Source: Picosynechococcus sp. PCC 7003 (GTDB taxonomy: Bacteria; Cyanobacteriota; Cyanobacteriia; Cyanobacteriales; MRBY01). Taken from it: a stretch of DNA of 64,000 nucleotides. The notes beneath the pieces are model-generated. The model had not been told where the DNA came from. It was given only the letters and a program-made list of their open reading frames with translations, and did no database searches. The stretch lies in assembly GCF_001693255.1 (NCBI RefSeq), contig NZ_CP016474.1, forward strand, positions 186,001-250,000, written 5' to 3'. A program made the translations under genes and the position numbers. Below are positions 1 through 64,000 of the stretch, one piece after another (positions within the stretch are counted from its first letter, which is position 1; each line of letters opens with the position of its first letter).

Positions 1-1
1 T

Positions 2-1087
2 CCTTTCTATTTACTAATTGCCATTTGGGGCGGCGAGAAAAAGGGCTATGCTTCGACTAAATTTTTGATCTACACTGCCATTTCTGGACTCTGTGTGCTG
101 GCGGCATTTTTAGGGATTGTGTGGCTCAGTCAATCTTCTAATTTTGACTTTGAGAATTTAACCCTAGAAAATCTTGAATTTAATACCAAGGTAATCCTAC
201 TCACGATTTTATTAATTGGCTTTGGGATCAAAATTCCCCTCGTTCCCCTACATACCTGGCTGCCAGACGCCTATGTGGAAGCAAATCCAGCAGTAACAGT
301 TCTATTAGGCGGTGTTTTCGCCAAGTTAGGCACCTACGGTTTGGTGCGCTTCGGTTTGCAACTGTTCCCGGATGTCTGGTCTACGGTTTCCCCTGCCCTC
401 GCGGTTATTGGTACGGTGAGTGTGATGTATGGTTCTCTCGCGGCGATCGCCCAACGGGATCTCAAGCGGATGGTGGCCTACAGTTCCATCGGTCACATGG
501 GCTATATCTTGGTTTCGACCGCAGCCGGGACAGAGTTAAGCTTGCTCGGTGCGGTGGCGCAAATGATTAGCCATAGTTTGATTTTGGCGCTGTTGTTCCA
601 CCTCGTTGGCATTATCGAGCGCAAAGTTGGCACCCGGGATCTGGATGTGTTGAATGGCTTGATGAATCCGGTGCGTGGGTTGCCCCTCACCAGTAGCCTC
701 CTGATTTTGGCGGGGATGGCCAGTGCGGGAATTCCTGGCTTAGTCGGTTTCGTGGCAGAATTTCTCGTGTTCCAAGGCAGCTTTAGCCGTTTCCCGATTC
801 CGACGCTGTTCTGCATTATTGCGTCTGGTTTAACGGCGGTTTACTTCGTGATTTTGCTCAACCGCACCTGTTTTGGTCGCCTCGACAGTCACACCGCCTA
901 CTACCCCAAAGTTTTTGCCAGTGAAAAAATTCCGGCGATCGCCCTAACGGTTATTATCCTTTTCCTCGGCTTACAACCCGCCTGGCTCACCCGTTGGATT
1001 GAACCGACAACCAGTCAATTCATTGCTGCTATTCCCACGGTTCAGACCATTGCCTTAAACCCGGCTGAATTGTCGAAAGCACCCTAG
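2..1087 (+). CDS. ndhD3: NDH-1 subunit NdhD3 (C-terminal part, start outside window)
   Basis: This is the C-terminal part of a proton-pumping NDH-1 subunit of the NdhD/NuoM antiporter-like family. The frame is open from base 2 with NdhD-like sequence before the first possible start codon, so the gene begins upstream of the window. Many hydrophobic helices are visible, with the family motif around PLHTWLPDAYVEA and the conserved segment QRDLKRMVAYSSIGHMG. The following genes are cupA and cupS, which identifies this copy as ndhD3 of the inducible high-affinity CO2-uptake complex (NDH-1MS, thylakoid) rather than a respiratory ndhD. It probably belongs to an ndhF3-ndhD3-cupA-cupS operon, with 55 bases to cupA. 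The D3 assignment rests on context and the family assignment on sequence. Confidence 0.93.
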   Translation, partial: PFYLLIAIWGGEKKGYASTKFLIYTAISGLCVLAAFLGIVWLSQSSNFDFENLTLENLEFNTKVILLTILLIGFGIKIPLVPLHTWLPDAYVEANPAVTVLLGGVFAKLGTYGLVRFGLQLFPDVWSTVSPALAVIGTVSVMYGSLAAIAQRDLKRMVAYSSIGHMGYILVSTAAGTELSLLGAVAQMISHSLILALLFHLVGIIERKVGTRDLDVLNGLMNPVRGLPLTSSLLILAGMASAGIPGLVGFVAEFLVFQGSFSRFPIPTLFCIIASGLTAVYFVILLNRTCFGRLDSHTAYYPKVFASEKIPAIALTVIILFLGLQPAWLTRWIEPTTSQFIAAIPTVQTIALNPAELSKAP

Positions 1088-1142
1088 TAAATCGGCGTTT
1101 TTTGACCCATTCGTCCAGCATTTTCTTAAGGAACAAAGCACT

Positions 1143-2426
1143 ATGATCACCACGAAAATTCCCCCCTCAACCCATCCCCATGCCGATGTGATCCATCGCC
1201 TCGAAGCCGGGGGGTCGATGTTGCCCGACACTCCCGAAAATCTGATGCAAATTATCGGCATCTATAAAGCCTATGCCGTGCCGATGGATTTCTACTGGCG
1301 GGATCTTCTCTACATTGCCGAACAGGTCTTTCTTGAACCCTTCCGCTTCTTTAAATACTTCATTTCCGATGAATATTTAGAGCGGCAAAACCATTACGCG
1401 GGCGACCAAGCTGATCTCCGCATTTGGCGCGGCACCGGTTCGGCCCACCCGGAACTTTTGGAATTTATGAAAAAAGGGGAAACCTTCAAAGCCCCCAAAC
1501 TATTCCACCATCTTTTCCATGACCGGATTAACATGGAATTCGCCGAAGCCTGTATGCAGGCGATGTTGTGGCACGGGCGGGACATGGGTATGGGGCAGTT
1601 CGACGCTTACCTCGATTCCGACGAATACAAAGCCAACGCCGACCGCGCGATCAAAGCCTACTTCAAGAAAAATCCGGTCATGTTGGGTCTCTATAAACTC
1701 TTCCCCGATATGTTCCTGGAGCAGGTGCGCGAACTCTCCTACTACGCTAACCTCGGCCTTTTTTGGGAGGTGATGGCGCCCGTCTTCTTTGAAATGTCTG
1801 ATATCTACGATGAAGGCGGATTTAAAGGCGTACCCGATGCGATGAATTTCTTGGTGAATGGGATTTTTGCGATCGCCGGCCGACCCATTTACCACCACGT
1901 CTATATCGACGGCGAATGTTTTGAAATTATTCCCAAATCCAAAGGGTTTACCTGGCTCTATGAAGCCGCTTTACCCTACGTCGAAGCCGTGTTTTATCGC
2001 ACCGCCCCTTTCCGGGGCACCAAATCCTACAATGCCCAGGCCCATGAAGTGCCCGACGCACAAAAGGATTTCCATTACGGCATTCTGTACGCGGATGTGT
2101 TTCCCGTAGGGACGGCCGGAATTCCGCCGACATTGCTCATGGATGATATGTATCACTTCCTGCCCCAATATCTGAAGGATTACTACAAAGAACACTGCCG
2201 GGGCGAGGATGATGAACTGATTCAATTGGGGATTACGTTCCAACGGTCGATGTATAACGTCACCTCTGCGGTGATTCAAGCCTTACGGACGGCATTGTTG
2301 TATCCCCTTGATGATCCCAATCCGAAACATTTACAGAAAAACCGCGAATTTTTTGAAGCCCAAATGGATCGGTTTCTCCGGCCAGAAGCCCGCTTACGGG
2401 ACATTCAAAACGCAGAATATCGTTAA
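1143..2426 (+). CDS. cupA: CO2 hydration protein CupA (ChpY)
   Basis: This 427-residue protein matches CupA/ChpY, the subunit that couples CO2 hydration to the NDH-1MS complex on the cytoplasmic face of the thylakoid membrane. Recognition rests on the characteristic soluble sequence rich in aromatic and acidic residues (for example YKAYAVPMDFYWRDLLYIAEQ near residues 42-62), on the full expected length and on its place directly after ndhD3 and before cupS. Conserved His and Cys residues such as those in HHLFHDR and EHCRGEDDE are candidates for metal binding, but I cannot assign an active site. Expression is expected to be induced by low inorganic carbon, as in related cyanobacteria. No regulator site is visible because the operon start lies outside the window. 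Confidence 0.93.
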   Translation: MITTKIPPSTHPHADVIHRLEAGGSMLPDTPENLMQIIGIYKAYAVPMDFYWRDLLYIAEQVFLEPFRFFKYFISDEYLERQNHYAGDQADLRIWRGTGSAHPELLEFMKKGETFKAPKLFHHLFHDRINMEFAEACMQAMLWHGRDMGMGQFDAYLDSDEYKANADRAIKAYFKKNPVMLGLYKLFPDMFLEQVRELSYYANLGLFWEVMAPVFFEMSDIYDEGGFKGVPDAMNFLVNGIFAIAGRPIYHHVYIDGECFEIIPKSKGFTWLYEAALPYVEAVFYRTAPFRGTKSYNAQAHEVPDAQKDFHYGILYADVFPVGTAGIPPTLLMDDMYHFLPQYLKDYYKEHCRGEDDELIQLGITFQRSMYNVTSAVIQALRTALLYPLDDPNPKHLQKNREFFEAQMDRFLRPEARLRDIQNAEYR

Positions 2427-2469
2427 TCTATTTGAAATTTCTTTTATTCATTCAATCGGAGCTTAAGTA

Positions 2470-2871
2470 ATGGCAAGTATTGTGGATATTGCGGTTAATA
2501 ATGAGGGTTTTTCGACCCTCGTTGCTGCTGTACAAGCCGCAGGTTTAGTGGAAACCTTAGCCGGAGAAGGGGACTTTACGGTGTTTGCGCCCAATGATGA
2601 TGCGTTTGCGAAGCTACCGCCCGGCACGGTGCAAACCCTGGTGCAAAATCCGCCCCAGTTAGCGCGCATTCTCACTTACCATGTCGCTGCGGGACGATTG
2701 ACCAAGGACGATTTAATCAAACTTGGGGAAGTAAAATCCATCGAAGGTTCTCCCATTCCAATTAATGGCGAGGATAATTTTGAGGTCAAAAATGCGACGG
2801 TTTTAGCGGCGGATATCGAAGCTGACAACGGCATTATTCATGTGATTGATAATGTCATTTTGATGGGCTGA
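2470..2871 (+). CDS. cupS: Fasciclin-domain protein CupS
   Basis: This 133-residue protein consists of one fasciclin (FAS1) domain. Both FAS1 signature blocks are present: [15 protein letters not shown] near residues 37-51 and the C-terminal block with [12 protein letters not shown] near residues 119-130. There is no signal peptide, so the protein should be cytoplasmic. Following ndhD3 and cupA it corresponds to CupS, the small subunit of the NDH-1MS CO2-uptake complex. The start codon at 2470 follows the cupA stop by about 43 bases and a GGAGC ribosome-binding site lies just upstream. A strong terminator hairpin directly downstream marks it as the last gene of the operon. Confidence 0.9.
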
Positions 2872-2894
2872 TTTTTGTCTCATTATTCCCAACA

Positions 2895-2931
2895 GTAGAG
2901 GTTTCCCATGGGAAACCCCTACAAATTTTTT
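2895..2931 (+). terminator. Rho-independent terminator after cupS
   Basis: A nearly perfect stem (GGTTTCCCATGGGAAACC core, extended by GTAG/CTAC) is followed by a run of six T. It lies 23 bases after the cupS stop codon and ends the ndhD3-cupA-cupS unit. There is no matching A-run on the other side, so it probably does not serve the convergent gene. Confidence 0.9.
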
Positions 2932-2947
2932 GCTTGAATTGAACAAT

Positions 2948-3763
2948 CTATGGCGTGGTAATTGCAGCCAATTTCTCTTCGTATTGTTGCAGGTCTAACG
3001 CCCCAGAGAAGGTTTCAAATTTCCCAGTTTCGGTCGAAGCTAAAACAAAGAAGGGAGTGCCATTGAGACCAAGCTGTTGAGCCAGTTCTAAATCTTTTTG
3101 GATGGCAGGTTGGGCATTTTGGCGATCGCCTTCAAACTTTGCCATATCTAAGCCCAGATTTTCCGCAATTTCTTGGTAAAGTTCCTCCCCAAGGCGGTCT
3201 TGATTCTCAAAAAGCTGATCATGGTATTCCCAGAATTTCCCCTGTTGTTGGGCCGCCCAGGATGCCTCTGCTGCGGCGATCGCTTGGGGATGAATTTGGG
3301 CGAGGGGTAGATGCTTATAAGCGAGGGTGACCGTATCGCTATTTTGGGCCATGAATGTTTTTAAGGTGTCGTGGGCGCGGGCACAGAACGGACATTCAAA
3401 GTCAGAAAACTCGATCAGCACCACTTTTAAATCCTCAGCACCCAAGGTCGGCGCATCACCGATTACCGTCTGTGGCTCCGTCAAGACCTGCTGTTTAAAA
3501 TCCTCAGCCGCCTTTTGTTGTTCTTCCTGTTGGGCCTGTTGCTGGGAGAGTTGGTAGTTTTGTACCGCATCAATCAATACTTGCGGGTTATCCCGAATCA
3601 CTTGGAGGATTTGCGCTTCTAGTTCCGGATCGACATTGACATCCGCCTGGGCTGTCTCTTGATCACCATTGCAACCCCAAAGACTTAAACCAAGGCAAAG
3701 GGCAGAAAAAAGGGCAAGCATTTTTCGGGAAAAACCTTGCCGCACAGATAACGAAAGAATCAT
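2948..3763 (-). CDS. DsbA-like thioredoxin-fold lipoprotein
   Basis: The 271-residue product starts with a hydrophobic signal ending in LSLWGC, a plausible lipobox with the lipidated Cys at about residue 31. A Gln-rich, probably helical linker follows, then a DsbA-type thioredoxin domain. The active-site motif is CPFC at residues 124-127 inside EFSDFECPFCARAH. The cis-Pro region is visible as NGTPFFVLA near residue 232. This fits a membrane-anchored thiol oxidase or isomerase acting on the periplasmic side. The gene stands alone and converges on cupS. An alternative start at residue 15 would keep the signal peptide. The fold is clear, but the substrate cannot be inferred. Confidence 0.85.
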   Translation of the reverse strand: MILSLSVRQGFSRKMLALFSALCLGLSLWGCNGDQETAQADVNVDPELEAQILQVIRDNPQVLIDAVQNYQLSQQQAQQEEQQKAAEDFKQQVLTEPQTVIGDAPTLGAEDLKVVLIEFSDFECPFCARAHDTLKTFMAQNSDTVTLAYKHLPLAQIHPQAIAAAEASWAAQQQGKFWEYHDQLFENQDRLGEELYQEIAENLGLDMAKFEGDRQNAQPAIQKDLELAQQLGLNGTPFFVLASTETGKFETFSGALDLQQYEEKLAAITTP

Positions 3764-3797
3764 TAGATCTTCAATGAAAATTGCGCTTCTAGTCTAG

Positions 3798-4946
3798 CTA
3801 AAAGAGAACCTGTTTTAGGGCAGCCAACAGGAGTGTGACATTTTCCTTGCGGGCGTTATAACCCATCAAGCCAACGCGCCAAACCTTACCCGCCAGATCA
3901 CCGAGACCACCAGCGATTTCGATGTTGTACTCCTTCATCAACTGGGCAGCGACGGCGACACCATCAACTCCATCGGGAATGCGTACCGTGGTGAGGGTCG
4001 GCAGACGAATTTCACGATCCACGTGGCACTGGAGCCCCATATCTTCGAGGCCAGCCCAGAGGAGATCTGCTGCGTCCTGGTGCCGTTGCCAACGGGCTTC
4101 TAAGCCTTCCTCGGCGACGAGCATTAAGGCCTCCCGGAGCGCATAGTTCATATTCACCGGGGCCGTATGGTGATAAACCCGTTTGCCGGTACCCCAATAT
4201 TTGCTGACCATGGACATATCCAAATACCAGTTTTTCACCGGCGTTTTGCGATTGGTGAGAATATCCAAAGCTCTGGGGCTGAGGGTCAGGGGGCCAAGGC
4301 CAGGGGGGCAAGCAAGGGCTTTTTGAGTGCCGCTGTAGGCCAGATCAACGCCCCATTCATCGAGGAATAAGGGCACACCGCTTAAGCTGGTGACGGTATC
4401 GATCAAGAGCATGGTGCCGTGCTTTTCACAGACTTCCTTTACGCCTTCGAGGGGTTGTCTCGCGCCTGTGGAGGTTTCGGCGTGGACGAGGGCCAGAATT
4501 TTGGGTTCGTGTTGGGCGACGGCGGCAGAGATTTCCTCTAGGGTGAAAGCGTTACCCCAAGCGGTGGAAAAAGTATGCACCTCGGCGTCGTAGCGGCTAG
4601 CCATATCCACGAGGCGATGGCCGAAGTAACCATTGATGCCGATCAGGACTTTGTCGCCGGGTTCGACCATGTTGGCGAGGGTGGCTTCCATGGCGGCACT
4701 GCCAGTACCACTAACGGAAATTGTAAAGGGGTTTGCCGTCTGCCAGGTATAGCGGAGGAGATCCTTCACATCCTCCATAATTTCGAGGTATTTGGGATCG
4801 AGGTGACCGATGGGGGGCATCGCCAGGGCGGCTAAAACCCTGGGGTGGGCATTGGAGGGGCCAGGGCCAAGGAGCAGTCGGGGCGGTAGATCGAGTTGTT
4901 TTGCGGGTTTACGGTAGGTCTCTTGGATGGTGGGGCGATCGCTCAT
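3798..4946 (-). CDS. Class V aminotransferase (alanine/serine-glyoxylate type)
   Basis: This 382-residue PLP enzyme belongs to the alanine-glyoxylate/serine-glyoxylate aminotransferase group (class V). Visible markers are LLLGPGPSNAHPRV near the N-terminus, the phosphate-binding SGTGSAAMEA near residues 79-88, LLIDTVTSLSG with the PLP-pairing Asp near 183, and the Schiff-base lysine at about residue 209 in YSGTQKALACPPGL. In cyanobacteria the family takes part in photorespiratory glyoxylate-to-glycine conversion. A homologue was once called the soluble hydrogenase 42 kDa subunit, and I see no basis for a hydrogenase role here. The protein is full length with no signal peptide. The gene lies 34 bases upstream of (and in the same direction as) the DsbA-like gene. 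Confidence 0.9.
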   Translation of the reverse strand: MSDRPTIQETYRKPAKQLDLPPRLLLGPGPSNAHPRVLAALAMPPIGHLDPKYLEIMEDVKDLLRYTWQTANPFTISVSGTGSAAMEATLANMVEPGDKVLIGINGYFGHRLVDMASRYDAEVHTFSTAWGNAFTLEEISAAVAQHEPKILALVHAETSTGARQPLEGVKEVCEKHGTMLLIDTVTSLSGVPLFLDEWGVDLAYSGTQKALACPPGLGPLTLSPRALDILTNRKTPVKNWYLDMSMVSKYWGTGKRVYHHTAPVNMNYALREALMLVAEEGLEARWQRHQDAADLLWAGLEDMGLQCHVDREIRLPTLTTVRIPDGVDGVAVAAQLMKEYNIEIAGGLGDLAGKVWRVGLMGYNARKENVTLLLAALKQVLF

Positions 4947-5050
4947 GGATAATTAAGCTCTAAGGACTGTATTTAATCAGATTTTTATCAGGTTCAATTT
5001 TCCCATATTGTCGGGGCCATCCAGCGAGGGGAGCCTAATTTTTAAGGAAC

Positions 5051-7696
5051 TTAAACTTTAAAAATATTTAATTGTTCCGACACCCTTTGGGGATCTTCTG
5101 GCGTGGTAGTGGTTATTTTCTTGGGGATGCCTTTGCGTAGACCGACGGCAATTTTACTGTGCTTTTCGATTTGGGTCATGACTTGCTTGGCGCGCTGGAT
5201 CACACTCTTGGGTAAACCAGCTAAACGACCAGCTTCAATCCCGTAGGAACGGTCCGCACCACCGGGTCTGACTTGATGTAAAAAGATGATTTCTTCGGGC
5301 ATTTCTTGAACCGTCACTTGATAATTAGCGACATTTTCTAACAATGAAGCTAATTCATTTAATTCGTGATAGTGGGTGGCAAAAATTGTTTTTGCTTTGA
5401 TTTCTGTAGCGAGATATTCTGATACCGACCAGGCGATGGAAAGCCCGTCAAATGTGGCGGTTCCCCGGCCAATTTCATCGATTAAAACGAGGGATTTTTC
5501 AGTGGCATGGTTCAAGATATTGGCGGTTTCATTCATTTCCACCATAAAAGTCGATTGGCCCGTAGCCAGATCATCGACAGCGCCGACCCGGGTAAAAATG
5601 CGATCACAAATAGGAATCACGGCAGTTTGGGCGGGGACAAAGCTGCCGACCTGGGCCATCAGTTGAATGAGGCCCGTTTGCCGCAGGTAACAACTTTTGC
5701 CGCTGGCGTTGGGGCCGGTAAGAATAATTAAATCGGGATAGGAATTTTGGGTGCGACCGAGGTAGGTGGAGTTGGGCACAAACAGACCCATCCCCAGGGA
5801 TTTTTCCACAACAGGGTGGCGACCCGCTTCGATTTCTAGGGTTTTCTCGGTGGTAATTTCGGGACGGCAATAGCCTTGGTAGACAGCGGTTTCCGCGAAG
5901 CTCGTCAGGACATCCAGGGCGGCGATCGCCTTGGCAGTAGTGCGAATTTGGTCGGTATGTTCGGCCACCTTGGCGCGGAGGGTGGTAAAGATTTCGTATT
6001 CCAGGCTGCAAATGTCGTCCTTGGCGGTGAGGATACGGCTTTCTCGTTCCTTTAGCTCCGGCGTGATGTAGCGTTCTTCGTTGGCGAGGGTTTGTTTGCG
6101 CAGGTATTCGTCGGGGGCTTTGTCCGCCTGGGAGCGAGGCAAACTAATGTAGTAGCCGAAGGTCTTGTTATAACCCACCTTGAGCTTACTCACCCCGGTG
6201 CGTTCCCGTTCAGTAACTTCCAAATTCGCTAGCCATTCCCGGTCTTCTACCTGGGAGCGCCGCAGAAAATCGAGGTTTTCGTCCATCCCATCCCGGATTA
6301 AACCTCCTTCCTTTATATGAATCGGCGGCGAATCCACCAGATATTGCAAAACGTGTTTGCCTAGGGCTTCCAATTCTGGCGGGAATTTCTTCACGGCCTG
6401 GAGGTAAGGCGATCGCCCCTCGGCGGCCAATTCTGCAAGGTAAGTTAATTTCGTTAAGGATTCCGCTAAAGCGTATAAATCGCGGGCATTGGCACTACCG
6501 GAGCCAATTCTCCCGGCGATGCGCTCTAAATCGTAGATTTGCTTCAGGAGTTGTCGGATATCTTGGCGGAGGTTTGTATTTTCTACCAGTTCCGCCACGG
6601 AATCTAACCGTTTGGCGATCGCCTTAGGATCGAGCAAAGGTTGCAGCAACCAACGGCGCAGGGCGCGGCCTCCCATATTCGTACAGGTCACATCCAGCGC
6701 CCAGAGTAGAGAACCGTAAAAGCTCCCATCCCGCACCGTTTGGGTAATTTCCAGGTTTCGTCTCGTCTGGTGATCCAGTTGTAAAAAGGCGTCGATGCTG
6801 TAGGTTTTTAGGCTTTCAAAGGGGACTTTGTAGGCCTGCTGGGTTTCCTCCACATAGGCCAAGAGTCCCCCCGCCGCCCGCACCGCTAAGGGTAAATGTT
6901 CACAGCCGACCCCCTCCAGGGAACGCCATTGGAAGGTCATCAAGAGCTTGGGTTTCGCCTCGTTGAGGTCAAATTCCCTGGGCGATCGCAACGCATAGCA
7001 AAACTCCGATGGCAGACATTCGGGCAGGTGGGTTTGTAATAATTTTTGGCGATCGCCGGGGCGCATCAAACGGTTTAAATCCGGTGCGTCAGTGGGATAG
7101 AGCACTTCCGAAGGTTGCAAACGCAGGAGTTCCAGGTTCAAGGCCGCTAAATCCTGGGCTTGGGTCGTACAAAATTCCCCGGTGGAGATGTCCGCATAGG
7201 CCAAACCCCAATGGTTACCAGCGATCACCACCGCTGCGAGGTAATTATTTTGCCGCGCCCGCAACATCCCGTCATCGGTGAGGGTGCCGGGGGTGAGAAC
7301 CTTTTGCACTTCCCGTCGCACCATTCGTTTTTCCGCGTGGGCGGTGGCGGCGTCTTCTACTTGGTCACAAATGACGACCCCATAGCCTTTTTCTAAAAGC
7401 TGGGTGCTGTAACGTTCCAGGGCATGGTGGGGCACCCCTGTCATCGGCACGCGGCCAATGCCTTTACCGGATTCTTTACTGGTGCAGACCAACTCTAATT
7501 CACGGGAAACGGTGATCGCATCCATAAAAAAGCACTCGAAAAAGTCCCCCACCCGGTAGAGCAAAATATTGTTGGGATACTTATCCTTAAGATCTGCATA
7601 GTGCTGCATCATCGGTGTGAGAAGTTCCCGATTGAGCTGGCGATAATCTGCGTTGGGAATTTCTTCGGCGCTGGGGTTACGGTTGGCAGCAGGCAT
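5051..7696 (-). CDS. mutS: DNA mismatch repair protein MutS
   Basis: The 881-residue protein is a full-length MutS1. The mismatch-reading motif appears as GDFFECFF in the N-terminal domain (the usual Phe-X-Glu is F-F-E here). The connector, lever and clamp domains follow. The C-terminal ABC-type ATPase has Walker [10 protein letters not shown] near residue 660 and the Walker B/signature region STFMVEMNE...[16 protein letters not shown]. The helix-turn-helix dimerisation region follows at the C-terminus. It recognises base mismatches in DNA. Cyanobacteria generally lack a MutH-type strand discriminator, so how the new strand is identified is open. No mutL is visible in the window. Confidence 0.96.
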
Positions 7697-7802
7697 GAAA
7701 CTTGGCTTCAGTCACGGACAAGTATTCTATCTTAGCGGCGATCGCCTTTTTCCTCGGCGAGCCTTCTCAAAGATCACGGTAAAACAGCCTGGGCCATGGA
7801 TT

Positions 7803-8066
7803 TTAGGCAAGATATTCGGCTAATTTTTCTTCGAGTTTGGCGATCGCCATGCGGGGAGAGAAACGGGGTAGTTCCCTTTCTTTGTTATTTTCCAGCACAC
7901 ACAAAACCGGAATTTCATATTGGTAGCGCGCAAACCATTGGGGATTTGTCGTAATGTCGCGCATTTCGAGCTGGAACTGGACTTTAGTTACCTGGGCTAA
8001 CTTTTCTTCAAGACCTTCGCAGAGGTGGCAACCGGGCTTACTGTAAAAAATGATCTGCTTCACCAT
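7803..8066 (-). CDS. Glutaredoxin-family small thiol protein
   Basis: This 87-residue protein has a thioredoxin/glutaredoxin fold of the DUF836 type. The motif KPGCHLCEGLEEKL begins at about residue 10 and gives a CHLC redox centre. The cis-Pro strand is EIPVLCVLENN. There is no signal peptide, so it should act in the cytoplasm. It lies about 106 bases downstream of mutS in the same direction but is probably an independent gene. The substrate is unknown. The atypical CxxC (CHLC rather than CPYC) is usual for this subfamily. Confidence 0.8.
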   Translation of the reverse strand: MVKQIIFYSKPGCHLCEGLEEKLAQVTKVQFQLEMRDITTNPQWFARYQYEIPVLCVLENNKERELPRFSPRMAIAKLEEKLAEYLA

Positions 8067-8321
8067 GCTGTTTGCAACAAAAATGTTTAAGAATTAAGAA
8101 TATTTAAGAAGGATAAAGATCCAATGAGAAATGTAGAGAATTTCCAAGGTTATCCCATTATTTTCTCTGTCTGTCCTTGATAATTATTTCAGCATTTAAA
8201 GCGGATTGATAGCCTAAATCCAGATTGCATCAAATTGCATCATCAGGAAATTGCTGCTAAGTTACCGATTTTGTAGGGAATAGGGTAGCAAATTCAATCA
8301 AGAAGCATGGAGAACTAACAC

Positions 8322-8501
8322 ATGAATCCCCTATTAGAAACCATTGAACGTGTCTTTTCTTCGGGCACCCTAACCATGCAGGATGCCATGGTGATCAATC
8401 AATGGCTCTGGCAAACCCCCATGAACGACGCCCTGTACCAGGCTCTAGACAAACTCCTTCAAGGAATCGAAAGTGGTTATATTGCAGTACTCGGCACTTA
8501 A
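8322..8501 (+). CDS. Small hypothetical protein (59 residues)
   Basis: An ATG-started frame of 59 codons begins with MNPLLETIERVF and ends with YIAVLGT. A GGAG ribosome-binding site lies about 10 bases upstream (aagcatggagaactaacac). The product is a small helical protein with no membrane segment, Cys or known motif. It contains NQWLW, a short aromatic patch. Composition and codon use look native, and the good ribosome-binding site argues for a real gene. I do not recognise the family. The preceding 255 bases contain no other gene. Confidence 0.6.
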   Translation: MNPLLETIERVFSSGTLTMQDAMVINQWLWQTPMNDALYQALDKLLQGIESGYIAVLGT

Positions 8502-8601
8502 ACTTCAGTCGCATATTTGAACATCAGGCGATCGCCCCTAAATCTAAAAGGCAAAGATAAGGCCCCATCTAGGCAGCGATCTATCGTTCCCTCTGAATTT
8601 T

Positions 8602-9138
8602 TTAGAAAGTAGGTCGGGTGAATTCCCGGTTCACAAAGCCAATTTCTAAAAGTTGTTGGTAAGCTTTTTCGCCGAGGTCACTGGCAGGACTTTGGGAGCG
8701 GATCACTTGGATGAGGAGGGGCACTGCCAATTCTGGTTTTTCTTGCACACGGTGAACGAGGGCCAAACGGTAGGTTGCGGTGTCGCGCATTTCCCCGGCG
8801 GTGATCGCCGAACGGCGTTCTGCATCATACACAGCATTGTCTAAACCTTGGAAACTGTTAGCCAGGTCTAGGTGAAAATTAGAAAGCTGATTATAAACTT
8901 GGCGTGCTTCCTGGAGCTTGGCGACGGCCACTTCGTAATCTTTGGCAGAAATGGCGGCGATCGCCTCATCCATCACCTGGGAAGCCCCGGACATACTGAG
9001 GATGCTGCTCTGGAGGGGACGGAGTTCGCTGCTACTCCCTTGGACGGCCTCAGGCTGCGCCGAAACAGAGGGCATAATGGCCAAGGAACACCCCATTGCC
9101 AAACTAGCGAGTGGAATCAAACGGTCGATAAAATTCAT
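8602..9138 (-). CDS. Exported helical-repeat hypothetical protein
   Basis: I chose the start at 9138 because it gives a clean signal peptide (MNFIDRLIPLASLAMGC...SVSA, cleavage before QPEA). An upstream in-frame ATG at 9165 would add nine residues. The mature part, about 150 residues, is strongly helical with TPR-like spacing: DEAIAAISAKDYEVAVAKLQEARQVY, then TYRLALVHRVQEKPELAVPLLIQV. It is probably a periplasmic or lumenal scaffold of unknown partner. It is divergent from the pseudo-subtilase gene. I do not recognise a named family. Confidence 0.7.
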   Translation of the reverse strand: MNFIDRLIPLASLAMGCSLAIMPSVSAQPEAVQGSSSELRPLQSSILSMSGASQVMDEAIAAISAKDYEVAVAKLQEARQVYNQLSNFHLDLANSFQGLDNAVYDAERRSAITAGEMRDTATYRLALVHRVQEKPELAVPLLIQVIRSQSPASDLGEKAYQQLLEIGFVNREFTRPTF

Positions 9139-9233
9139 AATGTTCGTCAAGTCTTGTTTTGACACAGTAACAGTATTGATTATGTTGTATATCTTGATCC
9201 CACAATGGGAACAGACAAGGAGAGTTTAGGCCT

Positions 9234-10817
9234 ATGGCAAGCCCAGGGGGGACACCACAGCAACAAGGTCTTATTTTACAACGGGGACATACGGAACTTT
9301 TACTTCATCAGTTAGAGGATCGTCTCCTGGTGGCATTTCGCAGTTCTGATGTGGATCTTCTCGATATTGTTCCAGGATTAATGTATCGTCCCTTACCATC
9401 GGGCCAGCCCAATACGTTATTCGAAGAAATTCTGGTACCGCCGGAAGATTTTTCCGCCTCCCTCAGAGCCGCGCGCCAACATCCCGACATTCTCTTTGCT
9501 TACCCGGTTTATCAGTTGGCAGATTCGGTAGAAGGGTTTGTTTATCTCACCCAGCAAATCACCCTCCAATTTGCTCCGGATATTTCCCCAGCAGCCCAAA
9601 AAGCCATTGGCGATCGCCACCACCTCAAACAACTTCGTCCGCTTTTGGGCGCCGATCAAACCTTTGTTTATGAACTAACGGCGCACACCGACCACAATCC
9701 CCTCCAACTCACCCAGGATCTACAACAGGATCTAGCCATCACCCTGGCTGAACCAAATGTCTTGCTTCCCCTCGCGGTGCGGGAAATGCCCTTTGCGCCG
9801 AATCCCCAAGGCCGCCACTGGTACCTAGACGCCATTCAAGCCCCCCAAGCTTGGCAAATGACCAAAGGCGATCGCCAAACAACCATTGCCGTGTTGGCCC
9901 CTGACCTTGATTTAGAAAATTCTGCCGAGCCAACCGCTGCAACAAGCGAAACTCCCTATGGTGCTATTCCAGAAATTCGACCCACGACCTGGGGAAATAC
10001 CATCGCCCAGTTGGCCATTGATGTCGCCCCAGAATGCACCCTGCTGCTCCTGCAACTGCCCCAGTATTTAGATGACGAACTCCTCGAAAAAGTCCTAGAC
10101 GCGGCGATCGCCCAGGGGGCAGCCGTGATTCTCTTGGCTTGGCAACTGGCGGCGATTAATACGCCCCTCTCCCTGCGGCAAAGTTTAGCCCTACAGCGGG
10201 CCGCTACCCAGGGAAACCGGGGTCAAGGTTGTCTCTTGGTCACTGGGGCCGGGGATGCCAATCGACCCTTAGCCGGAATCATTTATGAACGTCACTGGCC
10301 GAACCAACTGTTCCAGGGGCCGACCGCTTGGCTCGATGGGCAGGGCAATCATCCAGCGGTACTGACAGCTAGTGCTTGTACTGGGACAAATAAAAAGGCG
10401 AGCTATAGCAGTTGGGGAGAAGCAGTTAGCCTTTGTGGGCCAACAAATCCAGGCACACCAACCCTCTGGCTGCCAGAACAAGGCATGGTCGCCGTCCCCC
10501 CAGAGATTACTGATGATTTTGGGGCAGAAGTGGATTTGGTTGAGGCGTTAAATCAGCAGGGCTGTACCTTGGAAGCCGCTGCTTTGGTGGCGGGAGTCGC
10601 GGCGTTGGTCTGGTCAGTGAATCCGAAGCTAACGGGGTGGGCCGTGCGGGATATTTTACAAACCACAGCAGAAAAAATTGTCGATTTAAGCGGCGATCGC
10701 CAATTGCAGTTAACCTTGGGCACCTACGACGCCCAGGGCCATTCCCAATGGTTTGGTTACGGTCGTGTGAATGCCTTGGCAGCGGTTGCCCTAGCCAGCG
10801 GCAATCAGCCGGCTTAA
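9234..10817 (+). CDS. Subtilase-like protein lacking the catalytic triad (pseudoprotease)
   Basis: The 527-residue protein follows the layout of cyanobacterial S8 peptidases: an N-terminal prodomain-like half, then HWYLDAIQAPQAW near residue 195, a central domain, and LVAGVAALVWSVNPKLT near 451-467 as in genuine subtilases. All catalytic positions are replaced. The Asp strand reads IAVLAPDLDL instead of VIDDG, the His motif HGT is WGN near 253-255, and GTSxAxP at the nucleophile is CTLEAAA near 444-450. The oxyanion region GAGDANRP is also altered. The reading frame is intact, so this is a maintained non-catalytic homologue rather than a decayed pseudogene. No signal peptide is evident. A strong AGGAG site precedes the start. 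Its role is unknown, and binding or regulatory function is inference. Confidence 0.82.
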   Translation: MASPGGTPQQQGLILQRGHTELLLHQLEDRLLVAFRSSDVDLLDIVPGLMYRPLPSGQPNTLFEEILVPPEDFSASLRAARQHPDILFAYPVYQLADSVEGFVYLTQQITLQFAPDISPAAQKAIGDRHHLKQLRPLLGADQTFVYELTAHTDHNPLQLTQDLQQDLAITLAEPNVLLPLAVREMPFAPNPQGRHWYLDAIQAPQAWQMTKGDRQTTIAVLAPDLDLENSAEPTAATSETPYGAIPEIRPTTWGNTIAQLAIDVAPECTLLLLQLPQYLDDELLEKVLDAAIAQGAAVILLAWQLAAINTPLSLRQSLALQRAATQGNRGQGCLLVTGAGDANRPLAGIIYERHWPNQLFQGPTAWLDGQGNHPAVLTASACTGTNKKASYSSWGEAVSLCGPTNPGTPTLWLPEQGMVAVPPEITDDFGAEVDLVEALNQQGCTLEAAALVAGVAALVWSVNPKLTGWAVRDILQTTAEKIVDLSGDRQLQLTLGTYDAQGHSQWFGYGRVNALAAVALASGNQPA

Positions 10818-10860
10818 CGGGATAAAGAATGCTGCCCTTTCTTGTGAAATTGAGCTAGAA

Positions 10861-10932
<72 letters not shown>

Positions 10933-10985
10933 GCTTTTGCGAGAATTTATTGTACTACATTTTTCTGCTGCGCTTGGGGAAAATT

Positions 10986-12188
10986 TTACGGTGATTGGTG
11001 CATGAGTTGAGCTAGTTTTTGCTTAAGGCGTCTGGCTTCGGCGGGATTTTGGGTTTCGTGGAGGGCGATCGCCTGTTTAAAGAATTTTTGGCTCTCGGCG
11101 GTTTGGCCAATGCGGAACAGAAGCGCGGCGAGATTTTGGTGCGCCCAAGGATTGAGGGGATTTAATTTTAAAGATTTTTCGTAGGCCTCAATGGCTTTAC
11201 CCACCTGACCCAGGGTTTTGTAGGCTAGACCGAGGTTGTAGTAACCAGGAGCAAAGGTCGGATCGATTTTTAAGGTGAGCTGATGTTGGGCGATCGCCGC
11301 GTCGGGTTTGCCGAGGGTCTGCAAAAGAGCGCCTAGGTTATGGTAGGCTCCGATTTTTAACTTGTCTTGGAGGGGCTGCTCTCCGGCCAGTTGATAATGC
11401 TTGATTGCTTTTTCGGGTTCGTGGTTCTGGCGAAAGGCATTGCCCAGGTGGTAATGCAACTCATAGCGGAGGTTGGCACTTTCGTTGGCGCTATATTTTA
11501 AACCCTGCTTGAGAATCTTGAGGGCCTGTTTTGGTAAACCTTCTCCCAGGTAAATGCCCCCTAATTTACTGCACACATAGGGGTCATTGGGATGGTCTTT
11601 GTAATAGGTCTCCATCGCCAATTTTGCCCGGGTACTCTTTTCTAATTTGGCGATCGCCGCCCGTTGATAGCCCGTATGGAAAATGGCCACCTGGGGCAAC
11701 TCTGTGATCTGCCATTGGGGTTCTGTGGCCAACAAAGTTTGCACGCTGTCATCGATCATCGCGTGGTAGGGCCGCGAAAATCCGAGGGAGGGGTGGCGAC
11801 GAAATAACCGGGACACCAGGGAATAGGGGGATTGACTCGCACCAATTTCATAGCGAAGTAAGTTGACCACCAAAGTATCTGGCTTGGCGATCGCCGCTTC
11901 GATGGCCGGAATAACTTTCGGATTTAGGGTCTCATCGGCATCTAAAACCAAGACCCATTCTTTCGTTACCAGCTTGAGGGCTTCGTTCCGGGCCGCTGCA
12001 AAATCTTGATTCCAGTCAAAGTGGCCCACCGTCGCGCCAAATTCTTTGGCGATCGCCACCGTTTCATCCGTTGAACCCGTATCAAGGATCGCGATTTCCC
12101 CCACGAAATCCCGCACACTCTTAAGACAATCTCCCAGGGCGTCCGCTTCATTCTTTACGATCATGCACAAACTCAAGCGATCTTTCAT
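10986..12188 (-). CDS. Family 2 glycosyltransferase with TPR repeats
   Basis: The start at 12188 (MKDRLSLCMIVKNEAD) is preferred because the domain begins there. The in-frame extension to 12269 has no domain similarity. The N-terminal 200 or so residues form a GT2 domain with IVKNEADALGDCLKS, ILDTGSTDETVAIA and the DxD-type LVLDADETL. This is followed by about five TPR units (for example APGYYNLGLAYKTLGQVGKAIEAYEKSLKLNPLN in two parts near the C-terminus). Proteins of this layout transfer sugars onto glycans or proteins at the cytoplasmic membrane face. The acceptor cannot be predicted. There is no membrane segment. The gene stands alone. Confidence 0.85.
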   Translation of the reverse strand: MKDRLSLCMIVKNEADALGDCLKSVRDFVGEIAILDTGSTDETVAIAKEFGATVGHFDWNQDFAAARNEALKLVTKEWVLVLDADETLNPKVIPAIEAAIAKPDTLVVNLLRYEIGASQSPYSLVSRLFRRHPSLGFSRPYHAMIDDSVQTLLATEPQWQITELPQVAIFHTGYQRAAIAKLEKSTRAKLAMETYYKDHPNDPYVCSKLGGIYLGEGLPKQALKILKQGLKYSANESANLRYELHYHLGNAFRQNHEPEKAIKHYQLAGEQPLQDKLKIGAYHNLGALLQTLGKPDAAIAQHQLTLKIDPTFAPGYYNLGLAYKTLGQVGKAIEAYEKSLKLNPLNPWAHQNLAALLFRIGQTAESQKFFKQAIALHETQNPAEARRLKQKLAQLMHQSP

Positions 12189-12389
12189 GGCGGCCACTGG
12201 TTTACGTCCCAAACTCAATACAACATTCAGGCAAATTGTACCGGAAAGTGCTTCACCCTCTCTCCCCATTTCCAGGCAAAAAAATAAGGGAGTTACCTCC
12301 CCTTGGTGAATCTTAAAATTATTCAGTAGAAGCTAGTTAGTCAATCCACAACTCAGCTCTACATCTCCCAAATTTTTCAGGCAAAATCC

Positions 12390-12734
12390 TTAAGCTAAAA
12401 GATTCACCGTAATGGCCGCGCCGATTAATAGAATTCCCACAGCTAAGGCAACTACCCCTAGCATTGTGTAATCCCGTCGCTTTTGCACCGAGGACTTTTG
12501 TTCTTCGTAAACCTCAGGTGTTACGGCATAGTTATTGACCAAACCCTGTTCACTGACTGTGTAACCAGCCGTTGTATCAACGCTTTTATCTTTTCCTTGT
12601 TTGGGGTCTGGGGTGAACTCACCTTCCCGCGCTTTCCTTGCTGCGACTTCTGCCGGCACAAGCTCTTCACCACTACTAATATCTTCGGGTTTTAGGTTTT
12701 CAGGAACAGAAATATTTTGGGTATCCTTATCCAT
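12390..12734 (-). CDS. Psb34-like single-span membrane protein
   Basis: This 114-residue protein has an acidic soluble N-terminal half and one C-terminal transmembrane helix (TMLGVVALAVGILLIGAA, near residues 91-108). The segment YTVSEQGLVNNYAVTPEVY just before the helix resembles the signature of Psb34, a small photosystem II assembly protein related to high-light-inducible proteins. The N-terminal half of about 55 residues is an addition compared with the short Psb34 I know. If the assignment is right, it acts in the thylakoid membrane on PSII intermediates. The upstream region has a purine-rich site. The family assignment is from memory of the motif and remains tentative. Confidence 0.6.
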   Translation of the reverse strand: MDKDTQNISVPENLKPEDISSGEELVPAEVAARKAREGEFTPDPKQGKDKSVDTTAGYTVSEQGLVNNYAVTPEVYEEQKSSVQKRRDYTMLGVVALAVGILLIGAAITVNLLA

Positions 12735-13002
12735 AAATGAAATACCTCGCTTTCTTGCAACAAAGATTAAAATTGACGATTTCCTAAAGTTTTAGCGTCT
12801 GTTTCAATTTTAATCCACATATTAATTCTAACAATTCAATCGCAAGCCATCATCTATCGAACGTAAGAGATTAAGGCCAATCAATAATATTTATTATTCT
12901 ACTTTTTTCTTTAAAGGGAGCTTTTCTTCGCTTTTTTTAGTGATTGTTGAATTTTATTTAAATAACTCAAATGGCTGATTCCCGCTAATTTTAATCCTGC
13001 CG

Positions 13003-13266
13003 TTATCGCCGTGGAATCAAGCTACAAACAAACTTTCGTCGATCATTTGCCAGATCGAGGTCGTGGAGACAGTCAAACTTTTGTACCGGCATTTTTTTGC
13101 CATTAAGGCGTAGTACCGCGCGATATTCCCAGTAATATTTTGCACTGCGCTTCAGAGAAACCAAACAAATTTGTTGTTCCCCATAGACTCGGCACACTTC
13201 ACCGTAAGCAGGCGCGGCCCAGCAACAAAGCCCGATTAAAATGACGAAACAAATAACACGCCCCAT
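13003..13266 (-). CDS. Small exported Cys-containing hypothetical protein
   Basis: This 87-residue product begins with a clear signal peptide (MGRVICFVILIGLCCWAAPAYG). The mature part of about 65 residues has four Cys (EVCRVYG, QQICLVSL, FDCLHDL, FVCSLI) and many Lys and Arg residues, so two disulfides are possible in the periplasm. There is no named domain. About 90 bases separate it from the hli gene downstream of which it lies in the same direction. The regular Cys spacing and good signal peptide support a real gene. Confidence 0.6.
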   Translation of the reverse strand: MGRVICFVILIGLCCWAAPAYGEVCRVYGEQQICLVSLKRSAKYYWEYRAVLRLNGKKMPVQKFDCLHDLDLANDRRKFVCSLIPRR

Positions 13267-13356
13267 GATGCCTTAAACAAAAAAAAGCCGAATACCAATT
13301 GTAGTATCCAGCCCTCGGAGATTGACAATGAAAATTGAAGAGGTTAGTGCAAAGAC

Positions 13357-13494
13357 TTAGAGGAGACCGAAGAAGTGGAGTACCCCTTGACCTGTTGCTA
13401 CTTCGAGAATGATCGCTGCGACGAAACCGATCATTGCCATGCGGCCATTGAGATTTTCAGCAGAAGCGGTGAAACCAAATTTCTTGTCGTCCAT
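13357..13494 (-). CDS. hli: High-light-inducible protein (Hli/Scp family)
   Basis: A 45-residue frame reads [20 protein letters not shown] and continues with [19 protein letters not shown]. This is the one-helix chlorophyll-binding motif (ExxNGRxAMIGF) shared with LHC proteins, with Glu and Asn as chlorophyll ligands. It is a thylakoid photoprotection protein that binds chlorophyll and carotenoid near PSII assembly factors, often together with Ycf39, which is also encoded in this window. The length is typical of cyanobacterial Hli proteins. Expression is expected to rise under high light, but I cannot define the promoter element. Which Hli paralogue it is cannot be settled from sequence alone. 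Confidence 0.93.
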
Positions 13495-13665
13495 GATGGG
13501 TACCTATGTGAAGAAAATAAAATTGCTTGCTGGTATCAGCTTAACAAACTGTTACGTTGATCCGCCACAACTCTGGGGCCATGATTGTTTGATTTAAGTT
13601 CTGAATCTCATAAGTAAAAATTATGTTTTATGGCTGTTTGGCGTCGGACAGTCAGGATCGGCAGA

Positions 13666-13706
13666 CAAAAAAGTAGCCGTAGGGTTGAAGCTACGGCCTT
13701 CTACAT
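13666..13706 (-). terminator. Rho-independent terminator of the PRC-barrel gene
   Basis: Read on the minus strand, a CCGTAG...CTACGG stem extended by GTAG pairs is followed by a run of six T (AAAAAA at 13666-13671 on the plus strand). It sits just beyond the PRC-barrel gene stop and so ends that transcript. Confidence 0.85.
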
Positions 13707-13728
13707 AAAGGGACAATCATGTTTGGCG

Positions 13729-14673
13729 TTAGTAGCCAGATTCCTCTTCGTATTCGTATTCTTTCTTTTTCTCCGGAATGTTGACCGCCGGTGGTTGGTA
13801 AGGAGTTTCGTCGCGGGTGTCGTCGTCCCAAACATCGCCGGCTACATCTTCGGGGTAGCTAGGGGCTGGCTCTTCATATTCGTAGGCGGTGTCGTCGCCC
13901 CAGTTGCTACTTTCATCGTAGTCGTCATAGCTCATGGCGCGGGCCTGTTGCCGTTGGGGTGGTGGTGGGGCGATCGCCTCTTCTTCCCATTCGTCTTCCC
14001 AGGTGTTAATGGGTTGGCGCGTTTCGACAGGGCGGGAAATTGGTTGCTGGAGGGGCACCCCGGTACCCAATTGATTCTCTGGGCGGGCAGTAGGCGCATA
14101 GTAGATATCTTCCTGCTCCCGTTCCCAAGGGGGACGACCAATACCTAAGCGTTCAAGGAAGCCCACGCTAATCTGACTGAGGCGCTCTTCGGCCCCTTCA
14201 AAGACAATGAGACGGTTGGGGCCGCTGCTAACCACTTCTTCAATGGGTAATTCATAGGTGCTGATCACCTGTTCCGGAATTTGGGGCAAGCCAATGGAAG
14301 CAATAATGATCGAAGAGACGGTGCCACTCTCTAGGTCAAACTGAAAATCACGCACCCGACCTAGGGGTTCACCCGCTTCCGTAATCACTTCACTGTTGAT
14401 CAGGGGACTGTAGGCTTCGACATCCACATCAGCCAGTACATCCTCATCCTCGACGAGAATCACATCTCCAGTTTTGGTGATCGCCTCTAGATACATATAC
14501 TTAGGCATTCCAGAGACCGAGAAAATACTATCCCGTAGCCCCAAGGAAACAACTTCGCGACGGTCAATGTCCACTAATACATCCTTAACGACCCCTAAGC
14601 GAGTGCCTCGATTGCGAGTGATCACCTGGGTGTTAATGAATTCGTTGCGTAGGCGGATAGAATCAATGCTCAT
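13729..14673 (-). CDS. PRC-barrel domain protein with acidic tail
   Basis: This 314-residue protein has two PRC-barrel-like domains. The first spans about residues 1-75 (IRLRNEFINTQVITRNRGTR, DVLVDIDRREVVSLGLRD) and the second about 85-165 (YSPLINSEVITEAGEPLGRV, FDLESGTVSSIII). The remaining half is low complexity, rich in Asp, Glu, Tyr and Pro, and ends in EYEYEEESGY. PRC barrels mediate protein or RNA contacts, as in RimM and photosynthetic reaction-centre H subunits. Related cyanobacterial proteins are common, but I know of no proven function. There is no signal peptide. A terminator follows, so the gene is a single transcription unit. Confidence 0.8.
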   Translation of the reverse strand: MSIDSIRLRNEFINTQVITRNRGTRLGVVKDVLVDIDRREVVSLGLRDSIFSVSGMPKYMYLEAITKTGDVILVEDEDVLADVDVEAYSPLINSEVITEAGEPLGRVRDFQFDLESGTVSSIIIASIGLPQIPEQVISTYELPIEEVVSSGPNRLIVFEGAEERLSQISVGFLERLGIGRPPWEREQEDIYYAPTARPENQLGTGVPLQQPISRPVETRQPINTWEDEWEEEAIAPPPPQRQQARAMSYDDYDESSNWGDDTAYEYEEPAPSYPEDVAGDVWDDDTRDETPYQPPAVNIPEKKKEYEYEEESGY

Positions 14674-15029
14674 ATTGTCTAAATTAATGGCGATGCGTTA
14701 GTGGAAACAGGAAAAATCAGCTTAAAGGTAACGGGGACATGTGAAGGTTCAGGGGAAACAGCACCGGAAAGTTCCGTACAATAGCAAAATGTTGAGAGGG
14801 TTGATCTCGACTGTGCACCGTAGCCTAGGGGCAATTATTCAGCAGACTCTATCATTTCGGGGTATTCTTGACAACTTTTCCATTGCGTGGGTGGTTTTAT
14901 TTTAGCGAATCACGCCGGAAATTTGAGCTGATCATTTTTTCCGAGCAAGGGATTTCGTTATAATTGACTGCCGATATTGCCGGCTGTCCCTACTATTTTT
15001 TGAGTATTTGCAACAACCCCTAAGGATCT
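14674..15029 (+). promoter_or_regulatory. Divergent intergenic region with candidate prfB promoter
   Basis: These 356 bases separate the divergent PRC-barrel and prfB genes and hold no gene. A TATAAT at 14959-14964, about 65 bases before the prfB start, is a candidate -10 box. No good -35 stands 17 bases upstream of it, so the assignment is weak. A TTGACA at 14869-14874 has no convincing partner. Candidate only. Confidence 0.35.
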
Positions 15030-16146
15030 ATGGTGGAATTAACCGATTTAAAGCGTTCCCTTGAAACTGTCCAAGCGCACCTGGGGAAAACCCAGGACTA
15101 TCTTTGACCTAAAAACCTTAGACGCAAAGATTTTTGACCTCGAACAACAGGCAGCCCAGCCAGAATTTTGGGAGAATCAGCAAGGAGCCCAGGACATTCT
15201 CCAGGAGCTAACCGAACTGAAGGGCACCGTCGCCCAGTATCAACAGTGGCAAGGTCAGCTTGAAGATGCAGCGGCGATCGCCGAATTATTGACCGAGGCA
15301 GAAGACCCCGCCCTCCTCACGGAAGCAATGGAAAACCTGGATGATCTCCAGAAAGAACTAAACCGCTGGGAACTGCAACAAATGCTCTCGGGGGAATATG
15401 ACAACCTCGGTGCGGTGTTGACGATTAATGCCGGAGCTGGGGGCACCGATGCCCAGGACTGGGCGGAAATGCTGTTGCGGATGTACACCCGCTGGAGCGA
15501 AAAACAAGGCTATAAAGTGCGGTTGGCGGAAATTTCTGAAGGGGATGAAGCAGGCTTAAAATCAGCCACCCTCGAAGTGAGCGGGCGTTATGCCTTCGGT
15601 TATCTCAAACATGAAAAAGGCACCCACCGCCTGGTACGGATCTCGCCGTTCAACGCCAATGGCAAGCGCCAGACCAGCTTTGCCGGGGTGGAAGTGATGC
15701 CCATCCTCGGGGACGACGCTGTGAAGGTCGAGATTCCCGAAAAAGATTTGGAAATTACCACGTCCCGGGCGGGCGGCAAGGGCGGACAAAACGTCAATAA
15801 AGTTGAAACGGCGGTACGGATCGTCCATCTGCCCACGGGGGTGGCCGTGCGCTGTACCCAAGAGCGATCGCAGTTACAAAACAAAGAAAAAGCCCTAGCA
15901 ATCCTCAAGGCAAAGTTATTAATCATTGCCCAGGAGCAACGGGCCCAGGAAATTGCTGAGATTCGCGGGGACATGGTGGAGGCCGCCTGGGGGAATCAGA
16001 TCCGGAACTATGTTTTTCACCCTTACCAAATGGTCAAGGATCTGCGCACCAACCACGAAACCACCGATGTGGATGGGGTCATGGATGGCGACCTCGATGC
16101 TTTTATTGAAGCCTCCCTACGCCAGGACACTTGGGTCGGAGAGTAG
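15030..16146 (+). CDS. prfB: Peptide chain release factor 2 (programmed +1 frameshift)
   Basis: The gene is joined from 15030-15104 and 15106-16146, which gives 371 residues. The first 25 codons ([20 protein letters not shown], then TQDYL) end at an in-frame TGA at 15105. Reading resumes in the +1 frame as [14 protein letters not shown]. This is the classic RF2 autoregulation: TGA is read by RF2 itself, so low RF2 favours the shift. RF2 identity is confirmed by the SPF tripeptide ([11 protein letters not shown]) that reads UGA/UAA and by the catalytic GGQ in [14 protein letters not shown]. The protein acts at ribosomes to release finished peptides. Without the frameshift an annotation would wrongly start the gene at 15061. 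Confidence 0.96.
15091..15108 (+). promoter_or_regulatory. prfB +1 frameshift site
   Basis: The bases CCCAGGACTATCTTTGAC hold the slippery CTT codon followed by the stop TGA and a C, the poor termination context conserved in RF2 genes. An AGGA just upstream can act as the internal Shine-Dalgarno-like stimulator. The frame before (from 15030) and after (from 15106) both encode RF2 sequence, which supports the shift directly. Confidence 0.93.
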
Positions 16147-16194
16147 CACCGGGGAATGAGGGCAGTGAGCTAAAATGCAAGGTGGCAAAATTTC

Positions 16195-17661
16195 GTGGCT
16201 TCTTCAGTTTTGAATATTTTTCGCCTCAAACGCTTCGATCAAGTCGTCCTCGCTGCCCTTTTTAGCCTCACATTATCGGTGGCACTGCTGTGGGGATTTG
16301 GCGATCGCACCCTCACCCAAGTGCAAGCCTTTAGTTGGGAGGGGCAGCAAATTGGGGTCAAGGATCAACAGTTTCAACTGTCCTTTAACCAAGCCCTCGA
16401 CCCAGCCCTTGTCACAGAGAATTTCACCATCGAACCACCCTTGGCGGGCCGCTGGAGTTGGGTCGGCAAACGTTTCTTTTATAGCCTCGATGAACGCCCC
16501 ATCTATGGCCAGGATTATCAATTCAAACTGGCTATCCCCACCCCAGAAGCGGAAGAGAAGCCCAGTAGTGTGCCTTTTTTGAGTCGGGTGAAAAGTCGAG
16601 ACCGCGCCTTTGCTTACATTGGCACTGACGGCACTGACCGGGGGCGATTAATTTTGTATAACCTGACCCGCCAAGAAAAAAGCGTCCTCACCCCAGCGGA
16701 TCTCATTGTTCTGAACTTTGATGTGTATCCTGAAGGCGATCGCCTCTTATTTTCTGCCATTCCCCGGGGCTCGGCCCAGGCTGAGATTGGTGACCAACAA
16801 CTCTATACAGTGAGCACAGGTTTAAATTTCCAAGGCTCCACCGCTAGCCCCCCACCCGCCGGGCGCATTCAACCTGTTTTAGCCGCCCAGGATTACCGTA
16901 ATGGAGCCTTTCAACTCGCGGACAATGGAGAACGGATCATTATCCAGCGCACCAATCGAGAAAACCCCCGCGATCGCAGTTTGTGGGTTATCGAAGGTCA
17001 AGCCGAGCCCCGTGCCCTGGGGATTCCCGCCAATGACTTCCTCCTCGCCCCCAACGCCGAAGTCGTCGCCATTTCCCAACAAAATAAACTCTCCCTGGTG
17101 CCCCTAAATCGCAATGGTGGTGCCATCCAAGCCAGGGAAGAATTTACTAAACTCCTCGCTTTTTCCCCCGATCAAACCCAGCAAATCGCCCTCCAACAGG
17201 CCAATGGCGTTTACTCCCTTCACCGCATCGACGCCGAGGGAAAAGCCACAGAAATTTTACGGACCCTTACGCCGATTATTGATTGTCGCTTTGAACCCCG
17301 CGCAGCGGAACTGTTGTATTGCCTCAAGCTGGATCAAACTGAAGCCTCAGGCCAAGTGGTTGAGGAACCTTTTCTCAGTGCCTTGAATCTCAACACAGGG
17401 GAAGAAACCGCCCTCCTCGCTTTACCGAATTATCAGGATGTGGGCTTGAGCATTGCCGCCGATGGGGTTGCCCTCCTCTTTGATCAGGTGGTCACGACTC
17501 CACCAACACCCACGAGTGATCTGTTTACTGCCACGGGCTTGGCGGTGGAAGGGGGCCGCCTCTGGTTGTTGGCACTTCCGGAGTTGGGGACGGATACAGA
17601 AATTCAGCCTGTCCCACCGGAATCCCTGCTGCCGGGCTATCAACCCCAGTGGATTCCCTAA
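16195..17661 (+). CDS. Membrane-anchored Ig-like/beta-propeller-like protein, copy 1
   Basis: The 488-residue product starts at GTG (16195). It has an N-terminal transmembrane anchor (VVLAALFSLTLSVALLWGF, near residues 17-35) and then an Ig-like domain of the SbsA/Big_5 kind (FSWEGQQIGVKDQQFQLSF ... YGQDYQFKLA). The remainder consists of beta-rich repeats resembling a TolB/WD40-type propeller, with elements such as RGRLILYNLTRQEKSVLTP and LNFDVYPEGDRLLFSA. It is probably exposed in the periplasm. The next gene is a diverged tandem copy. I recognise the architecture, not a proven function. The start codon is uncertain because the upstream ATG at 16175 is in another, closed frame. Confidence 0.75.
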   Translation: MASSVLNIFRLKRFDQVVLAALFSLTLSVALLWGFGDRTLTQVQAFSWEGQQIGVKDQQFQLSFNQALDPALVTENFTIEPPLAGRWSWVGKRFFYSLDERPIYGQDYQFKLAIPTPEAEEKPSSVPFLSRVKSRDRAFAYIGTDGTDRGRLILYNLTRQEKSVLTPADLIVLNFDVYPEGDRLLFSAIPRGSAQAEIGDQQLYTVSTGLNFQGSTASPPPAGRIQPVLAAQDYRNGAFQLADNGERIIIQRTNRENPRDRSLWVIEGQAEPRALGIPANDFLLAPNAEVVAISQQNKLSLVPLNRNGGAIQAREEFTKLLAFSPDQTQQIALQQANGVYSLHRIDAEGKATEILRTLTPIIDCRFEPRAAELLYCLKLDQTEASGQVVEEPFLSALNLNTGEETALLALPNYQDVGLSIAADGVALLFDQVVTTPPTPTSDLFTATGLAVEGGRLWLLALPELGTDTEIQPVPPESLLPGYQPQWIP

Positions 17662-17714
17662 AATTCTTCTTAATGCACTTTTCCTGAACGGGGCCATCAG
17701 TCCCCGCAAATCCT

Positions 17715-19199
17715 ATGACCGTTTTGAAAACCATGACCCGCATTGATCGTCTTGCCTTCCTGTTGATCGTGATTTTTAGCTTGATGATCGGCATCGGCGT
17801 CGGCGGTGAGCAACTGTGTGGTGTGGATTGTCCGATTAATACCGGGCCAAGGGTGCGGGAATTTTCCTGGCAGGAGCAACGCATTGGCGGTGATGATACG
17901 GCGTTTATTTTGACCTTCGACCGACCGATGGATGCGGTGGGTGTTGAGGAAAATTTAGTGATTGACCCACCGCTCCCCGGCAAGACCAGTTGGGCGGGGA
18001 AGCGTTTGGCCTATACGCTACTGGCTCCGGCTCCCTATGGCCAGGATTATCAACTGACATTGCGGGGGGCGCGGGAAAAATTTGCGGCTTCTGGGAAATT
18101 AGGAAAAACAATGCAGCCATTTTCCAGTAGTTTTCGCACTCGCGATCGCGCCCTGGCCTATGTGGGCACCGATGAGACCCAAGAAGAAAAAGGGCGATTA
18201 ATTTTATATAACTGGACGAAGGATGAGAAGCGCATTTTAACGCCGCCGAACTTGGTGGTGCTGGACTTCCAGGTGTATCCAGAGGGGAAAGCCATTTTGT
18301 TTAGTGCAGTAGACCGGACGCGCCCAGCAGAAGGAATTCAGGATAGTCAGCTTTATCGAGTGAGTACAGGCTTGGGAGAAGATGATGTGTCCTCGGACTT
18401 GGAACTGGTTTTAGATAATCGCACCTACCAAAATTTACAATTTCAGCTTGCAGCAGATGGGGAGGCGATCGCCGTGCAACGGGTCAAGCGGGATGATCCG
18501 GCGGACTTTGGGCTGTGGTTAGTGGTTCCTGGGGAAGAGCCGCAACCTTTGGGATTGTCAGGGGGAGATTTTGCGATCGCCCCGGACGGGAAAACCATTG
18601 CCCTACCCCAGGGGAAAGGGATTGGTATTTTTTCCCTAGAAGATATCCAGGAAGAACCCCTCGACTTTTTGCCCCGCTTTGGTCAGGTGGTGACGTTTTC
18701 GCCCGATGGAACAACAGCGGTGCTGGTAGATTTCAACAGTGATAATCCAGAATTGCGCTACCGGCGATCGCTGTACTTGGTTAATAGCCGCGACCAGGAA
18801 CAGAAATTGCTCGATACGGATGGATCGGTGTTAGATTGCGACTTTAACCCCACTGAAACCCAGCTTTATTGTTTGCTAACGGAATTAATCCCTGGGGACG
18901 AATACCGGGAGCAACCCTATTTTGCTCAAATTGATCTCGAAACCCAGACGGTCTATCGCCTCGCCCAGTTGACCCAATACCAAGATATTGCCCTCAGCAT
19001 GGCCCCCGATGGTCTGGGGTTGCTGTTTAGCCAAGTGGTGACGGATATTACCGACGTGGAAGAGCCTTTTTTCCGCACAGCTTCCGGGGAGGCGATCGCC
19101 GGAGGGCAACTCTGGCTCATCGTTCCCGGTGAAACCCCTGACCAAACTCAATTGGAGGCCCTGCCCTTTGCGGGAGTTTATCCCCGTTGGCTGCCCTAG
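17715..19199 (+). CDS. Membrane-anchored Ig-like/beta-propeller-like protein, copy 2
   Basis: This 494-residue paralogue of the preceding gene is separated from it by 53 bases and probably co-transcribed. The anchor (LAFLLIVIFSLMIGIGVGG) is followed by the Ig-like domain (REFSWQEQRIGGDDTAFILT) and the same propeller-like part. Shared strings with copy 1 include YGQDYQ, GRLILYN and VYPEGKAILFSA. The copies have diverged widely except at these structural positions, so the duplication is old. Two periplasmic Cys residues follow the anchor (EQLCGVDC), which copy 1 lacks. Function unknown. A cell-envelope binding or sensing role is inference from the fold. Confidence 0.75.
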   Translation: MTVLKTMTRIDRLAFLLIVIFSLMIGIGVGGEQLCGVDCPINTGPRVREFSWQEQRIGGDDTAFILTFDRPMDAVGVEENLVIDPPLPGKTSWAGKRLAYTLLAPAPYGQDYQLTLRGAREKFAASGKLGKTMQPFSSSFRTRDRALAYVGTDETQEEKGRLILYNWTKDEKRILTPPNLVVLDFQVYPEGKAILFSAVDRTRPAEGIQDSQLYRVSTGLGEDDVSSDLELVLDNRTYQNLQFQLAADGEAIAVQRVKRDDPADFGLWLVVPGEEPQPLGLSGGDFAIAPDGKTIALPQGKGIGIFSLEDIQEEPLDFLPRFGQVVTFSPDGTTAVLVDFNSDNPELRYRRSLYLVNSRDQEQKLLDTDGSVLDCDFNPTETQLYCLLTELIPGDEYREQPYFAQIDLETQTVYRLAQLTQYQDIALSMAPDGLGLLFSQVVTDITDVEEPFFRTASGEAIAGGQLWLIVPGETPDQTQLEALPFAGVYPRWLP

Positions 19200-19208
19200 G
19201 ATGAGTTC

Positions 19209-20534
19209 TTACAGCAGGATTGAGGCCCGTTCTGCTAATGGCGATCGCTCGCCCTTGAGTAGGGTAATGTGACCGGCGATCGCCTCCTGTTTGAATTTTT
19301 CCACCACATAGGTCAAGCCATTACTGGACGCATCCACATAGGGATTATCAATCTGCTCCACATCCCCGGTGAGGATAATCTTGGTGCCTTCTCCGGCCCG
19401 GGTCAAAATGGTTTTTACTTCGTGGGGCGTTAAATTTTGGGCCTCATCAACGATCAAGATTTGTCGGGGAATCGTGCGGCCCCGGATATAGGTCAAGGGT
19501 TCAATTTGCAATAACCCCAATTCCATCAGTTCCTCATAGCCGTGCCGCCAGTGACGCGGTTTGTCTTTGAGATCTTGGGTATTGAAAATCAGATCTAAAT
19601 TGTCATAGAGCGGTTGCATCCAGGGAGTCAGTTTCTCTTTGATTTCCCCCGGTAGGTAGCCCAAATCTTTCCCCATGGGCACAATGGGCCGCGAAATTAG
19701 CAGTTGATTATAAAGCCGTTCCCCGGCCACCTTCGCTACCCCAGCAGCGAGGGCCAGGAGAGTTTTCCCCGTACCCGCTTTCCCGACTAAAGTTACCAGT
19801 TGAATCTCATCCCGCAGCAGCAATTCCAGAGCAAATTTCTGTTCACGGTTGCGCGCTTGAATATTAGAAACCGGGGCTTTTGTTGCTTTATTGAGAGGCA
19901 CCACCTGATGCTCGTCGTCACGACAAATGCCCAGGCCGGTATGGGTCGGCTTCAGGCGATCCACGAGGGTGACCGCTTGATTGAGGAAAAAAGTTTCTGG
20001 CAGGGTGATGGTGCCATTTTGATAAAATTCGGCGATCGCCTCGGAATCAACGAGAACTTCCGTCGTCCCCCCATAAAACTCATCGAGGTTGACCTTGCCC
20101 GTTTCATAATCCTCTGTGGTCAGACCCAAGACCCCGGCTTTAATGCGCAGATTGGTGTCTTTGCTGACAAGAACAACCGGACATTGACAACTATTTTGTT
20201 CTGTCAGGGCCACCGCCAAAATTTCATTATCACCAGAATTCCCTGCCAATTCCGTTGGTAAGGTTTTGAGAATTTCTGGTTTACAGAGGGCCACCCGGAG
20301 CAACCCTCCCTGATCGAGGGCGATGCCCTGCACCAAAGACCCTCCTTGGCTGAGGGCATCAAGGGTACGGGAAACTTGCCGCGCATTACGACCAATGGAA
20401 TCAACTTGTTTTTTGAAGCGGTCTAATTCTTCAATGATCGTAATCGGCAAGACCACTTCGTTATCCACAAAGGACAGCATCGCTTTGGGATCATGGAGCA
20501 AGACATTCGTATCCAGGACAAAGACTTTTTTCAT
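19209..20534 (-). CDS. PIN-PhoH family ATPase
   Basis: The protein of about 441 residues starts at 20534 (MKKVFVLDTNVLLHDP). The in-frame extension upstream adds seven residues without domain value. The N-terminal PIN domain (about 1-130) carries the acidic nuclease residues beginning with LDTNVLL. The C-terminal PhoH domain has Walker A LVGKAGTGKTLLALAAG and IVDEAQNLTPHEVKTILTRAG as Walker B/sensor, plus PMGKDLGYLPGEIKEKL typical of PhoH. PIN-PhoH fusions are predicted RNA helicase-nucleases. It converges on copy 2 of the tandem pair with only 9 bases between stop codons. The family is clear and the substrate unknown. Confidence 0.9.
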   Translation of the reverse strand: MKKVFVLDTNVLLHDPKAMLSFVDNEVVLPITIIEELDRFKKQVDSIGRNARQVSRTLDALSQGGSLVQGIALDQGGLLRVALCKPEILKTLPTELAGNSGDNEILAVALTEQNSCQCPVVLVSKDTNLRIKAGVLGLTTEDYETGKVNLDEFYGGTTEVLVDSEAIAEFYQNGTITLPETFFLNQAVTLVDRLKPTHTGLGICRDDEHQVVPLNKATKAPVSNIQARNREQKFALELLLRDEIQLVTLVGKAGTGKTLLALAAGVAKVAGERLYNQLLISRPIVPMGKDLGYLPGEIKEKLTPWMQPLYDNLDLIFNTQDLKDKPRHWRHGYEELMELGLLQIEPLTYIRGRTIPRQILIVDEAQNLTPHEVKTILTRAGEGTKIILTGDVEQIDNPYVDASSNGLTYVVEKFKQEAIAGHITLLKGERSPLAERASILL

Positions 20535-20662
20535 AGAGACCTGCCAGGGAATCAATAGCTCATAGTTCTATCGTCCTCTGTTTGATCCCGTCAGTGTTAA
20601 CTTTGCAATAAAAATTCTTTTAGGGAGAACTGAGCTTATGGGTTAATAAAGTATTTATGTAG

Positions 20663-21241
20663 TTAATTTTCGACAAAGTTAACCCGTTGATACAATTCTG
20701 AAAGTTTAATTTCTAGCGCAGCAAACTTGAATTTGATGACAGCATTTTCTCCCATTAATTCGGTTAATAGCCATTGGCGATCGCCTACCTTTTGATAAAG
20801 TTCTACCCGTGGGCAAGTCTGATCGATTAACAAATACTCCTGTAACTGAGGAATTGTGCGATAAAGGGCAAATTTTTGATTTTTATCAAATCCTTCGGTG
20901 GAGTTAGAAAGTACCTCAGCGATCATAGAGGGATTTGTCACCGCCATTTGGCTCTCGTCTAGAAAAACTGGTGCACCTTCAATCATCATCACATCAGGAT
21001 AAAGATAACTAGCCACATCTGGTAACCAAAGACGCATATCACTGACGAAGATTTCATATTGGCGATCGCTGATCTCAAACGGCAATAAGCGACTTAGATT
21101 TAAAGTCAAACGATTGTGATTTGCTGAAGCCCCTGCCATGGGAATAATTTTTCCTTGAATAAATTCATGTCTTAAGGCTGATCTCGCTTCCTGTTCGAGA
21201 TAATCTTCTACCGTAAAAAGTTGAGGGACTGTAGAAATCAT
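20663..21241 (-). CDS. Uma2 family (DUF820) putative nuclease A
   Basis: This 192-residue protein belongs to the Uma2/DUF820 family, with a PD-(D/E)XK nuclease-like fold. Family marks are the start FTVEDYLEQEA, the core YPDVMMIE (Asp), MIAEVLSNST (Glu) and a Lys in FDKNQKFALYRTI, followed by LQEYLLID. All expected acidic and basic positions seem present. Uma2 genes are very numerous in cyanobacteria and are often suspected of mobility, though their function is unproven. This copy lies between phoH and ureC. It is one of three within 15 kb. Confidence 0.85.
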   Translation of the reverse strand: MISTVPQLFTVEDYLEQEARSALRHEFIQGKIIPMAGASANHNRLTLNLSRLLPFEISDRQYEIFVSDMRLWLPDVASYLYPDVMMIEGAPVFLDESQMAVTNPSMIAEVLSNSTEGFDKNQKFALYRTIPQLQEYLLIDQTCPRVELYQKVGDRQWLLTELMGENAVIKFKFAALEIKLSELYQRVNFVEN

Positions 21242-21332
21242 TATTGATCTCCGATTTCATTGAGCCGATAGACAATTAACGTTGCTTTGAAGCCAATATC
21301 AAGAGTCTTTATTCTGTTGAATGAGATGATTT

Positions 21333-23042
21333 TTAAAACAAAAAGTACCGTTGGGCCATGGGTAAAACAGTGGCAGGTTCGCAGACGAGCATTTCTCCAT
21401 CTGCTCGCACATGGTAGGTTTCTGGATCTACTTCCATTCTAGGCAGATAATCATTTAACTTCAGATCGCGTTTCGTTAAGTTGCGGCAGTTGGCAACGGG
21501 TAAAACGGTTCTCTGGAGGCCCAATCGTGTCGCCACATCCGCTTCCATGGCCGCTTGGGAAACAAAGGTCAAAGCCGTGGACTGCATTGCTTTGCCGAAA
21601 TTGGCAAACATTGGCCGCATGTGGACGGGTTGAGGCGTTGGGATGCTGGCATTGGCATCTCCCATCTGGGCGTAGGCGATCGCCCCACCTTTGATCACCA
21701 GTTCCGGCTTTACCCCAAAGAAGGCCGGCTTCCAGAGACAAAGATCCGCATATTTTCCTTCCTCAATGGAACCGACGTAATTAGAAATGCCGTGGGTAAT
21801 TGCTGGGTTGATCGTGTATTTGGCGACGTAGCGTTTAATGCGGAAATTATCGTTATCCCCAACGTCCTCGGCTAGAGCGCCCCGTTGGACTTTCATTTTG
21901 TGGGCTGTTTGCCAGGTGCGAATGATCGTTTCCCCGACGCGCCCCATGGCCTGGGAATCGGAAGAAATCATGCTAAAGGCTCCCAGGTCATGCAAAATAT
22001 CTTCAGCGGCGATGGTTTCCCGGCGGATGCGTGATTCCGCAAAGGCGACATCTTCGGGGATGCTGCGGTCTAGGTGGTGACAAACCATCAACATATCCAG
22101 GTGTTCTTCCAGGGTGTTGAGGGTATAGGGACGGGTGGGATTGGTTGAAGAGGGCAACACGTTCGCTTCACCACAGACTTTAATGATGTCCGGCGCGTGG
22201 CCGCCCCCAGCCCCCTCGGTGTGATAGGTGTGGATGACGCGATTTTTAAAGGCGGCGATCGTATCTTCCACAAAGCCCGCTTCGTTGAGGGTGTCGGTGT
22301 GGATCGCGACCTGGACATCAAACTGATCGGCGACGCTTAGGCAGTTGTCGATGGCGGCGGGAGTTGTGCCCCAGTCTTCGTGGAGTTTCAGGCCGATCAC
22401 CCCAGCACGAACCTGTTCGATTAGTCCTTCCGGTTTGGCGCTATTACCTTTCCCCGTAAAGCCGAGATTGATCGGAAACCCTTCCGCCGCTTCGAGCATT
22501 CGGGAAATATGCCATTCGCCTGGGGTGCAAGTGGTGGCATTGGTGCCTGTGGCTGGGCCGGTACCACCACCGATCATAGTGGTAATGCCAGAAGCTAAAG
22601 CCGTTTCAATTTGTTGGGGACAGATAAAGTGCACATGGCTATCGATGGCCCCAGCGGTGAGGATGTGTCCTTCGCCAGCGATCGCCTCAGTGCCGGGGCC
22701 AATAATGATGTCGATATTGTCTTGAATATCAGGGTTGCCAGCTTTGCCGATTTTGTAAATTTTGCCGTCTTTGATGCCGACATCAGCCTTGACGATGCCC
22801 CACCAGTCCACGATCAGTGCATTGGTAATCACCGTATCCACAGCCCCGTCAGCACGGGTAACAGCAGATTGCCCCATGCCATCGCGGATCACTTTGCCGC
22901 CCCCAAATTTCACCTCATCCCCATAAGTCGTGAAATCCTGTTCTACTTCCAGCCATAGTTCCGTATCTGCCAAACGCAGGCGATCGCCCACCGTGGGGCC
23001 ATAGGTTTCTGCATAGGCGCGGCGTGACATCCGGTAACTCAT
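21333..23042 (-). CDS. ureC: Urease subunit alpha
   Basis: The 569-residue protein is the catalytic urease subunit, which hydrolyses urea to ammonia and carbamate in the cytoplasm using two Ni ions. Visible nickel ligands are HVHFICP (first His pair), the carbamylated Lys in [19 protein letters not shown] and the [15 protein letters not shown] segment. The flap Cys region is [12 protein letters not shown]. Length matches the family. The other urease genes (ureA, ureB and accessory genes) are not in the window, as is usual for scattered cyanobacterial urease genes. It is divergent from hypE, placing two nickel systems side by side. Confidence 0.97.
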
Positions 23043-23250
23043 GGGGACTCCTTCTTGCGTTGAGGCTCAATTCTCAGTCCAGATTACCCCATCTCCCAAG
23101 CCCTGAACCGTAGCTGAGACAACTTGTTAGATCGGCGATATTTCATCCAGGCGACTCAGGATTTTAACTTTCATTGCCGGAGTGATGGCGGGGTTCTTTT
23201 TCCCTTGGAGAGACGCTACCTTAAACGAAAAAACAAGCAATGCACCCTCC

Positions 23251-24288
23251 ATGGATTTAACCTGTCCGATTCCCTTACAAAATACGTCCCACGTGCTGTT
23301 GGCCCATGGCGGTGGCGGCAAACTAATGCAGGATCTCATCGACAAAATGTTTGCCATGGCCTTTGGGAAATCCTGCACGAGCCATGATGCGGCCCAGTTA
23401 ACCATGCCAACCGGAGAATTGGCCTTGACGACGGATTCCTATGTGGTGCAGCCCCTCTTTTTTCCGGGGGGAGACATTGGCAAATTGGCAGTTTATGGCA
23501 CGGTAAACGATTTGACGATGGCGGGGGCGCGACCCTTGTATCTGAGTGTGGGTTTTATTTTGGAAGAAGGTTTACCCTTAGAAACCCTCTGGCGGATTGT
23601 GATTTCGATGCAACAGGCGGCCCAGGCAGTTGGGATACAGATCGTCACGGGGGATACGAAGGTGGTGGAACGGGGAAAAGGGGACGGCATTTTTATTAAT
23701 ACGTCGGGTGTTGGGGTGATTGGATCGGGGCTTAAGATTCAACCAAAGGCGATCGCCCCTGGGGATGCGATTTTAGTCAGTGGGGACTTGGGCCGCCATG
23801 GGATTGCGATCATGGCCCAGCGGGAGGGTTTAGCCTTTGAAACGACCATTGAAAGTGATTGTGCGCCCTTGGTGAATCCGGTGCAGGATTTATTATCTGC
23901 GGGGATTGGGGTGCATTGTCTGCGGGATGTGACGCGGGGCGGACTGGCGGCGGTGTTGAATGAGTTGGCGATCGCCTCTGGTTTCAACATGGAAGTGATC
24001 GAGCGGGACATTCCGGTGCGGGAGGATGTGCGGGGGGCCTGTGAAATTTTGGGATTTGATCCGTTGTACGTGGCGAATGAGGGGCGATTTGTGGCGTTTG
24101 TGCCGCCCGATCAAGCGGACAAAAGTTTAGAAATTTTGCGATCGCACCAAGCCAACGCCCAGATCATCGGTCAAGTCACCACCCCCCTCTCGCCTGACGA
24201 TATTGCCCCCGTCACCTTAAAAAACGCCTTTGGCATCGCGCGGATTTTAGACCGTTTAAGCGGTGAACAGTTGCCCCGTATTTGTTAG
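23251..24288 (+). CDS. hypE: Hydrogenase maturation protein HypE
   Basis: HypE dehydrates the carbamoyl group on its own C-terminal Cys to thiocyanate, giving CN ligands for the [NiFe] site. The C-terminus is [10 protein letters not shown], with the essential terminal Cys in the PRIC motif. The N-terminus has the AIRS/PurM-type [13 protein letters not shown] and then [18 protein letters not shown] and [11 protein letters not shown] placed the start at 23251 ([10 protein letters not shown]), giving 345 residues. An in-frame codon at 23182 would add 23 residues without similarity to the family. It precedes the hox operon by 346 bases and may have its own promoter. Confidence 0.95.
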
Positions 24289-24634
24289 AAAATCATTAAT
24301 AAAATGCGTCATATTCTTAATCTTAAATTAAGCAACAAAAAAATTGTTTTTCTAGGACATGGAAGCTCAACATTCAAGAATTGTTACATGATTTTTGGGA
24401 GAGAAAATTTCACCACTTAGGATGTAACTGTAAGCCAATGAATTTTTTGTAAAAATCTGTTGGGGTCAAGGGCAAAATCTTAAGATTTTCTATAAAAAAA
24501 GACCTCTTTGTCGTTTCATAAAAGGTTAGATTAGATTAATTTTGAGGCTTGTTTGCCTCTCCCTAGGCTGTTATTTCAACTATTTCAACGGGCGATCGCC
24601 CCCATTGTTTCTGCCGTAGTTTCAGGAAGTTACC
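24289..24634 (+). promoter_or_regulatory. Region upstream of the hox operon with weak promoter candidate
   Basis: These 346 bases hold no gene. They are AT-rich and include TTGTCG at 24508-24513 followed after 17 bases by TTAGAT, a weak sigma70-type promoter candidate about 100 bases before hoxE. A GCGATCGC (HIP1) lies just before the start. I see no clear terminator for hypE, so read-through into hox is possible. LexA and AbrB-type regulators act on hox promoters in other cyanobacteria, but I cannot identify their sites here. Confidence 0.35.
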
Positions 24635-25126
24635 ATGCCCACAACCCATGCTGTCCCTGTCGATAAACGTTTTCGGGTGCTAGAAGTCACCATGAAGCGG
24701 AATCAGTATCGCCAAGATACGCTGATCGAGGTGTTGCATAAGGCGCAGGAGGTGTTTGGCTATCTCGAAGATGAGGTGCTGGAGTACGTGGCGCGGGGAT
24801 TGAAACTGCCCCTCAGTCGGGTGTACGGGGTGGCGACGTTTTACCATTTGTTTTCGCTGAAACCGAAGGGGAAACATACTTGTGTCGTCTGTTTGGGGAC
24901 GGCGTGCTACGTGAAAGGCTCCCAACAACTCCTCGACAAAATCGATGAAACCCTCCACATTAAGCCGGGGGAAACAACGCCGGATGATCAAATTTCGCTG
25001 GTAACGGCACGGTGTATTGGGGCCTGTGGCATTGCGCCAGCGGTGGTTTATGACGATGAGGTGTGCGGGAAACAGAACGCCGATCAGGTGATGGCAAGGC
25101 TGAAGCAGTTATCTGAGGGAAGTTGA
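24635..25126 (+). CDS. hoxE: Bidirectional hydrogenase subunit HoxE
   Basis: HoxE (163 residues) is the NuoE-like subunit of the NAD(P)-linked [NiFe] hydrogenase. It holds one thioredoxin-fold [2Fe-2S] cluster with Cys in CVVCLGTACYVKGS (near residues 89-102) and TARCIGACGIAP (near 128-139). It links the diaphorase module to electron carriers such as ferredoxin. It is the first gene of the hox cluster, with a GGAAG ribosome-binding site five bases upstream, and is followed by hoxF after 63 bases. Confidence 0.97.
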   Translation: MPTTHAVPVDKRFRVLEVTMKRNQYRQDTLIEVLHKAQEVFGYLEDEVLEYVARGLKLPLSRVYGVATFYHLFSLKPKGKHTCVVCLGTACYVKGSQQLLDKIDETLHIKPGETTPDDQISLVTARCIGACGIAPAVVYDDEVCGKQNADQVMARLKQLSEGS

Positions 25127-25189
25127 CAGATACCAGTGATCAGGTGTCAGACATCAAAGTTTTATTTGTAGTCAGGATTTGCGGGAAAG

Positions 25190-26794
25190 ATGACGGATTT
25201 AGCGGAATTATTTGAAATTGCGGAAGCGGAACAGGACAGCCACACAAAAATTCAGATTCGCTGTTGTACGGCGGCGGGTTGTATGTCCTCTGGCAGTTTG
25301 GCGGTAAAAGAGGAGCTGGAAAAACGGATTCAGGAAAAAAATTTGGGCGATCGCCTGGAGGTGGTTCCCGTCGGTTGTATGAAACTCTGTGGCTTTGCGC
25401 CCTTGGTGGATGTGAGCGATGAGACTTGTTTTCAGCAGGTTTTGCCGGAGGTGGCCGGGGATATTGTGGCGGCAGCCATCGGGGAAACCCCCTCGGATAA
25501 GCTAGAAATCTGCGATCGCCAAGCCCCATTTTTCACGTTACAAAAACCCGTGGTGCTGGAAAATAGCGGCAAAATTGACCCCGAACGGATTGAAGCCTAC
25601 ATTGCGCGGGGCGGCTATCGGTCATTGCACCAAGTGCTCGAAGATATGACCCCGATGGAGGTGGTCGAGGAAATTACCAAAAGTGGGCTACGGGGGCGCG
25701 GCGGCGGTGGCTATCCCACGGGCTTGAAATGGGCGACCGTCGCCAAAATGCCGGGGGATCAAAAATATATTGTCTGTAATGCCGACGAAGGGGATCCGGG
25801 GGCATTTATGGATCGCGCGGTCTTAGAAAGTGATCCCCACCGAGTCCTCGAAGGGATGGCGATCGCCGGCTATGCCGTAGGCGCAAACCACGGGTATATC
25901 TACATCCGCGCCGAATATCCCCTCGCGATCCAACGGCTCGAAAAAGCGATCAAACAAGCCAAGAGCAAAGGCTTACTCGGCAGCCAGATCTTTAATTCCC
26001 CCTTCAATTTCACCATCGATATCCGTATTGGTGCGGGCGCATTCGTTTGTGGCGAAGAAACCGCCCTGATTGCCTCCATCGAAGGCGGACGGGGAACCCC
26101 CAGACCCAGACCCCCCTACCCCGCCCAGTCTGGACTATGGGGGCATCCCACCCTAATCAACAACGTCGAAACCTACGCCAACATCGTCCCAATCATCCGC
26201 GAAGGCGCAGACTGGTTTAGCAGCATCGGCACCGAAAAAAGCAAAGGCACAAAGGTTTTTGCCCTCACCGGAAAAGTTGCCAAAAATGGCTTGATTGAAG
26301 TACCGATGGGAACCCCCGTCCGGCAAATTGTCGAGCAAATGGGCGGTGGCATCCCCGACGGCGGCACAGTCAAATCCGTCCAAACCGGAGGCCCCTCCGG
26401 TGGCTGCATTCCCGCTGAATATCTTGATACCCCCATCGAATACGATTCGCTCATTAAACTCGGTACGATGATGGGTTCCGGCGGCATGATCGTCATGGAC
26501 GAAGCCACCAGCATGGTCGATGTGGCGAAATTTTATATGGAATTTTGCCAGTGCGAATCCTGCGGCAAATGTATCCCCTGCCGTGCCGGAACGGTGCAAA
26601 TGTCGGGGCTACTCAGCAAAATGCTCAAGGGACAGGCTGAACCCAAGGACATTGAACTGCTCGAACAGCTTTGTTACATGGTCAAGGAAGCCAGCTTGTG
26701 TGGGTTGGGACAGAGTGCGCCCAATCCTATTTTGAGTACCCTGCGCTATTTCCGCGCGGAATATGATGCCCTCGTGGGGAGTAACGCCGATTAA
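25190..26794 (+). CDS. hoxF: Bidirectional hydrogenase diaphorase subunit HoxF
   Basis: HoxF (534 residues) is the NuoF-like flavoprotein that exchanges electrons with NAD(P)H. An N-terminal thioredoxin-like [2Fe-2S] domain has CCTAAGC and GCMKLCG Cys motifs. The FMN/NADH domain starts with the Gly-rich [16 protein letters not shown] near residue 165 and continues with [14 protein letters not shown]. The C-terminal [4Fe-4S] site is [14 protein letters not shown] near 448-461 plus a later Cys in EASLCGLGQ. It forms the catalytic diaphorase part together with HoxE and HoxU. Base composition is GC-rich like the neighbouring housekeeping genes. Confidence 0.97.
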
Positions 26795-26864
26795 ATTTCC
26801 TCTAAAAATTCAAAAAATTCTATGCAGTCCTTAAAACAAGCACCCTAAGCAGCAACGCAAAACT

Positions 26865-27581
26865 ATGGCAGTCAACACTTTAACGATAAATGATCAGCTA
26901 ATCAGTGCCCGCGCGGGGGAAACGATCCTCGAAGCCGCCCGTGATGCGGGGATTCACATTCCGACCCTGTGCCATCTGGAGGGGGTCGCCGATGTGGGGG
27001 CGTGTCGCCTCTGCCTCGTGGAAATTGAGGGGAGCAATAAACTCCAACCCGCCTGTGTGACGGAGGTGATGGAGGGGATGGTCGTCCAGACCCACACAGA
27101 AAAATTGGCTGAATATCGCCGGATGACGGTGGAATTGCTCTTCGCGGAAGGGAACCATGTCTGCGCGGTTTGTGTGGCGAACGGTCACTGTGAGTTGCAG
27201 GATATGGCGGTGGAGGTGGGGATGGATCATTCGCGCTTTCCGTACCAATATCCGCAGCGGGAGGTGGATATTTCCCACAAACAATTTGGCATTGACCATA
27301 ACCGCTGTATCCTCTGTACCCGCTGTGTGCGGGTCTGTGATGAAATCGAGGGGGCGCACGTCTGGGATGTGGCGAATCGGGGGGGAGAATCAAAAATTAT
27401 CTCCGGTTTAAATCAGCCCTGGGGCGAGGTGGATGCCTGTACGAGTTGCGGCAAATGTGTGGATGCTTGTCCGACGGGATCCATTTTCCGCAAGGGGGCA
27501 ACGGTGGGCAGTAAACTCGGCGATCGCCAAAAACTCGAATTTTTAATTACCGCACGCACAAAAGGGGAGTGGACAAGATAA
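26865..27581 (+). CDS. hoxU: Bidirectional hydrogenase subunit HoxU
   Basis: HoxU (238 residues) is the NuoG-like electron-wire subunit of the diaphorase. It has an N-terminal [2Fe-2S] domain ([20 protein letters not shown]), a His/Cys-ligated [4Fe-4S] site ([16 protein letters not shown]) and two ferredoxin-type [4Fe-4S] sites ([15 protein letters not shown] and [14 protein letters not shown]). Electrons pass from HoxF to HoxY through these clusters. Its stop codon overlaps the hoxY start by one base (TAATG), which indicates translational coupling. The base composition changes sharply after this gene. Confidence 0.97.
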
Positions 27582-28138
27582 TGGCAGATCAAAAGCTTCG
27601 GTTTGCAACAATTTGGTTGGCGGGTTGTTCCGGTTGCCATATGTCTTTTTTAGACCTTGATGAGTTTCTGATTGAGTTAACCAAACATATAGATGTGGTG
27701 TTTAGCCCCGTCGGCTCTGATGTCAAAGATTACCCAGAAAATGTCGATGTCTGTCTCATTGAAGGCGCAGTCGCCAATCAAGAAAATTTGGAATTGTTAG
27801 AAAAAGTTCGTCAAAATACAAAGCTATTAATTGCCTTTGGGGATTGTGCCGTAACGACGAATGTTACAGGCATTCGCAATCAAAAGGGAGATGCCCAAAC
27901 AATTTTAGAACGGGGTTATCAAGAACTCACCGAAGAACACCAATTACCCCAACAAATTACCGGGGGAATTTTGCCGCCCCTTTTACCCAGAGTTTTGCCA
28001 ATTCATGAAGTTGTCAATATCGATTTATTCCTCCCTGGATGCCCTCCCGATGCCGATAGAATTAAAGCGGCGATCGCCCCATTATTAGAAGGGAAATTAC
28101 CGGAGATGGTCGGGCGCGACATGATTAAATTCGGCTAG
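27581..28138 (+). CDS. hoxY: Bidirectional hydrogenase small subunit HoxY
   Basis: HoxY is the [NiFe] hydrogenase small subunit that carries the proximal [4Fe-4S] cluster. Its ligands are visible in LAGCSGCHMSFLDL near residues 14-27, FGDCAVTTN and LPGCPPDAD. I chose the start at 27581 (MADQKLRF), overlapping the hoxU stop by one base, because a GGGGAG site stands at the right distance. An in-frame upstream codon would place the start inside hoxU. Length is 185 residues, normal for HoxY. From here on, A+T content rises visibly compared with hoxEFU. Confidence 0.96.
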   Translation: MADQKLRFATIWLAGCSGCHMSFLDLDEFLIELTKHIDVVFSPVGSDVKDYPENVDVCLIEGAVANQENLELLEKVRQNTKLLIAFGDCAVTTNVTGIRNQKGDAQTILERGYQELTEEHQLPQQITGGILPPLLPRVLPIHEVVNIDLFLPGCPPDADRIKAAIAPLLEGKLPEMVGRDMIKFG

Positions 28139-28143
28139 ATTTT

Positions 28144-28788
28144 ATGTCCCAAACATTTGCCATGCTGACTGCCGCCGATATTATGAACCCCAACGTGGTG
28201 ACCATCAAAGGTTTAGCGACCATTGCCAGTGCTACCCAATGTATGCGCGTGAATAAAACCCGCGTCCTGATTGTGGATCGTCGCCATGACCACGATGCCT
28301 ACGGCATTTTGACCGCCACCGATATCGTCAGTAAAGTGATTGCCTATGGTCGTGATCCAAGGGCAATCCGCGCCTATGAAATTATGACCAAACCCTGTAT
28401 TTCTGTGAGTCCTGATCTGGCGGTGGAATATGTTGCCCGTCTGTTTAGTCAGTGGAATTTGCACAGTGCCCCCGTCATGACTGACAAACTTTTAGGGATA
28501 ATTACCGTCGAAGATTTAATTAGTAAAAGTGACTTTTTAGAGCGTCCCAAAGAGCTATTATTTGCCGCAGAAATGCAAGCCGCTATTCAACAAGCAAAAT
28601 TAATCTGTCAAGAAAAAGGACATGATTCTAGTGACTGTATTCAGGCGTGGGCGATGGTGGAAGAATTGCAAGCTGAAACCGCCTATCAACAATCCCAAAA
28701 ATTAGATAAAACCGCCCTTGAAGAATATTTAGAAAAAAATCCAGAAGCCATCAATCATTTGATGGTTGATAATTGGTGTAGTGGTTGA
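28144..28788 (+). CDS. CBS-domain protein inside the hox operon
   Basis: This 214-residue protein has two CBS domains, about residues 7-65 (LTAADIMNPNVVTIKG) and 75-130 (AYEIMTKPCISVSPDLAVEY). Its helical C-terminal part of about 80 residues contains Cys in LICQEKGHDSSDCIQAW. CBS pairs bind adenine nucleotides such as AMP or ATP. The gene starts 5 bases after hoxY and precedes hoxH, so it is co-transcribed with the hydrogenase. A similar gene, sometimes called hyp3, occurs at this position in related strains as far as I recall. A regulatory or assembly role tied to energy state is inference. It is not a known Hox structural subunit. Confidence 0.85.
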   Translation: MSQTFAMLTAADIMNPNVVTIKGLATIASATQCMRVNKTRVLIVDRRHDHDAYGILTATDIVSKVIAYGRDPRAIRAYEIMTKPCISVSPDLAVEYVARLFSQWNLHSAPVMTDKLLGIITVEDLISKSDFLERPKELLFAAEMQAAIQQAKLICQEKGHDSSDCIQAWAMVEELQAETAYQQSQKLDKTALEEYLEKNPEAINHLMVDNWCSG

Positions 28789-28883
28789 AAATAATTCGTC
28801 AAAATCAGGCATCAATTCATTCTAAAAAATAATTAATAAAAACATTTCAAGTATTCGTTAAAAAAATCATCTAGGAGTTAAAA

Positions 28884-30308
28884 ATGTCTAAAACAATTAT
28901 CATTGATCCCGTAACTCGCATCGAAGGACATGCCAAAATTTCCATTTACCTAGATGATCAAGGGGAAGTGAATGAAGCCCGTTTCCATGTGGGGGAATTT
29001 CGCGGTTTTGAGAAATTTTGTGAGGGTCGTCCCTTTTGGGAAATGCCCGCCTTAACGTCCCGAATCTGTGGCATTTGTCCTGTCAGTCACCTGATTGCTT
29101 CGTCCAAAACAGGGGATCAATTATTAGCTGTAAAAATTCCCGCAGCGGCAGAAAAATTGCGACGGATGATCAATCTTGCTCAGATTACCCAATCCCATGC
29201 CCTCAGTTTTTTCCACCTCAGTAGTCCCGATTTAATTTTCGGTTGGGACGGCGATCCAAAAACAAGAAATGTGTTTGGTTTAATTGCTGCCGATCCAGAT
29301 TTAGCACGGGGGGGAATCCGCCTGAGAAAGTTTGGACAGGACATTATTAAAATCCTTGGCAGCCAAAAAGTTCACCCCGCCTGGTCAATCCCCGGTGGTG
29401 TGCGATCGCCTTTGACTAAAGAAGGAAAAATCTACATTAAAAGGGGCTTGCCGGAGGCAAAAAATACCGTTAGAAATGCCCTGAGTTTGTTTAAAAAAAT
29501 CCTTGATTCCCATCAGGAAGAAGTGGAAGTCTTTGGCAATTTTCCGAGTCTTTATCTGGGCTTAGTGGGGGAGTCCGGTGCATGGGAACATTACAATGGC
29601 ATTTTGCGAATGATCGATAGCCGCGGCAATATTGTTGGCGATCGCCTTGATCCGAACAATTACCGTGAATTCCTTGGGGAAAAATTACAGGCAGATTCTT
29701 ATTTAAAATCCCCTTACTATAAGCTTTTTGGGGAGACGGGGGTTTACCGCGTTGGACCTTTGGCACGGTTAAATATTTGCGAACATTTTGGCACACCATT
29801 AGCCGATCAAGAACTCATTGAATATCGGCAACGGCACGGCAGAATCGTGCAGGCTTCCTTCGTTTATCATCATGCTAGATTAATTGAAATCCTTGGTTCC
29901 CTCGAAAGAATTGAGCGGATGATTGATGATCCAGATTTGTTTTCTAGCCGTTTACAAGCAGAGGCGGGAGTCAATCAAACCGAAGCCGTTGGCGTGAGTG
30001 AAGCACCACGAGGAACCCTATTTCACCATTATCAAGTGGATGAAAATGGACTACTTCAAAAAATCAATTTAGTGATTGCTACGGGACAAAACAATTTTGC
30101 GATTAACCGCACTGTAACCCAAATTGCCAAGCATTATATTCATGGTGAAAATGTCGCCGAAGGTATTTTAAATCGGGTGGAAGCTGGGGTAAGAAATTAC
30201 GATCCTTGCTTGAGTTGTTCAACCCATGCTGCCGGACAAATGCCGATGATTTTGCAGCTAATTTCCCCCGATGGTTCAATTGTTAAAGAAATTCGTCGTG
30301 ATAGTTAA
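28884..30308 (+). CDS. hoxH: Bidirectional hydrogenase large subunit HoxH
   Basis: HoxH (474 residues) holds the Ni-Fe active site that makes or oxidises H2. The N-terminal ligand motif is [10 protein letters not shown] near residues 60-69. The C-terminal motif is [13 protein letters not shown]. The tail after the ligand motif (about 24 residues, through [20 protein letters not shown]) is the peptide expected to be removed by HoxW once nickel is inserted. Its stop codon overlaps the hoxW start by one base (TAATG). The gap of 95 bases upstream contains only AT-rich sequence and an AGGAG ribosome-binding site. Confidence 0.97.
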
Positions 30309-30748
30309 TGAAACAGACTTTAATTATTGGCTATGGAAATACCTTACGTTCTGATGATGGGGCGGGACAAACCGTTGCTAAAGCTTTTTTTGATCAAGAA
30401 AATATAATGGCGATCGCCACCCATCAACTCACCCCAGAATTAGTGGAAGATTTAATCCAAGTGGAGCGCGTTTATTTTGTCGATGCTGCTCCCATTGATA
30501 CCGTCACCATTCAGTTGATTCAACTCAGAGATGATGAGCACAATTTTGGACATTTTATTGACCCCCAAAGTCTCTTAAATTTAGCAAAAAAAATCTATCA
30601 TTATGCCCCTGATGCCTACTTCGTTTTAATTCCGGCTCAAAATTTTGAATTGGGAGAAAGCTATTCTGAAATTACCCAAAATGCCATCCAAACAGCAATT
30701 CAGCTTTTACAGGAACAAGTCACACCATGCATGAAGTCGCAATTATGA
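30308..30748 (+). CDS. hoxW: HoxH-specific maturation endopeptidase HoxW
   Basis: HoxW (146 residues) belongs to the HycI/HybD hydrogenase endopeptidase family and cleaves the HoxH C-terminal peptide after nickel insertion. Marks are GYGNTLRSDDGAG near residues 8-20 (with the nickel-sensing acid), YFVDAAPID near 57-65 and a later His in YHYAPDAY. The gene starts on the last base of the hoxH stop codon. Its final codons run through a copy of the hypA start region (30725-30769), so the ancestral hoxW end overlapped hypA. The current tail is CMKSQL. Confidence 0.92.
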   Translation: MKQTLIIGYGNTLRSDDGAGQTVAKAFFDQENIMAIATHQLTPELVEDLIQVERVYFVDAAPIDTVTIQLIQLRDDEHNFGHFIDPQSLLNLAKKIYHYAPDAYFVLIPAQNFELGESYSEITQNAIQTAIQLLQEQVTPCMKSQL

Positions 30749-30769
30749 CAGAAACCGTGGCGATCGCCT
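30725..30769. repeat. Direct repeat, left copy: vestigial hypA start
   Basis: These 45 bases match 31458-31502 with one mismatch (T at 30744 against C). They encode MHEVAIMTETVAIA in the hypA frame and then diverge and stop. They also include the end of hoxW. Together with the right copy they flank the Uma2 gene. Confidence 0.93.
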
Positions 30770-30815
30770 TTCTATTTTTGATTTTATAATAGATAAAAAG
30801 CCTAAACTAAAAGTC

Positions 30816-31454
30816 ATGTTATTAGAACTCAAACGTATTCAAGTCCCCCCCGGTCAGCATATTATTTTACGGGATATTAGCTGGCAGGAATTCGAGCAAA
30901 TTTTAACAGACTTAGGCGAACATCGTGCGGCTCGGATTGCATATAAAGATCAATGTTTAGAGATTATGACTCCATTAGCTGAACATGAAGATAATAAAGA
31001 AATTATTAGTGATTTAATCAAAGTATTGCTGGAAGAACTCGACATGGAATTTCGTTGCTTAGGTTCTACCACATTTAGAAAAGAAACATCCCAAGGGCTA
31101 GAACCTGATCAATGTTTTTACATTAAGAATGAAGCAAAAATACGAGGTAAAAGTCGCATTGATTTAAGCATTGATCCTCCACCTGATCTTGCCCTTGAAA
31201 TTGACATCACATCTCGCACCTATCCTGATATTTATGCCGCATTAGGTGTCCCTGAATTATGGCGATTTGAGCGAAATACTTTACAAATTAATGTTTTAAT
31301 TAATGGTCAGTATCAAAGCATTAGTGATAGTCAAATTTTTGCGGGTTGGAATCTCATTCAAGTCATACCTCAATTTTTGGCAGATAGTAAAGTTGAAGGA
31401 CGCACCACTATTCTGCGAAAATTCCGTCGATGGGTACAACAGCAGAGGTCATAG
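30816..31454 (+). CDS. Uma2 family (DUF820) putative nuclease B, inserted between hoxW and hypA
   Basis: This 212-residue protein belongs to the Uma2/DUF820 family (PPGQHIILRDISWQEFEQIL at the start, PPPDLALEIDITS core). In this subtype the usual Lys before the helix is not evident: the segment reads SRTYPDIYAALGVPELWRF. A TATAAT at 30785-30790, 26 bases before the start, could be its own -10 box. It is AT-rich and lacks a GCGATCGC site. It lies between two 45-base copies of the hypA start and 5 bases before the working hypA, so it looks inserted into the operon. The frame is intact. Confidence 0.87.
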   Translation: MLLELKRIQVPPGQHIILRDISWQEFEQILTDLGEHRAARIAYKDQCLEIMTPLAEHEDNKEIISDLIKVLLEELDMEFRCLGSTTFRKETSQGLEPDQCFYIKNEAKIRGKSRIDLSIDPPPDLALEIDITSRTYPDIYAALGVPELWRFERNTLQINVLINGQYQSISDSQIFAGWNLIQVIPQFLADSKVEGRTTILRKFRRWVQQQRS

Positions 31455-31457
31455 TTG

Positions 31458-31502
31458 CCATGCATGAAGTCGCAATCATGACAGAAACCGTGGCGATCGC
31501 CT
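31458..31502. repeat. Direct repeat, right copy: functional hypA start
   Basis: Right-hand copy of the 45-base direct repeat at 30725-30769. It contains the true start of hypA at 31460. The repeat is much longer than an ordinary target-site duplication of an insertion sequence. Confidence 0.93.
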
Positions 31503-31801
31503 GTGCCTCAGCCAAACAACAAAACGCCACAAAAATTGTGGGTTTAACAATGCGAATTGGGGCAATGAGTGGGGTGGTGCCGGAAGCCCTGAGTTTTGCC
31601 TTTGAAGCGGTGGCGGGCGGAACCCTTGCCGAACAGGCTAAACTAATCATTGAAATGGTTCCTGTGACCTGTTATTGTGCCCAATGTGATCGCCCTTTTA
31701 CGCCACTTGATTTGTTTGATGAATGCCCTTTATGTGGCAATTTAAGTCAACAAATTCTGAGTGGCAAAGAAGTCGAATTAAAATCCTTAGAGGTGATTTA
31801 A
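31460..31801 (+). CDS. hypA: Hydrogenase nickel-insertion protein HypA
   Basis: HypA (113 residues) passes nickel to the hydrogenase large subunit together with HypB. The start at 31460 gives the conserved MHE with His2 as nickel ligand. An upstream in-frame ATG at 31430 lies inside the Uma2 gene and is rejected. The zinc site is formed by Cys in VTCYCAQCDRPF and CPLCGN. The start context now depends on an AGAGG within the 3' end of the Uma2 gene (31445-31449), not on the ancestral hoxW overlap. hypB follows after 3 bases. Confidence 0.95.
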   Translation: MHEVAIMTETVAIACASAKQQNATKIVGLTMRIGAMSGVVPEALSFAFEAVAGGTLAEQAKLIIEMVPVTCYCAQCDRPFTPLDLFDECPLCGNLSQQILSGKEVELKSLEVI

Positions 31802-31804
31802 ATT

Positions 31805-32626
31805 ATGTGTGGAAATTGCGGTTGTAACGCTGTTGAAAAACCTGTAGAAATTCATACCCATGCCCATGATCACTCCCACGGGGATCATGACCATCATCAT
31901 CCCCATGATCACGACCACCACCACGGGCACAATGGCAGTCATCACCATAGCCATTCTATCGATATTAATCAATCCATTTTTGCAAAAAATGATCGTCTCG
32001 CAGAGCGTAATCGCGGCTATTTTCTGGCGAAAGATTTATTTGTCATCAATGTCGTTTCTAGTCCGGGTTCGGGAAAAACGGCATTACTAGAACGAACGAT
32101 TGATCAATTAAAAAATAAACTAAATTCCGCCGTTATTGTCGGTGATTTAGAAACCGATAATGATGCCCAACGACTCCGCAAAAATGATGTTCCCGTTGCC
32201 CAAATTACCACAGGAACCCTCTGTCATCTCGATGCCGAAATGGTCTTAAATGCGGCAAGAAAAATCTCCCTTGATGATGCTAATCTATTAATCATTGAAA
32301 ATGTGGGTAATTTAGTTTGTCCCGCTGCCTATGATCTGGGTGAACACAAAAGAATTGTGTTACTTTCCACGACAGAAGGGGAGGATAAACCATTAAAATA
32401 CCCGACAATGTTTAAGTCTGCTGATGTTGTCATTGTTAATAAAATTGATATTGCTGAAGTGGTGGGTTTTGACCGTAATTTGGCATTAGAAAATATCCAA
32501 AAAATGTGTCCCCAAGCAGAAATTTTTGAACTATCGGCGCGCACAGGGGAAGGAATGGATAACTGGTTAAACTATCTTCAAAGTCAGTATCAAATGATTG
32601 TTGGGCAACCTGTATTAATTCCTTAG
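31805..32626 (+). CDS. hypB: Hydrogenase nickel GTPase HypB
   Basis: HypB (273 residues) is the GTPase that drives nickel delivery. It begins MCGNCGC, the high-affinity metal site, followed by a long His/Asp-rich stretch (about residues 17-50, roughly twenty His) able to store nickel. The G domain has Walker A VVSSPGSGKTALLERT, ENVGNLVCPA, and NKIDIAEV as the guanine-recognising motif. It is cytoplasmic, with full family length. It is tightly packed between hypA and hypF. Confidence 0.96.
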   Translation: MCGNCGCNAVEKPVEIHTHAHDHSHGDHDHHHPHDHDHHHGHNGSHHHSHSIDINQSIFAKNDRLAERNRGYFLAKDLFVINVVSSPGSGKTALLERTIDQLKNKLNSAVIVGDLETDNDAQRLRKNDVPVAQITTGTLCHLDAEMVLNAARKISLDDANLLIIENVGNLVCPAAYDLGEHKRIVLLSTTEGEDKPLKYPTMFKSADVVIVNKIDIAEVVGFDRNLALENIQKMCPQAEIFELSARTGEGMDNWLNYLQSQYQMIVGQPVLIP

Positions 32627-32633
32627 ATTTCTT

Positions 32634-34907
32634 GTGAAACAACGGTTACATCTAGAGATTCAAGGTACGGTGCAGGGGGTTGGTTTTCGTCCCTTTGTTT
32701 ATCAATTAGCCACAGCACTCAATTTATGCGGTTGGGTGAATAACTCCGCTGCGGGGGTGACAATTGAGGTGGAAGGAGGGCGATCGCCACTTCATTTATT
32801 TCTCGAAAAACTACAAACAGAGTTGCCATCCAATGCAAAAATTGATGCTTTAAAATATCAATATTTAGAGCCAGTTAATTTTAAAAATTTTCAAATTCGT
32901 GCCAGTCAAACTGGAGAAAAAATTGCCGTTGTTTTACCTGATTTAGCTACCTGTTCTGAATGCATTGCAGAAATTTTCAATCCTCAAAATCGCCGTTATC
33001 AATACCCTTTTACGAACTGCACCCATTGCGGCCCCCGCTACAGCATTATTGAAACCCTGCCCTACGATCGCCCCTTAACCTCAATGGCGGATTTTTCGAT
33101 GTGCACAGACTGTCAACGGGAATATGAAGACCCCGGCGATCGCCGTTTCCATGCCCAACCGAATGCCTGCCCAAACTGTGGGCCTCAATTAAACTTTTTG
33201 ACGGCTTTTAAAACTAATTTTGAGCACCAAAATCCGTTAACATTGGCGATTCAATATCTCTGTGATGGCAAAATTCTGGCATTAAAAGGTTTAGGGGGAT
33301 TTCAATTATTAACGGATGCTAGAAATTTTCAGGCGGTGCAACAACTGCGCGATCGCAAACAACGACCCGACAAACCGTTAGCAGTAATGTATCCCGATTT
33401 GATTTCCGTCAAAAACGATTGCTTGCTTTCAAAATTAGAAGAAAAATGCCTGAATTCACAAGCCAGTCCCATTGTTTTATTACAGAAAAGAGAAACCTTT
33501 AAATTAGCTAAAAATGTTGCGCCAAATAATCCTCATTTAGGGGTAATGTTGCCCTATACGCCATTACATCATTTGCTATTAAATGCGCTTAATTTTCCGG
33601 TGGTGGCAACCAGTGGCAACCTCAGTGATGAACCCATTTGCATTGATGAAACGGAAGCATTAGCAAGGCTTAAAAATATTGCGGATGGATTCTTAATTCA
33701 TAATCGCCGCATTCTTCGTCCTGTGGATGATTCAGTAGTGCGAGTGATGCATAATACACCTGTGATCTTGCGGCGGGCAAGGGGCTATGCACCGGAACCC
33801 ATTACCTTAAAACAACCCCTCTCAAAAAATATTTTGGCAATGGGGGGACATCTAAAAAATACGGTGGCGATCGCCCAAAGAGATCGTATTTTTTTAAGTC
33901 AACATATTGGCGATTTGTCTAATCAATTAACGCTGCAAGCGATGGAACAAACCTTGCAAAAATTAAGCCAAATTTATGACTTTGAACCTGATATTCTTAC
34001 CTGTGATTTACATCCTGACTATCTCTCTAGCCAATACGCTAAAAATCTTGCCCAAACACTCAATATTCCTCTAGTGCCAGTGCAACATCACCATGCTCAC
34101 ATCTATGCCTGCATGGCTGAACATCAGCTTGAATTTCCAGTGTTAGGGGTGGCTTGGGATGGTACGGGTTATGGTGCAGATGGCACAATTTGGGGCGGTG
34201 AATTTTTCTTTGTTGATAAGGGAAAAAATCAGCGGATTGCTTACCTTAAACCCTTCCCTCTCATTGGTGGCGATCAAGCGAATAAAGAGCCGCGTCGCAG
34301 TGCCTTAGGCTTATTATCCCAATGGTGGACATTAGAGGAATTAAGCTATTTAAATGTCCTAGGGTTAAAGGCTTTTTCGGAGCAGGAATTACAGTTAATT
34401 AAAATAATGTTAAAACGGAAAATTAATACGCCTTTAACGTCTAGTGTAGGACGGCTATTTGATGCGATCGCCTCTATTTTAGGGTTATACCAAAGGGTAA
34501 CGTTTGAAGGGCAGGGGGCAATGGCACTAGAATTTTTAATTGGTGATCTAAAAACAAATGAATTCTATGGTGTTGACTGGGAAGAAAAAGATGATATTTC
34601 AACGATTAATGTACAGCCAATGGTGAAAGCTATCCTTGAGGATTTAGCATTAAATATGGGTGGTGATTTAATTGCAGCAAAATTTCACAACTCGCTTGTT
34701 GAACTGATTGTAACAGTGGCTAAAAAATCGAAACTAAAACAGGTTATTTTGGCGGGGGGCTGTTTTCAAAATAAATATCTGTTGGAAAGGGCAATTCAAC
34801 GCTTAACGATGGAGGATTTCCAGGTGTTTTATCCCCAAAAGTTTCCGCCCAATGATGGGGCGATCGCCTTAGGTCAAGTCGTGGCAGTAGCACAACAATT
34901 TTTTTAA
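32634..34907 (+). CDS. hypF: Carbamoyltransferase HypF
   Basis: HypF (757 residues) makes carbamoyl-AMP from carbamoyl phosphate and transfers the carbamoyl group to HypE. Domains in order are: acylphosphatase (GTVQGVGFRPFVYQLA near 11-26), a double zinc finger (CSECIAEIF, CTHCGPRYS, CTDCQREYE, CPNCGP), a YrdC-like domain (about 200-380), and a Kae1-like C-terminal domain with HHHAHIYACMAEH and AWDGTGYGADG. The start is GTG, 8 bases after hypB. Its last 4 bases overlap the convergent Uma2 gene C. AT-rich composition continues through the gene. Confidence 0.95.
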   Translation: MKQRLHLEIQGTVQGVGFRPFVYQLATALNLCGWVNNSAAGVTIEVEGGRSPLHLFLEKLQTELPSNAKIDALKYQYLEPVNFKNFQIRASQTGEKIAVVLPDLATCSECIAEIFNPQNRRYQYPFTNCTHCGPRYSIIETLPYDRPLTSMADFSMCTDCQREYEDPGDRRFHAQPNACPNCGPQLNFLTAFKTNFEHQNPLTLAIQYLCDGKILALKGLGGFQLLTDARNFQAVQQLRDRKQRPDKPLAVMYPDLISVKNDCLLSKLEEKCLNSQASPIVLLQKRETFKLAKNVAPNNPHLGVMLPYTPLHHLLLNALNFPVVATSGNLSDEPICIDETEALARLKNIADGFLIHNRRILRPVDDSVVRVMHNTPVILRRARGYAPEPITLKQPLSKNILAMGGHLKNTVAIAQRDRIFLSQHIGDLSNQLTLQAMEQTLQKLSQIYDFEPDILTCDLHPDYLSSQYAKNLAQTLNIPLVPVQHHHAHIYACMAEHQLEFPVLGVAWDGTGYGADGTIWGGEFFFVDKGKNQRIAYLKPFPLIGGDQANKEPRRSALGLLSQWWTLEELSYLNVLGLKAFSEQELQLIKIMLKRKINTPLTSSVGRLFDAIASILGLYQRVTFEGQGAMALEFLIGDLKTNEFYGVDWEEKDDISTINVQPMVKAILEDLALNMGGDLIAAKFHNSLVELIVTVAKKSKLKQVILAGGCFQNKYLLERAIQRLTMEDFQVFYPQKFPPNDGAIALGQVVAVAQQFF

Positions 34908-35491
34908 ATTTTTGCCTTGTTAAAAATCTCATCCATTGTGAACCTAAGCTGGGGAAACAGATCATCCTCAATGACTTGGTTCCCGCGATAGGTCATGGGA
35001 GGAGTATTGGGGGCGAAAACAGTTAAGCTTCGTTCTTGGTCACTCACGAGCCAGACCCGCTTGATCTCTGCCGCTAGGTAATCAAGGGCTTTTTGGGTCA
35101 TCTCTTCAAAGGACTGACCGGGGGACAAAATTTCGACCACTAACTCTGGAGGCACTGGACAAGGGCCATTACTAAGATCGAGGTCAGATAGTTTAGCATC
35201 GGAAATATAAGTCACATCAGGCACCGGACACCAATCTACGCCACGGCGCTGTAAGGCGATCGCCCATTCAGGATAGGCATCTCCCACTAGGAGTGAATCA
35301 TCATTATTACCCCAAGCCGACAACATTATGAGAAAAGTACGTTGTAAACAGGAATGAATTCGTTTTGGTGACATTTTCGGAATAGCTTGGCCGTCTTGTA
35401 GCTCATAGGTAATATCCCCTTCTGGTAAATTCAAAAACTCCTGAAGGGTTAGGCTTTGGAGAGAATTAGTCAGGATTGTACTCATGGCCAT
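34904..35491 (-). CDS. Uma2 family (DUF820) putative nuclease C, antisense in the hyp operon
   Basis: This 195-residue Uma2/DUF820 protein has the canonical core: VPDVTYISD (Asp), PPELVVEILSPGQSFEEMT (Glu), a Lys in TQKALDYLAAEIKRVWLVSD. It lies between hypF and hypC on the opposite strand and overlaps the hypF stop by 4 bases. It therefore breaks the hyp operon and must leave hypC and hypD with their own promoter or dependent on read-through. A second start two codons inside (MSTILTN) is possible. The frame is intact and no flanking repeat is seen at this copy. Confidence 0.87.
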   Translation of the reverse strand: MAMSTILTNSLQSLTLQEFLNLPEGDITYELQDGQAIPKMSPKRIHSCLQRTFLIMLSAWGNNDDSLLVGDAYPEWAIALQRRGVDWCPVPDVTYISDAKLSDLDLSNGPCPVPPELVVEILSPGQSFEEMTQKALDYLAAEIKRVWLVSDQERSLTVFAPNTPPMTYRGNQVIEDDLFPQLRFTMDEIFNKAKI

Positions 35492-35632
35492 TTGAGAACT
35501 TTGTTCCAGCTTATCGGATTATTTTCGCGATAGGGACGAGCAATAAATAATACAAAACTTGAATATACCTACAGAGATTACAGCCATTCGCTAGGATCAA
35601 AGCGGAAAAATTTAGATAAAAAGCTCAGAAAT

Positions 35633-35878
35633 ATGTGCCTTGCGGTGCCGGGAAAAATTTTAGAGATTACTGGAGACGATCCCCTCTTTAAAATGGGTCG
35701 CGTCAGTTTTGGGGGTGTGGTGCGGGAAGTGAGCCTCGCCTACGTGCCGGAAGCCCAAGTGGGGGATTATGCTGTTGTCCATGCGGGGTTTGCCCTGAGT
35801 TTGCTAGATGAGGCGGCGGCAACGGAAACCCTCGCTAATTTGGCAGAAATGGAAGCCTTTGCAGGAGTGGAGCCTTAA
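35633..35878 (+). CDS. hypC: Hydrogenase assembly chaperone HypC
   Basis: HypC (81 residues) has the family start [12 protein letters not shown] with the essential Cys2, which carries the Fe(CN)2CO unit together with HypD. The body [31 protein letters not shown] is typical of HypC. The stop overlaps the hypD start by one base (TAATG), showing translational coupling. About 140 bases separate it from Uma2 gene C, and a promoter there is likely but not clear. Confidence 0.96.
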
Positions 35879-37005
35879 TGAAATTTGTCGATGAATTTCG
35901 CGATCCGGCGGCGGTGCAAGGGTATATCAAGGCGATCGCCAATATTGTTACCCGTCCTTGGCAGATCATGGAAATTTGTGGCGGACAAACCCACAGCATC
36001 GTGAAATATGGCATCGATCAACTGCTGCCCCCAGAGATTACGTTGATCCATGGCCCCGGTTGTCCGGTCTGCGTCACCCCTGCTGAATTGATTGATCAGG
36101 CGATCGCCCTGGCCCAGTTGCCCGATGTGGTGCTTTGTTCCTTCGGTGATATGTTGCGCGTGCCGGGGACGAGTCTCGATTTGCTTGCGGTGAAGGCGCG
36201 GGGGGCAGCCGTAAAAATGGTTTATTCTCCCCTCGATGCCCTGAAAATGGCGCAGGAAAATCCCGATAAACAGGTGATTTTTTTTGCGGTGGGCTTTGAA
36301 ACGACAGCACCAACCACGGCGATGGCAGTCTACCAAGCTGAAAAATTGGGCTTAAAAAATTTCTCCCTCTTGGTCGCCCACGTGTTGGTTCCGCCAGCGA
36401 TGGCAGCGATTTTGTCTGCTCCCAATTGCCAAATTCAGGGCTTTTTACTGGCGGGTCATGTTTGTACTGTGATGGGTTATCAGGAATACGAGGCGATCGC
36501 CGAAAATTACCAAATCCCCCTGATCGTGACGGGCTTTGAACCATTGGACATTGTGCAAGGCATTTACCTGTGCGTGAAACAGTTGGAAGAAGGGCGATCG
36601 CACATCGAAAATCAATACCATCGCGTCGTGCAAGCCGCAGGCAATCCAACCGCCCAGCAATTAGTGACAGAAATTTTTGAAACTGTACCGCGAATTTGGC
36701 GTGGCATCGGAGAAATTCCCCAGAGTGGTTTCGGATTGCGCGAAAAATACGCCGCCTTTGATGCCTCTCGCAAATTTAAGCTAGATTACGCCGCTGTCAC
36801 GCCACCGCAAACCTCCCCCTGTATCAGCGGCGAAATTCTCCAGGGTCAAAAAAAACCCAAGCAATGTCCCGCCTTTGGCACAAGCTGCACCCCGGAACAT
36901 CCCCTTGGTGCGCCGATGGTTTCCTCTGAAGGGGCCTGCGCTGCTTATTATCGCTACGGTGGATCAATTTCCCCTAGAAACGAGGTCGTAAACAAAAGCA
37001 ATTAA
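35878..37005 (+). CDS. hypD: Hydrogenase maturation protein HypD
   Basis: HypD (375 residues) is the Fe-S protein that assembles the Fe(CN)2CO ligand set with HypC. Marks are [15 protein letters not shown] with the catalytic Cys near residue 36, [11 protein letters not shown] near 61-71, and FETTAPTTA. The C-terminal [4Fe-4S] ligands lie in [20 protein letters not shown] and [10 protein letters not shown]. It is the last gene of the hox/hyp series. Its final 4 bases overlap the convergent DUF948-type gene, so no terminator separates them. Confidence 0.96.
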
Positions 37006-37394
37006 CGACGTCGCCTGGATTTTTTGCGGGGCGATCGCCAAAACGTTTGCCAAGCCGTCTGGAATCCCGTCCAAGTGCTGCGTCCCCCCCGTTGCACTTG
37101 TTGAATTTGGCGCTGGGTTTGCTTCAGTCCTTTTTCTGTCTGTTGGAGAATCCCCCGGGCACTCTTAAAACTGGCTTCGAGTTCATCGGTTAATTCGGTA
37201 ATATCTCCCCCGGTACGCCGGAGAGCATCGAGGGTGCGCGGCAGCTCTCGGTTGAGGGTATCGAGTAATTTCTCAGCGCTACGGGCCGCCCGTCCCAGTT
37301 CCAAAAAAGCCGGGAAAGCAGCGGCAAGGACAGCAGTGAGACTGAGGGCAACGAGCAAAAAAGACAGGAGTAACCAAAAAAGGGGATCTTGCAC
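37002..37394 (-). CDS. DUF948-type membrane protein
   Basis: This 130-residue protein has one N-terminal transmembrane helix ([22 protein letters not shown]) and then a coiled-coil-rich part ([20 protein letters not shown] ... [20 protein letters not shown]), ending in a very basic tail KKSRRRR. It resembles DUF948 proteins. It follows a YtxH-type gene by 15 bases in the same direction, a pairing also seen in Gram-positive and cyanobacterial genomes. The function is unknown, probably envelope or stress related. Confidence 0.8.
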
Positions 37395-37409
37395 TGTAAA
37401 TGAAACGGT

Positions 37410-37757
37410 TTAATTTTGGGACGGGTCAATCTCTTGGGCAGGAAGGAGTTCATCTTCTTCGGTATCGAGGCGTTGGGCTTCGGTTTGGCTCGCTTCAATC
37501 CCAGCGGCGATCGCCTCCTGTAACCGCTGCAGCGTCTCGTCCCAATTGCGGCGGGCCGTTTCCGAGAGCTGATCGGCGTGGAGTTGTAGACTATCCGAGA
37601 GATCCTCCGCCAGTTCTGGCAGTGCTTCGAGGGATTTTTTGAGAATTTTTCGGGTATCTTTACCGGAGCGCGGTGCGAGTAATAAACCGGCGATCGCCCC
37701 CACAGCGCCCCCAATGAGCATACCGCCCACAAAGGCCCCACCATTTCGCTCAGCCAT
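37410..37757 (-). CDS. YtxH-type membrane protein
   Basis: This 115-residue protein starts with the Gly-rich YtxH helix (GGAFVGGMLIGGAVGAIAGLLLAPRSGKDTR in two parts, residues 6-36), followed by an amphipathic helical part. LAPRSGKDTR is the family signature after the helix. It is first in an operon with the DUF948-type gene. YtxH proteins are stress-related in Bacillus, and no cyanobacterial role is established that I know of. Confidence 0.82.
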   Translation of the reverse strand: MAERNGGAFVGGMLIGGAVGAIAGLLLAPRSGKDTRKILKKSLEALPELAEDLSDSLQLHADQLSETARRNWDETLQRLQEAIAAGIEASQTEAQRLDTEEDELLPAQEIDPSQN

Positions 37758-37823
37758 ACTGAAGTTCTCCCATTACACAAATCGCCTCCATTGTAGTATT
37801 CAACCCGGCTTCTACTAAAACCG

Positions 37824-38279
37824 ATGAAAATTGTTCTCCAACGGGTACAACGTTCCCAGGTCAGCGTCAATCAGCAAATTGTCGGCCAAATTAACCGCGG
37901 CTTAACGCTCCTCGTTGGCATTTCCCCCACCGACACCGACGCCGAATTACAGTGGCTTACCCGCAAGTGCCTTGATCTACGCCTCTTTCCGGATCCTGAG
38001 GGCAATCCCTGGCAAGCCTCGATCCAGGACATCCAAGGAGAAATCCTCGTAGTCAGTCAATTTACCCTCTATGGCGACTGTCGCAAGGGGCGGCGGCCAT
38101 CCTTTAGTGGTTCTGCGAAACCAGATCAAGCCGAACCACTCTACGAAAAATTTGTGGCCTGCCTCCGCCAAAGCGGACTGAAGATTGAAACCGGACAGTT
38201 TGGCGCCATGATGCAGGTGGAAATCATCAACGATGGCCCCGTAACCCTCATCCTAGAGCGCGAGGCCCAACCCTCCTGA
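37824..38279 (+). CDS. dtd: D-aminoacyl-tRNA deacylase
   Basis: Dtd (151 residues) removes D-amino acids (and glycine) mis-attached to tRNA. Conserved elements are the start [39 protein letters not shown] near residues 76-94 and the Gly-cisPro region with [17 protein letters not shown] at the end. It is cytoplasmic, with full family length. It starts only about 66 bases from the divergent YtxH-type gene. Confidence 0.96.
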
Positions 38280-39550
<1,271 letters not shown>

Positions 39551-39598
39551 TTTCTATTGAGAACCTGATTCCTTTAGAGAGCAATTTTATTCTTATTG

Positions 39599-39622
39599 TC
39601 TCCCATCAAGGGAGATTTTTTT
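39599..39622 (+). terminator. Rho-independent terminator after por
   Basis: TCTCCC-ATCAA-GGGAGA stem followed by seven T, about 50 bases after the por stop codon. Confidence 0.88.
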
Positions 39623-39641
39623 ATTATCGGAAAGTCGGCGT

Positions 39642-40062
39642 AAAACCCTGCCTCTTTTAGAGCGGGGATATAAGCCGAGCGACTGACCAAAGGGAAGAAG
39701 CATGCCAATATCGAGTGGCATTTTGTTACACTGAATTCTAGCGGATAGGGTAATCAACCGCTCTAAAAACCCAGTAGCCTCACGGCACTACGCTGAACCT
39801 TGACAATCAAAGATATCGGGTTCTATCCAATTGTTCTAGGTTCCCCCTGTGGATAGGTAAAATCTTTGCAGGAACTAGACGAGCAGCATTTGAAACAAAG
39901 GGTTTCAAGTCAAACAAACATTGGAGAAATTCAACTACCCAGGGGCACTGGGGAAGTAACGCTTGGGGAGAGAACCACCTCTGGTTAGGGCTTCGCAAGG
40001 AATCCTAGGTAAGTGGACTCGCTGAACCAAGAATCCCCTCGCCTTTAGGCAGGGGAGTGTCA
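39642..40062 (+). mobile_element. IS200/IS605-like relic without transposase (relic 1)
   Basis: This stretch of about 420 bases between por and the exchanger gene holds no protein gene. Its ends resemble those of IS605-type (TnpB) elements. The left part has a hairpin at 39646-39667 followed by GGGATATAAGCC. The right part has CCAAGAATCCCCTCGCC with a hairpin at 40035-40055 (CCCCT...GGC AGGGG) and ends AGTGTCAA, a tail I know from cyanobacterial TnpB elements. No tnpA or tnpB frame remains between them. The right 150 bases could preserve an omega-RNA-like sequence, which is inference. From 40063 to 40224 I see only the exchanger gene's upstream sequence, with one HIP1 site. Confidence 0.6.
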
Positions 40063-40224
40063 ACTCACAAAATTTCTGCATTGCCTATATTTCTAGGGTT
40101 TAAAGTCGCATATTAGAGTCAGCATCAAGAGCTAAGGCGATCGCCTTGGGAAATCTCTGCCGAAAGGGGCACGGATTCCTGGTTTCCCGTCTATATTGGA
40201 CACTAGCGCAACCCTTACGTCTTT

Positions 40225-41328
40225 ATGCTGAACAAAAACACCTTTTTCCTAGCCCTACTCGCTTTTATCCCAATTTCCCTGGCCGGCCACTTCCTCGAAT
40301 GGAGTCCCGTTACTGTGTTCTGTACAGCGGCGATCGCCATTGTGCCCCTAGCCGCTTTCATGGGAGAAGCCACCGAAGAAATTGCCGTTGTTGTCGGCCC
40401 CAACCTTGGTGGTCTGTTAAATGCCACCTTTGGCAATGCCACTGAATTAATTTTGGCTTTTATTGCCCTCAAGTCCGGCTTAGTCGATGTCGTCAAAGCC
40501 ACGATCACCGGATCGATCATTAGTAACCTGCTACTGGTGATGGGTTTTGCGATGCTCCTGGGTGGCCTCAAATTCAAAGAACAGGACTTTCAACCCACCG
40601 CCGCCCGCCTTAATGCCTCATCCATGAACTTGGCGGTGATTGCGATCCTAATTCCCACCGCCGTAGAATACACCTCCACTGGCATTGGCGAAGCAACCCT
40701 CCAAAATCTCTCCGTTGCCGTCGCAATTGTCCTCATTCTGGTCTATGGCTTAACTTTATTGTTTTCGATGAAAACCCACTCCTACCTGTACGATGTGGGG
40801 GTCGCAGAAGTCGAAGAAGAAGGAGAAACAGAAGAAGAAGCCAAGGCAAAAGTTAACCTTTGGCTCTGGGTTGGGGTTCTACTTGTCGTTACCCTTGCCG
40901 TTGCCATTGAATCGGAACTCTTAGTCGGTTCCCTCGAAGCAGCCACCGAAAGTCTCGGCCTCAGTCCTCTCTTTACAGGGGTAATTCTCCTGCCCATCAT
41001 TGGTAATGCCGCAGAACATGCCACCGCTGTTACCGTCGCCCTAAAAAATAAAATGGATCTATCCGTATCCGTTGCCGTTGGCTCTAGTTTGCAAATTGCC
41101 CTGTTTGTCGCCCCGGTCTTAGTCATCGCTGGGTGGGTTATTGGTCAACCGATGGATCTTGATTTCAATCCCTTTGAACTGGTAGCCGTGGCCGTAGCTG
41201 TCCTGATTGCCAATTCCATTAGTTCTGATGGTAATTCCAATTGGCTCGAAGGAAGCCTATTACTAGCGACCTATACAGTGCTTGGGTTGGCCTTTTTCTT
41301 CCATCCGGCTGTACCTGGACTGGCCTAG
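40225..41328 (+). CDS. cax: Calcium/proton exchanger (CaCA family)
   Basis: This 367-residue membrane protein is a cation/proton antiporter of the CAX type, with about eleven hydrophobic helices in two similar halves. The duplicated signature is visible as ATFGNATELILAFIALK near residues 71-87 and LPIIGNAAEHATAVTVALK near 254-272. An acidic loop (EVEEEGETEEEAKAK, near 197-211) separates the halves, as in the family. It exports Ca2+ in exchange for protons and may support salt or alkaline tolerance. A terminator follows. Confidence 0.92.
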   Translation: MLNKNTFFLALLAFIPISLAGHFLEWSPVTVFCTAAIAIVPLAAFMGEATEEIAVVVGPNLGGLLNATFGNATELILAFIALKSGLVDVVKATITGSIISNLLLVMGFAMLLGGLKFKEQDFQPTAARLNASSMNLAVIAILIPTAVEYTSTGIGEATLQNLSVAVAIVLILVYGLTLLFSMKTHSYLYDVGVAEVEEEGETEEEAKAKVNLWLWVGVLLVVTLAVAIESELLVGSLEAATESLGLSPLFTGVILLPIIGNAAEHATAVTVALKNKMDLSVSVAVGSSLQIALFVAPVLVIAGWVIGQPMDLDFNPFELVAVAVAVLIANSISSDGNSNWLEGSLLLATYTVLGLAFFFHPAVPGLA

Positions 41329-41367
41329 ATCATCACACCACAAAACATCAAACTGCTAATTTCTTTG

Positions 41368-41394
41368 GGCGAACCTTGGTTCGTCTTTATTTTT
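41368..41394 (+). terminator. Rho-independent terminator after the exchanger gene
   Basis: GGCGAAC-CTTG-GTTCGTC stem of seven pairs (one G-T) followed by TTTATTTTT, about 40 bases after the stop codon. Confidence 0.8.
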
Positions 41395-41538
41395 GGTCGC
41401 AAGGGTGGCGATCGCCTTACCGAGAAATCTGAGTTGCCCTTCCCGATTTTAAGTTTGCTGCATTAGCATAGGTATAGTGGCTGTCGTGCAAACTATTGAT
41501 GGGGGCAGTCCCAATTTACCAACTATCTGAAGCCTTCC

Positions 41539-42861
41539 ATGTCAAACTCTAAACCCTTTGTACTCGGTGCAACAGCTCTAGTGTTAACCACTGTGGCGGT
41601 TACAGGGGCAGGACTGCACTACTCCAAAAGCGAAGCCTACCTCAAAGACAGCCCGAAGGAAATTGTGGACGAGGTTTGGTATGTCATCAACAAAGAATAC
41701 GTTGATGCGACCTTTAACCAAAATGACTGGCGTCAGGTACGGCAAGAGTTCCTCAGCAAAGATTATGCCAATACGGACGAAGCCTACGATGCAATTCGGG
41801 AAATGTTGGATCTTTTAGGGGATCCCTATACCCGGTTTATGCCCCCCCAAGATTTTGAAAATTTACAGGTTGATACGTCCGGTGAGCTAACCGGAGTCGG
41901 AATTCAGATCACGAAGGACAAAGATACTGAAGAAGTGGTCGTTATTGCGCCCATTGAAGAGACGCCAGCCTTTGAAGCGGGCATTATGGCCCAAGATGTG
42001 ATCGTTGCCGTGGATGATCAACCCACCGAAGGGATGGAACTCAATGATGTGGTGAATCTAATTCGCGGTCGACGAGGCACAGAGGTTATCCTCACCATTC
42101 GTCGGGGTGAACGGGTACTAGAGTTTCCCATTGTTCGAGAAATAATTCAGATTCATCCGGTAAAGGCACGGATTAATGAAAGTCCCATCGGTGATGTGGG
42201 CTATATTCGTCTGACACAATTTAGTGCCCAGGCCACCTCAGAGATGCGAGAGGCGATCGCCGATTTAGAATCCCAGAATGTCGATGGCTATGTCTTGGAT
42301 TTACGTTCGAATCCTGGGGGCCTGCTCTATGCCAGCATCGACATTGCCCAAATGTGGCTCGATGGCGGTGGTATTGTTTCGACGGTAAACCGTGTCGGTG
42401 AAGTAGATCGCCAGGAAGCCAGTAACCGCGCCCTAACCGATAAACCCCTGATCGTTTTAGTGGACGGGGGCTCCGCCAGTGCCAGCGAAATTCTTTCCGG
42501 GGCGCTCCAAGACAATCACCGGGCAGTGCTTGTGGGGACGCAAACCTTTGGGAAAGGGTTGGTGCAGTCTGTCCGTCGCCTGGGAGATGATTCTGGGGTT
42601 GCTGTAACAGTCGCGAAATATTTGACGCCCTCTGGTCGGGATATCAATAAAGAAGGCATTGCGCCGGACTTTGTCGTAGAACTCGATGAAACAGACCAAG
42701 AAGCGTTGCAAGAAGATCGCACAAAAATTGGTACAATAGCTGACCCACAATATGCCAAAGCGATCCAACTGCTCGACGAACAGCTCCGTACTGGGACGAT
42801 TGTGATCCCCGAAAAACAAGCCAGTTCTGAGCGCCCGAATCGTTCGGGCCAGGATAGCTAA
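41539..42861 (+). CDS. Carboxyl-terminal processing protease (S41)
   Basis: This 440-residue S41 peptidase has an N-terminal signal/anchor (FVLGATALVLTTVAVTGAG), a PDZ domain (about residues 105-190, GELTGVGIQITKD ... GRRGTEVILTI) and the catalytic core. The nucleophile Ser lies in VDGGSASASEILSGALQD and the Lys partner in TFGKGLVQSVRRL. Cyanobacteria have three paralogues (CtpA, B and C), of which CtpA matures the PSII D1 protein. I cannot tell which one this is from sequence alone, so no letter is assigned. It acts in the lumen or periplasm. Confidence 0.92.
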   Translation: MSNSKPFVLGATALVLTTVAVTGAGLHYSKSEAYLKDSPKEIVDEVWYVINKEYVDATFNQNDWRQVRQEFLSKDYANTDEAYDAIREMLDLLGDPYTRFMPPQDFENLQVDTSGELTGVGIQITKDKDTEEVVVIAPIEETPAFEAGIMAQDVIVAVDDQPTEGMELNDVVNLIRGRRGTEVILTIRRGERVLEFPIVREIIQIHPVKARINESPIGDVGYIRLTQFSAQATSEMREAIADLESQNVDGYVLDLRSNPGGLLYASIDIAQMWLDGGGIVSTVNRVGEVDRQEASNRALTDKPLIVLVDGGSASASEILSGALQDNHRAVLVGTQTFGKGLVQSVRRLGDDSGVAVTVAKYLTPSGRDINKEGIAPDFVVELDETDQEALQEDRTKIGTIADPQYAKAIQLLDEQLRTGTIVIPEKQASSERPNRSGQDS

Positions 42862-43071
42862 ATTTTCCCAGTCCTCGGTGTAGGCGATCGCCCCTTAAAA
42901 GGCCGTTACAAATCTTGTTGCGGTGGCGATCGCCCCCCGAATCCCAGGCCCAACTTCCCTGGGTTTACGGCCTTAAGACTTGCTTAAGATTTTTCTAAAA
43001 ATAAAGTTGCGCACTAGATATAGAGTGGAGTATGCTTAGTTACCCTACATCTAGCGTCTGAGGTGCAACCC

Positions 43072-46000
43072 ATGGATTATGTTCAAGAATGGCAGCAAAG
43101 CTGTGTTGATCCTGAACTCATCCAACTGAATGTTATTTCCCTAGAGGGCGATCGCCCTTTGGATTACTTGCTCTATTCAGAGGCGTTGCCCCGACGAAAT
43201 GATGGTCGTTTAGGAGACAGTTATCTCCAGCGCTATCAACACACCGAGGCCGGAGGGTGGTGGTGTTCTGGCGTCGATATTTTGACGGGAAAGGCTGATC
43301 TTTGGGGCTGTTTCAAACCGGAGCAACCCCGCGTGAATCCGGAAAAAGGCAAACCCATCAAGTACGAACACCCCCCAAAAACGAGTACGGGTCTATTTGC
43401 GTTACGATTACCGCCCCATGTGTGGGAGCGGGTCGCCCGTCGCCATCAATTAGAATTTAGCCAAGACGATTGGGACGACACCCAGCCCGATGGGGGGTTT
43501 TGGCAATGGTTAAAGGAACATCCCCAAATTCCCCTGATTATTACTGAAGGGGCAAAAAAAGCAGGCTCCCTATTGAGTGCCGGCTATGGGGCGATCGCCT
43601 TACCGGGAATTTATGGCGCAATCCGGACGCCCAAGGATGAATTTGGTCATCGCATCGGCCAATCCAGACTTATTCCCCAACTGAAAAAACTCATTCACGG
43701 GCAACGCCCCATTTACATTGCCTTTGACCAGGACGAAAAACCAACAACAGTCCGGGCCGTGCGCAGTGCCATCCGAAAAACGGGTTATTTACTCAAGCAA
43801 GCCGGTTGCCCGGTAAAAGTGATCACCTGGGACCGTCGCGCGGGTAAAGGGGTGGATGATCTCATTGCCAATCAAGGCCAGGCCGCCTTTGAAGCCGCTT
43901 TTCAAAATGCCCCCAGCCTCGATCTCTGGAAAGCCCAAGATCTCGAACAACTCACCTATCCCCGTCACCAAACCCTAGACCAACGGTATCTCCCAGAGCA
44001 GTTGACCATTCCCCCGGCAGCCAAATTAATTGCGCTCAAATCCCCGAAAGGAACGGGCAAAACCCGTTGGCTAGAATCAGTTGTCGCTGGGGCGATCGCC
44101 CGTCAACAGCCTGTCCTTGTGATTGGCCACCGCATTCGTCTGGTTGAAGAGCTTTGTCAGCGGTTTGGCCTCGATTACATCCGTGATTTACCCAAGGGGA
44201 AAGACCGTTCTAAGGAGCCTAACTTAAAAATTAATGGCTATGGCCTCTGTATTGATTCCTTGCATGGCAAATCCCAGGCCCGATTTAATCCACATCACTG
44301 GGGTGATGCCCTGATTATTTTTGACGAAGTAGAACAAGTGCTATGGCACGGGTTAAATTCCAGCACCTGTCGCGATAACCGGGTCAATATTCTCCAGAGT
44401 CTCAAGCACCTGTTGCAAAATGTTTTTGTCGGCGAAGGTCAAATTTATATCAGTGACGCCGACTTGAGCGATGTTTCCATTGACTACCTCCTCACCCTGG
44501 GGGGCCAAAAGCTCCAGCCCTATCTCATTGAAAATACTTGGCAAGCGGATACCAGCACCCATTACACCCTCAATCATTATCCCGATGGCACACCGAAGCG
44601 TTTAGTCAAGGACTTGGTGCAACATATCCAAGGGGGCGGGCGACCTTTTATCTGTCTGTCGGCCCAAAAACTGAAGAGCCAGTGGAGCACTTCAACCCTC
44701 GAAATCTATCTCAAAAATCAATTCCCTGACCGCAAAATTCTCCGCCTTGATGCAGAATCCCTCGCCGATCCGAAGCATCCCGCCTACGGTGCCATGGGCC
44801 AAATTAACCAAACCCTCGCCCAATATGATGTGGTTTTAGCCAGCCCCGCCGTGGAAACGGGGATTAGTCTTGATTTGCAGGGACATTTCACCTCGGTGTG
44901 GGCGATCGCCCAGGGGGTACAAACAGTCAATTCCATCTGCCAGGCCCTGAGTCGGGTGCGTGAAAATATTCCGCGTCATCTCTGGGTGGCAAAATACGGC
45001 TTCAATACCGTCGGCAATGGGGCCACTTCCATCCCGGCACTGCTCACCTCCAGTCAGCGGCTCACCCAAACGAATATTCGTCTGCTGCAACAGTCTGACT
45101 TTATTGCCCTTGATGATTTAGATACTGCTTTTCAGGCTGAATCCTTGTTGTGTTGGGCCAAATTTGCGGTACGGATTAATGCGGGTATGGTGAACTACCG
45201 CGAGGCCGTGCTCGCCCATCTCCAGCGGGAAGGCCATCAACTGGCGGCGGTGCCAAAACGCCGTAAAACAACGACAACCCAAACCCAGCCCGATAATCAA
45301 TTGGCCACGGCGATCAATGCCATTCGCGATACCAACTATCAAGCAGAATGTTTGGCGATCGCCCAGGCAACCCCCTTGAGTACCAGAGACTACCAACGCC
45401 TGAAAAAGAGCCTCCTGAAAAGCCCTGCTGAACGACAACAGCTCCGTAAGTACGAACTCCAGAAACGCTACAATCTGCCCGTCACCGCTTCTCTAGTGGC
45501 TAAAGATGACGACCACTGGTACCAAAAGCTGCGACGCCACTATTTCCTGACCCTGGGTCGCCCTTACCTGGCGGATCGAGATGCCCTCATCGCAAGTCAC
45601 CTGATGCAGCAGGGCGGCGGGCAAATTTTCCAGCCTGATTTTAACCACTCCCAAATGGGGGCAATCATCGGCACCATGGAAATTTTAGGGATCACGACCC
45701 TCCTCGCCCAAACAAATCGCCCCCTCCATAACCTCGATCCAGAGATGCAACGACTCGCGGCGATCGCCCTCGAAAATCGAGATGCCATCAAGACCACCGT
45801 TGGCATTGGCCTCGCGAAAAATTCCACGCCGATCATGATTCTGCGTCGCTTCCTCGAACTACTCGGCCTCGAACTGAAATACCTCAAAATCACCACCATT
45901 CAGAAAAAACGCACCCGCATCTACCAAATCAGTCAGCCCCAGGATCAACGCCAAACGGTCTTTCAACATTGGCTACAAAGCGATCAAAATTGCCCAGGCA

Positions 46001-46122
46001 CCTCCGCTTTTTGGCAAGAAGACTGCCAAAAGTACCTCGCCAAACTCCAGGCAACCCGGCACCAAACCGAATCGAACTATGTTCAACTAACTTTTGAGCT
46101 ACCGACCCCGGAAGCTTCCTAA
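43072..46122 (+). CDS. Plasmid-type replication protein (CyRepA1-like TOPRIM-helicase)
   Basis: This 1016-residue protein starts at 43072 with a GAGG site 8 bases upstream. A GTG at 43063 is in frame but lies on that site. The N-terminal half has a TOPRIM/DUF3854-like domain: LIITEGAKKAGSLLSAGYGA near residues 155-174 with the catalytic-type Glu159, then IYIAFDQDEKPTT near 214-226. A superfamily-2-like helicase follows, with Walker A LKSPKGTGKTRW near 322-333 and ALIIFDEVEQVLWHG near 413-427. This primase-helicase layout matches the cyanobacterial plasmid Rep proteins named CyRepA1. The surroundings are chromosomal housekeeping genes, so this is a resident or integrated plasmid-type initiator. 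Function on the chromosome is unproven. Confidence 0.8.
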   Translation: MDYVQEWQQSCVDPELIQLNVISLEGDRPLDYLLYSEALPRRNDGRLGDSYLQRYQHTEAGGWWCSGVDILTGKADLWGCFKPEQPRVNPEKGKPIKYEHPPKTSTGLFALRLPPHVWERVARRHQLEFSQDDWDDTQPDGGFWQWLKEHPQIPLIITEGAKKAGSLLSAGYGAIALPGIYGAIRTPKDEFGHRIGQSRLIPQLKKLIHGQRPIYIAFDQDEKPTTVRAVRSAIRKTGYLLKQAGCPVKVITWDRRAGKGVDDLIANQGQAAFEAAFQNAPSLDLWKAQDLEQLTYPRHQTLDQRYLPEQLTIPPAAKLIALKSPKGTGKTRWLESVVAGAIARQQPVLVIGHRIRLVEELCQRFGLDYIRDLPKGKDRSKEPNLKINGYGLCIDSLHGKSQARFNPHHWGDALIIFDEVEQVLWHGLNSSTCRDNRVNILQSLKHLLQNVFVGEGQIYISDADLSDVSIDYLLTLGGQKLQPYLIENTWQADTSTHYTLNHYPDGTPKRLVKDLVQHIQGGGRPFICLSAQKLKSQWSTSTLEIYLKNQFPDRKILRLDAESLADPKHPAYGAMGQINQTLAQYDVVLASPAVETGISLDLQGHFTSVWAIAQGVQTVNSICQALSRVRENIPRHLWVAKYGFNTVGNGATSIPALLTSSQRLTQTNIRLLQQSDFIALDDLDTAFQAESLLCWAKFAVRINAGMVNYREAVLAHLQREGHQLAAVPKRRKTTTTQTQPDNQLATAINAIRDTNYQAECLAIAQATPLSTRDYQRLKKSLLKSPAERQQLRKYELQKRYNLPVTASLVAKDDDHWYQKLRRHYFLTLGRPYLADRDALIASHLMQQGGGQIFQPDFNHSQMGAIIGTMEILGITTLLAQTNRPLHNLDPEMQRLAAIALENRDAIKTTVGIGLAKNSTPIMILRRFLELLGLELKYLKITTIQKKRTRIYQISQPQDQRQTVFQHWLQSDQNCPGTSAFWQEDCQKYLAKLQATRHQTESNYVQLTFELPTPEAS

Positions 46123-46136
46123 GCCTGACCGAAAAG

Positions 46137-46309
46137 ATGGGATACAAGCCCCGTCTTTCTAAGACGGCTTTATAGTAAAATTTAAGGATAGTCGCCATAG
46201 GGCATTGGGAGACTTTAAACGGACATGGAGGGAAGATAAGACCACTTGTGGCGCATCCCAGCGAAGTGTCAAGGAATCCTCGATCCTTTAGGACGGGGAG
46301 GTATGTCAA
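46137..46309 (+). mobile_element. IS200/IS605-like relic without transposase (relic 2)
   Basis: About 170 bases directly after the Rep-like gene carry both end types of an IS605-like element but no coding frame. The left end has GATACAAGCCCCGTCTTTCT with a hairpin CCGTCTT-TCT-AAGACGG at 46151-46167 followed by CTTTATAG. The right end has AAGGAATCCTCGATCC, a hairpin around TTTA at 46278-46301 and ATGTCAATGA. These strings are familiar from cyanobacterial TnpB elements. It resembles a miniature, non-autonomous derivative. Confidence 0.65.
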
Positions 46310-46332
46310 TGATGAAAGCCAATAAATAAATA

Positions 46333-46376
46333 AAAAAAGGGGCCACTTTCTCTGAAGCCCTCCTTTTTCCGAAAAT
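46333..46376. terminator. Likely bidirectional terminator between Rep-like gene and msrA
   Basis: An A-run followed by AAGGGGCC, a loop, and GCCCTCCTTTTT forms an imperfect stem with A and T runs on the two sides. It lies between convergent genes and could stop transcripts on both strands. The stem has one bulge, so strength is uncertain. Confidence 0.6.
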
Positions 46377-46393
46377 ATTACTTTTGACAGCGA

Positions 46394-47053
46394 TTAGGAT
46401 TTCACTTCGAGGCCAACGGGACAGCCGACTCCTGTACCACCGAGGCCACAGTAGCCCCCTGGGTTTTTCGCCAGATACTGCTGGTGATATTCTTCCGCGT
46501 AATAAAATTCCGGTGCATCCAAAATTTCCGTCGTGATCGCGCCGTAACCCTTCGCTTTCAACGCATCTTGGTAAGCTTTTCGCGATGCCTGTGCAAGCTG
46601 TTTCTGGGCCTCGGAGTAAGTGTAAATGCCAGAACGGTACTGGGTGCCCACATCATTCCCTTGGCGCATGCCTTGGGTGGGATCATGGCTTTCCCAAAAA
46701 ACCTTGAGGAGGGTTTCATAGGACACTTGAGTCGGATCGTAGGTAACCAGCACCACCTCATTGTGACCTGTCATCCCGGAGCAAACTTCCTGGTAGGTGG
46801 GGTTTGGGGTGTAACCTGCCGCATACCCCACTGCTGTACTAAAAACACCGGGGGTTTGCCAAAATTTGCGTTCTGCTCCCCAAAAACAGCCCAGGCCAAA
46901 AATTGCCAATTCAATACCCGCAGGGAAGGGGGGGGCAATGGGATTGCCATTAACGAAATGATGGTCGGGGATGGGCATCGTTTGGGAACGACCGGGTAAA
47001 GCCTCCTGGGGGGTAGGCATTTGGGTCTTTTTACCGAGCAAACCAAAAAACAT
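46394..47053 (-). CDS. msrA: Peptide methionine sulfoxide reductase MsrA
   Basis: MsrA (219 residues) reduces methionine-S-sulfoxide in proteins. The active site is [13 protein letters not shown] near residues 53-65. Recycling Cys residues lie at the C-terminus in [16 protein letters not shown]. The N-terminal extension of about 45 residues before the catalytic domain lacks a clear signal peptide, so the enzyme is probably cytoplasmic. The start at 47053 is the first in-frame ATG after the divergent promoter region. An internal start at MPIPDHHF is possible. Confidence 0.95.
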
Positions 47054-47207
47054 AGGACTTAATTTTCAACCATGGTGACTGCCTTGATTGTAGACAAAAA
47101 GCTCTGGCGGATGGGGCGGCCTTTTTCTGGGAACGGGGGGAGGGGGCGATCGCTTTCTGATAAAATTCTATAGAATCTTAAAAAAACGTTACTTAACCGG
47201 AATTTAA

Positions 47208-48194
47208 ATGAATTTACTGGTGGTCGGTGCTACTGGCACATTAGGCAGGCAAGTCGCGCGACGGGCATTAGATGAAGGGCATCAAGTCCGTTGTCTCGTC
47301 CGTAATCCCCGTAAAGCTTCCTTTTTGAAGGAGTGGGGCGCAGAATTAATCGGCGGAAATTTATGCCAGCCCGAGTCTTTGATCCCAGCCCTAGAAGGGG
47401 TTGATGCCGTCATTGATGCTGCCACGGCCCGGGCAACGGATTCCATCGGTGTTAAGGAAGTTGACTGGGAAGGGCAAATAAACTTGATCCAAGCGGCAAA
47501 GGAAGCTGGGGTCGAGCGATTTATTTTCTTTTCAATTCTTAATGCAGAGCAGCACCGTGATGTGCCCTTGATGGATGCAAAATATTGCGTCGAGGAATAT
47601 CTCAAAGAAGCGGGCCTGAACTATACAATCCTGCGCCTGAGCGGGTTTATGCAGGGGTTGATCGCCCAATACGCGATTCCTATCCTTGAAAATCAAGCGG
47701 TCTGGATCACTGGCGAGAGTTCGCCAATCGCCTACATGAACACCCAGGATATTGCGAAGTTTGCGGTACAGGCGGTGAAAATTCCGGCCACGGAAAAGCA
47801 AACCTTTCCAGTAGTAGGCACCCGGGCTTGGAAAGGGGAAGAAATTATCGCCATTTGTGAGCGTTATTCTGGCCAAACCGCCAGTATCGCCCGGTTGTCC
47901 TTGAGTTTTCTGCGGTTAATGCGCCGGTTCAGCCGTTTTTTCCAATGGGGACAAAATGCATCGGATCGCTTGGCCTTTGCAGAGGTGATGGCCACGGGTA
48001 AGCCTTTGGATGCGCCCATGGAAGACGTCTACAAAACATTTGAGCTTGATCCCGCCGAAACAACGACCCTAGAAAGTTATTTGCAGGAATACTTCAGTCG
48101 CATCATGCAGAAGCTGAAGGAAATTGACTACGAGAAAAATAAGGGCAAAAAGAAAAACGGTAAGAAAAAGCCGAATATTCGGACACCATTTTAA
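47208..48194 (+). CDS. ycf39: PSII assembly factor Ycf39
   Basis: This 328-residue protein is an atypical short-chain dehydrogenase/NmrA-like protein. NAD(P) binding is visible in LVVGATGTLGRQVARRALDE near residues 4-23. The family is Ycf39, which together with Hli proteins helps deliver chlorophyll to newly made D1 during PSII assembly. Its Lys-rich tail (KNKGKKKNGKKKPN) is unusually basic. The length fits. An hli gene is also in this window at 13.4 kb, though not adjacent. Confidence 0.92.
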   Translation: MNLLVVGATGTLGRQVARRALDEGHQVRCLVRNPRKASFLKEWGAELIGGNLCQPESLIPALEGVDAVIDAATARATDSIGVKEVDWEGQINLIQAAKEAGVERFIFFSILNAEQHRDVPLMDAKYCVEEYLKEAGLNYTILRLSGFMQGLIAQYAIPILENQAVWITGESSPIAYMNTQDIAKFAVQAVKIPATEKQTFPVVGTRAWKGEEIIAICERYSGQTASIARLSLSFLRLMRRFSRFFQWGQNASDRLAFAEVMATGKPLDAPMEDVYKTFELDPAETTTLESYLQEYFSRIMQKLKEIDYEKNKGKKKNGKKKPNIRTPF

Positions 48195-48367
48195 GGACGT
48201 TCCTCTGCGGTTGTATTCCCCTAGAGTGGTGCCTGGGGGATGCAGCTGAGAGAGTAAGAAGCTTGACGTTTTCTTGGTGGCGATCGCCAACCGTATCGGT
48301 ATTAAGGGAAACGGTTTGAGTGATACCCTATTGTTTATATCCTTAAGTTTTTAGGACACTTCTACTT

Positions 48368-49309
48368 GTGCCCAAAGCCGGCATTATCTATAACGACATC
48401 AAACCCATTGCCTGCCAAGTCGCTCAGGAATTAGCCAAAACCTTGAGGAATAAAGGGTGGGAAGTGTTTACGGCCACTGGATTTGGCGGTCTACTTGGTT
48501 ATGCAGAATGTCCGCCAACCCAAGAAACCGGCCATCAACGGCCCGTGTGCCACACCAAAATTGAGCAATTGGTGCCCCCCAACTTTGATGAAAATATGCA
48601 ATTTGCCGTGGTTCTGGGGGGAGATGGTACGGTATTGTCGGCGGCGCGCCAGGTTGCCCCAAAGGGAATCCCCCTGCTAACGGTCAACACAGGACATCTC
48701 GGGTTTTTGACGGAAATGTATCTCCAGCACCTCGATGAGGCGATCGCCCAGTTGCTGGCCGGAGAATACGAAATCGAAGACCGTTCGATGATTACAGTGC
48801 AGCTTTTCCGCGATGAGGAACTCCTTTGGGAAGCCCTGAGTCTTAATGAAATGGTGCTCCACCGGGAACCCCTAGCCGGGATGTGTCACTTTGAAATCCA
48901 GATTGGTCGCCATGCCCCCGTTGACATTGCCGCCGACGGCATTATGATTTCAACCCCCACCGGCTCCACGGCTTACTCCCTCAGCGCGGGCGGCCCCGTC
49001 GTCACCCCTGATGTGCCCGTTTTTCAGCTTGCCCCCATCTGTCCCCATTCCCTTGCGTCCCGGGCCCTCGTCTTTTCCGACACAGAACCGGTGAATATTT
49101 TTCCGGCCACGTCCCATCGTTTGGTGATGGTTGTTGATGGTAACGGTGGGGCCTATGTCTTGCCAGATGATCAAGTCCATTTAGAGAGATCGCCTTATAA
49201 TGCCCGCTTTGTGCGCCTCCACCGACCCGAATTTTTCCGCATTCTCCGGGAGAAGCTGGGCTGGGGACTCCCCCATGTGGCGAAACCCACATCCCGCAAA
49301 GTTTTGTAG
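48368..49309 (+). CDS. nadK: NAD kinase
   Basis: NadK (313 residues) phosphorylates NAD to NADP. Family motifs are [15 protein letters not shown] near residues 78-92 (GGDGT), [12 protein letters not shown] and [10 protein letters not shown], then [20 protein letters not shown]. The start is GTG at 48368, directly giving [12 protein letters not shown], which is the conserved N-terminus. The response-regulator gene follows in the same direction after 139 bases. Confidence 0.95.
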
Positions 49310-49448
49310 GGGAGGCGCTGGGAAGCAAAGATTCGTGAAAATTTGTCTTTACCCAAATTGAGCCTTTCTAGAATCAAAAAGACCAACCTCTTCACTTTCA
49401 TTTATCCACATCCATTTTTCTTTGTTCGGACGATTTCGATAGCTTGAT

Positions 49449-50174
49449 ATGCCCCAAAGCCAATATGCCGCCGATGGTTTAGCCTATGTTCTCCTCGTTG
49501 GGACGGATCAAGAGTTTACACAACGGGCCACCCTAGATCTCGCTGATCTCGGTTACCAAACCATTACCGTTGAAACGGTAGAACAAGCCCAACAACGACT
49601 CCGACAGTTACCAGCAGGCATGGTGATTGTGGATTATCCTCTCTTAGGACAACGGGGGATCGACTTTTGCCGTAGCCTCCGCAAAGCCCAATTTGTGCGG
49701 CCCATTTTATTTCTGGTGACCCAAGATCGTGTAGAAGAGCGGGTGATCTGCCTCGAGGCCGGAGCCGATGATTATGTGCTGCAACCCTACCAGCAGGAGC
49801 GGTTTTTACGGCTGCTTGAAATTTATCTCCAGCCCCAAACGGGCCAGCGGGAGCAACTTTTTTTTGGGGATTTAATCTTAGATCTCAATACCCGGCAGGT
49901 GTGGCGATCGCCAGGTCAAAGTAGCGACTCTCCCCGTCCCATCGAACTAACGGTCAAAGAATTTGAACTGTTGAAATATTTGATGTCCCATCCCCAACAG
50001 GTTTTAACGCGGGAGCAAATCCTGGAAAATGTCTGGGGGAATGAATTTCAAGGGGAATCTAACGTGATTGAAGTCTATATTCGTTATTTGCGCCTTAAAA
50101 TTGAAGCAAAAGGCCAGAAACGCCTGATCCAAACTGTGCGGGGAGTCGGCTATGTCCTCAAAAAAGATCCCTAG
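49449..50174 (+). CDS. NblR-like OmpR-family response regulator with degenerate receiver
   Basis: This 241-residue protein has an N-terminal receiver domain (about 13-125) and a C-terminal OmpR/PhoB winged helix (about 140-238, LTVKEFELLKYLMSHPQQVL ... IQTVRGVGYVL). The phosphoacceptor-like Asp is present (IVDYPLLGQRG, near residue 62). The acidic pair is replaced by Gly-Thr (LLVGTD, 18-19), the Thr by Val90, and the essential Lys by Gln112 (DDYVLQPY). That pattern, and position next to nadK, recall NblR, the regulator of phycobilisome degradation, which is known to work without normal phosphorylation. The NblR identity is my inference from memory of synteny. Confidence 0.75.
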   Translation: MPQSQYAADGLAYVLLVGTDQEFTQRATLDLADLGYQTITVETVEQAQQRLRQLPAGMVIVDYPLLGQRGIDFCRSLRKAQFVRPILFLVTQDRVEERVICLEAGADDYVLQPYQQERFLRLLEIYLQPQTGQREQLFFGDLILDLNTRQVWRSPGQSSDSPRPIELTVKEFELLKYLMSHPQQVLTREQILENVWGNEFQGESNVIEVYIRYLRLKIEAKGQKRLIQTVRGVGYVLKKDP

Positions 50175-50232
50175 GTTTTAAAATACCTGGCAGCGGCTCC
50201 TCTTCGATCTCCACCATCTAACATAAATCACC

Positions 50233-50772
50233 ATGTCTTTTCCTTCCCGTCTCTGTCTGGCTCTCTGTGGCACTGTCTTGGTTGGCTGTGTTCCGTTCCC
50301 GGTTGACGATGCTGGCCTCAATGCACCCCCCAGTGAGACCCCGATGAGTCAGTCCACCCCCAGACCCCAGGGGCAAATGCTCCCGATTACGGCAACGGCC
50401 CAGATTGTGGGATCGGAGCAACGGTTTGGGTTAGAGGTGGCAGAAACCGCAGAACAGCAGCGCTTAGGGTTGATGTACCGGGAGTTTTTACCGGACAATC
50501 GAGGGATGTTATTTGAATTTGAACCCGCCCGCCCCGTTAGTTTCTGGATGAAAAATTGCTTGATTAATTTGGATATGATTTTCCTGCGAGAAGGCGTGGT
50601 GCAGGCGATCGCCCATGATGTCCCCCCTTGTGAAAGTGATCCTTGTCCCACCTATGGGCCACCAGCAACCGTCAATATTGACCAAGTGATTGAAATTCGG
50701 GGCGGTTTAGCGAAGGAAATTAATCTGCAAGCCGGCGATCGCATCGAGGTCACCAAAACTACGAATAATTAA
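50233..50772 (+). CDS. DUF192 lipoprotein
   Basis: The 179-residue product has a signal peptide with a lipobox (LCGTVLVGC, Cys near residue 19), a Pro/Ser/Thr-rich linker and then a DUF192 domain: LEVAETAEQQRLGLMYREFL, GMLFEFEPARPVSFWMKNCL, LDMIFLREGVVQAI. Highly conserved WMKN and DMIF are visible. It should be anchored at the outer face of the cytoplasmic membrane or in the outer membrane. The function of DUF192 is not known. radC follows after 43 bases in the same direction. Confidence 0.85.
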   Translation: MSFPSRLCLALCGTVLVGCVPFPVDDAGLNAPPSETPMSQSTPRPQGQMLPITATAQIVGSEQRFGLEVAETAEQQRLGLMYREFLPDNRGMLFEFEPARPVSFWMKNCLINLDMIFLREGVVQAIAHDVPPCESDPCPTYGPPATVNIDQVIEIRGGLAKEINLQAGDRIEVTKTTNN

Positions 50773-50815
50773 ATCCCCATCGTGAAGTTGTGTGCATTGA
50801 TCTGTTGAGAATTGG

Positions 50816-51547
50816 ATGAACTACAGCCCCCGGATCCAAGATATCCCTGCTAGTGAACGGCCACGCGAGCGCCTGGTGGCAGTGGGGGCCAAATATTTAT
50901 CCAATGCAGAATTAATTGCCATCTTGATCAGCACTGGCGATCGCCACCGCAACCTCTCCGCCGTCGGCCTTGCCCAATTTATTTTGCACACCTGCAGCCA
51001 AGGCAAGCGGGATCCTTTCGATGTGTTGCGCCACACGACCCCCCAAGAACTGACCAGCATCCCCGGAGTAGGCCTTGCCAAAGCCGCCCAGATCCTCGCC
51101 GGGATCGAACTTGGTAAGCGGATTTTCCAAGCGAAACCCAGCGAAAAAATCATCGTTGACAGTCCCGAAGCAGCGGCGATCGCCCTCAGTAACGATCTCA
51201 TGTGGCAAGACCAAGAACGCTTTGCCGTCCTCTGCCTCGATGTTAAAAATACGCTGATTGCCACGAGGGTTGTCACCATTGGCCTTGCCACCGAAACCCT
51301 CGCCCACCCCAGGGAAATTTTCCGCGAAGTCATTAAACATGGGGCCACCCGCTTGATCATTGCCCACAACCACCCCTCTGGCAACGTTGATCCCAGCCCC
51401 GAAGATTTACAACTCACCGAACGCTTACTTCAATCAGCTCAAATTCTCGGCATTCCCCTCCTTGATCATTTAATCCTTGGCCGCGATAACTTCGGCAGCC
51501 TACGCCAAAAAACAGACCTCTGGGATTGTTACCCCCAACCAGAATGA
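50816..51547 (+). CDS. radC: RadC family JAB-domain protein
   Basis: RadC (243 residues) has an N-terminal helix-hairpin-helix part ([20 protein letters not shown]) and a C-terminal MPN/JAB metalloprotease-like domain with [18 protein letters not shown], the zinc-binding HxHPSGxxxPSxxD. The old idea of a DNA-repair role is doubtful, and the actual activity of the family remains unproven. Full family length. Confidence 0.92.
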
Positions 51548-51951
51548 AAAATATTTTTCAATAAACTTTTCCAATAAAAATTGTTTCAACTGAAAACAAT
51601 AATGTATAGAATCTGTCAACTTTATCAGCCTTTTGGTGACATTTATTTCCGTATTTTCTGTCATTGATCTTGGCCGCGACGATAAAATAAAAATCGGGCA
51701 AACATAACCTGAAGCATTGAAAAATAGAAGTTTTCGTCGTTTTGAAAAAGAAAAAGCCATCATAGTTAAGTCTTAAATCAACCTTAAACCGTCACGAACT
51801 CACAATAATTTGAAGAACTTTTCACAGATCATTGATCGATGTTTAAGAAACACGACAAATGATGACCGAATTCTGAGCAAGATCAGACCCACACGCTAAC
51901 GTAAAAGAAAAGAAAACCTCGCACTTTTAGAAAAACAACTCAACACTCAAT
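51548..51951 (+). promoter_or_regulatory. Region upstream of gnd
   Basis: These 404 AT-rich bases hold no supported gene. A small inverted repeat ATTGTTT...AAACAAT lies at 51580-51600 shortly after radC, without a T-run, and GATCATTGATCGAT occurs near 51827. The gnd promoter must be here, but I cannot name a convincing -35/-10 pair. Confidence 0.3.
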
Positions 51952-53370
51952 ATGACTAAACGAACCTTTGGCGTCATCGGCCTCGCAGTGATGGGCGAAA
52001 ACCTAGCCCTTAACGTTGAGCGCAATGGCTTCCCGATTGCCGTGTATAACCGCACCGCCAGCAAAACCGAAGAATTCATGGCGACCCGCGCCGTCGGCAA
52101 AGATATCAAAGCCGCCTATAGCCTTGAAGAATTTGTCCAACTCCTCGAACGCCCCCGCAAAATCTTGGTAATGGTCAAAGCCGGTGCCCCCGTTGATTAT
52201 GTAATTAATGACCTGAAACCCCTTCTTGAACCGGGGGATATGATTATCGATGGTGGAAACTCCCTCTACGAAGACACCGAACGCCGCACCAAGGATCTCG
52301 AAGCCACAGGCTTAGGTTTTGTCGGCATGGGAGTCAGTGGTGGCGAAGAAGGTGCCCTCAATGGCCCTAGTCTGATGCCCGGTGGGACAGAAGCCGCTTA
52401 CAGGGAACTTGAACCAATCCTGACAAAAGTTGCCGCCCAGGTGGACGATGGCCCCTGCGTTACCTTCATTGGGCCAGGCGGTGCGGGTCACTACGTCAAA
52501 ATGGTGCACAACGGCATTGAGTACGGTGATATGCAGTTGATCGCCGAAGCCTATGATCTCCTGGCAAATGCCGCAAAGCTAAATCATACGGAACTCCATA
52601 AGGTCTTTACGGAATGGAATCAAACCGATGAGCTCAACTCGTTTCTCATTGAAATTACCGCTGATATTTTCAAGAAAATTGACCCGGAAACCAATCAGCC
52701 CCTGGTAGAACTGATCCTCGACAGCGCAGGACAAAAGGGCACCGGACGCTGGACAGTGGTGAGTTCCCTGGAGTTGGGTGTGCCAATTCCAACGATCTAT
52801 GCCGCTGTGAATGCCCGGGTGATGTCGGCCTATAAGGATGAACGGCAAGCCGCCTCCCTGGAGTTACCGTCACCGGAGCGGGTTTATCGGGGTGATATTA
52901 AAACCTTTATTAACCAAGTGCGGGATGCGTTGTATTGCTCCAAGATGTGTTCCTATGCTCAAGGGATGGCCCTACTGGGCAAGGCTTCGGCGGAGTATGG
53001 CTATAACCTAGACCTCGGTGAAACAGCGCGGATCTGGAAGGGGGGCTGCATTATCCGAGCAGGCTTCCTTGACAAGATTAAGGCGGCCTATGGAGAAAAC
53101 CCCAATCTACCTAATTTGTTGCTAGCACCGGAGTTTAAACAGTCGATTATTGATCGCCAAACGGCGTGGCGGACAGTGATCCTTGCCGCGAATGAGCTGG
53201 GGATTGCGGTGCCGGCCTTTAGTGCGTCGTTGGATTATTTTGATAGCTATCGTCGGGCGCGGTTACCCCAAAATCTGACCCAAGCCCAGCGGGATTACTT
53301 TGGTGCTCACACCTACGAACGAACCGATAAATCTCGGGGTGAGTTTTTCCACACGGCCTGGGCAGAGTAA
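51952..53370 (+). CDS. gnd: 6-phosphogluconate dehydrogenase (decarboxylating)
   Basis: Gnd (472 residues) converts 6-phosphogluconate to ribulose-5-phosphate with NADPH formation in the oxidative pentose phosphate pathway. NADP-binding GLAVMGENLALNVERNGF lies near residues 11-28. The substrate-binding GVSGGEEGALNGPSLMPGG and the catalytic Lys/Asn in HYVKMVHNGIEYGDMQ near 182-197 are present. C-terminal length is normal. It supplies NADPH in the dark. A terminator lies about 75 bases downstream. Confidence 0.97.
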   Translation: MTKRTFGVIGLAVMGENLALNVERNGFPIAVYNRTASKTEEFMATRAVGKDIKAAYSLEEFVQLLERPRKILVMVKAGAPVDYVINDLKPLLEPGDMIIDGGNSLYEDTERRTKDLEATGLGFVGMGVSGGEEGALNGPSLMPGGTEAAYRELEPILTKVAAQVDDGPCVTFIGPGGAGHYVKMVHNGIEYGDMQLIAEAYDLLANAAKLNHTELHKVFTEWNQTDELNSFLIEITADIFKKIDPETNQPLVELILDSAGQKGTGRWTVVSSLELGVPIPTIYAAVNARVMSAYKDERQAASLELPSPERVYRGDIKTFINQVRDALYCSKMCSYAQGMALLGKASAEYGYNLDLGETARIWKGGCIIRAGFLDKIKAAYGENPNLPNLLLAPEFKQSIIDRQTAWRTVILAANELGIAVPAFSASLDYFDSYRRARLPQNLTQAQRDYFGAHTYERTDKSRGEFFHTAWAE

Positions 53371-53445
53371 GTCCTGTATTGGGCCAATAGATTCAATGAG
53401 CGGCTATTCATTGAGATGATGTAGACAGTTTCTGTCAAGCCCGTT

Positions 53446-53476
53446 CCCTTCTATCTTCTGCGGTGGAAGGGTTTTT
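53446..53476 (+). terminator. Rho-independent terminator after gnd
   Basis: CCCTTC and GAAGGG form a stem around a 14-base loop, followed by TTTTTG. It lies between gnd and pmbA. Confidence 0.75.
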
Positions 53477-53516
53477 GTTGTTTTAATGGAAAGAGTTTCA
53501 ATGGACAGCACTCGAT

Positions 53517-54833
53517 ATGGTAGCGACGGCATCGCAATTAATTTCCCAAGCCCAGGCCTTTGACTGGATTGAAAAAATTATTGGAGCAGCGGAATCGGAT
53601 GGGGTCGTGGTGGCGATCGCCGAACGGGAATCTACTTTAGGGCGATTTGGAGAGAACCAAATTCGGCAAAATTTACAAAAAAATCAGTTTGAAATAACGA
53701 TCACAAGTTCCTTTGGCTCCCGTAGCGCCAGTGTAACCACCGTCGAACAAGACTGGGAACAGATTCAGGTCGCGTTACGGCGGAGTGAAGATTTAGCGAG
53801 GCTTGCCCCAGAAGACCCTGAATGGGTACCGCTTTTGGCCAAACAAGTGTATGAAGAGCGGGCGGCAAAATTTGATGCAGCAACGTTGCAGCGATCGCCT
53901 TTGCAGCGGGGGGAATTAATTCAGCAGGTGTGCCAGTGGAGCGAGGCGGCAGGGGTGAATGGATCGGGCATTTTAAGTACCAGTGCCAAGGTTTATGCCC
54001 TGGGGAATTCGGCGGGATTGCGGGCAGGCGATCGCCAAACCCAAGCAGAATTTAGCTACACGGCCAAAATTGGTAATGGCTCCAGTTGGCAGAGTCGGAC
54101 AGCCTGGGGGATTGACGAGTTGCCCATCAAGCAAATGGTACTGACGGCCATGGAGCGGGCAAAACTATCGCAAAATCCCCGCAGGGTTGAACCAGATACT
54201 TACCCAGTGATCCTGGGAGCCGGAGCAGTGGCCAACCTAATTCCCCGCCTGGTATGGTACATGTCGGCCCGAGCCGCCGCAGAAGGACGCAGTTATTTTG
54301 CCAAGCATCCCCTCGGCGAACAACTGTTTAATCCGTTGGTGAATTTGTACCGCGATCCTGCTCATCCCCTATTACAGACCGGGGCCTTTGATAATCAGGG
54401 TTTGCCTTGTAATCAATTGGCGATCACCACTGAGGGGATTCCCAGAACCTTGAGCTATGATCGCTACTGGGCACGACAAACTGGGCACGAACCCACCGGG
54501 AGTCTTTTTCCCTTGGTGATGGCGGGCAGTGACCAGACCCTCGCTGATTTAATCGCCCAAACGGAACGGGGCATTTTTATCAATCGCGCTTGGTATGTGC
54601 AGGCGGTAAATCCCCAAACCCTCGAATTTACAGGCATGACCCGCGACGGCACTTTCTGGATTGAAAACGGAAAACTCGCTTATCCGATCTACAATCTGCG
54701 TTTCAATCAATCTTTACCCGATTTACTCCGGGATGTGGAGGCGATCGCCACCCCAGAACGCCATGGCAGTACGGTCGTTCCCGCCCTCAAGGTGAAAAAT
54801 TTTCACTTCAGCAGCATTACAGACAGTATTTAG
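53517..54833 (+). CDS. pmbA: TldD/PmbA family protein
   Basis: This 438-residue protein belongs to the TldD/PmbA (TldE) family of metalloprotease complexes that mature small peptides. The family core is visible in the N-terminal half (VAIAERESTLGRFGENQIRQ, ITITSSFGSRSASVTT) and in the C-terminal half (PVILGAGAVANLIPRLVW, NPQTLEFTGMTRDGTFWIE). PmbA-type proteins lack the metal-binding HExxxH found in TldD, and I see no HExxxH here, which fits PmbA/TldE. No tldD is adjacent. Its usual partner is expected elsewhere in the genome. Confidence 0.85.
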   Translation: MVATASQLISQAQAFDWIEKIIGAAESDGVVVAIAERESTLGRFGENQIRQNLQKNQFEITITSSFGSRSASVTTVEQDWEQIQVALRRSEDLARLAPEDPEWVPLLAKQVYEERAAKFDAATLQRSPLQRGELIQQVCQWSEAAGVNGSGILSTSAKVYALGNSAGLRAGDRQTQAEFSYTAKIGNGSSWQSRTAWGIDELPIKQMVLTAMERAKLSQNPRRVEPDTYPVILGAGAVANLIPRLVWYMSARAAAEGRSYFAKHPLGEQLFNPLVNLYRDPAHPLLQTGAFDNQGLPCNQLAITTEGIPRTLSYDRYWARQTGHEPTGSLFPLVMAGSDQTLADLIAQTERGIFINRAWYVQAVNPQTLEFTGMTRDGTFWIENGKLAYPIYNLRFNQSLPDLLRDVEAIATPERHGSTVVPALKVKNFHFSSITDSI

Positions 54834-54856
54834 ATGCTTTCAAGCATTTTTTAGAT

Positions 54857-54937
54857 GGGCAGAGGGGGACTTGAACCCCCATGACCGAAGTCGCCACATT
54901 TTGAGTGTGGTGCGTCTACCAATTTCGCCATCCGCCC
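54857..54937 (-). tRNA. tRNA-Leu (anticodon CAA)
   Basis: On the minus strand the 81-base sequence begins GGGCGGATGGCGAAATTGG and has a class II long variable arm, anticodon loop CTCAAAA giving CAA, and T-arm GGGGG TTCAAGT CCCCC. Acceptor GGGCGGA pairs with TCTGCCC. CCA is not encoded. Its first 22 bases overlap the end of the M48 peptidase gene on the same strand. Confidence 0.95.
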
Positions 54938-55794
54938 TTGGATGAACCTTTGTGATTATAAACTGAATCTTTACTTTGAAGCAAGAGGGAATATTCCTGG
55001 GAGCTGGCCCATCGCCAGATTTCCTGGGCGCGTACCACCGGCAGGGGATGGGTGAGTTGGGCGGTCTGATTTTCCTGCAACAGTTGACCCAACTGATTTT
55101 GACTCAAATGTTCGTAGGTTTTGGCCTGTTCCATGAAAGCGTCCAGGTTCAACAACGGGGCCAAACTCGGTGAACCTCCTGCTAATTTCATCAGCACCGA
55201 CATCATAATTTTCGGATCCTGACTCACCAAAAAAGCAGCGCGATCGCAACTCAGTTCCGCACAACGCAACCAAGCCAACATCTGATTTTGCAAAGACTGG
55301 GAAAACAAGCTCCCCCACACCGGGAGGGCATTGGTGGCCAGCATTAGGAGATTTGCCAGGGTTAGATACACGCCATGCTCACACTTGAGGTGCCCCAGCT
55401 CGTGGGCCATGACGGCCTGGAGTTCTGCTTCTGTGAGGATTTCGACTAGGGCTGTGTGGATCACCATAAAGGGTTTTTGGCCCCGCATGGCAAAGGTGTA
55501 GGCATTGGGTACAGGATTCTGCTGGATGTAGAGATCCGGTGCTGTCAAATCCAGTACCTGGGCGGCTTCCTGGAGGAGGTGATGGAGGTGGGGCAGTTGG
55601 CGATCGCCCACCAAAATGCTCGACGCTAGATTATTGAACTGAAAAATCTGCTCTGCCGTTGACCCCAAAAAAGAACGCACCAACAGATCCAAACCAGGGA
55701 GGCGGCGGAGGGCGGCAGTGGCTTCTTTATCTAGGGGATGGCGAAACTGATCCGCCGTTAGGCCGGTAAAATAATGCTTCACGCCAGTAATCAC
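54916..55794 (-). CDS. M48 family metallopeptidase
   Basis: This 292-residue protein has the zinc motif HELGH in AVMAHELGHLKCEHGV near residues 128-143 and a downstream helix LRCAELSCDRAAFLV that supplies the Glu ligand. A hydrophobic segment VYLTLANLLMLATNALPVW follows the motif. It resembles HtpX/Ste24-like M48B enzymes and is probably membrane associated. The reading frame ends (TAG) inside the D-loop of the tRNA-Leu gene on the same strand, so the CDS overlaps the tRNA by 22 bases. The TPR gene lies just upstream (12 bases), probably in the same operon. Confidence 0.88.
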   Translation of the reverse strand: MITGVKHYFTGLTADQFRHPLDKEATAALRRLPGLDLLVRSFLGSTAEQIFQFNNLASSILVGDRQLPHLHHLLQEAAQVLDLTAPDLYIQQNPVPNAYTFAMRGQKPFMVIHTALVEILTEAELQAVMAHELGHLKCEHGVYLTLANLLMLATNALPVWGSLFSQSLQNQMLAWLRCAELSCDRAAFLVSQDPKIMMSVLMKLAGGSPSLAPLLNLDAFMEQAKTYEHLSQNQLGQLLQENQTAQLTHPLPVVRAQEIWRWASSQEYSLLLQSKDSVYNHKGSSKGGWRNW

Positions 55795-55806
55795 CTCTAC
55801 TGTTGT

Positions 55807-56238
55807 TTACTCAGACAGCCAGTTTTTCACCTTGGCCAGCTCTTTCCAATCCGGTTTTCGCTGGAGGCCATCCTCAATATTTTCAAAAATATCTTGGCGC
55901 ACCTCTTCACTGAAATCCATCACCTTTTGCACCAATTCGATATGTTTGCGCACCCCTTTTCCCCCGGTACCGAGGAGTGCTAAGGCAAGGTTTACATGGG
56001 CTTGGGGGTTACGATGGTCAATTTTGACACTGCGCTGGGCGGCCGGTAAGGCGAGATCTGCTTTGCCCCGGAGCAAATGTAACCAAGCCACACAACTCCA
56101 GGCGGCGGCATTTTTCGGATCTAACCGACAGATTTCGATAAATTCTGGCAGCAGGGCATCCGGGGACTCGCCGGCATCGTAACGCTTAAAACCAGCTTCA
56201 AACCGCTGTTCAATGGTTAATTCGGTCATAGTTGTCAT
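55807..56238 (-). CDS. TPR-containing small protein
   Basis: This 143-residue protein consists of TPR-like helical repeats: FKRYDAGESPDALLPEFIEI, AAAWSCVAWLHLLRGKADLA and PQAHVNLALALLGTGGKG, followed by a helical end (DWKELAKVKNWLSE). It has no signal peptide. It precedes the M48 peptidase gene and follows sufA at about 65 bases, all in one direction, so a shared operon is possible. Binding partner unknown. A second start three codons in (MTELTIEQ) is equally possible. Confidence 0.8.
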   Translation of the reverse strand: MTTMTELTIEQRFEAGFKRYDAGESPDALLPEFIEICRLDPKNAAAWSCVAWLHLLRGKADLALPAAQRSVKIDHRNPQAHVNLALALLGTGGKGVRKHIELVQKVMDFSEEVRQDIFENIEDGLQRKPDWKELAKVKNWLSE

Positions 56239-56302
56239 TCGGGCTCATAAAAAACAGGCACCTTGCCGACCAAATGGGGGCGGGCGAAGACGCGATTTCC
56301 TA

Positions 56303-56656
56303 TTAAACCCCAAAAGATTTCCCACAACCACAGGTTTGGTTGGCATTGGGGTTGGTGAACTGGAACCCACCACCAATCATTGCGTTGCTGTAATCCAGGA
56401 CGAGGCCATAGAGGTAGAGCATACTTTTGCGATCGCAAATGATCTTAAAACCGCCTTCGTACTCAAATACCTCATCATGTTCACTGACATTGTCGGGGCG
56501 ATCAAAGTCCATCATATAAGACATTCCCGAACATCCTCCCTGGCGCACACCCACCCGTAACCAGAGGTCTTGGCCCTGTTGTTCGCGGAGCATCAGGACA
56601 TGCTTGAGGGCAGTTTCGGTGAGTTGGATGCCGGGGGCAGTAGTTGTTTGTGTCAT
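56303..56656 (-). CDS. sufA: Iron-sulfur assembly A-type protein SufA
   Basis: This A-type Fe-S carrier of 117 residues begins at 56656 (MTQTTTAPGIQLTETALKH). The upstream in-frame start at 56704 would add 16 residues without similarity to the family. The three cluster-binding Cys are present in RQGGCSGMSY and in the C-terminal TCGCGKSFGV. It resembles the cyanobacterial SufA rather than IscA. It stores or transfers [2Fe-2S]/[4Fe-4S] clusters in the cytoplasm. Confidence 0.93.
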   Translation of the reverse strand: MTQTTTAPGIQLTETALKHVLMLREQQGQDLWLRVGVRQGGCSGMSYMMDFDRPDNVSEHDEVFEYEGGFKIICDRKSMLYLYGLVLDYSNAMIGGGFQFTNPNANQTCGCGKSFGV

Positions 56657-56705
56657 GGCTGCTCGATGATTTCCACACAATCTATGGGCTGAACATGACC
56701 CCATT

Positions 56706-58634
56706 TTAACTGTTCTTTGGGATCTCAGGCAGGGCGGTTGGGGCGATCGCCTGGGGGGAGCGGGGTAAATTTTCCACTTCCGGCAATGTTTCTAGGAGGA
56801 GACGCGGCGCTTGCATTCCCCCCGAAAGCCGTTTTAACAGTTGGGGACGGGGGTCATGGAGTAAATAAATCAGTTCGTCTTCGGCCTTGAGATCCTCTAG
56901 CGATCGCACAATCATCAGGGTTTCTTGGCGACGAATGAGCAGGGGCAAAAATTCACCGGCATCAATGAGGGTTTGGAAGGGCAAGGTCTGATTCTTTTCC
57001 CTAGGGCCGATGGTTGTTTTTCCTAATTTGACCTGTTGGTCGAGGATATATTGATTCCAAACTTTGACGGAAAAGCCTCCCCCAAAGACCTGACTAATTT
57101 TGCCTTTGTTGGCGATTGTATTATCTGGCTCCCCCTGTTCAAAAAACGCCGCCACCCTTGGTGGATGAAACTCCTCCATAATCCGCTGGGCTAAAACCAA
57201 GTTGACTTCCCCGTTGTTCGTTAGAGATACAAACGCTCCCATGGAACTAATGCCAATTTCCTCTAGCACATCCACATCTAGGGCGCTGCTTTGGTACACT
57301 TCCAGTTGCTCAGCGCGGGCCGCTTCGCAGGCTTTGGCGTCTGTATCGATGATCACCACTGACTCCCCCTGCTGCTGAAACAGTTGAGCCAATAGACGAC
57401 TGAGGGGACTAGAGCCAACAATTACCGCCCCCCGCGCTTCAATGGAGGTGATTTTTAATTGTCGCGCAATCCACTTGGCCGACAAGCCTTGGATAAACAC
57501 CGTCATCAAAATTGTTAAAAAAACCAAGGCCTTGATGGAAGCGCCACCGTTAAAGCCTTTTTCCGTCAGAATAATCGCAAATAGGGAGGCTACCGAGGCC
57601 GAGACAATCCCCCGTGGTGCAACCCAAGCAACAAAAAATTTTTGTTTCCAGTCGAGATCGCTATTGGCCGTACAAAGGGCAACGCTAATGGGGCGCACCA
57701 CAAACATCAGCACCGCCACCGTAAAGAAACTGCCCCAACCCAGGGCGAAGATACTGGCAATGGATAGATCTGCCGCCAACAGAATGAACAGAACAGAAAC
57801 ACAAAGAACTGTAAGTTGACTTTTAAACCGCCGCAGCAACCGCTCTTCTGGAATGGAAAAGGCCCGGAGCACGATCCCTGCTACCACCGCCGTCATTAAG
57901 CCTGATTCGCCCCGCACCGACTGGGCAAAGCCAAAAAGACCCCAGATTCCTGCCAGCACCAACAAATTTTTTAAATCTTCAGAAAGAAAGGTTGCCACGC
58001 GCAAAAATTGACCCATTAGCCAACCACCTGCTGCCCCAATGATCGCCCCGATCCCTAGGCGGAGGGCTAAACCACTGGCCACTTCCCCTAGGCCTGCATC
58101 AACGTTCAAAATCGTATCGAGTACCACCACCGCCAGAATCGCCCCCACGGGATCGATCAGGACACCTTCCCCCTCCAGGAGGGTTGCCACCTTACGATCA
58201 ACGGCCACTTGCTTGAGGAGCGGCCCCACCACCGTCGGCCCTGTCACCACCACTAGCGAGGCATATAAAAAGGCGATCGCCCAGGGAAATTCAGCGAGGT
58301 AATGGGCGGCAATGCCACCGCCTACTAAAGTGATTAAAGTGCCGATGGTGACCAGGTTACGGAGACTCCCAGAAACTTCATTCAATTCTTTGAGTTTGAG
58401 ATTGAGACCCCCTTCAAAGAGAATGACGGCCACCGCTAGGGCAACCAAGACCTCTAGGCCGATGCCAAATTCACTTGGATGCAAGATCCCAAAGCCATCT
58501 CCCCCCAGGGCAATGCCAAAAATCAGGAGAAGCACAATGCTCGGAATTTTTAAAAACTCACCACATACCTGGGCGCTGATGCCCGCAAAGACGGTGATGA
58601 TAATTTGCAACGTAAGCTCAAAGGAATCTGTCAT
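56706..58634 (-). CDS. NhaP-type Na+/H+ antiporter with TrkA-N/RCK domain
   Basis: This 642-residue protein has an N-terminal CPA1/CPA2-type membrane domain of about twelve helices (residues 1-390). It includes FEGGLNLKL, GPTVVGPLLKQ and GVLIDPVGAILAVV with the ion-binding Asp. A cytoplasmic TrkA-N/RCK domain follows (AVIVGSSPLSRLLAQLF near residue 405, VVIIDTDAKACEAA) and a C-terminal TrkA-C-like part. It exchanges Na+ or K+ for protons, and the RCK part probably binds a nucleotide that gates transport. The substrate ion cannot be decided from sequence. Pairs well with the salt-tolerant lifestyle inferred for the organism. Confidence 0.9.
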   Translation of the reverse strand: MTDSFELTLQIIITVFAGISAQVCGEFLKIPSIVLLLIFGIALGGDGFGILHPSEFGIGLEVLVALAVAVILFEGGLNLKLKELNEVSGSLRNLVTIGTLITLVGGGIAAHYLAEFPWAIAFLYASLVVVTGPTVVGPLLKQVAVDRKVATLLEGEGVLIDPVGAILAVVVLDTILNVDAGLGEVASGLALRLGIGAIIGAAGGWLMGQFLRVATFLSEDLKNLLVLAGIWGLFGFAQSVRGESGLMTAVVAGIVLRAFSIPEERLLRRFKSQLTVLCVSVLFILLAADLSIASIFALGWGSFFTVAVLMFVVRPISVALCTANSDLDWKQKFFVAWVAPRGIVSASVASLFAIILTEKGFNGGASIKALVFLTILMTVFIQGLSAKWIARQLKITSIEARGAVIVGSSPLSRLLAQLFQQQGESVVIIDTDAKACEAARAEQLEVYQSSALDVDVLEEIGISSMGAFVSLTNNGEVNLVLAQRIMEEFHPPRVAAFFEQGEPDNTIANKGKISQVFGGGFSVKVWNQYILDQQVKLGKTTIGPREKNQTLPFQTLIDAGEFLPLLIRRQETLMIVRSLEDLKAEDELIYLLHDPRPQLLKRLSGGMQAPRLLLETLPEVENLPRSPQAIAPTALPEIPKNS

Positions 58635-58901
58635 GCGGACGTTCTAGCTTGCCCCGGAGGGATCTGCAGCAATGCCATAAAATTAATCAAAGTATAGCTT
58701 CTCCCCTAATTTGTCCCTAGGGCGATCGCCTTTCCCCGTGGTGATTGCTCAGAATTTATCGCCGCAAACGGAAAAGCCAACTTTGTATTTTGTGCCGCTG
58801 GCCGGACTTATCCAGACTCATAAATTAAAGAAAGTTTACGGATTATGTCATAATTTTTCATAATTACTTCCTTGGTTTGCTAGTCAAATACCCTCTGAAC
58901 G

Positions 58902-59249
58902 ATGAGCGATCGCCCCATAGAAAAAACCCTCGCCGAACAGGCCCCCGCCAGTTACGAATGCCCCAGCTGCGGCTACATTTACACCCCTGCCAAAGGCGAA
59001 AGCCGCACCAACACGCCACCGGGCACAGCCTTTGAAGATTTACCCCTCATTTGGAACTGTCCTGTTTGTAGCGTGGATCGTGGCCAATTTCGCAATATCG
59101 GTGCTGCAGATGCCCCCTCAGGTTTTGAAGAAAATCTGAAATATGGTTTCGGCGTAAATAACCTCAGTTCCAACCAAAAAAACCTACTCATTTTTGGGGC
59201 CATGGGCTTGGCAATACTTTTCTTCCTGAGCCTCTACGGTCTGGACTAA
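58902..59249 (+). CDS. rub: Membrane-anchored rubredoxin (PSII assembly)
   Basis: This 115-residue protein holds a rubredoxin domain with two CxxC iron knuckles: YECPSCGYIYTPAKGE near residues 18-33 and IWNCPVCSVDRGQF near 50-63. A C-terminal transmembrane helix (LLIFGAMGLAILFFLSLYGL) follows. Rubredoxins of this type (RubA) are required for PSII or PSI assembly in phototrophs. It is directly followed by ycf48 and psbEFLJ, the conserved PSII gene cluster of cyanobacteria. It acts at the thylakoid membrane. Confidence 0.96.
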   Translation: MSDRPIEKTLAEQAPASYECPSCGYIYTPAKGESRTNTPPGTAFEDLPLIWNCPVCSVDRGQFRNIGAADAPSGFEENLKYGFGVNNLSSNQKNLLIFGAMGLAILFFLSLYGLD

Positions 59250-59315
59250 AAACACCGGCAAAAAAGCCTTGGCTTAACCCTCAAATTTTTACTTTTATTG
59301 CTTTTATACTGCGCT

Positions 59316-60338
59316 ATGACTTCAGTTTTAGGTCTATTAAAACCCTTAAAAAAAGCCATTGCGGCGATCGCCGTTTTGGTATTGTGTATCGGCTGTGTCC
59401 AAGCACCAACCATTAGCGAAAACCCCTGGCAAGAAATCGACTTAAACACCGATTCTACCTTTGCCAATATTGCCTTTACCGATGACCTCCAGCATGGTTG
59501 GCTTGTCGGCACCAAAGAAACCCTCTTTGAAACCACCGATGGTGGCGAAACCTGGGCCGAGCGAGTCATTGATCTCGGAGACGAAAAAGAAAGTTTTACC
59601 GGTGTTAGTTTCTCGGGCCAAGAAGGCTGGATTACCGGACGGCCTTCGATCCTGCTCCACACTGACGATGGTGGTGAGCACTGGAGTCGCATCGCCCTCA
59701 GCAGCCAACTGCCCGGTGCCCCTTACAATATCACTGCCCTAGGGCCAAACACCGCCGAAATGGTCACTGACCTTGGCGCAATCTACAAAACCACCGACGG
59801 TGGTAAAAACTGGAAGGCCCTCGTCGAAGGTGCCGTTGGCGTTGCCCGTACCATTGAACGTTCTGCCGATGGTAAATATGTCGCCGTTTCTGCCCGGGGT
59901 AATTTTTATTCCACCTGGTCGCCTGGGGACACTGAATGGACACCCCATAACCGTAATTCTTCCCGTCGCCTCCAGAGCATGGGCTTTAACGGCGAAGATA
60001 AACTCTGGTTGTTAGCCCGTGGGGGTGTTGTGCAATTTAGCGACGATACAAACCCGGATAATGCTGAAGCCTGGAGCGAACCGGTGACACCGCAGTACCG
60101 CAACAGTGTTGGTTTGTTGCACATTGGCTATCGTACCCCCGCAGAACTATGGGCCGCCGGCGGCAGTGGTAGCGTCGTTGTGAGTAAGGATGGTGGCGAC
60201 ACTTGGTTCCGGGATGCTGCCCTAGAGGAGATCCCGACAAACTTCTATCGAGTCGTTTTCTTAAATGAGGACAAAGGCTTCATCCTTGGACAACAGGGGG
60301 TGATTTTACGGTACGATACATCCACGGAAGCGGCCTAA
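59316..60338 (+). CDS. ycf48: PSII assembly factor Ycf48 (HCF136)
   Basis: Ycf48 (340 residues) is a lumenal seven-bladed beta-propeller that stabilises newly made D1 in early PSII assembly. I start it at 59316 (MTSVLGLLKPLKK). The in-frame extension upstream adds six residues. A lipoprotein-type signal LVLCIGCVQ gives the anchor Cys. The propeller repeats carry the DGG motif (ETTDGGETWAER, HTDDGGEHWSRI, KTTDGGKNWKAL, SKDGGDTWFRD). It lies between rub and psbE, in the standard cyanobacterial order. Confidence 0.97.
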   Translation: MTSVLGLLKPLKKAIAAIAVLVLCIGCVQAPTISENPWQEIDLNTDSTFANIAFTDDLQHGWLVGTKETLFETTDGGETWAERVIDLGDEKESFTGVSFSGQEGWITGRPSILLHTDDGGEHWSRIALSSQLPGAPYNITALGPNTAEMVTDLGAIYKTTDGGKNWKALVEGAVGVARTIERSADGKYVAVSARGNFYSTWSPGDTEWTPHNRNSSRRLQSMGFNGEDKLWLLARGGVVQFSDDTNPDNAEAWSEPVTPQYRNSVGLLHIGYRTPAELWAAGGSGSVVVSKDGGDTWFRDAALEEIPTNFYRVVFLNEDKGFILGQQGVILRYDTSTEAA

Positions 60339-60353
60339 GGACAACCCATTCTA

Positions 60354-60383
60354 TTGTGGGAGTGTCTGTCAATTCCGTATGAT
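60354..60383 (+). promoter_or_regulatory. Candidate psbE operon promoter
   Basis: TTGTGG at 60354-60359 and TATGAT at 60378-60383 stand 18 bases apart, about 60 bases before the psbE start. They fit a sigma70-type promoter and would allow psbEFLJ to be expressed apart from ycf48. Candidate from spacing only. Confidence 0.4.
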
Positions 60384-60441
60384 ATAGGCTAATTTGTTTA
60401 ATAAGTTTTTTTTCATTAACAATTGAGAGGAGAATAGTCGC

Positions 60442-60687
60442 ATGGCAGGTTCTACCGGAGAACGCCCGTTTTCTGACATTGTGACCAGTATTCGCTACTG
60501 GGTTATCCACAGCATCACCATTCCGATGTTATTTATTGCTGGCTGGCTCTTTGTAAGTACTGGCTTGGCTTACGATACTTTCGGGACCCCCCGTCCTGAC
60601 CAATACTTTACTGAAACTCGTCAAGAGATTCCCATTGTGACTGATCGTTACAAAGCGATTGATCAGATCAATGAGTTTAACAATTAA
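60442..60687 (+). CDS. psbE: Cytochrome b559 alpha subunit
   Basis: PsbE (81 residues) with PsbF forms cytochrome b559 of photosystem II. The haem-ligand His23 is in RYWVIHS and the single transmembrane helix runs from about residue 18 to 42. The start has a strong GGAG site 10-13 bases upstream. It is the first gene of the psbEFLJ operon. Confidence 0.99.
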
Positions 60688-60734
60688 GTAACGCCTGTTT
60701 TTCTTTAGCTGTATTCACTAAAAGGTTTTGTATT

Positions 60735-60866
60735 ATGACAAGCGGTCCTAACCAACCTGTTTCTTATCCGATTTTTACCGTCCGTTGGTTGGCGGTTCAC
60801 ACCCTGGCTGTACCCTCGGTTTTCTTCCTAGGGGCGATCGCCGCTATGCAGTTTATTCAACGTTAG
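60735..60866 (+). CDS. psbF: Cytochrome b559 beta subunit
   Basis: PsbF is 43 residues ([18 protein letters not shown]...). The haem-ligand His22 is in [11 protein letters not shown], within one transmembrane helix ending in AAMQFIQR. It pairs with PsbE to bind the b559 haem. The frame is too short for routine gene finders but is unambiguous. psbL follows 9 bases later. Confidence 0.99.
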
Positions 60867-60875
60867 GAGCTTCCG

Positions 60876-60995
60876 ATGGACAGAAATCAAAATCCCAACA
60901 GACAGCCTGTGGAACTAAACCGGACTTCTCTATATCTGGGTTTACTCCTGATCGCTGTGCTCGGTATTCTATTTTCCAGCTACTTCTTTAACTAA
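60876..60995 (+). CDS. psbL: Photosystem II protein L
   Basis: PsbL is 39 residues ([20 protein letters not shown]...), with one transmembrane helix and the conserved ending SSYFFN. It contributes to the PSII dimer and QA region. A GGAG site lies just upstream. Confidence 0.98.
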
Positions 60996-61050
60996 GCTGG
61001 CAGCCCTTTAATTTCAGCCCTTTAATTTATTTTTTTCGGAGGTTGTTCTC

Positions 61051-61170
61051 ATGTCTGAAGGCGGAAAAATCCCACTTTGGATCGTTGCAGTTGTCGCTGG
61101 TATGGGCGTCATTGCGGTTGTCGGTATCTTTTTCTACGGTGCATATGCAGGGGTAGGCTCTGCGGTTTAG
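61051..61170 (+). CDS. psbJ: Photosystem II protein J
   Basis: PsbJ is 39 residues ([17 protein letters not shown]...), with one Gly-rich transmembrane helix and the ending YAGVGSAV. It affects electron flow at the QB side of PSII. Last gene of the operon, with a CGGAGG site upstream and a terminator downstream. Confidence 0.98.
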
Positions 61171-61202
61171 ATGCACAATTCGCTCTAATTAATTGTTGAG
61201 AC

Positions 61203-61236
61203 ACCACCTGCTCTAATTGAGGGGTGGTTTTGTTTT
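61203..61236 (+). terminator. Rho-independent terminator after psbJ
   Basis: ACCACC...GGTGGT stem (extended by an A-T/C-G pair region in CTAATTGAGG loop) followed by TTTTGTTTT ends the psbEFLJ operon. Confidence 0.85.
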
Positions 61237-61297
61237 AGGAACTTCTGGGGCAATGGGGAGTCCAAAAAAGTTTGGGGATAATCGTCAACGGTGCAGT

Positions 61298-63121
61298 ATG
61301 ACTATGAAAAGACAGTTGCGGGATTTGAAAGTATGGGTGATGGTGGGTCTGTTGAGTTTAGGTGGGGCCTGGAGTCAAAGGGCGATCGCCGCTGAAACCC
61401 TCCGATTAAAATTAGGGCCACTTCAACAAACTTTACAATTAGAAGATTTAGAAACCTTTGCCGAAACGGGTCAAGTACCCCGCAACCTCCGACCCTATGG
61501 GGTATTTTTGGATGGTAATTTGCAGAAATTTCTCCAACGACGCCTGCAGATCGAGCCAGAGATGGCGGATCAGTTTTTTAATCAGTTGTGGCGATCTCCC
61601 ACGGGGAAACAGATTTTGGCGCAAATCCAAACGGCCTTACCGGGGACTTCTGTCCAGGATCTCCAGGCGACGGTGAATCTAGTGTTAGGTCAGGGGGTAG
61701 AAATCAGCGCCCTGAATTTGTTGCAAGCCTACCCCAAGCGGGAACTGACTATTGATCTCACGGCGGTGGCCGGCCTCTTGTTGCAACTGAATTTACCGAA
61801 TATTCAGAATCAATTGCTTGCCCCCAGGGTAACTGAAGCCCTCGAAAGTACAGAACCGCAGATTTTTCAACGCTCGAACCTCAACCCCACAGCCCCCGGC
61901 CCCCAAACTGTGCGTCGCCAGAGTTTAATTTTGCAAGATGCAAAGCGCGATCGCACCATTCCCATTGATATTTTTGATAGTCCCCAATCCCAGTCTCAGC
62001 TAGTGGTTTTGTCCCATGGGTTTGCGGCCAACCGTCATTTTCTCGATTATCTGGCGGTGCATCTGGCCTCCCATGGTTACACCGTCGTTACCCTCGACCA
62101 CCCCGGCAGTAATATTCAGTCTCTGTTTAATCCGGGCTTAAATCTCGACACCCTGCTCCCGGCGACAGAATTTGTCGATCGCCCCAAGGATATTCAATTT
62201 GTCCTGGATCAACTGGAACGCCTCAACCAAGACCAAACCCTCACGACCCGCTTTGCCACGGACAATGTGACAGTGATTGGTCACTCCTTTGGGGGCTATA
62301 CGGCCTTGGCGATCGCCGGCGGAATTGTCGATCCCATTGCTATCCGCGCCCACTGCCAACGGGCAACCCCTTTAACCAGAGCACCGGGGGACTGGCTCCA
62401 ATGTGCAGCGGCAAAGCTCCCCTATGACCAGTTAAATTTACGGGATGAACGGGTGAAGCAGTCGATCGCCCTCAATCCCCTCAGCGATCAAATTTTTGGG
62501 GAGCAGGGTTTAGAAAAAATTAAAATTCCGACCCTGATCGTTGCCAGCACAAAAGATACCGTCACCCCAAGCTTGGCTCACCAGTTGAAACCATTCCAGC
62601 AGTTGGGCGGCGAAAAATATCTCGTCGTCGCCGACGGTGCAACCCACATGAGCGTCACTGATGTTAGCAATCGCGATAGCGCCTTGGCCCAAAGTACCCT
62701 TGTCCCAGAAGTGATGGGCAACGCGGCAGAACCAGTCCGACAAATGGTACGAGGGGTAAGCTTAAGCTTTCTGGCGCGCCACCAAACCGGAGGACAAAAT
62801 TACCAGCAATTTCTCACGGGGGCCTATGTGCAATCCCTCTCCCAGGGGGCGATTAAGCTACGCCTCACGGAAACGATTTCTCCAGAGTTAGAACGATTCC
62901 TGAGTCGCTTACCCCAGGCTCCCAATTCTGCCGAAGCAGCGACGCCAACTCAACAGGCTGCTTTTTTGAATATGGGGCGATCGCCAAACTCAACCCCCAA
63001 CCGCACCTATCCCCAGGGCGTTCTCACGGAAAGCCTTAAGCCCTTGATGACAAACTTGGAATCGGAAACTTTTCTCGCAATAAAGCCGGACAATTTTGAT
63101 GTCTTGTATCAAAAACCCTGA
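61298..63121 (+). CDS. Exported alpha/beta hydrolase with DUF1400 N-terminal domain
   Basis: I place the start at 61298 (MTMKRQLRDLK), which gives 607 residues and a clean signal peptide (WVMVGLLSLGGAWSQRAIA, cleavage near AIA-AE). The frame opens further upstream at 61217, inside the psbJ terminator, which is unlikely as a start. An N-terminal DUF1400-type helical domain (about 30-190) precedes an alpha/beta hydrolase with the oxyanion region LSHGFAANRHFLDYLA and the nucleophile Ser in VIGHSFGGYTALA. The acid/His part is seen as ASTKDTVTP and ADGATHMSVTDV. It is a probable periplasmic lipase/esterase-type enzyme. The substrate is unknown. Confidence 0.85.
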   Translation: MTMKRQLRDLKVWVMVGLLSLGGAWSQRAIAAETLRLKLGPLQQTLQLEDLETFAETGQVPRNLRPYGVFLDGNLQKFLQRRLQIEPEMADQFFNQLWRSPTGKQILAQIQTALPGTSVQDLQATVNLVLGQGVEISALNLLQAYPKRELTIDLTAVAGLLLQLNLPNIQNQLLAPRVTEALESTEPQIFQRSNLNPTAPGPQTVRRQSLILQDAKRDRTIPIDIFDSPQSQSQLVVLSHGFAANRHFLDYLAVHLASHGYTVVTLDHPGSNIQSLFNPGLNLDTLLPATEFVDRPKDIQFVLDQLERLNQDQTLTTRFATDNVTVIGHSFGGYTALAIAGGIVDPIAIRAHCQRATPLTRAPGDWLQCAAAKLPYDQLNLRDERVKQSIALNPLSDQIFGEQGLEKIKIPTLIVASTKDTVTPSLAHQLKPFQQLGGEKYLVVADGATHMSVTDVSNRDSALAQSTLVPEVMGNAAEPVRQMVRGVSLSFLARHQTGGQNYQQFLTGAYVQSLSQGAIKLRLTETISPELERFLSRLPQAPNSAEAATPTQQAAFLNMGRSPNSTPNRTYPQGVLTESLKPLMTNLESETFLAIKPDNFDVLYQKP

Positions 63122-63179
63122 AGAATTTCAGAGAAACGGTAAGATGAAAAAGTTCAATTTTCAGGCCACTTAAATAACA

Positions 63180-64000
63180 ATGTCTCAGGCACCTCTGTTA
63201 TCGAAATTTGGGACGCAGATGTCGCGTTTAACCGGCGTGCGGGCGATCATGAAAGACATCATCGATACCCTAAAAGCAGGGGCAGGCCAAGATTTTATTA
63301 ACCTCAGTGCGGGCAATCCGGTAATTATTCCGGAAGTGGAACAGCTCTGGCGCGATTGCACCAACGATCTTCTTAATAGTCCGGAATACGGGGAAGTGGT
63401 TTGTCGCTACGGCTCGTCCCAGGGCTATGAACCTCTCATTGAGGCGATCGCCACAGATTTTAACCAGCGTTATGGTCTGAATCTCACCAGCGAAAATATT
63501 CTCATTACCCCTGGTTCCCAATCGCTTTATTTCCTCGCCGCCAATGCTTTTGGAGGTTACGACAATGCCGGCCAACTAAAATCCATTGTGCTGCCCCTCA
63601 GCCCCGATTACACCGGCTATGGAGGGGTCAGTTTATACCCAGAGGCAATCCGTGCCTTTAAGCCGAGCCTTGATATTGACCGGGCGAACCACCGTTTTAA
63701 ATATCGCCCTGATTTTAGCCAGCTTAATATCGATGAAAATACGGGCTGTGTCATCTTCTCACGCCCCTGCAATCCGACGGGGAATGTCCTCAGCGATGAA
63801 GAAGCGGAAAAAATCGCTGATCTTGCCGCTGTCCATGATGTGCCAGTATTCATTGATTCGGCCTATGCCCCCCCTTTTCCGGCCCTGAATTTCACAGAGA
63901 TGAAGCCCCTCTTTGGCGGCAATGTGATCCACTGTATGAGCCTCTCTAAAGCTGGGCTGCCGGGAGAACGGGTGGGCATTGCCATTGGAGAACCGCGCTT
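63180..64000 (+). CDS. avtA: Valine-pyruvate aminotransferase (N-terminal part)
   Basis: The frame runs from ATG 63180 to the window edge without a stop. It encodes a class I PLP aminotransferase closely resembling valine-pyruvate transaminase AvtA. It has FGTQMSRLTGVRAIMKDI at the start, NLSAGNPVIIPEVEQLW, RYGSSQGYEPLIEAI, ITPGSQSLYFLAANAF, SRPCNPTGNVLSDEEA, IDSAYAPPFP, and the Schiff-base Lys in MSLSKAGLPGERVG. It interconverts valine and pyruvate with 2-oxoisovalerate and alanine. The C-terminal part lies beyond the window. Confidence 0.87.
   Translation, partial: MSQAPLLSKFGTQMSRLTGVRAIMKDIIDTLKAGAGQDFINLSAGNPVIIPEVEQLWRDCTNDLLNSPEYGEVVCRYGSSQGYEPLIEAIATDFNQRYGLNLTSENILITPGSQSLYFLAANAFGGYDNAGQLKSIVLPLSPDYTGYGGVSLYPEAIRAFKPSLDIDRANHRFKYRPDFSQLNIDENTGCVIFSRPCNPTGNVLSDEEAEKIADLAAVHDVPVFIDSAYAPPFPALNFTEMKPLFGGNVIHCMSLSKAGLPGERVGIAIGEPR

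Follow-up and report, generated by a model that had tools for sequence, protein, structure and literature searches.

Genes of the Uma2 family have been inserted recurrently in the cyanobacterial genus Picosynechococcus, as judged from comparisons of related genomes, with long duplications of the target that leave the reading frames of the neighboring genes intact. With moderate confidence, we take HIP1-assisted illegitimate recombination to be the most likely route. The junction between hoxW and hypA in Picosynechococcus sp. PCC 7003 is one example of this broader, countable pattern; it lies in a stretch of 64,000 nt, here called the window, whose coordinates are used throughout. Our genus sample comprised six genomes, from G000 (the window strain itself) to G005, with G002 being Picosynechococcus sp. 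PCC 7117.

A sequence-only reading of the window had described a 45-base repeat with one mismatch, the copies of which hold the end of hoxW and the start of hypA and flank an intact Uma2-family gene; all of this was borne out (Table 1). The copies start 733 nt apart, and the repeat scores 42, compared with maxima of 23 in 1,500 random window pairs and 28 in 266 control open reading frames (ORFs). The hoxW stop codon (30746-30748) and a remnant hypA ATG, which reads into a TAA at 30787-30789, are in copy 1, and copy 2 contains the start of the intact HypA frame. With the hoxW end in copy 1 and the hypA start in copy 2, the ORFs of both neighbors are intact. HIP1 (GGCGATCGCC) followed by one T ends both copies. 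Their sole mismatch is a T in copy 1 and a C in copy 2; T also stands in the single copy of G002 and in the copy at hypA in G001, which makes the C of copy 2 derived. According to the ORF list, the insert encodes Uma2 alone, hence no methyltransferase, and no transposase; a search for inverted pairs of at least 12 nt with arms at the insert ends (30770 and 31457) found none. The hoxW product had no Pfam match at 0.001. We rejected the notion that the repeat is an assembly artifact or a chance match, the probability of which we regard as negligible: no point in its support was found, the same gene order recurs in another genome (G001), and the score is far beyond the chance level.

Table 1. Features of the hoxW/hypA junction and the second Uma2 gene of the operon (window positions)
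Feature	Position	Strand	Basis and remarks
hoxW, hydrogenase maturation protease	30308..30748	+	TIGR00072, 58.1 bits (cut-off 47.45); 3' end within repeat copy 1
Direct repeat copy 1, hoxW 3' end and remnant hypA start	30725..30769	+	44/45 identical to copy 2; single copy in G002
Remnant hypA frame, 20 codons and stop	30727..30789	+	Read from sequence
HIP1 (GGCGATCGCC), left repeat/insert junction	30759..30768	.	Sequence; at near-equal distance before Uma2 in G001; present in G002 single copy
Inserted unit, 688 nt (46 nt upstream, Uma2 ORF, 3 nt)	30770..31457	+	Absent from G002; insert size
TATAAT, putative -10 element of Uma2 gene	30785..30790	+	Sequence only
Uma2-family gene, putative restriction endonuclease	30816..31454	+	PF05685, 69 bits (cut-off 27), E 4.5e-19
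Putative SD-like AGAGG inside Uma2	31444-31448	.	Read from sequence
Direct repeat copy 2, start of intact hypA	31458..31502	+	44/45 identical to copy 1
hypA	31460..31801	+	TIGR00100, 105.7 bits (cut-off 88.1; HypA equivalog); PF01155
HIP1 in copy 2, within hypA coding sequence	31492..31501	.	Sequence
Second Uma2 gene, hypF/hypC gap	34904..35491	-	PF05685, 97.4 bits

In three of the six genus genomes, hoxW was found. In PCC 7117, hoxW overlaps hypA, the repeat is present in one copy, and there is no Uma2 gene; a construct of window flank, one copy, and flank aligned with this genome over 544 nt, ungapped, at 84% identity. Not all relatives carry Uma2 at this junction, and the earlier proposal that Uma2 entered an operon in which hoxW and hypA overlapped is supported by this empty-site strain. 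The outgroups agree. Among 27 cyanobacterial hypA loci (L033-L059, the best nongenus matches among 243 genomes searched), 23 have hoxW upstream of hypA, with 12 to 314 nt between match ends, a gap too short to hold a Uma2 gene; in the other four, hoxW was not found upstream of hypA. The outgroups indicate that the hoxW-hypA order without Uma2 is ancestral; Uma2 was inserted at the junction. A search of genome contigs with a single HoxW sequence gave no match, another search matched PCC 7117 and Gloeocapsopsis only, and a plasmid search gave no match.

In G001, a more distant congener, hoxW and hypA are likewise separated by a Uma2 gene. Copy 1 has decayed there, the Uma2 stop is followed by the hypA ATG after five bases as in the window, and HIP1 precedes Uma2 at nearly the same distance. 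The Uma2 genes of the window and of G001 are sisters (77% identity; support of 100/99 in a tree of 35), which rules out a recent insertion confined to the window strain. In comparisons of this region and of the surroundings of other Uma2 loci, identity is mostly 85 to 94% between G000 and G002 and mostly 70 to 84% between G001 and either of them. The insertion probably predates the split between G000 and G001, and the empty state of PCC 7117 is probably secondary, the result of a later loss or allele replacement. For an insertion of that age, the near-perfect copy 1 of the window is unexpected, the DNA being partly noncoding; it may reflect gene conversion between the two copies. The Uma2 site at an M42-type peptidase gene is a mirror image, with a repeat of 45/46 in G001 and remnants of 19 nt in G002 and 13 nt in G000.

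The second Uma2 gene of the operon is likewise common to G000 and G001 and absent from G002; no long repeat flanking it was found. At positions 34068-34900, the hypF 3' end, and at about 23800-24550, G002 is about equally distant from G000 and G001 (60 to 72%), and these two blocks differ from most of the operon in this respect. Such a pattern suggests recombination, at the hypF 3' end right beside the second Uma2 gene. Given the hypF 3'-end distances, a single event in which an empty allele replaced the stretch from hoxW to hypC could account for both Uma2 absences in PCC 7117; two deletions could also have caused them.

Comparison of the ends of other Uma2 genes, which the sequence-only reading had called for, revealed that flanking duplications recur. 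Direct repeats were sought within 300-nt flanks. In a first scan, 3 of 65 Uma2 genes (G000-G002) had near-perfect repeats of 45 to 48 nt, with a top score of 19 among 79 control ORFs; the uniform duplication length of ∼45 nt that these first cases suggested was dropped after longer repeats appeared. In a wider set, scores of at least 24 were reached by 19 of 215 Uma2 genes versus 0 of 1,500 random windows. In the final set, strong flanking repeats were present at 14 of 164 genus Uma2 genes versus 2 of 266 control ORFs (Fisher test, 5e-5) and, at a score of at least 30, at 13 versus none; these tests used the unpruned genus counts and control ORFs, pooled from genus and other loci, that are ordinary ORFs and not known accessory insertions.

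Hand pruning, decided on after the repeats had been seen, left 12 genus cases with repeats of 34 to 174 nt. Seven of the 19 were dropped: three in which a copy overlaps the Uma2 start in a tandem-like manner (L177, L179, and L017), two with tandem Uma2 neighbors (L191 and L192), and two that look like dispersed repeats (L204 and L178). L174 and L168 were retained despite an adjoining second Uma2 gene. The inserts of the 12 cases measure 599 to 784 bp and hold one Uma2 ORF, preceded by 14 to 151 nt and followed by -3 to 50 nt; this uniform size is partly a product of the search, because repeats were sought in 300-nt flanks only. The repeats are often the ends of neighboring genes, as with hoxW/hypA; judging by their translations, further such neighbors encode ribonuclease Z, the M42-type peptidase, RimI, an oligopeptidase, and a histidine kinase. 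The two rimI-site copies match at just 140 of 166 positions (84%). A wider spacing was seen at L125 (G002:C1:1610921-1621430), where the copies of a 62-nt direct repeat, at 3991-4052 and again at +1634, enclose Uma2 together with other sequence.

A single-copy empty site could be aligned on both flanks in four of the eight repeat-flanked cases that were tested (L114, L174, L155, and L129 were left out): hypA (empty in G002), rnz (G000 and G002), rimI (G003 and G004, with small gaps and 73 to 74% identity), and the L176 site (88% in G004, with one contiguous match in G005 too). At all four, what sets the filled allele apart from the empty one is a single Uma2 unit plus a second copy of the repeat. 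The predicted empty site matched the left flank and copy only for L241, L255, and L006 and the right side only for L168. Polarity is based on outgroups for hypA and on two empty genomes versus one filled genome for rimI and L176; at rnz, it is the more distant genome that is filled, so polarity could run either way. The same structure would arise exactly from recombination between the single copy of an empty chromosome and an excised circle that carries Uma2 with one copy of the repeat, and reversal of this Campbell-type event would yield the arrangement of G002. However, it would account for the spread of an existing allele and not for the first duplication, and we consider it very unlikely as the explanation. 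Of eight further Uma2 loci chosen, five were aligned in six pairs (L093, L094, and L125 were left out). No clean joint appeared in the alignments of L098 and of L096 or in that of L140 versus G001. L130 has a clean empty site in G000 with neither joint at HIP1, L134 has HIP1 at one joint only, and L140 versus G000 has HIP1 at one joint, exactly where G000 and G002 diverge.

HIP1 marks an end of 9 of the 12 pruned repeats (null mean, 0.34), the exceptions being L119, L176, and L155. Among the 24 repeat ends of these 12 hand-picked cases, 10 have the HIP1 core ≤6 nt away in both copies, about 28 times the null, which was drawn from random segments around the same genes (mean, 0.35; 0 of 20,000 draws reached 10). 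Two of the seven dropped repeats also bear on this count: that of L192 starts HIP1-like, and that of L177, as redefined, starts with HIP1. The motif is enriched near Uma2 genes of the genus in general. Of 137 Uma2 genes, 52 have it between -93 and -44 relative to the start, versus 62 of 541 control ORFs. It lies just after the stop (-3 to +26, within 26 nt) in 38 versus 29 and on both sides in 17 versus 8; the windows were set after the profiles had been seen. The 137 genes exclude G002, which avoids double-counting of orthologs, and still contain orthologs shared by G000/G001 and by G003-G005; the control ORFs include G002. In G003-G005 alone (n = 100), 41 genes have HIP1 upstream, 32 downstream, and 14 on both sides. 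The HIP1 near -75 could also be a promoter-related feature inherited with the gene. In L005 and L218 (G004) and L006 (G005), HIP1 directly precedes the Uma2 ATG (GCGATCGCc-ATG), and L005 and L218 have a further HIP1 near -75.

Outside the genus, HIP1 is rare near Uma2 genes (5 upstream and 3 downstream among 94 genes of other families), so the HIP1 pattern has been demonstrated solely for this genus. Repeats with scores of at least 24 are as frequent there as in the genus (9 of 94, unpruned); by eye, they look dispersed (L316, L308, L337, L331, and L204), form tandem arrays (L191 and L192), or overlap the gene start (L017 and L179). At the first five loci, copies of 38 to 156 nt resembling dispersed intergenic repeats lie on both sides of Uma2. 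It is possible that these five are the HIP1-free counterpart of the genus pattern. The other-family loci are a nonrandom sample of best-scoring matches (L179-L208), matches to the window Uma2 (L007-L020), and isolated genes picked among the matches listed (L299-L338); in G003 and G005, part of the Uma2 genes was sampled. Uma2 matches number 14 to 56 per genome in the genus and 20 to 105 in the eight other genomes searched.

A single-gene Uma2 unit of ∼0.69 kb thus entered the overlapping hoxW/hypA junction, and 45 nt of the target were duplicated. These data led us to infer the following route. A HIP1 shared by the target and the edge of the incoming Uma2 fragment would provide 10 bp of microhomology for one joint, and the other joint would form upstream, either on the sister copy of the chromosome or following a template switch, so that the stretch between them is duplicated. 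Selection would keep the events that spare both neighbors, favoring duplications over deletions. Recombination between the two repeat copies would remove Uma2 cleanly, and PCC 7117 may represent such a removal or may have received an empty allele. Counter to the HIP1 step, both L130 joints lie off HIP1, and other-family repeats are as frequent where HIP1 is rare. No donor sequence was found, so homology of a joint with the incoming fragment was not seen directly.

It is possible, though we doubt it, that no special route is involved: any DNA would insert with a duplicated target, events that spare the neighbors would survive, and Uma2 and HIP1 would merely be common. The hypA, rnz, and M42-peptidase cases each retain one complete copy of the neighboring gene end, as expected on that account, and a divergence at HIP1 also fits it. 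L360 (G000:C1:1572000-1575200) and L140 (G002) have a common left flank up to HIP1 and different cargo after it: judging by the translations, G000 has a toxin-antitoxin-like nucleotidyltransferase/HEPN-like pair together with further genes, and G002 has Uma2. In 701 kb of G000-G002, we found five direct-repeat pairs (offset, 250 to 2,500; score of at least 28), one of which is unlinked to Uma2, as are the repeats of the 2 of 266 control ORFs. On the other hand, four of the five pairs enclose Uma2, albeit in stretches that for the most part had been selected around Uma2 genes; none of the 266 control ORFs, which are ordinary ORFs and not known accessory insertions, reaches a score of 30; and HIP1 at repeat ends far exceeds its null.

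Homing-like copying, in which the Uma2 nuclease cuts the empty site and repair copies the gene in, the duplication stemming from staggered cuts or from offset strand invasion, has in its favor that Pfam names Uma2 a putative restriction endonuclease and that close relatives of one Uma2 gene occupy different loci. Relatives of the window Uma2 (68 to 73% identity) adjoin the 3' end of a histidine kinase gene in G004 (L005) and G005 (L006), the target end being duplicated in the latter, and a chromate-transporter-like gene in G003 (L004); these neighbors were named by reading. Yet the targets have no sequence in common beyond HIP1, which is itself missing at the ends of 3 of 12 repeats, the repeat length varies from 34 to 174 nt, and nothing ties the Uma2 protein to its own movement; we regard this explanation as improbable. 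The sequence-only reading had left recombination-based insertion, tandem duplication, and homing-like repair side by side. Recombination-based insertion is now favored because of the HIP1 junctions; homing is possible but improbable. A bolder version of HIP1-assisted recombination, which we think unlikely, would have HIP1 delimit a mobile cassette of one gene (HIP1 - promoter - Uma2 - HIP1) and serve as the recombination site by which Uma2 proliferated in HIP1-rich cyanobacteria; the Uma2 nuclease might itself make the first cut at or near HIP1.

Insertion with long target duplication has been described for restriction-modification genes of Helicobacter pylori (Nobusato et al. 2000; PMC1643837, PMC3031569). 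As there, long duplications of variable length flank genes and were recognized by comparing related genomes; the cargo in the H. pylori cases reported in these sources is often restriction-modification genes, whereas here it is one lone Uma2 gene, a putative restriction endonuclease. Unlike the H. pylori system, ours has a cyanobacterial host and frequent HIP1 at repeat ends. Synechococcus PCC 7002 is now placed in Picosynechococcus. HIP1 has been linked to recombination on plasmids of that strain (Akiyama 1998) and to excision (Robinson 1997), as summarized in PMC4390886, and HIP1 acts as a recombination junction there and probably here; those reports, as described in that source, concern plasmids and cloned sequences, whereas the products seen here are gene insertions that arose naturally in chromosomes. 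DUF820/Uma2 and toxin-antitoxin genes have been noted in or beside hox operons, with operon stabilization proposed (PMC4963859, section 2.4.2), and ORF17 of Lyngbya majuscula is listed after hoxW (PMC2674450); their passages on these operons record the presence of the genes, as we do, and describe no target duplication or empty site. Like insertion sequences and MITEs, the insert at hoxW/hypA is flanked by direct target repeats; unlike them, it has no transposase ORF and no terminal inverted repeats of at least 12 nt, and the target repeats of the genus cases are far longer and variable (34 to 174 nt) instead of short and fixed. Unlike with homing endonuclease genes, one conserved recognition site is missing, since the targets differ and HIP1 lies at an end of 9 of 12 repeats only.

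Our literature search, which included few subscription journals, found nothing joining Uma2 to target duplication or to HIP1 and no described means of Uma2 spread; expansion of Uma2 has been noted for Thermosynechococcus (PMC9403480). On our best reading, insertion with long target duplication, a process known from restriction-modification genes, here concerns lone Uma2 genes and frequently has HIP1 at the junction. HIP1 is an abundant and little-known cyanobacterial palindrome (PMC4390886). The duplications described here give the highly multiplied Uma2 genes of cyanobacteria an insertion footprint that lends itself to counting in any genome; within Picosynechococcus, the footprint is tied to HIP1.
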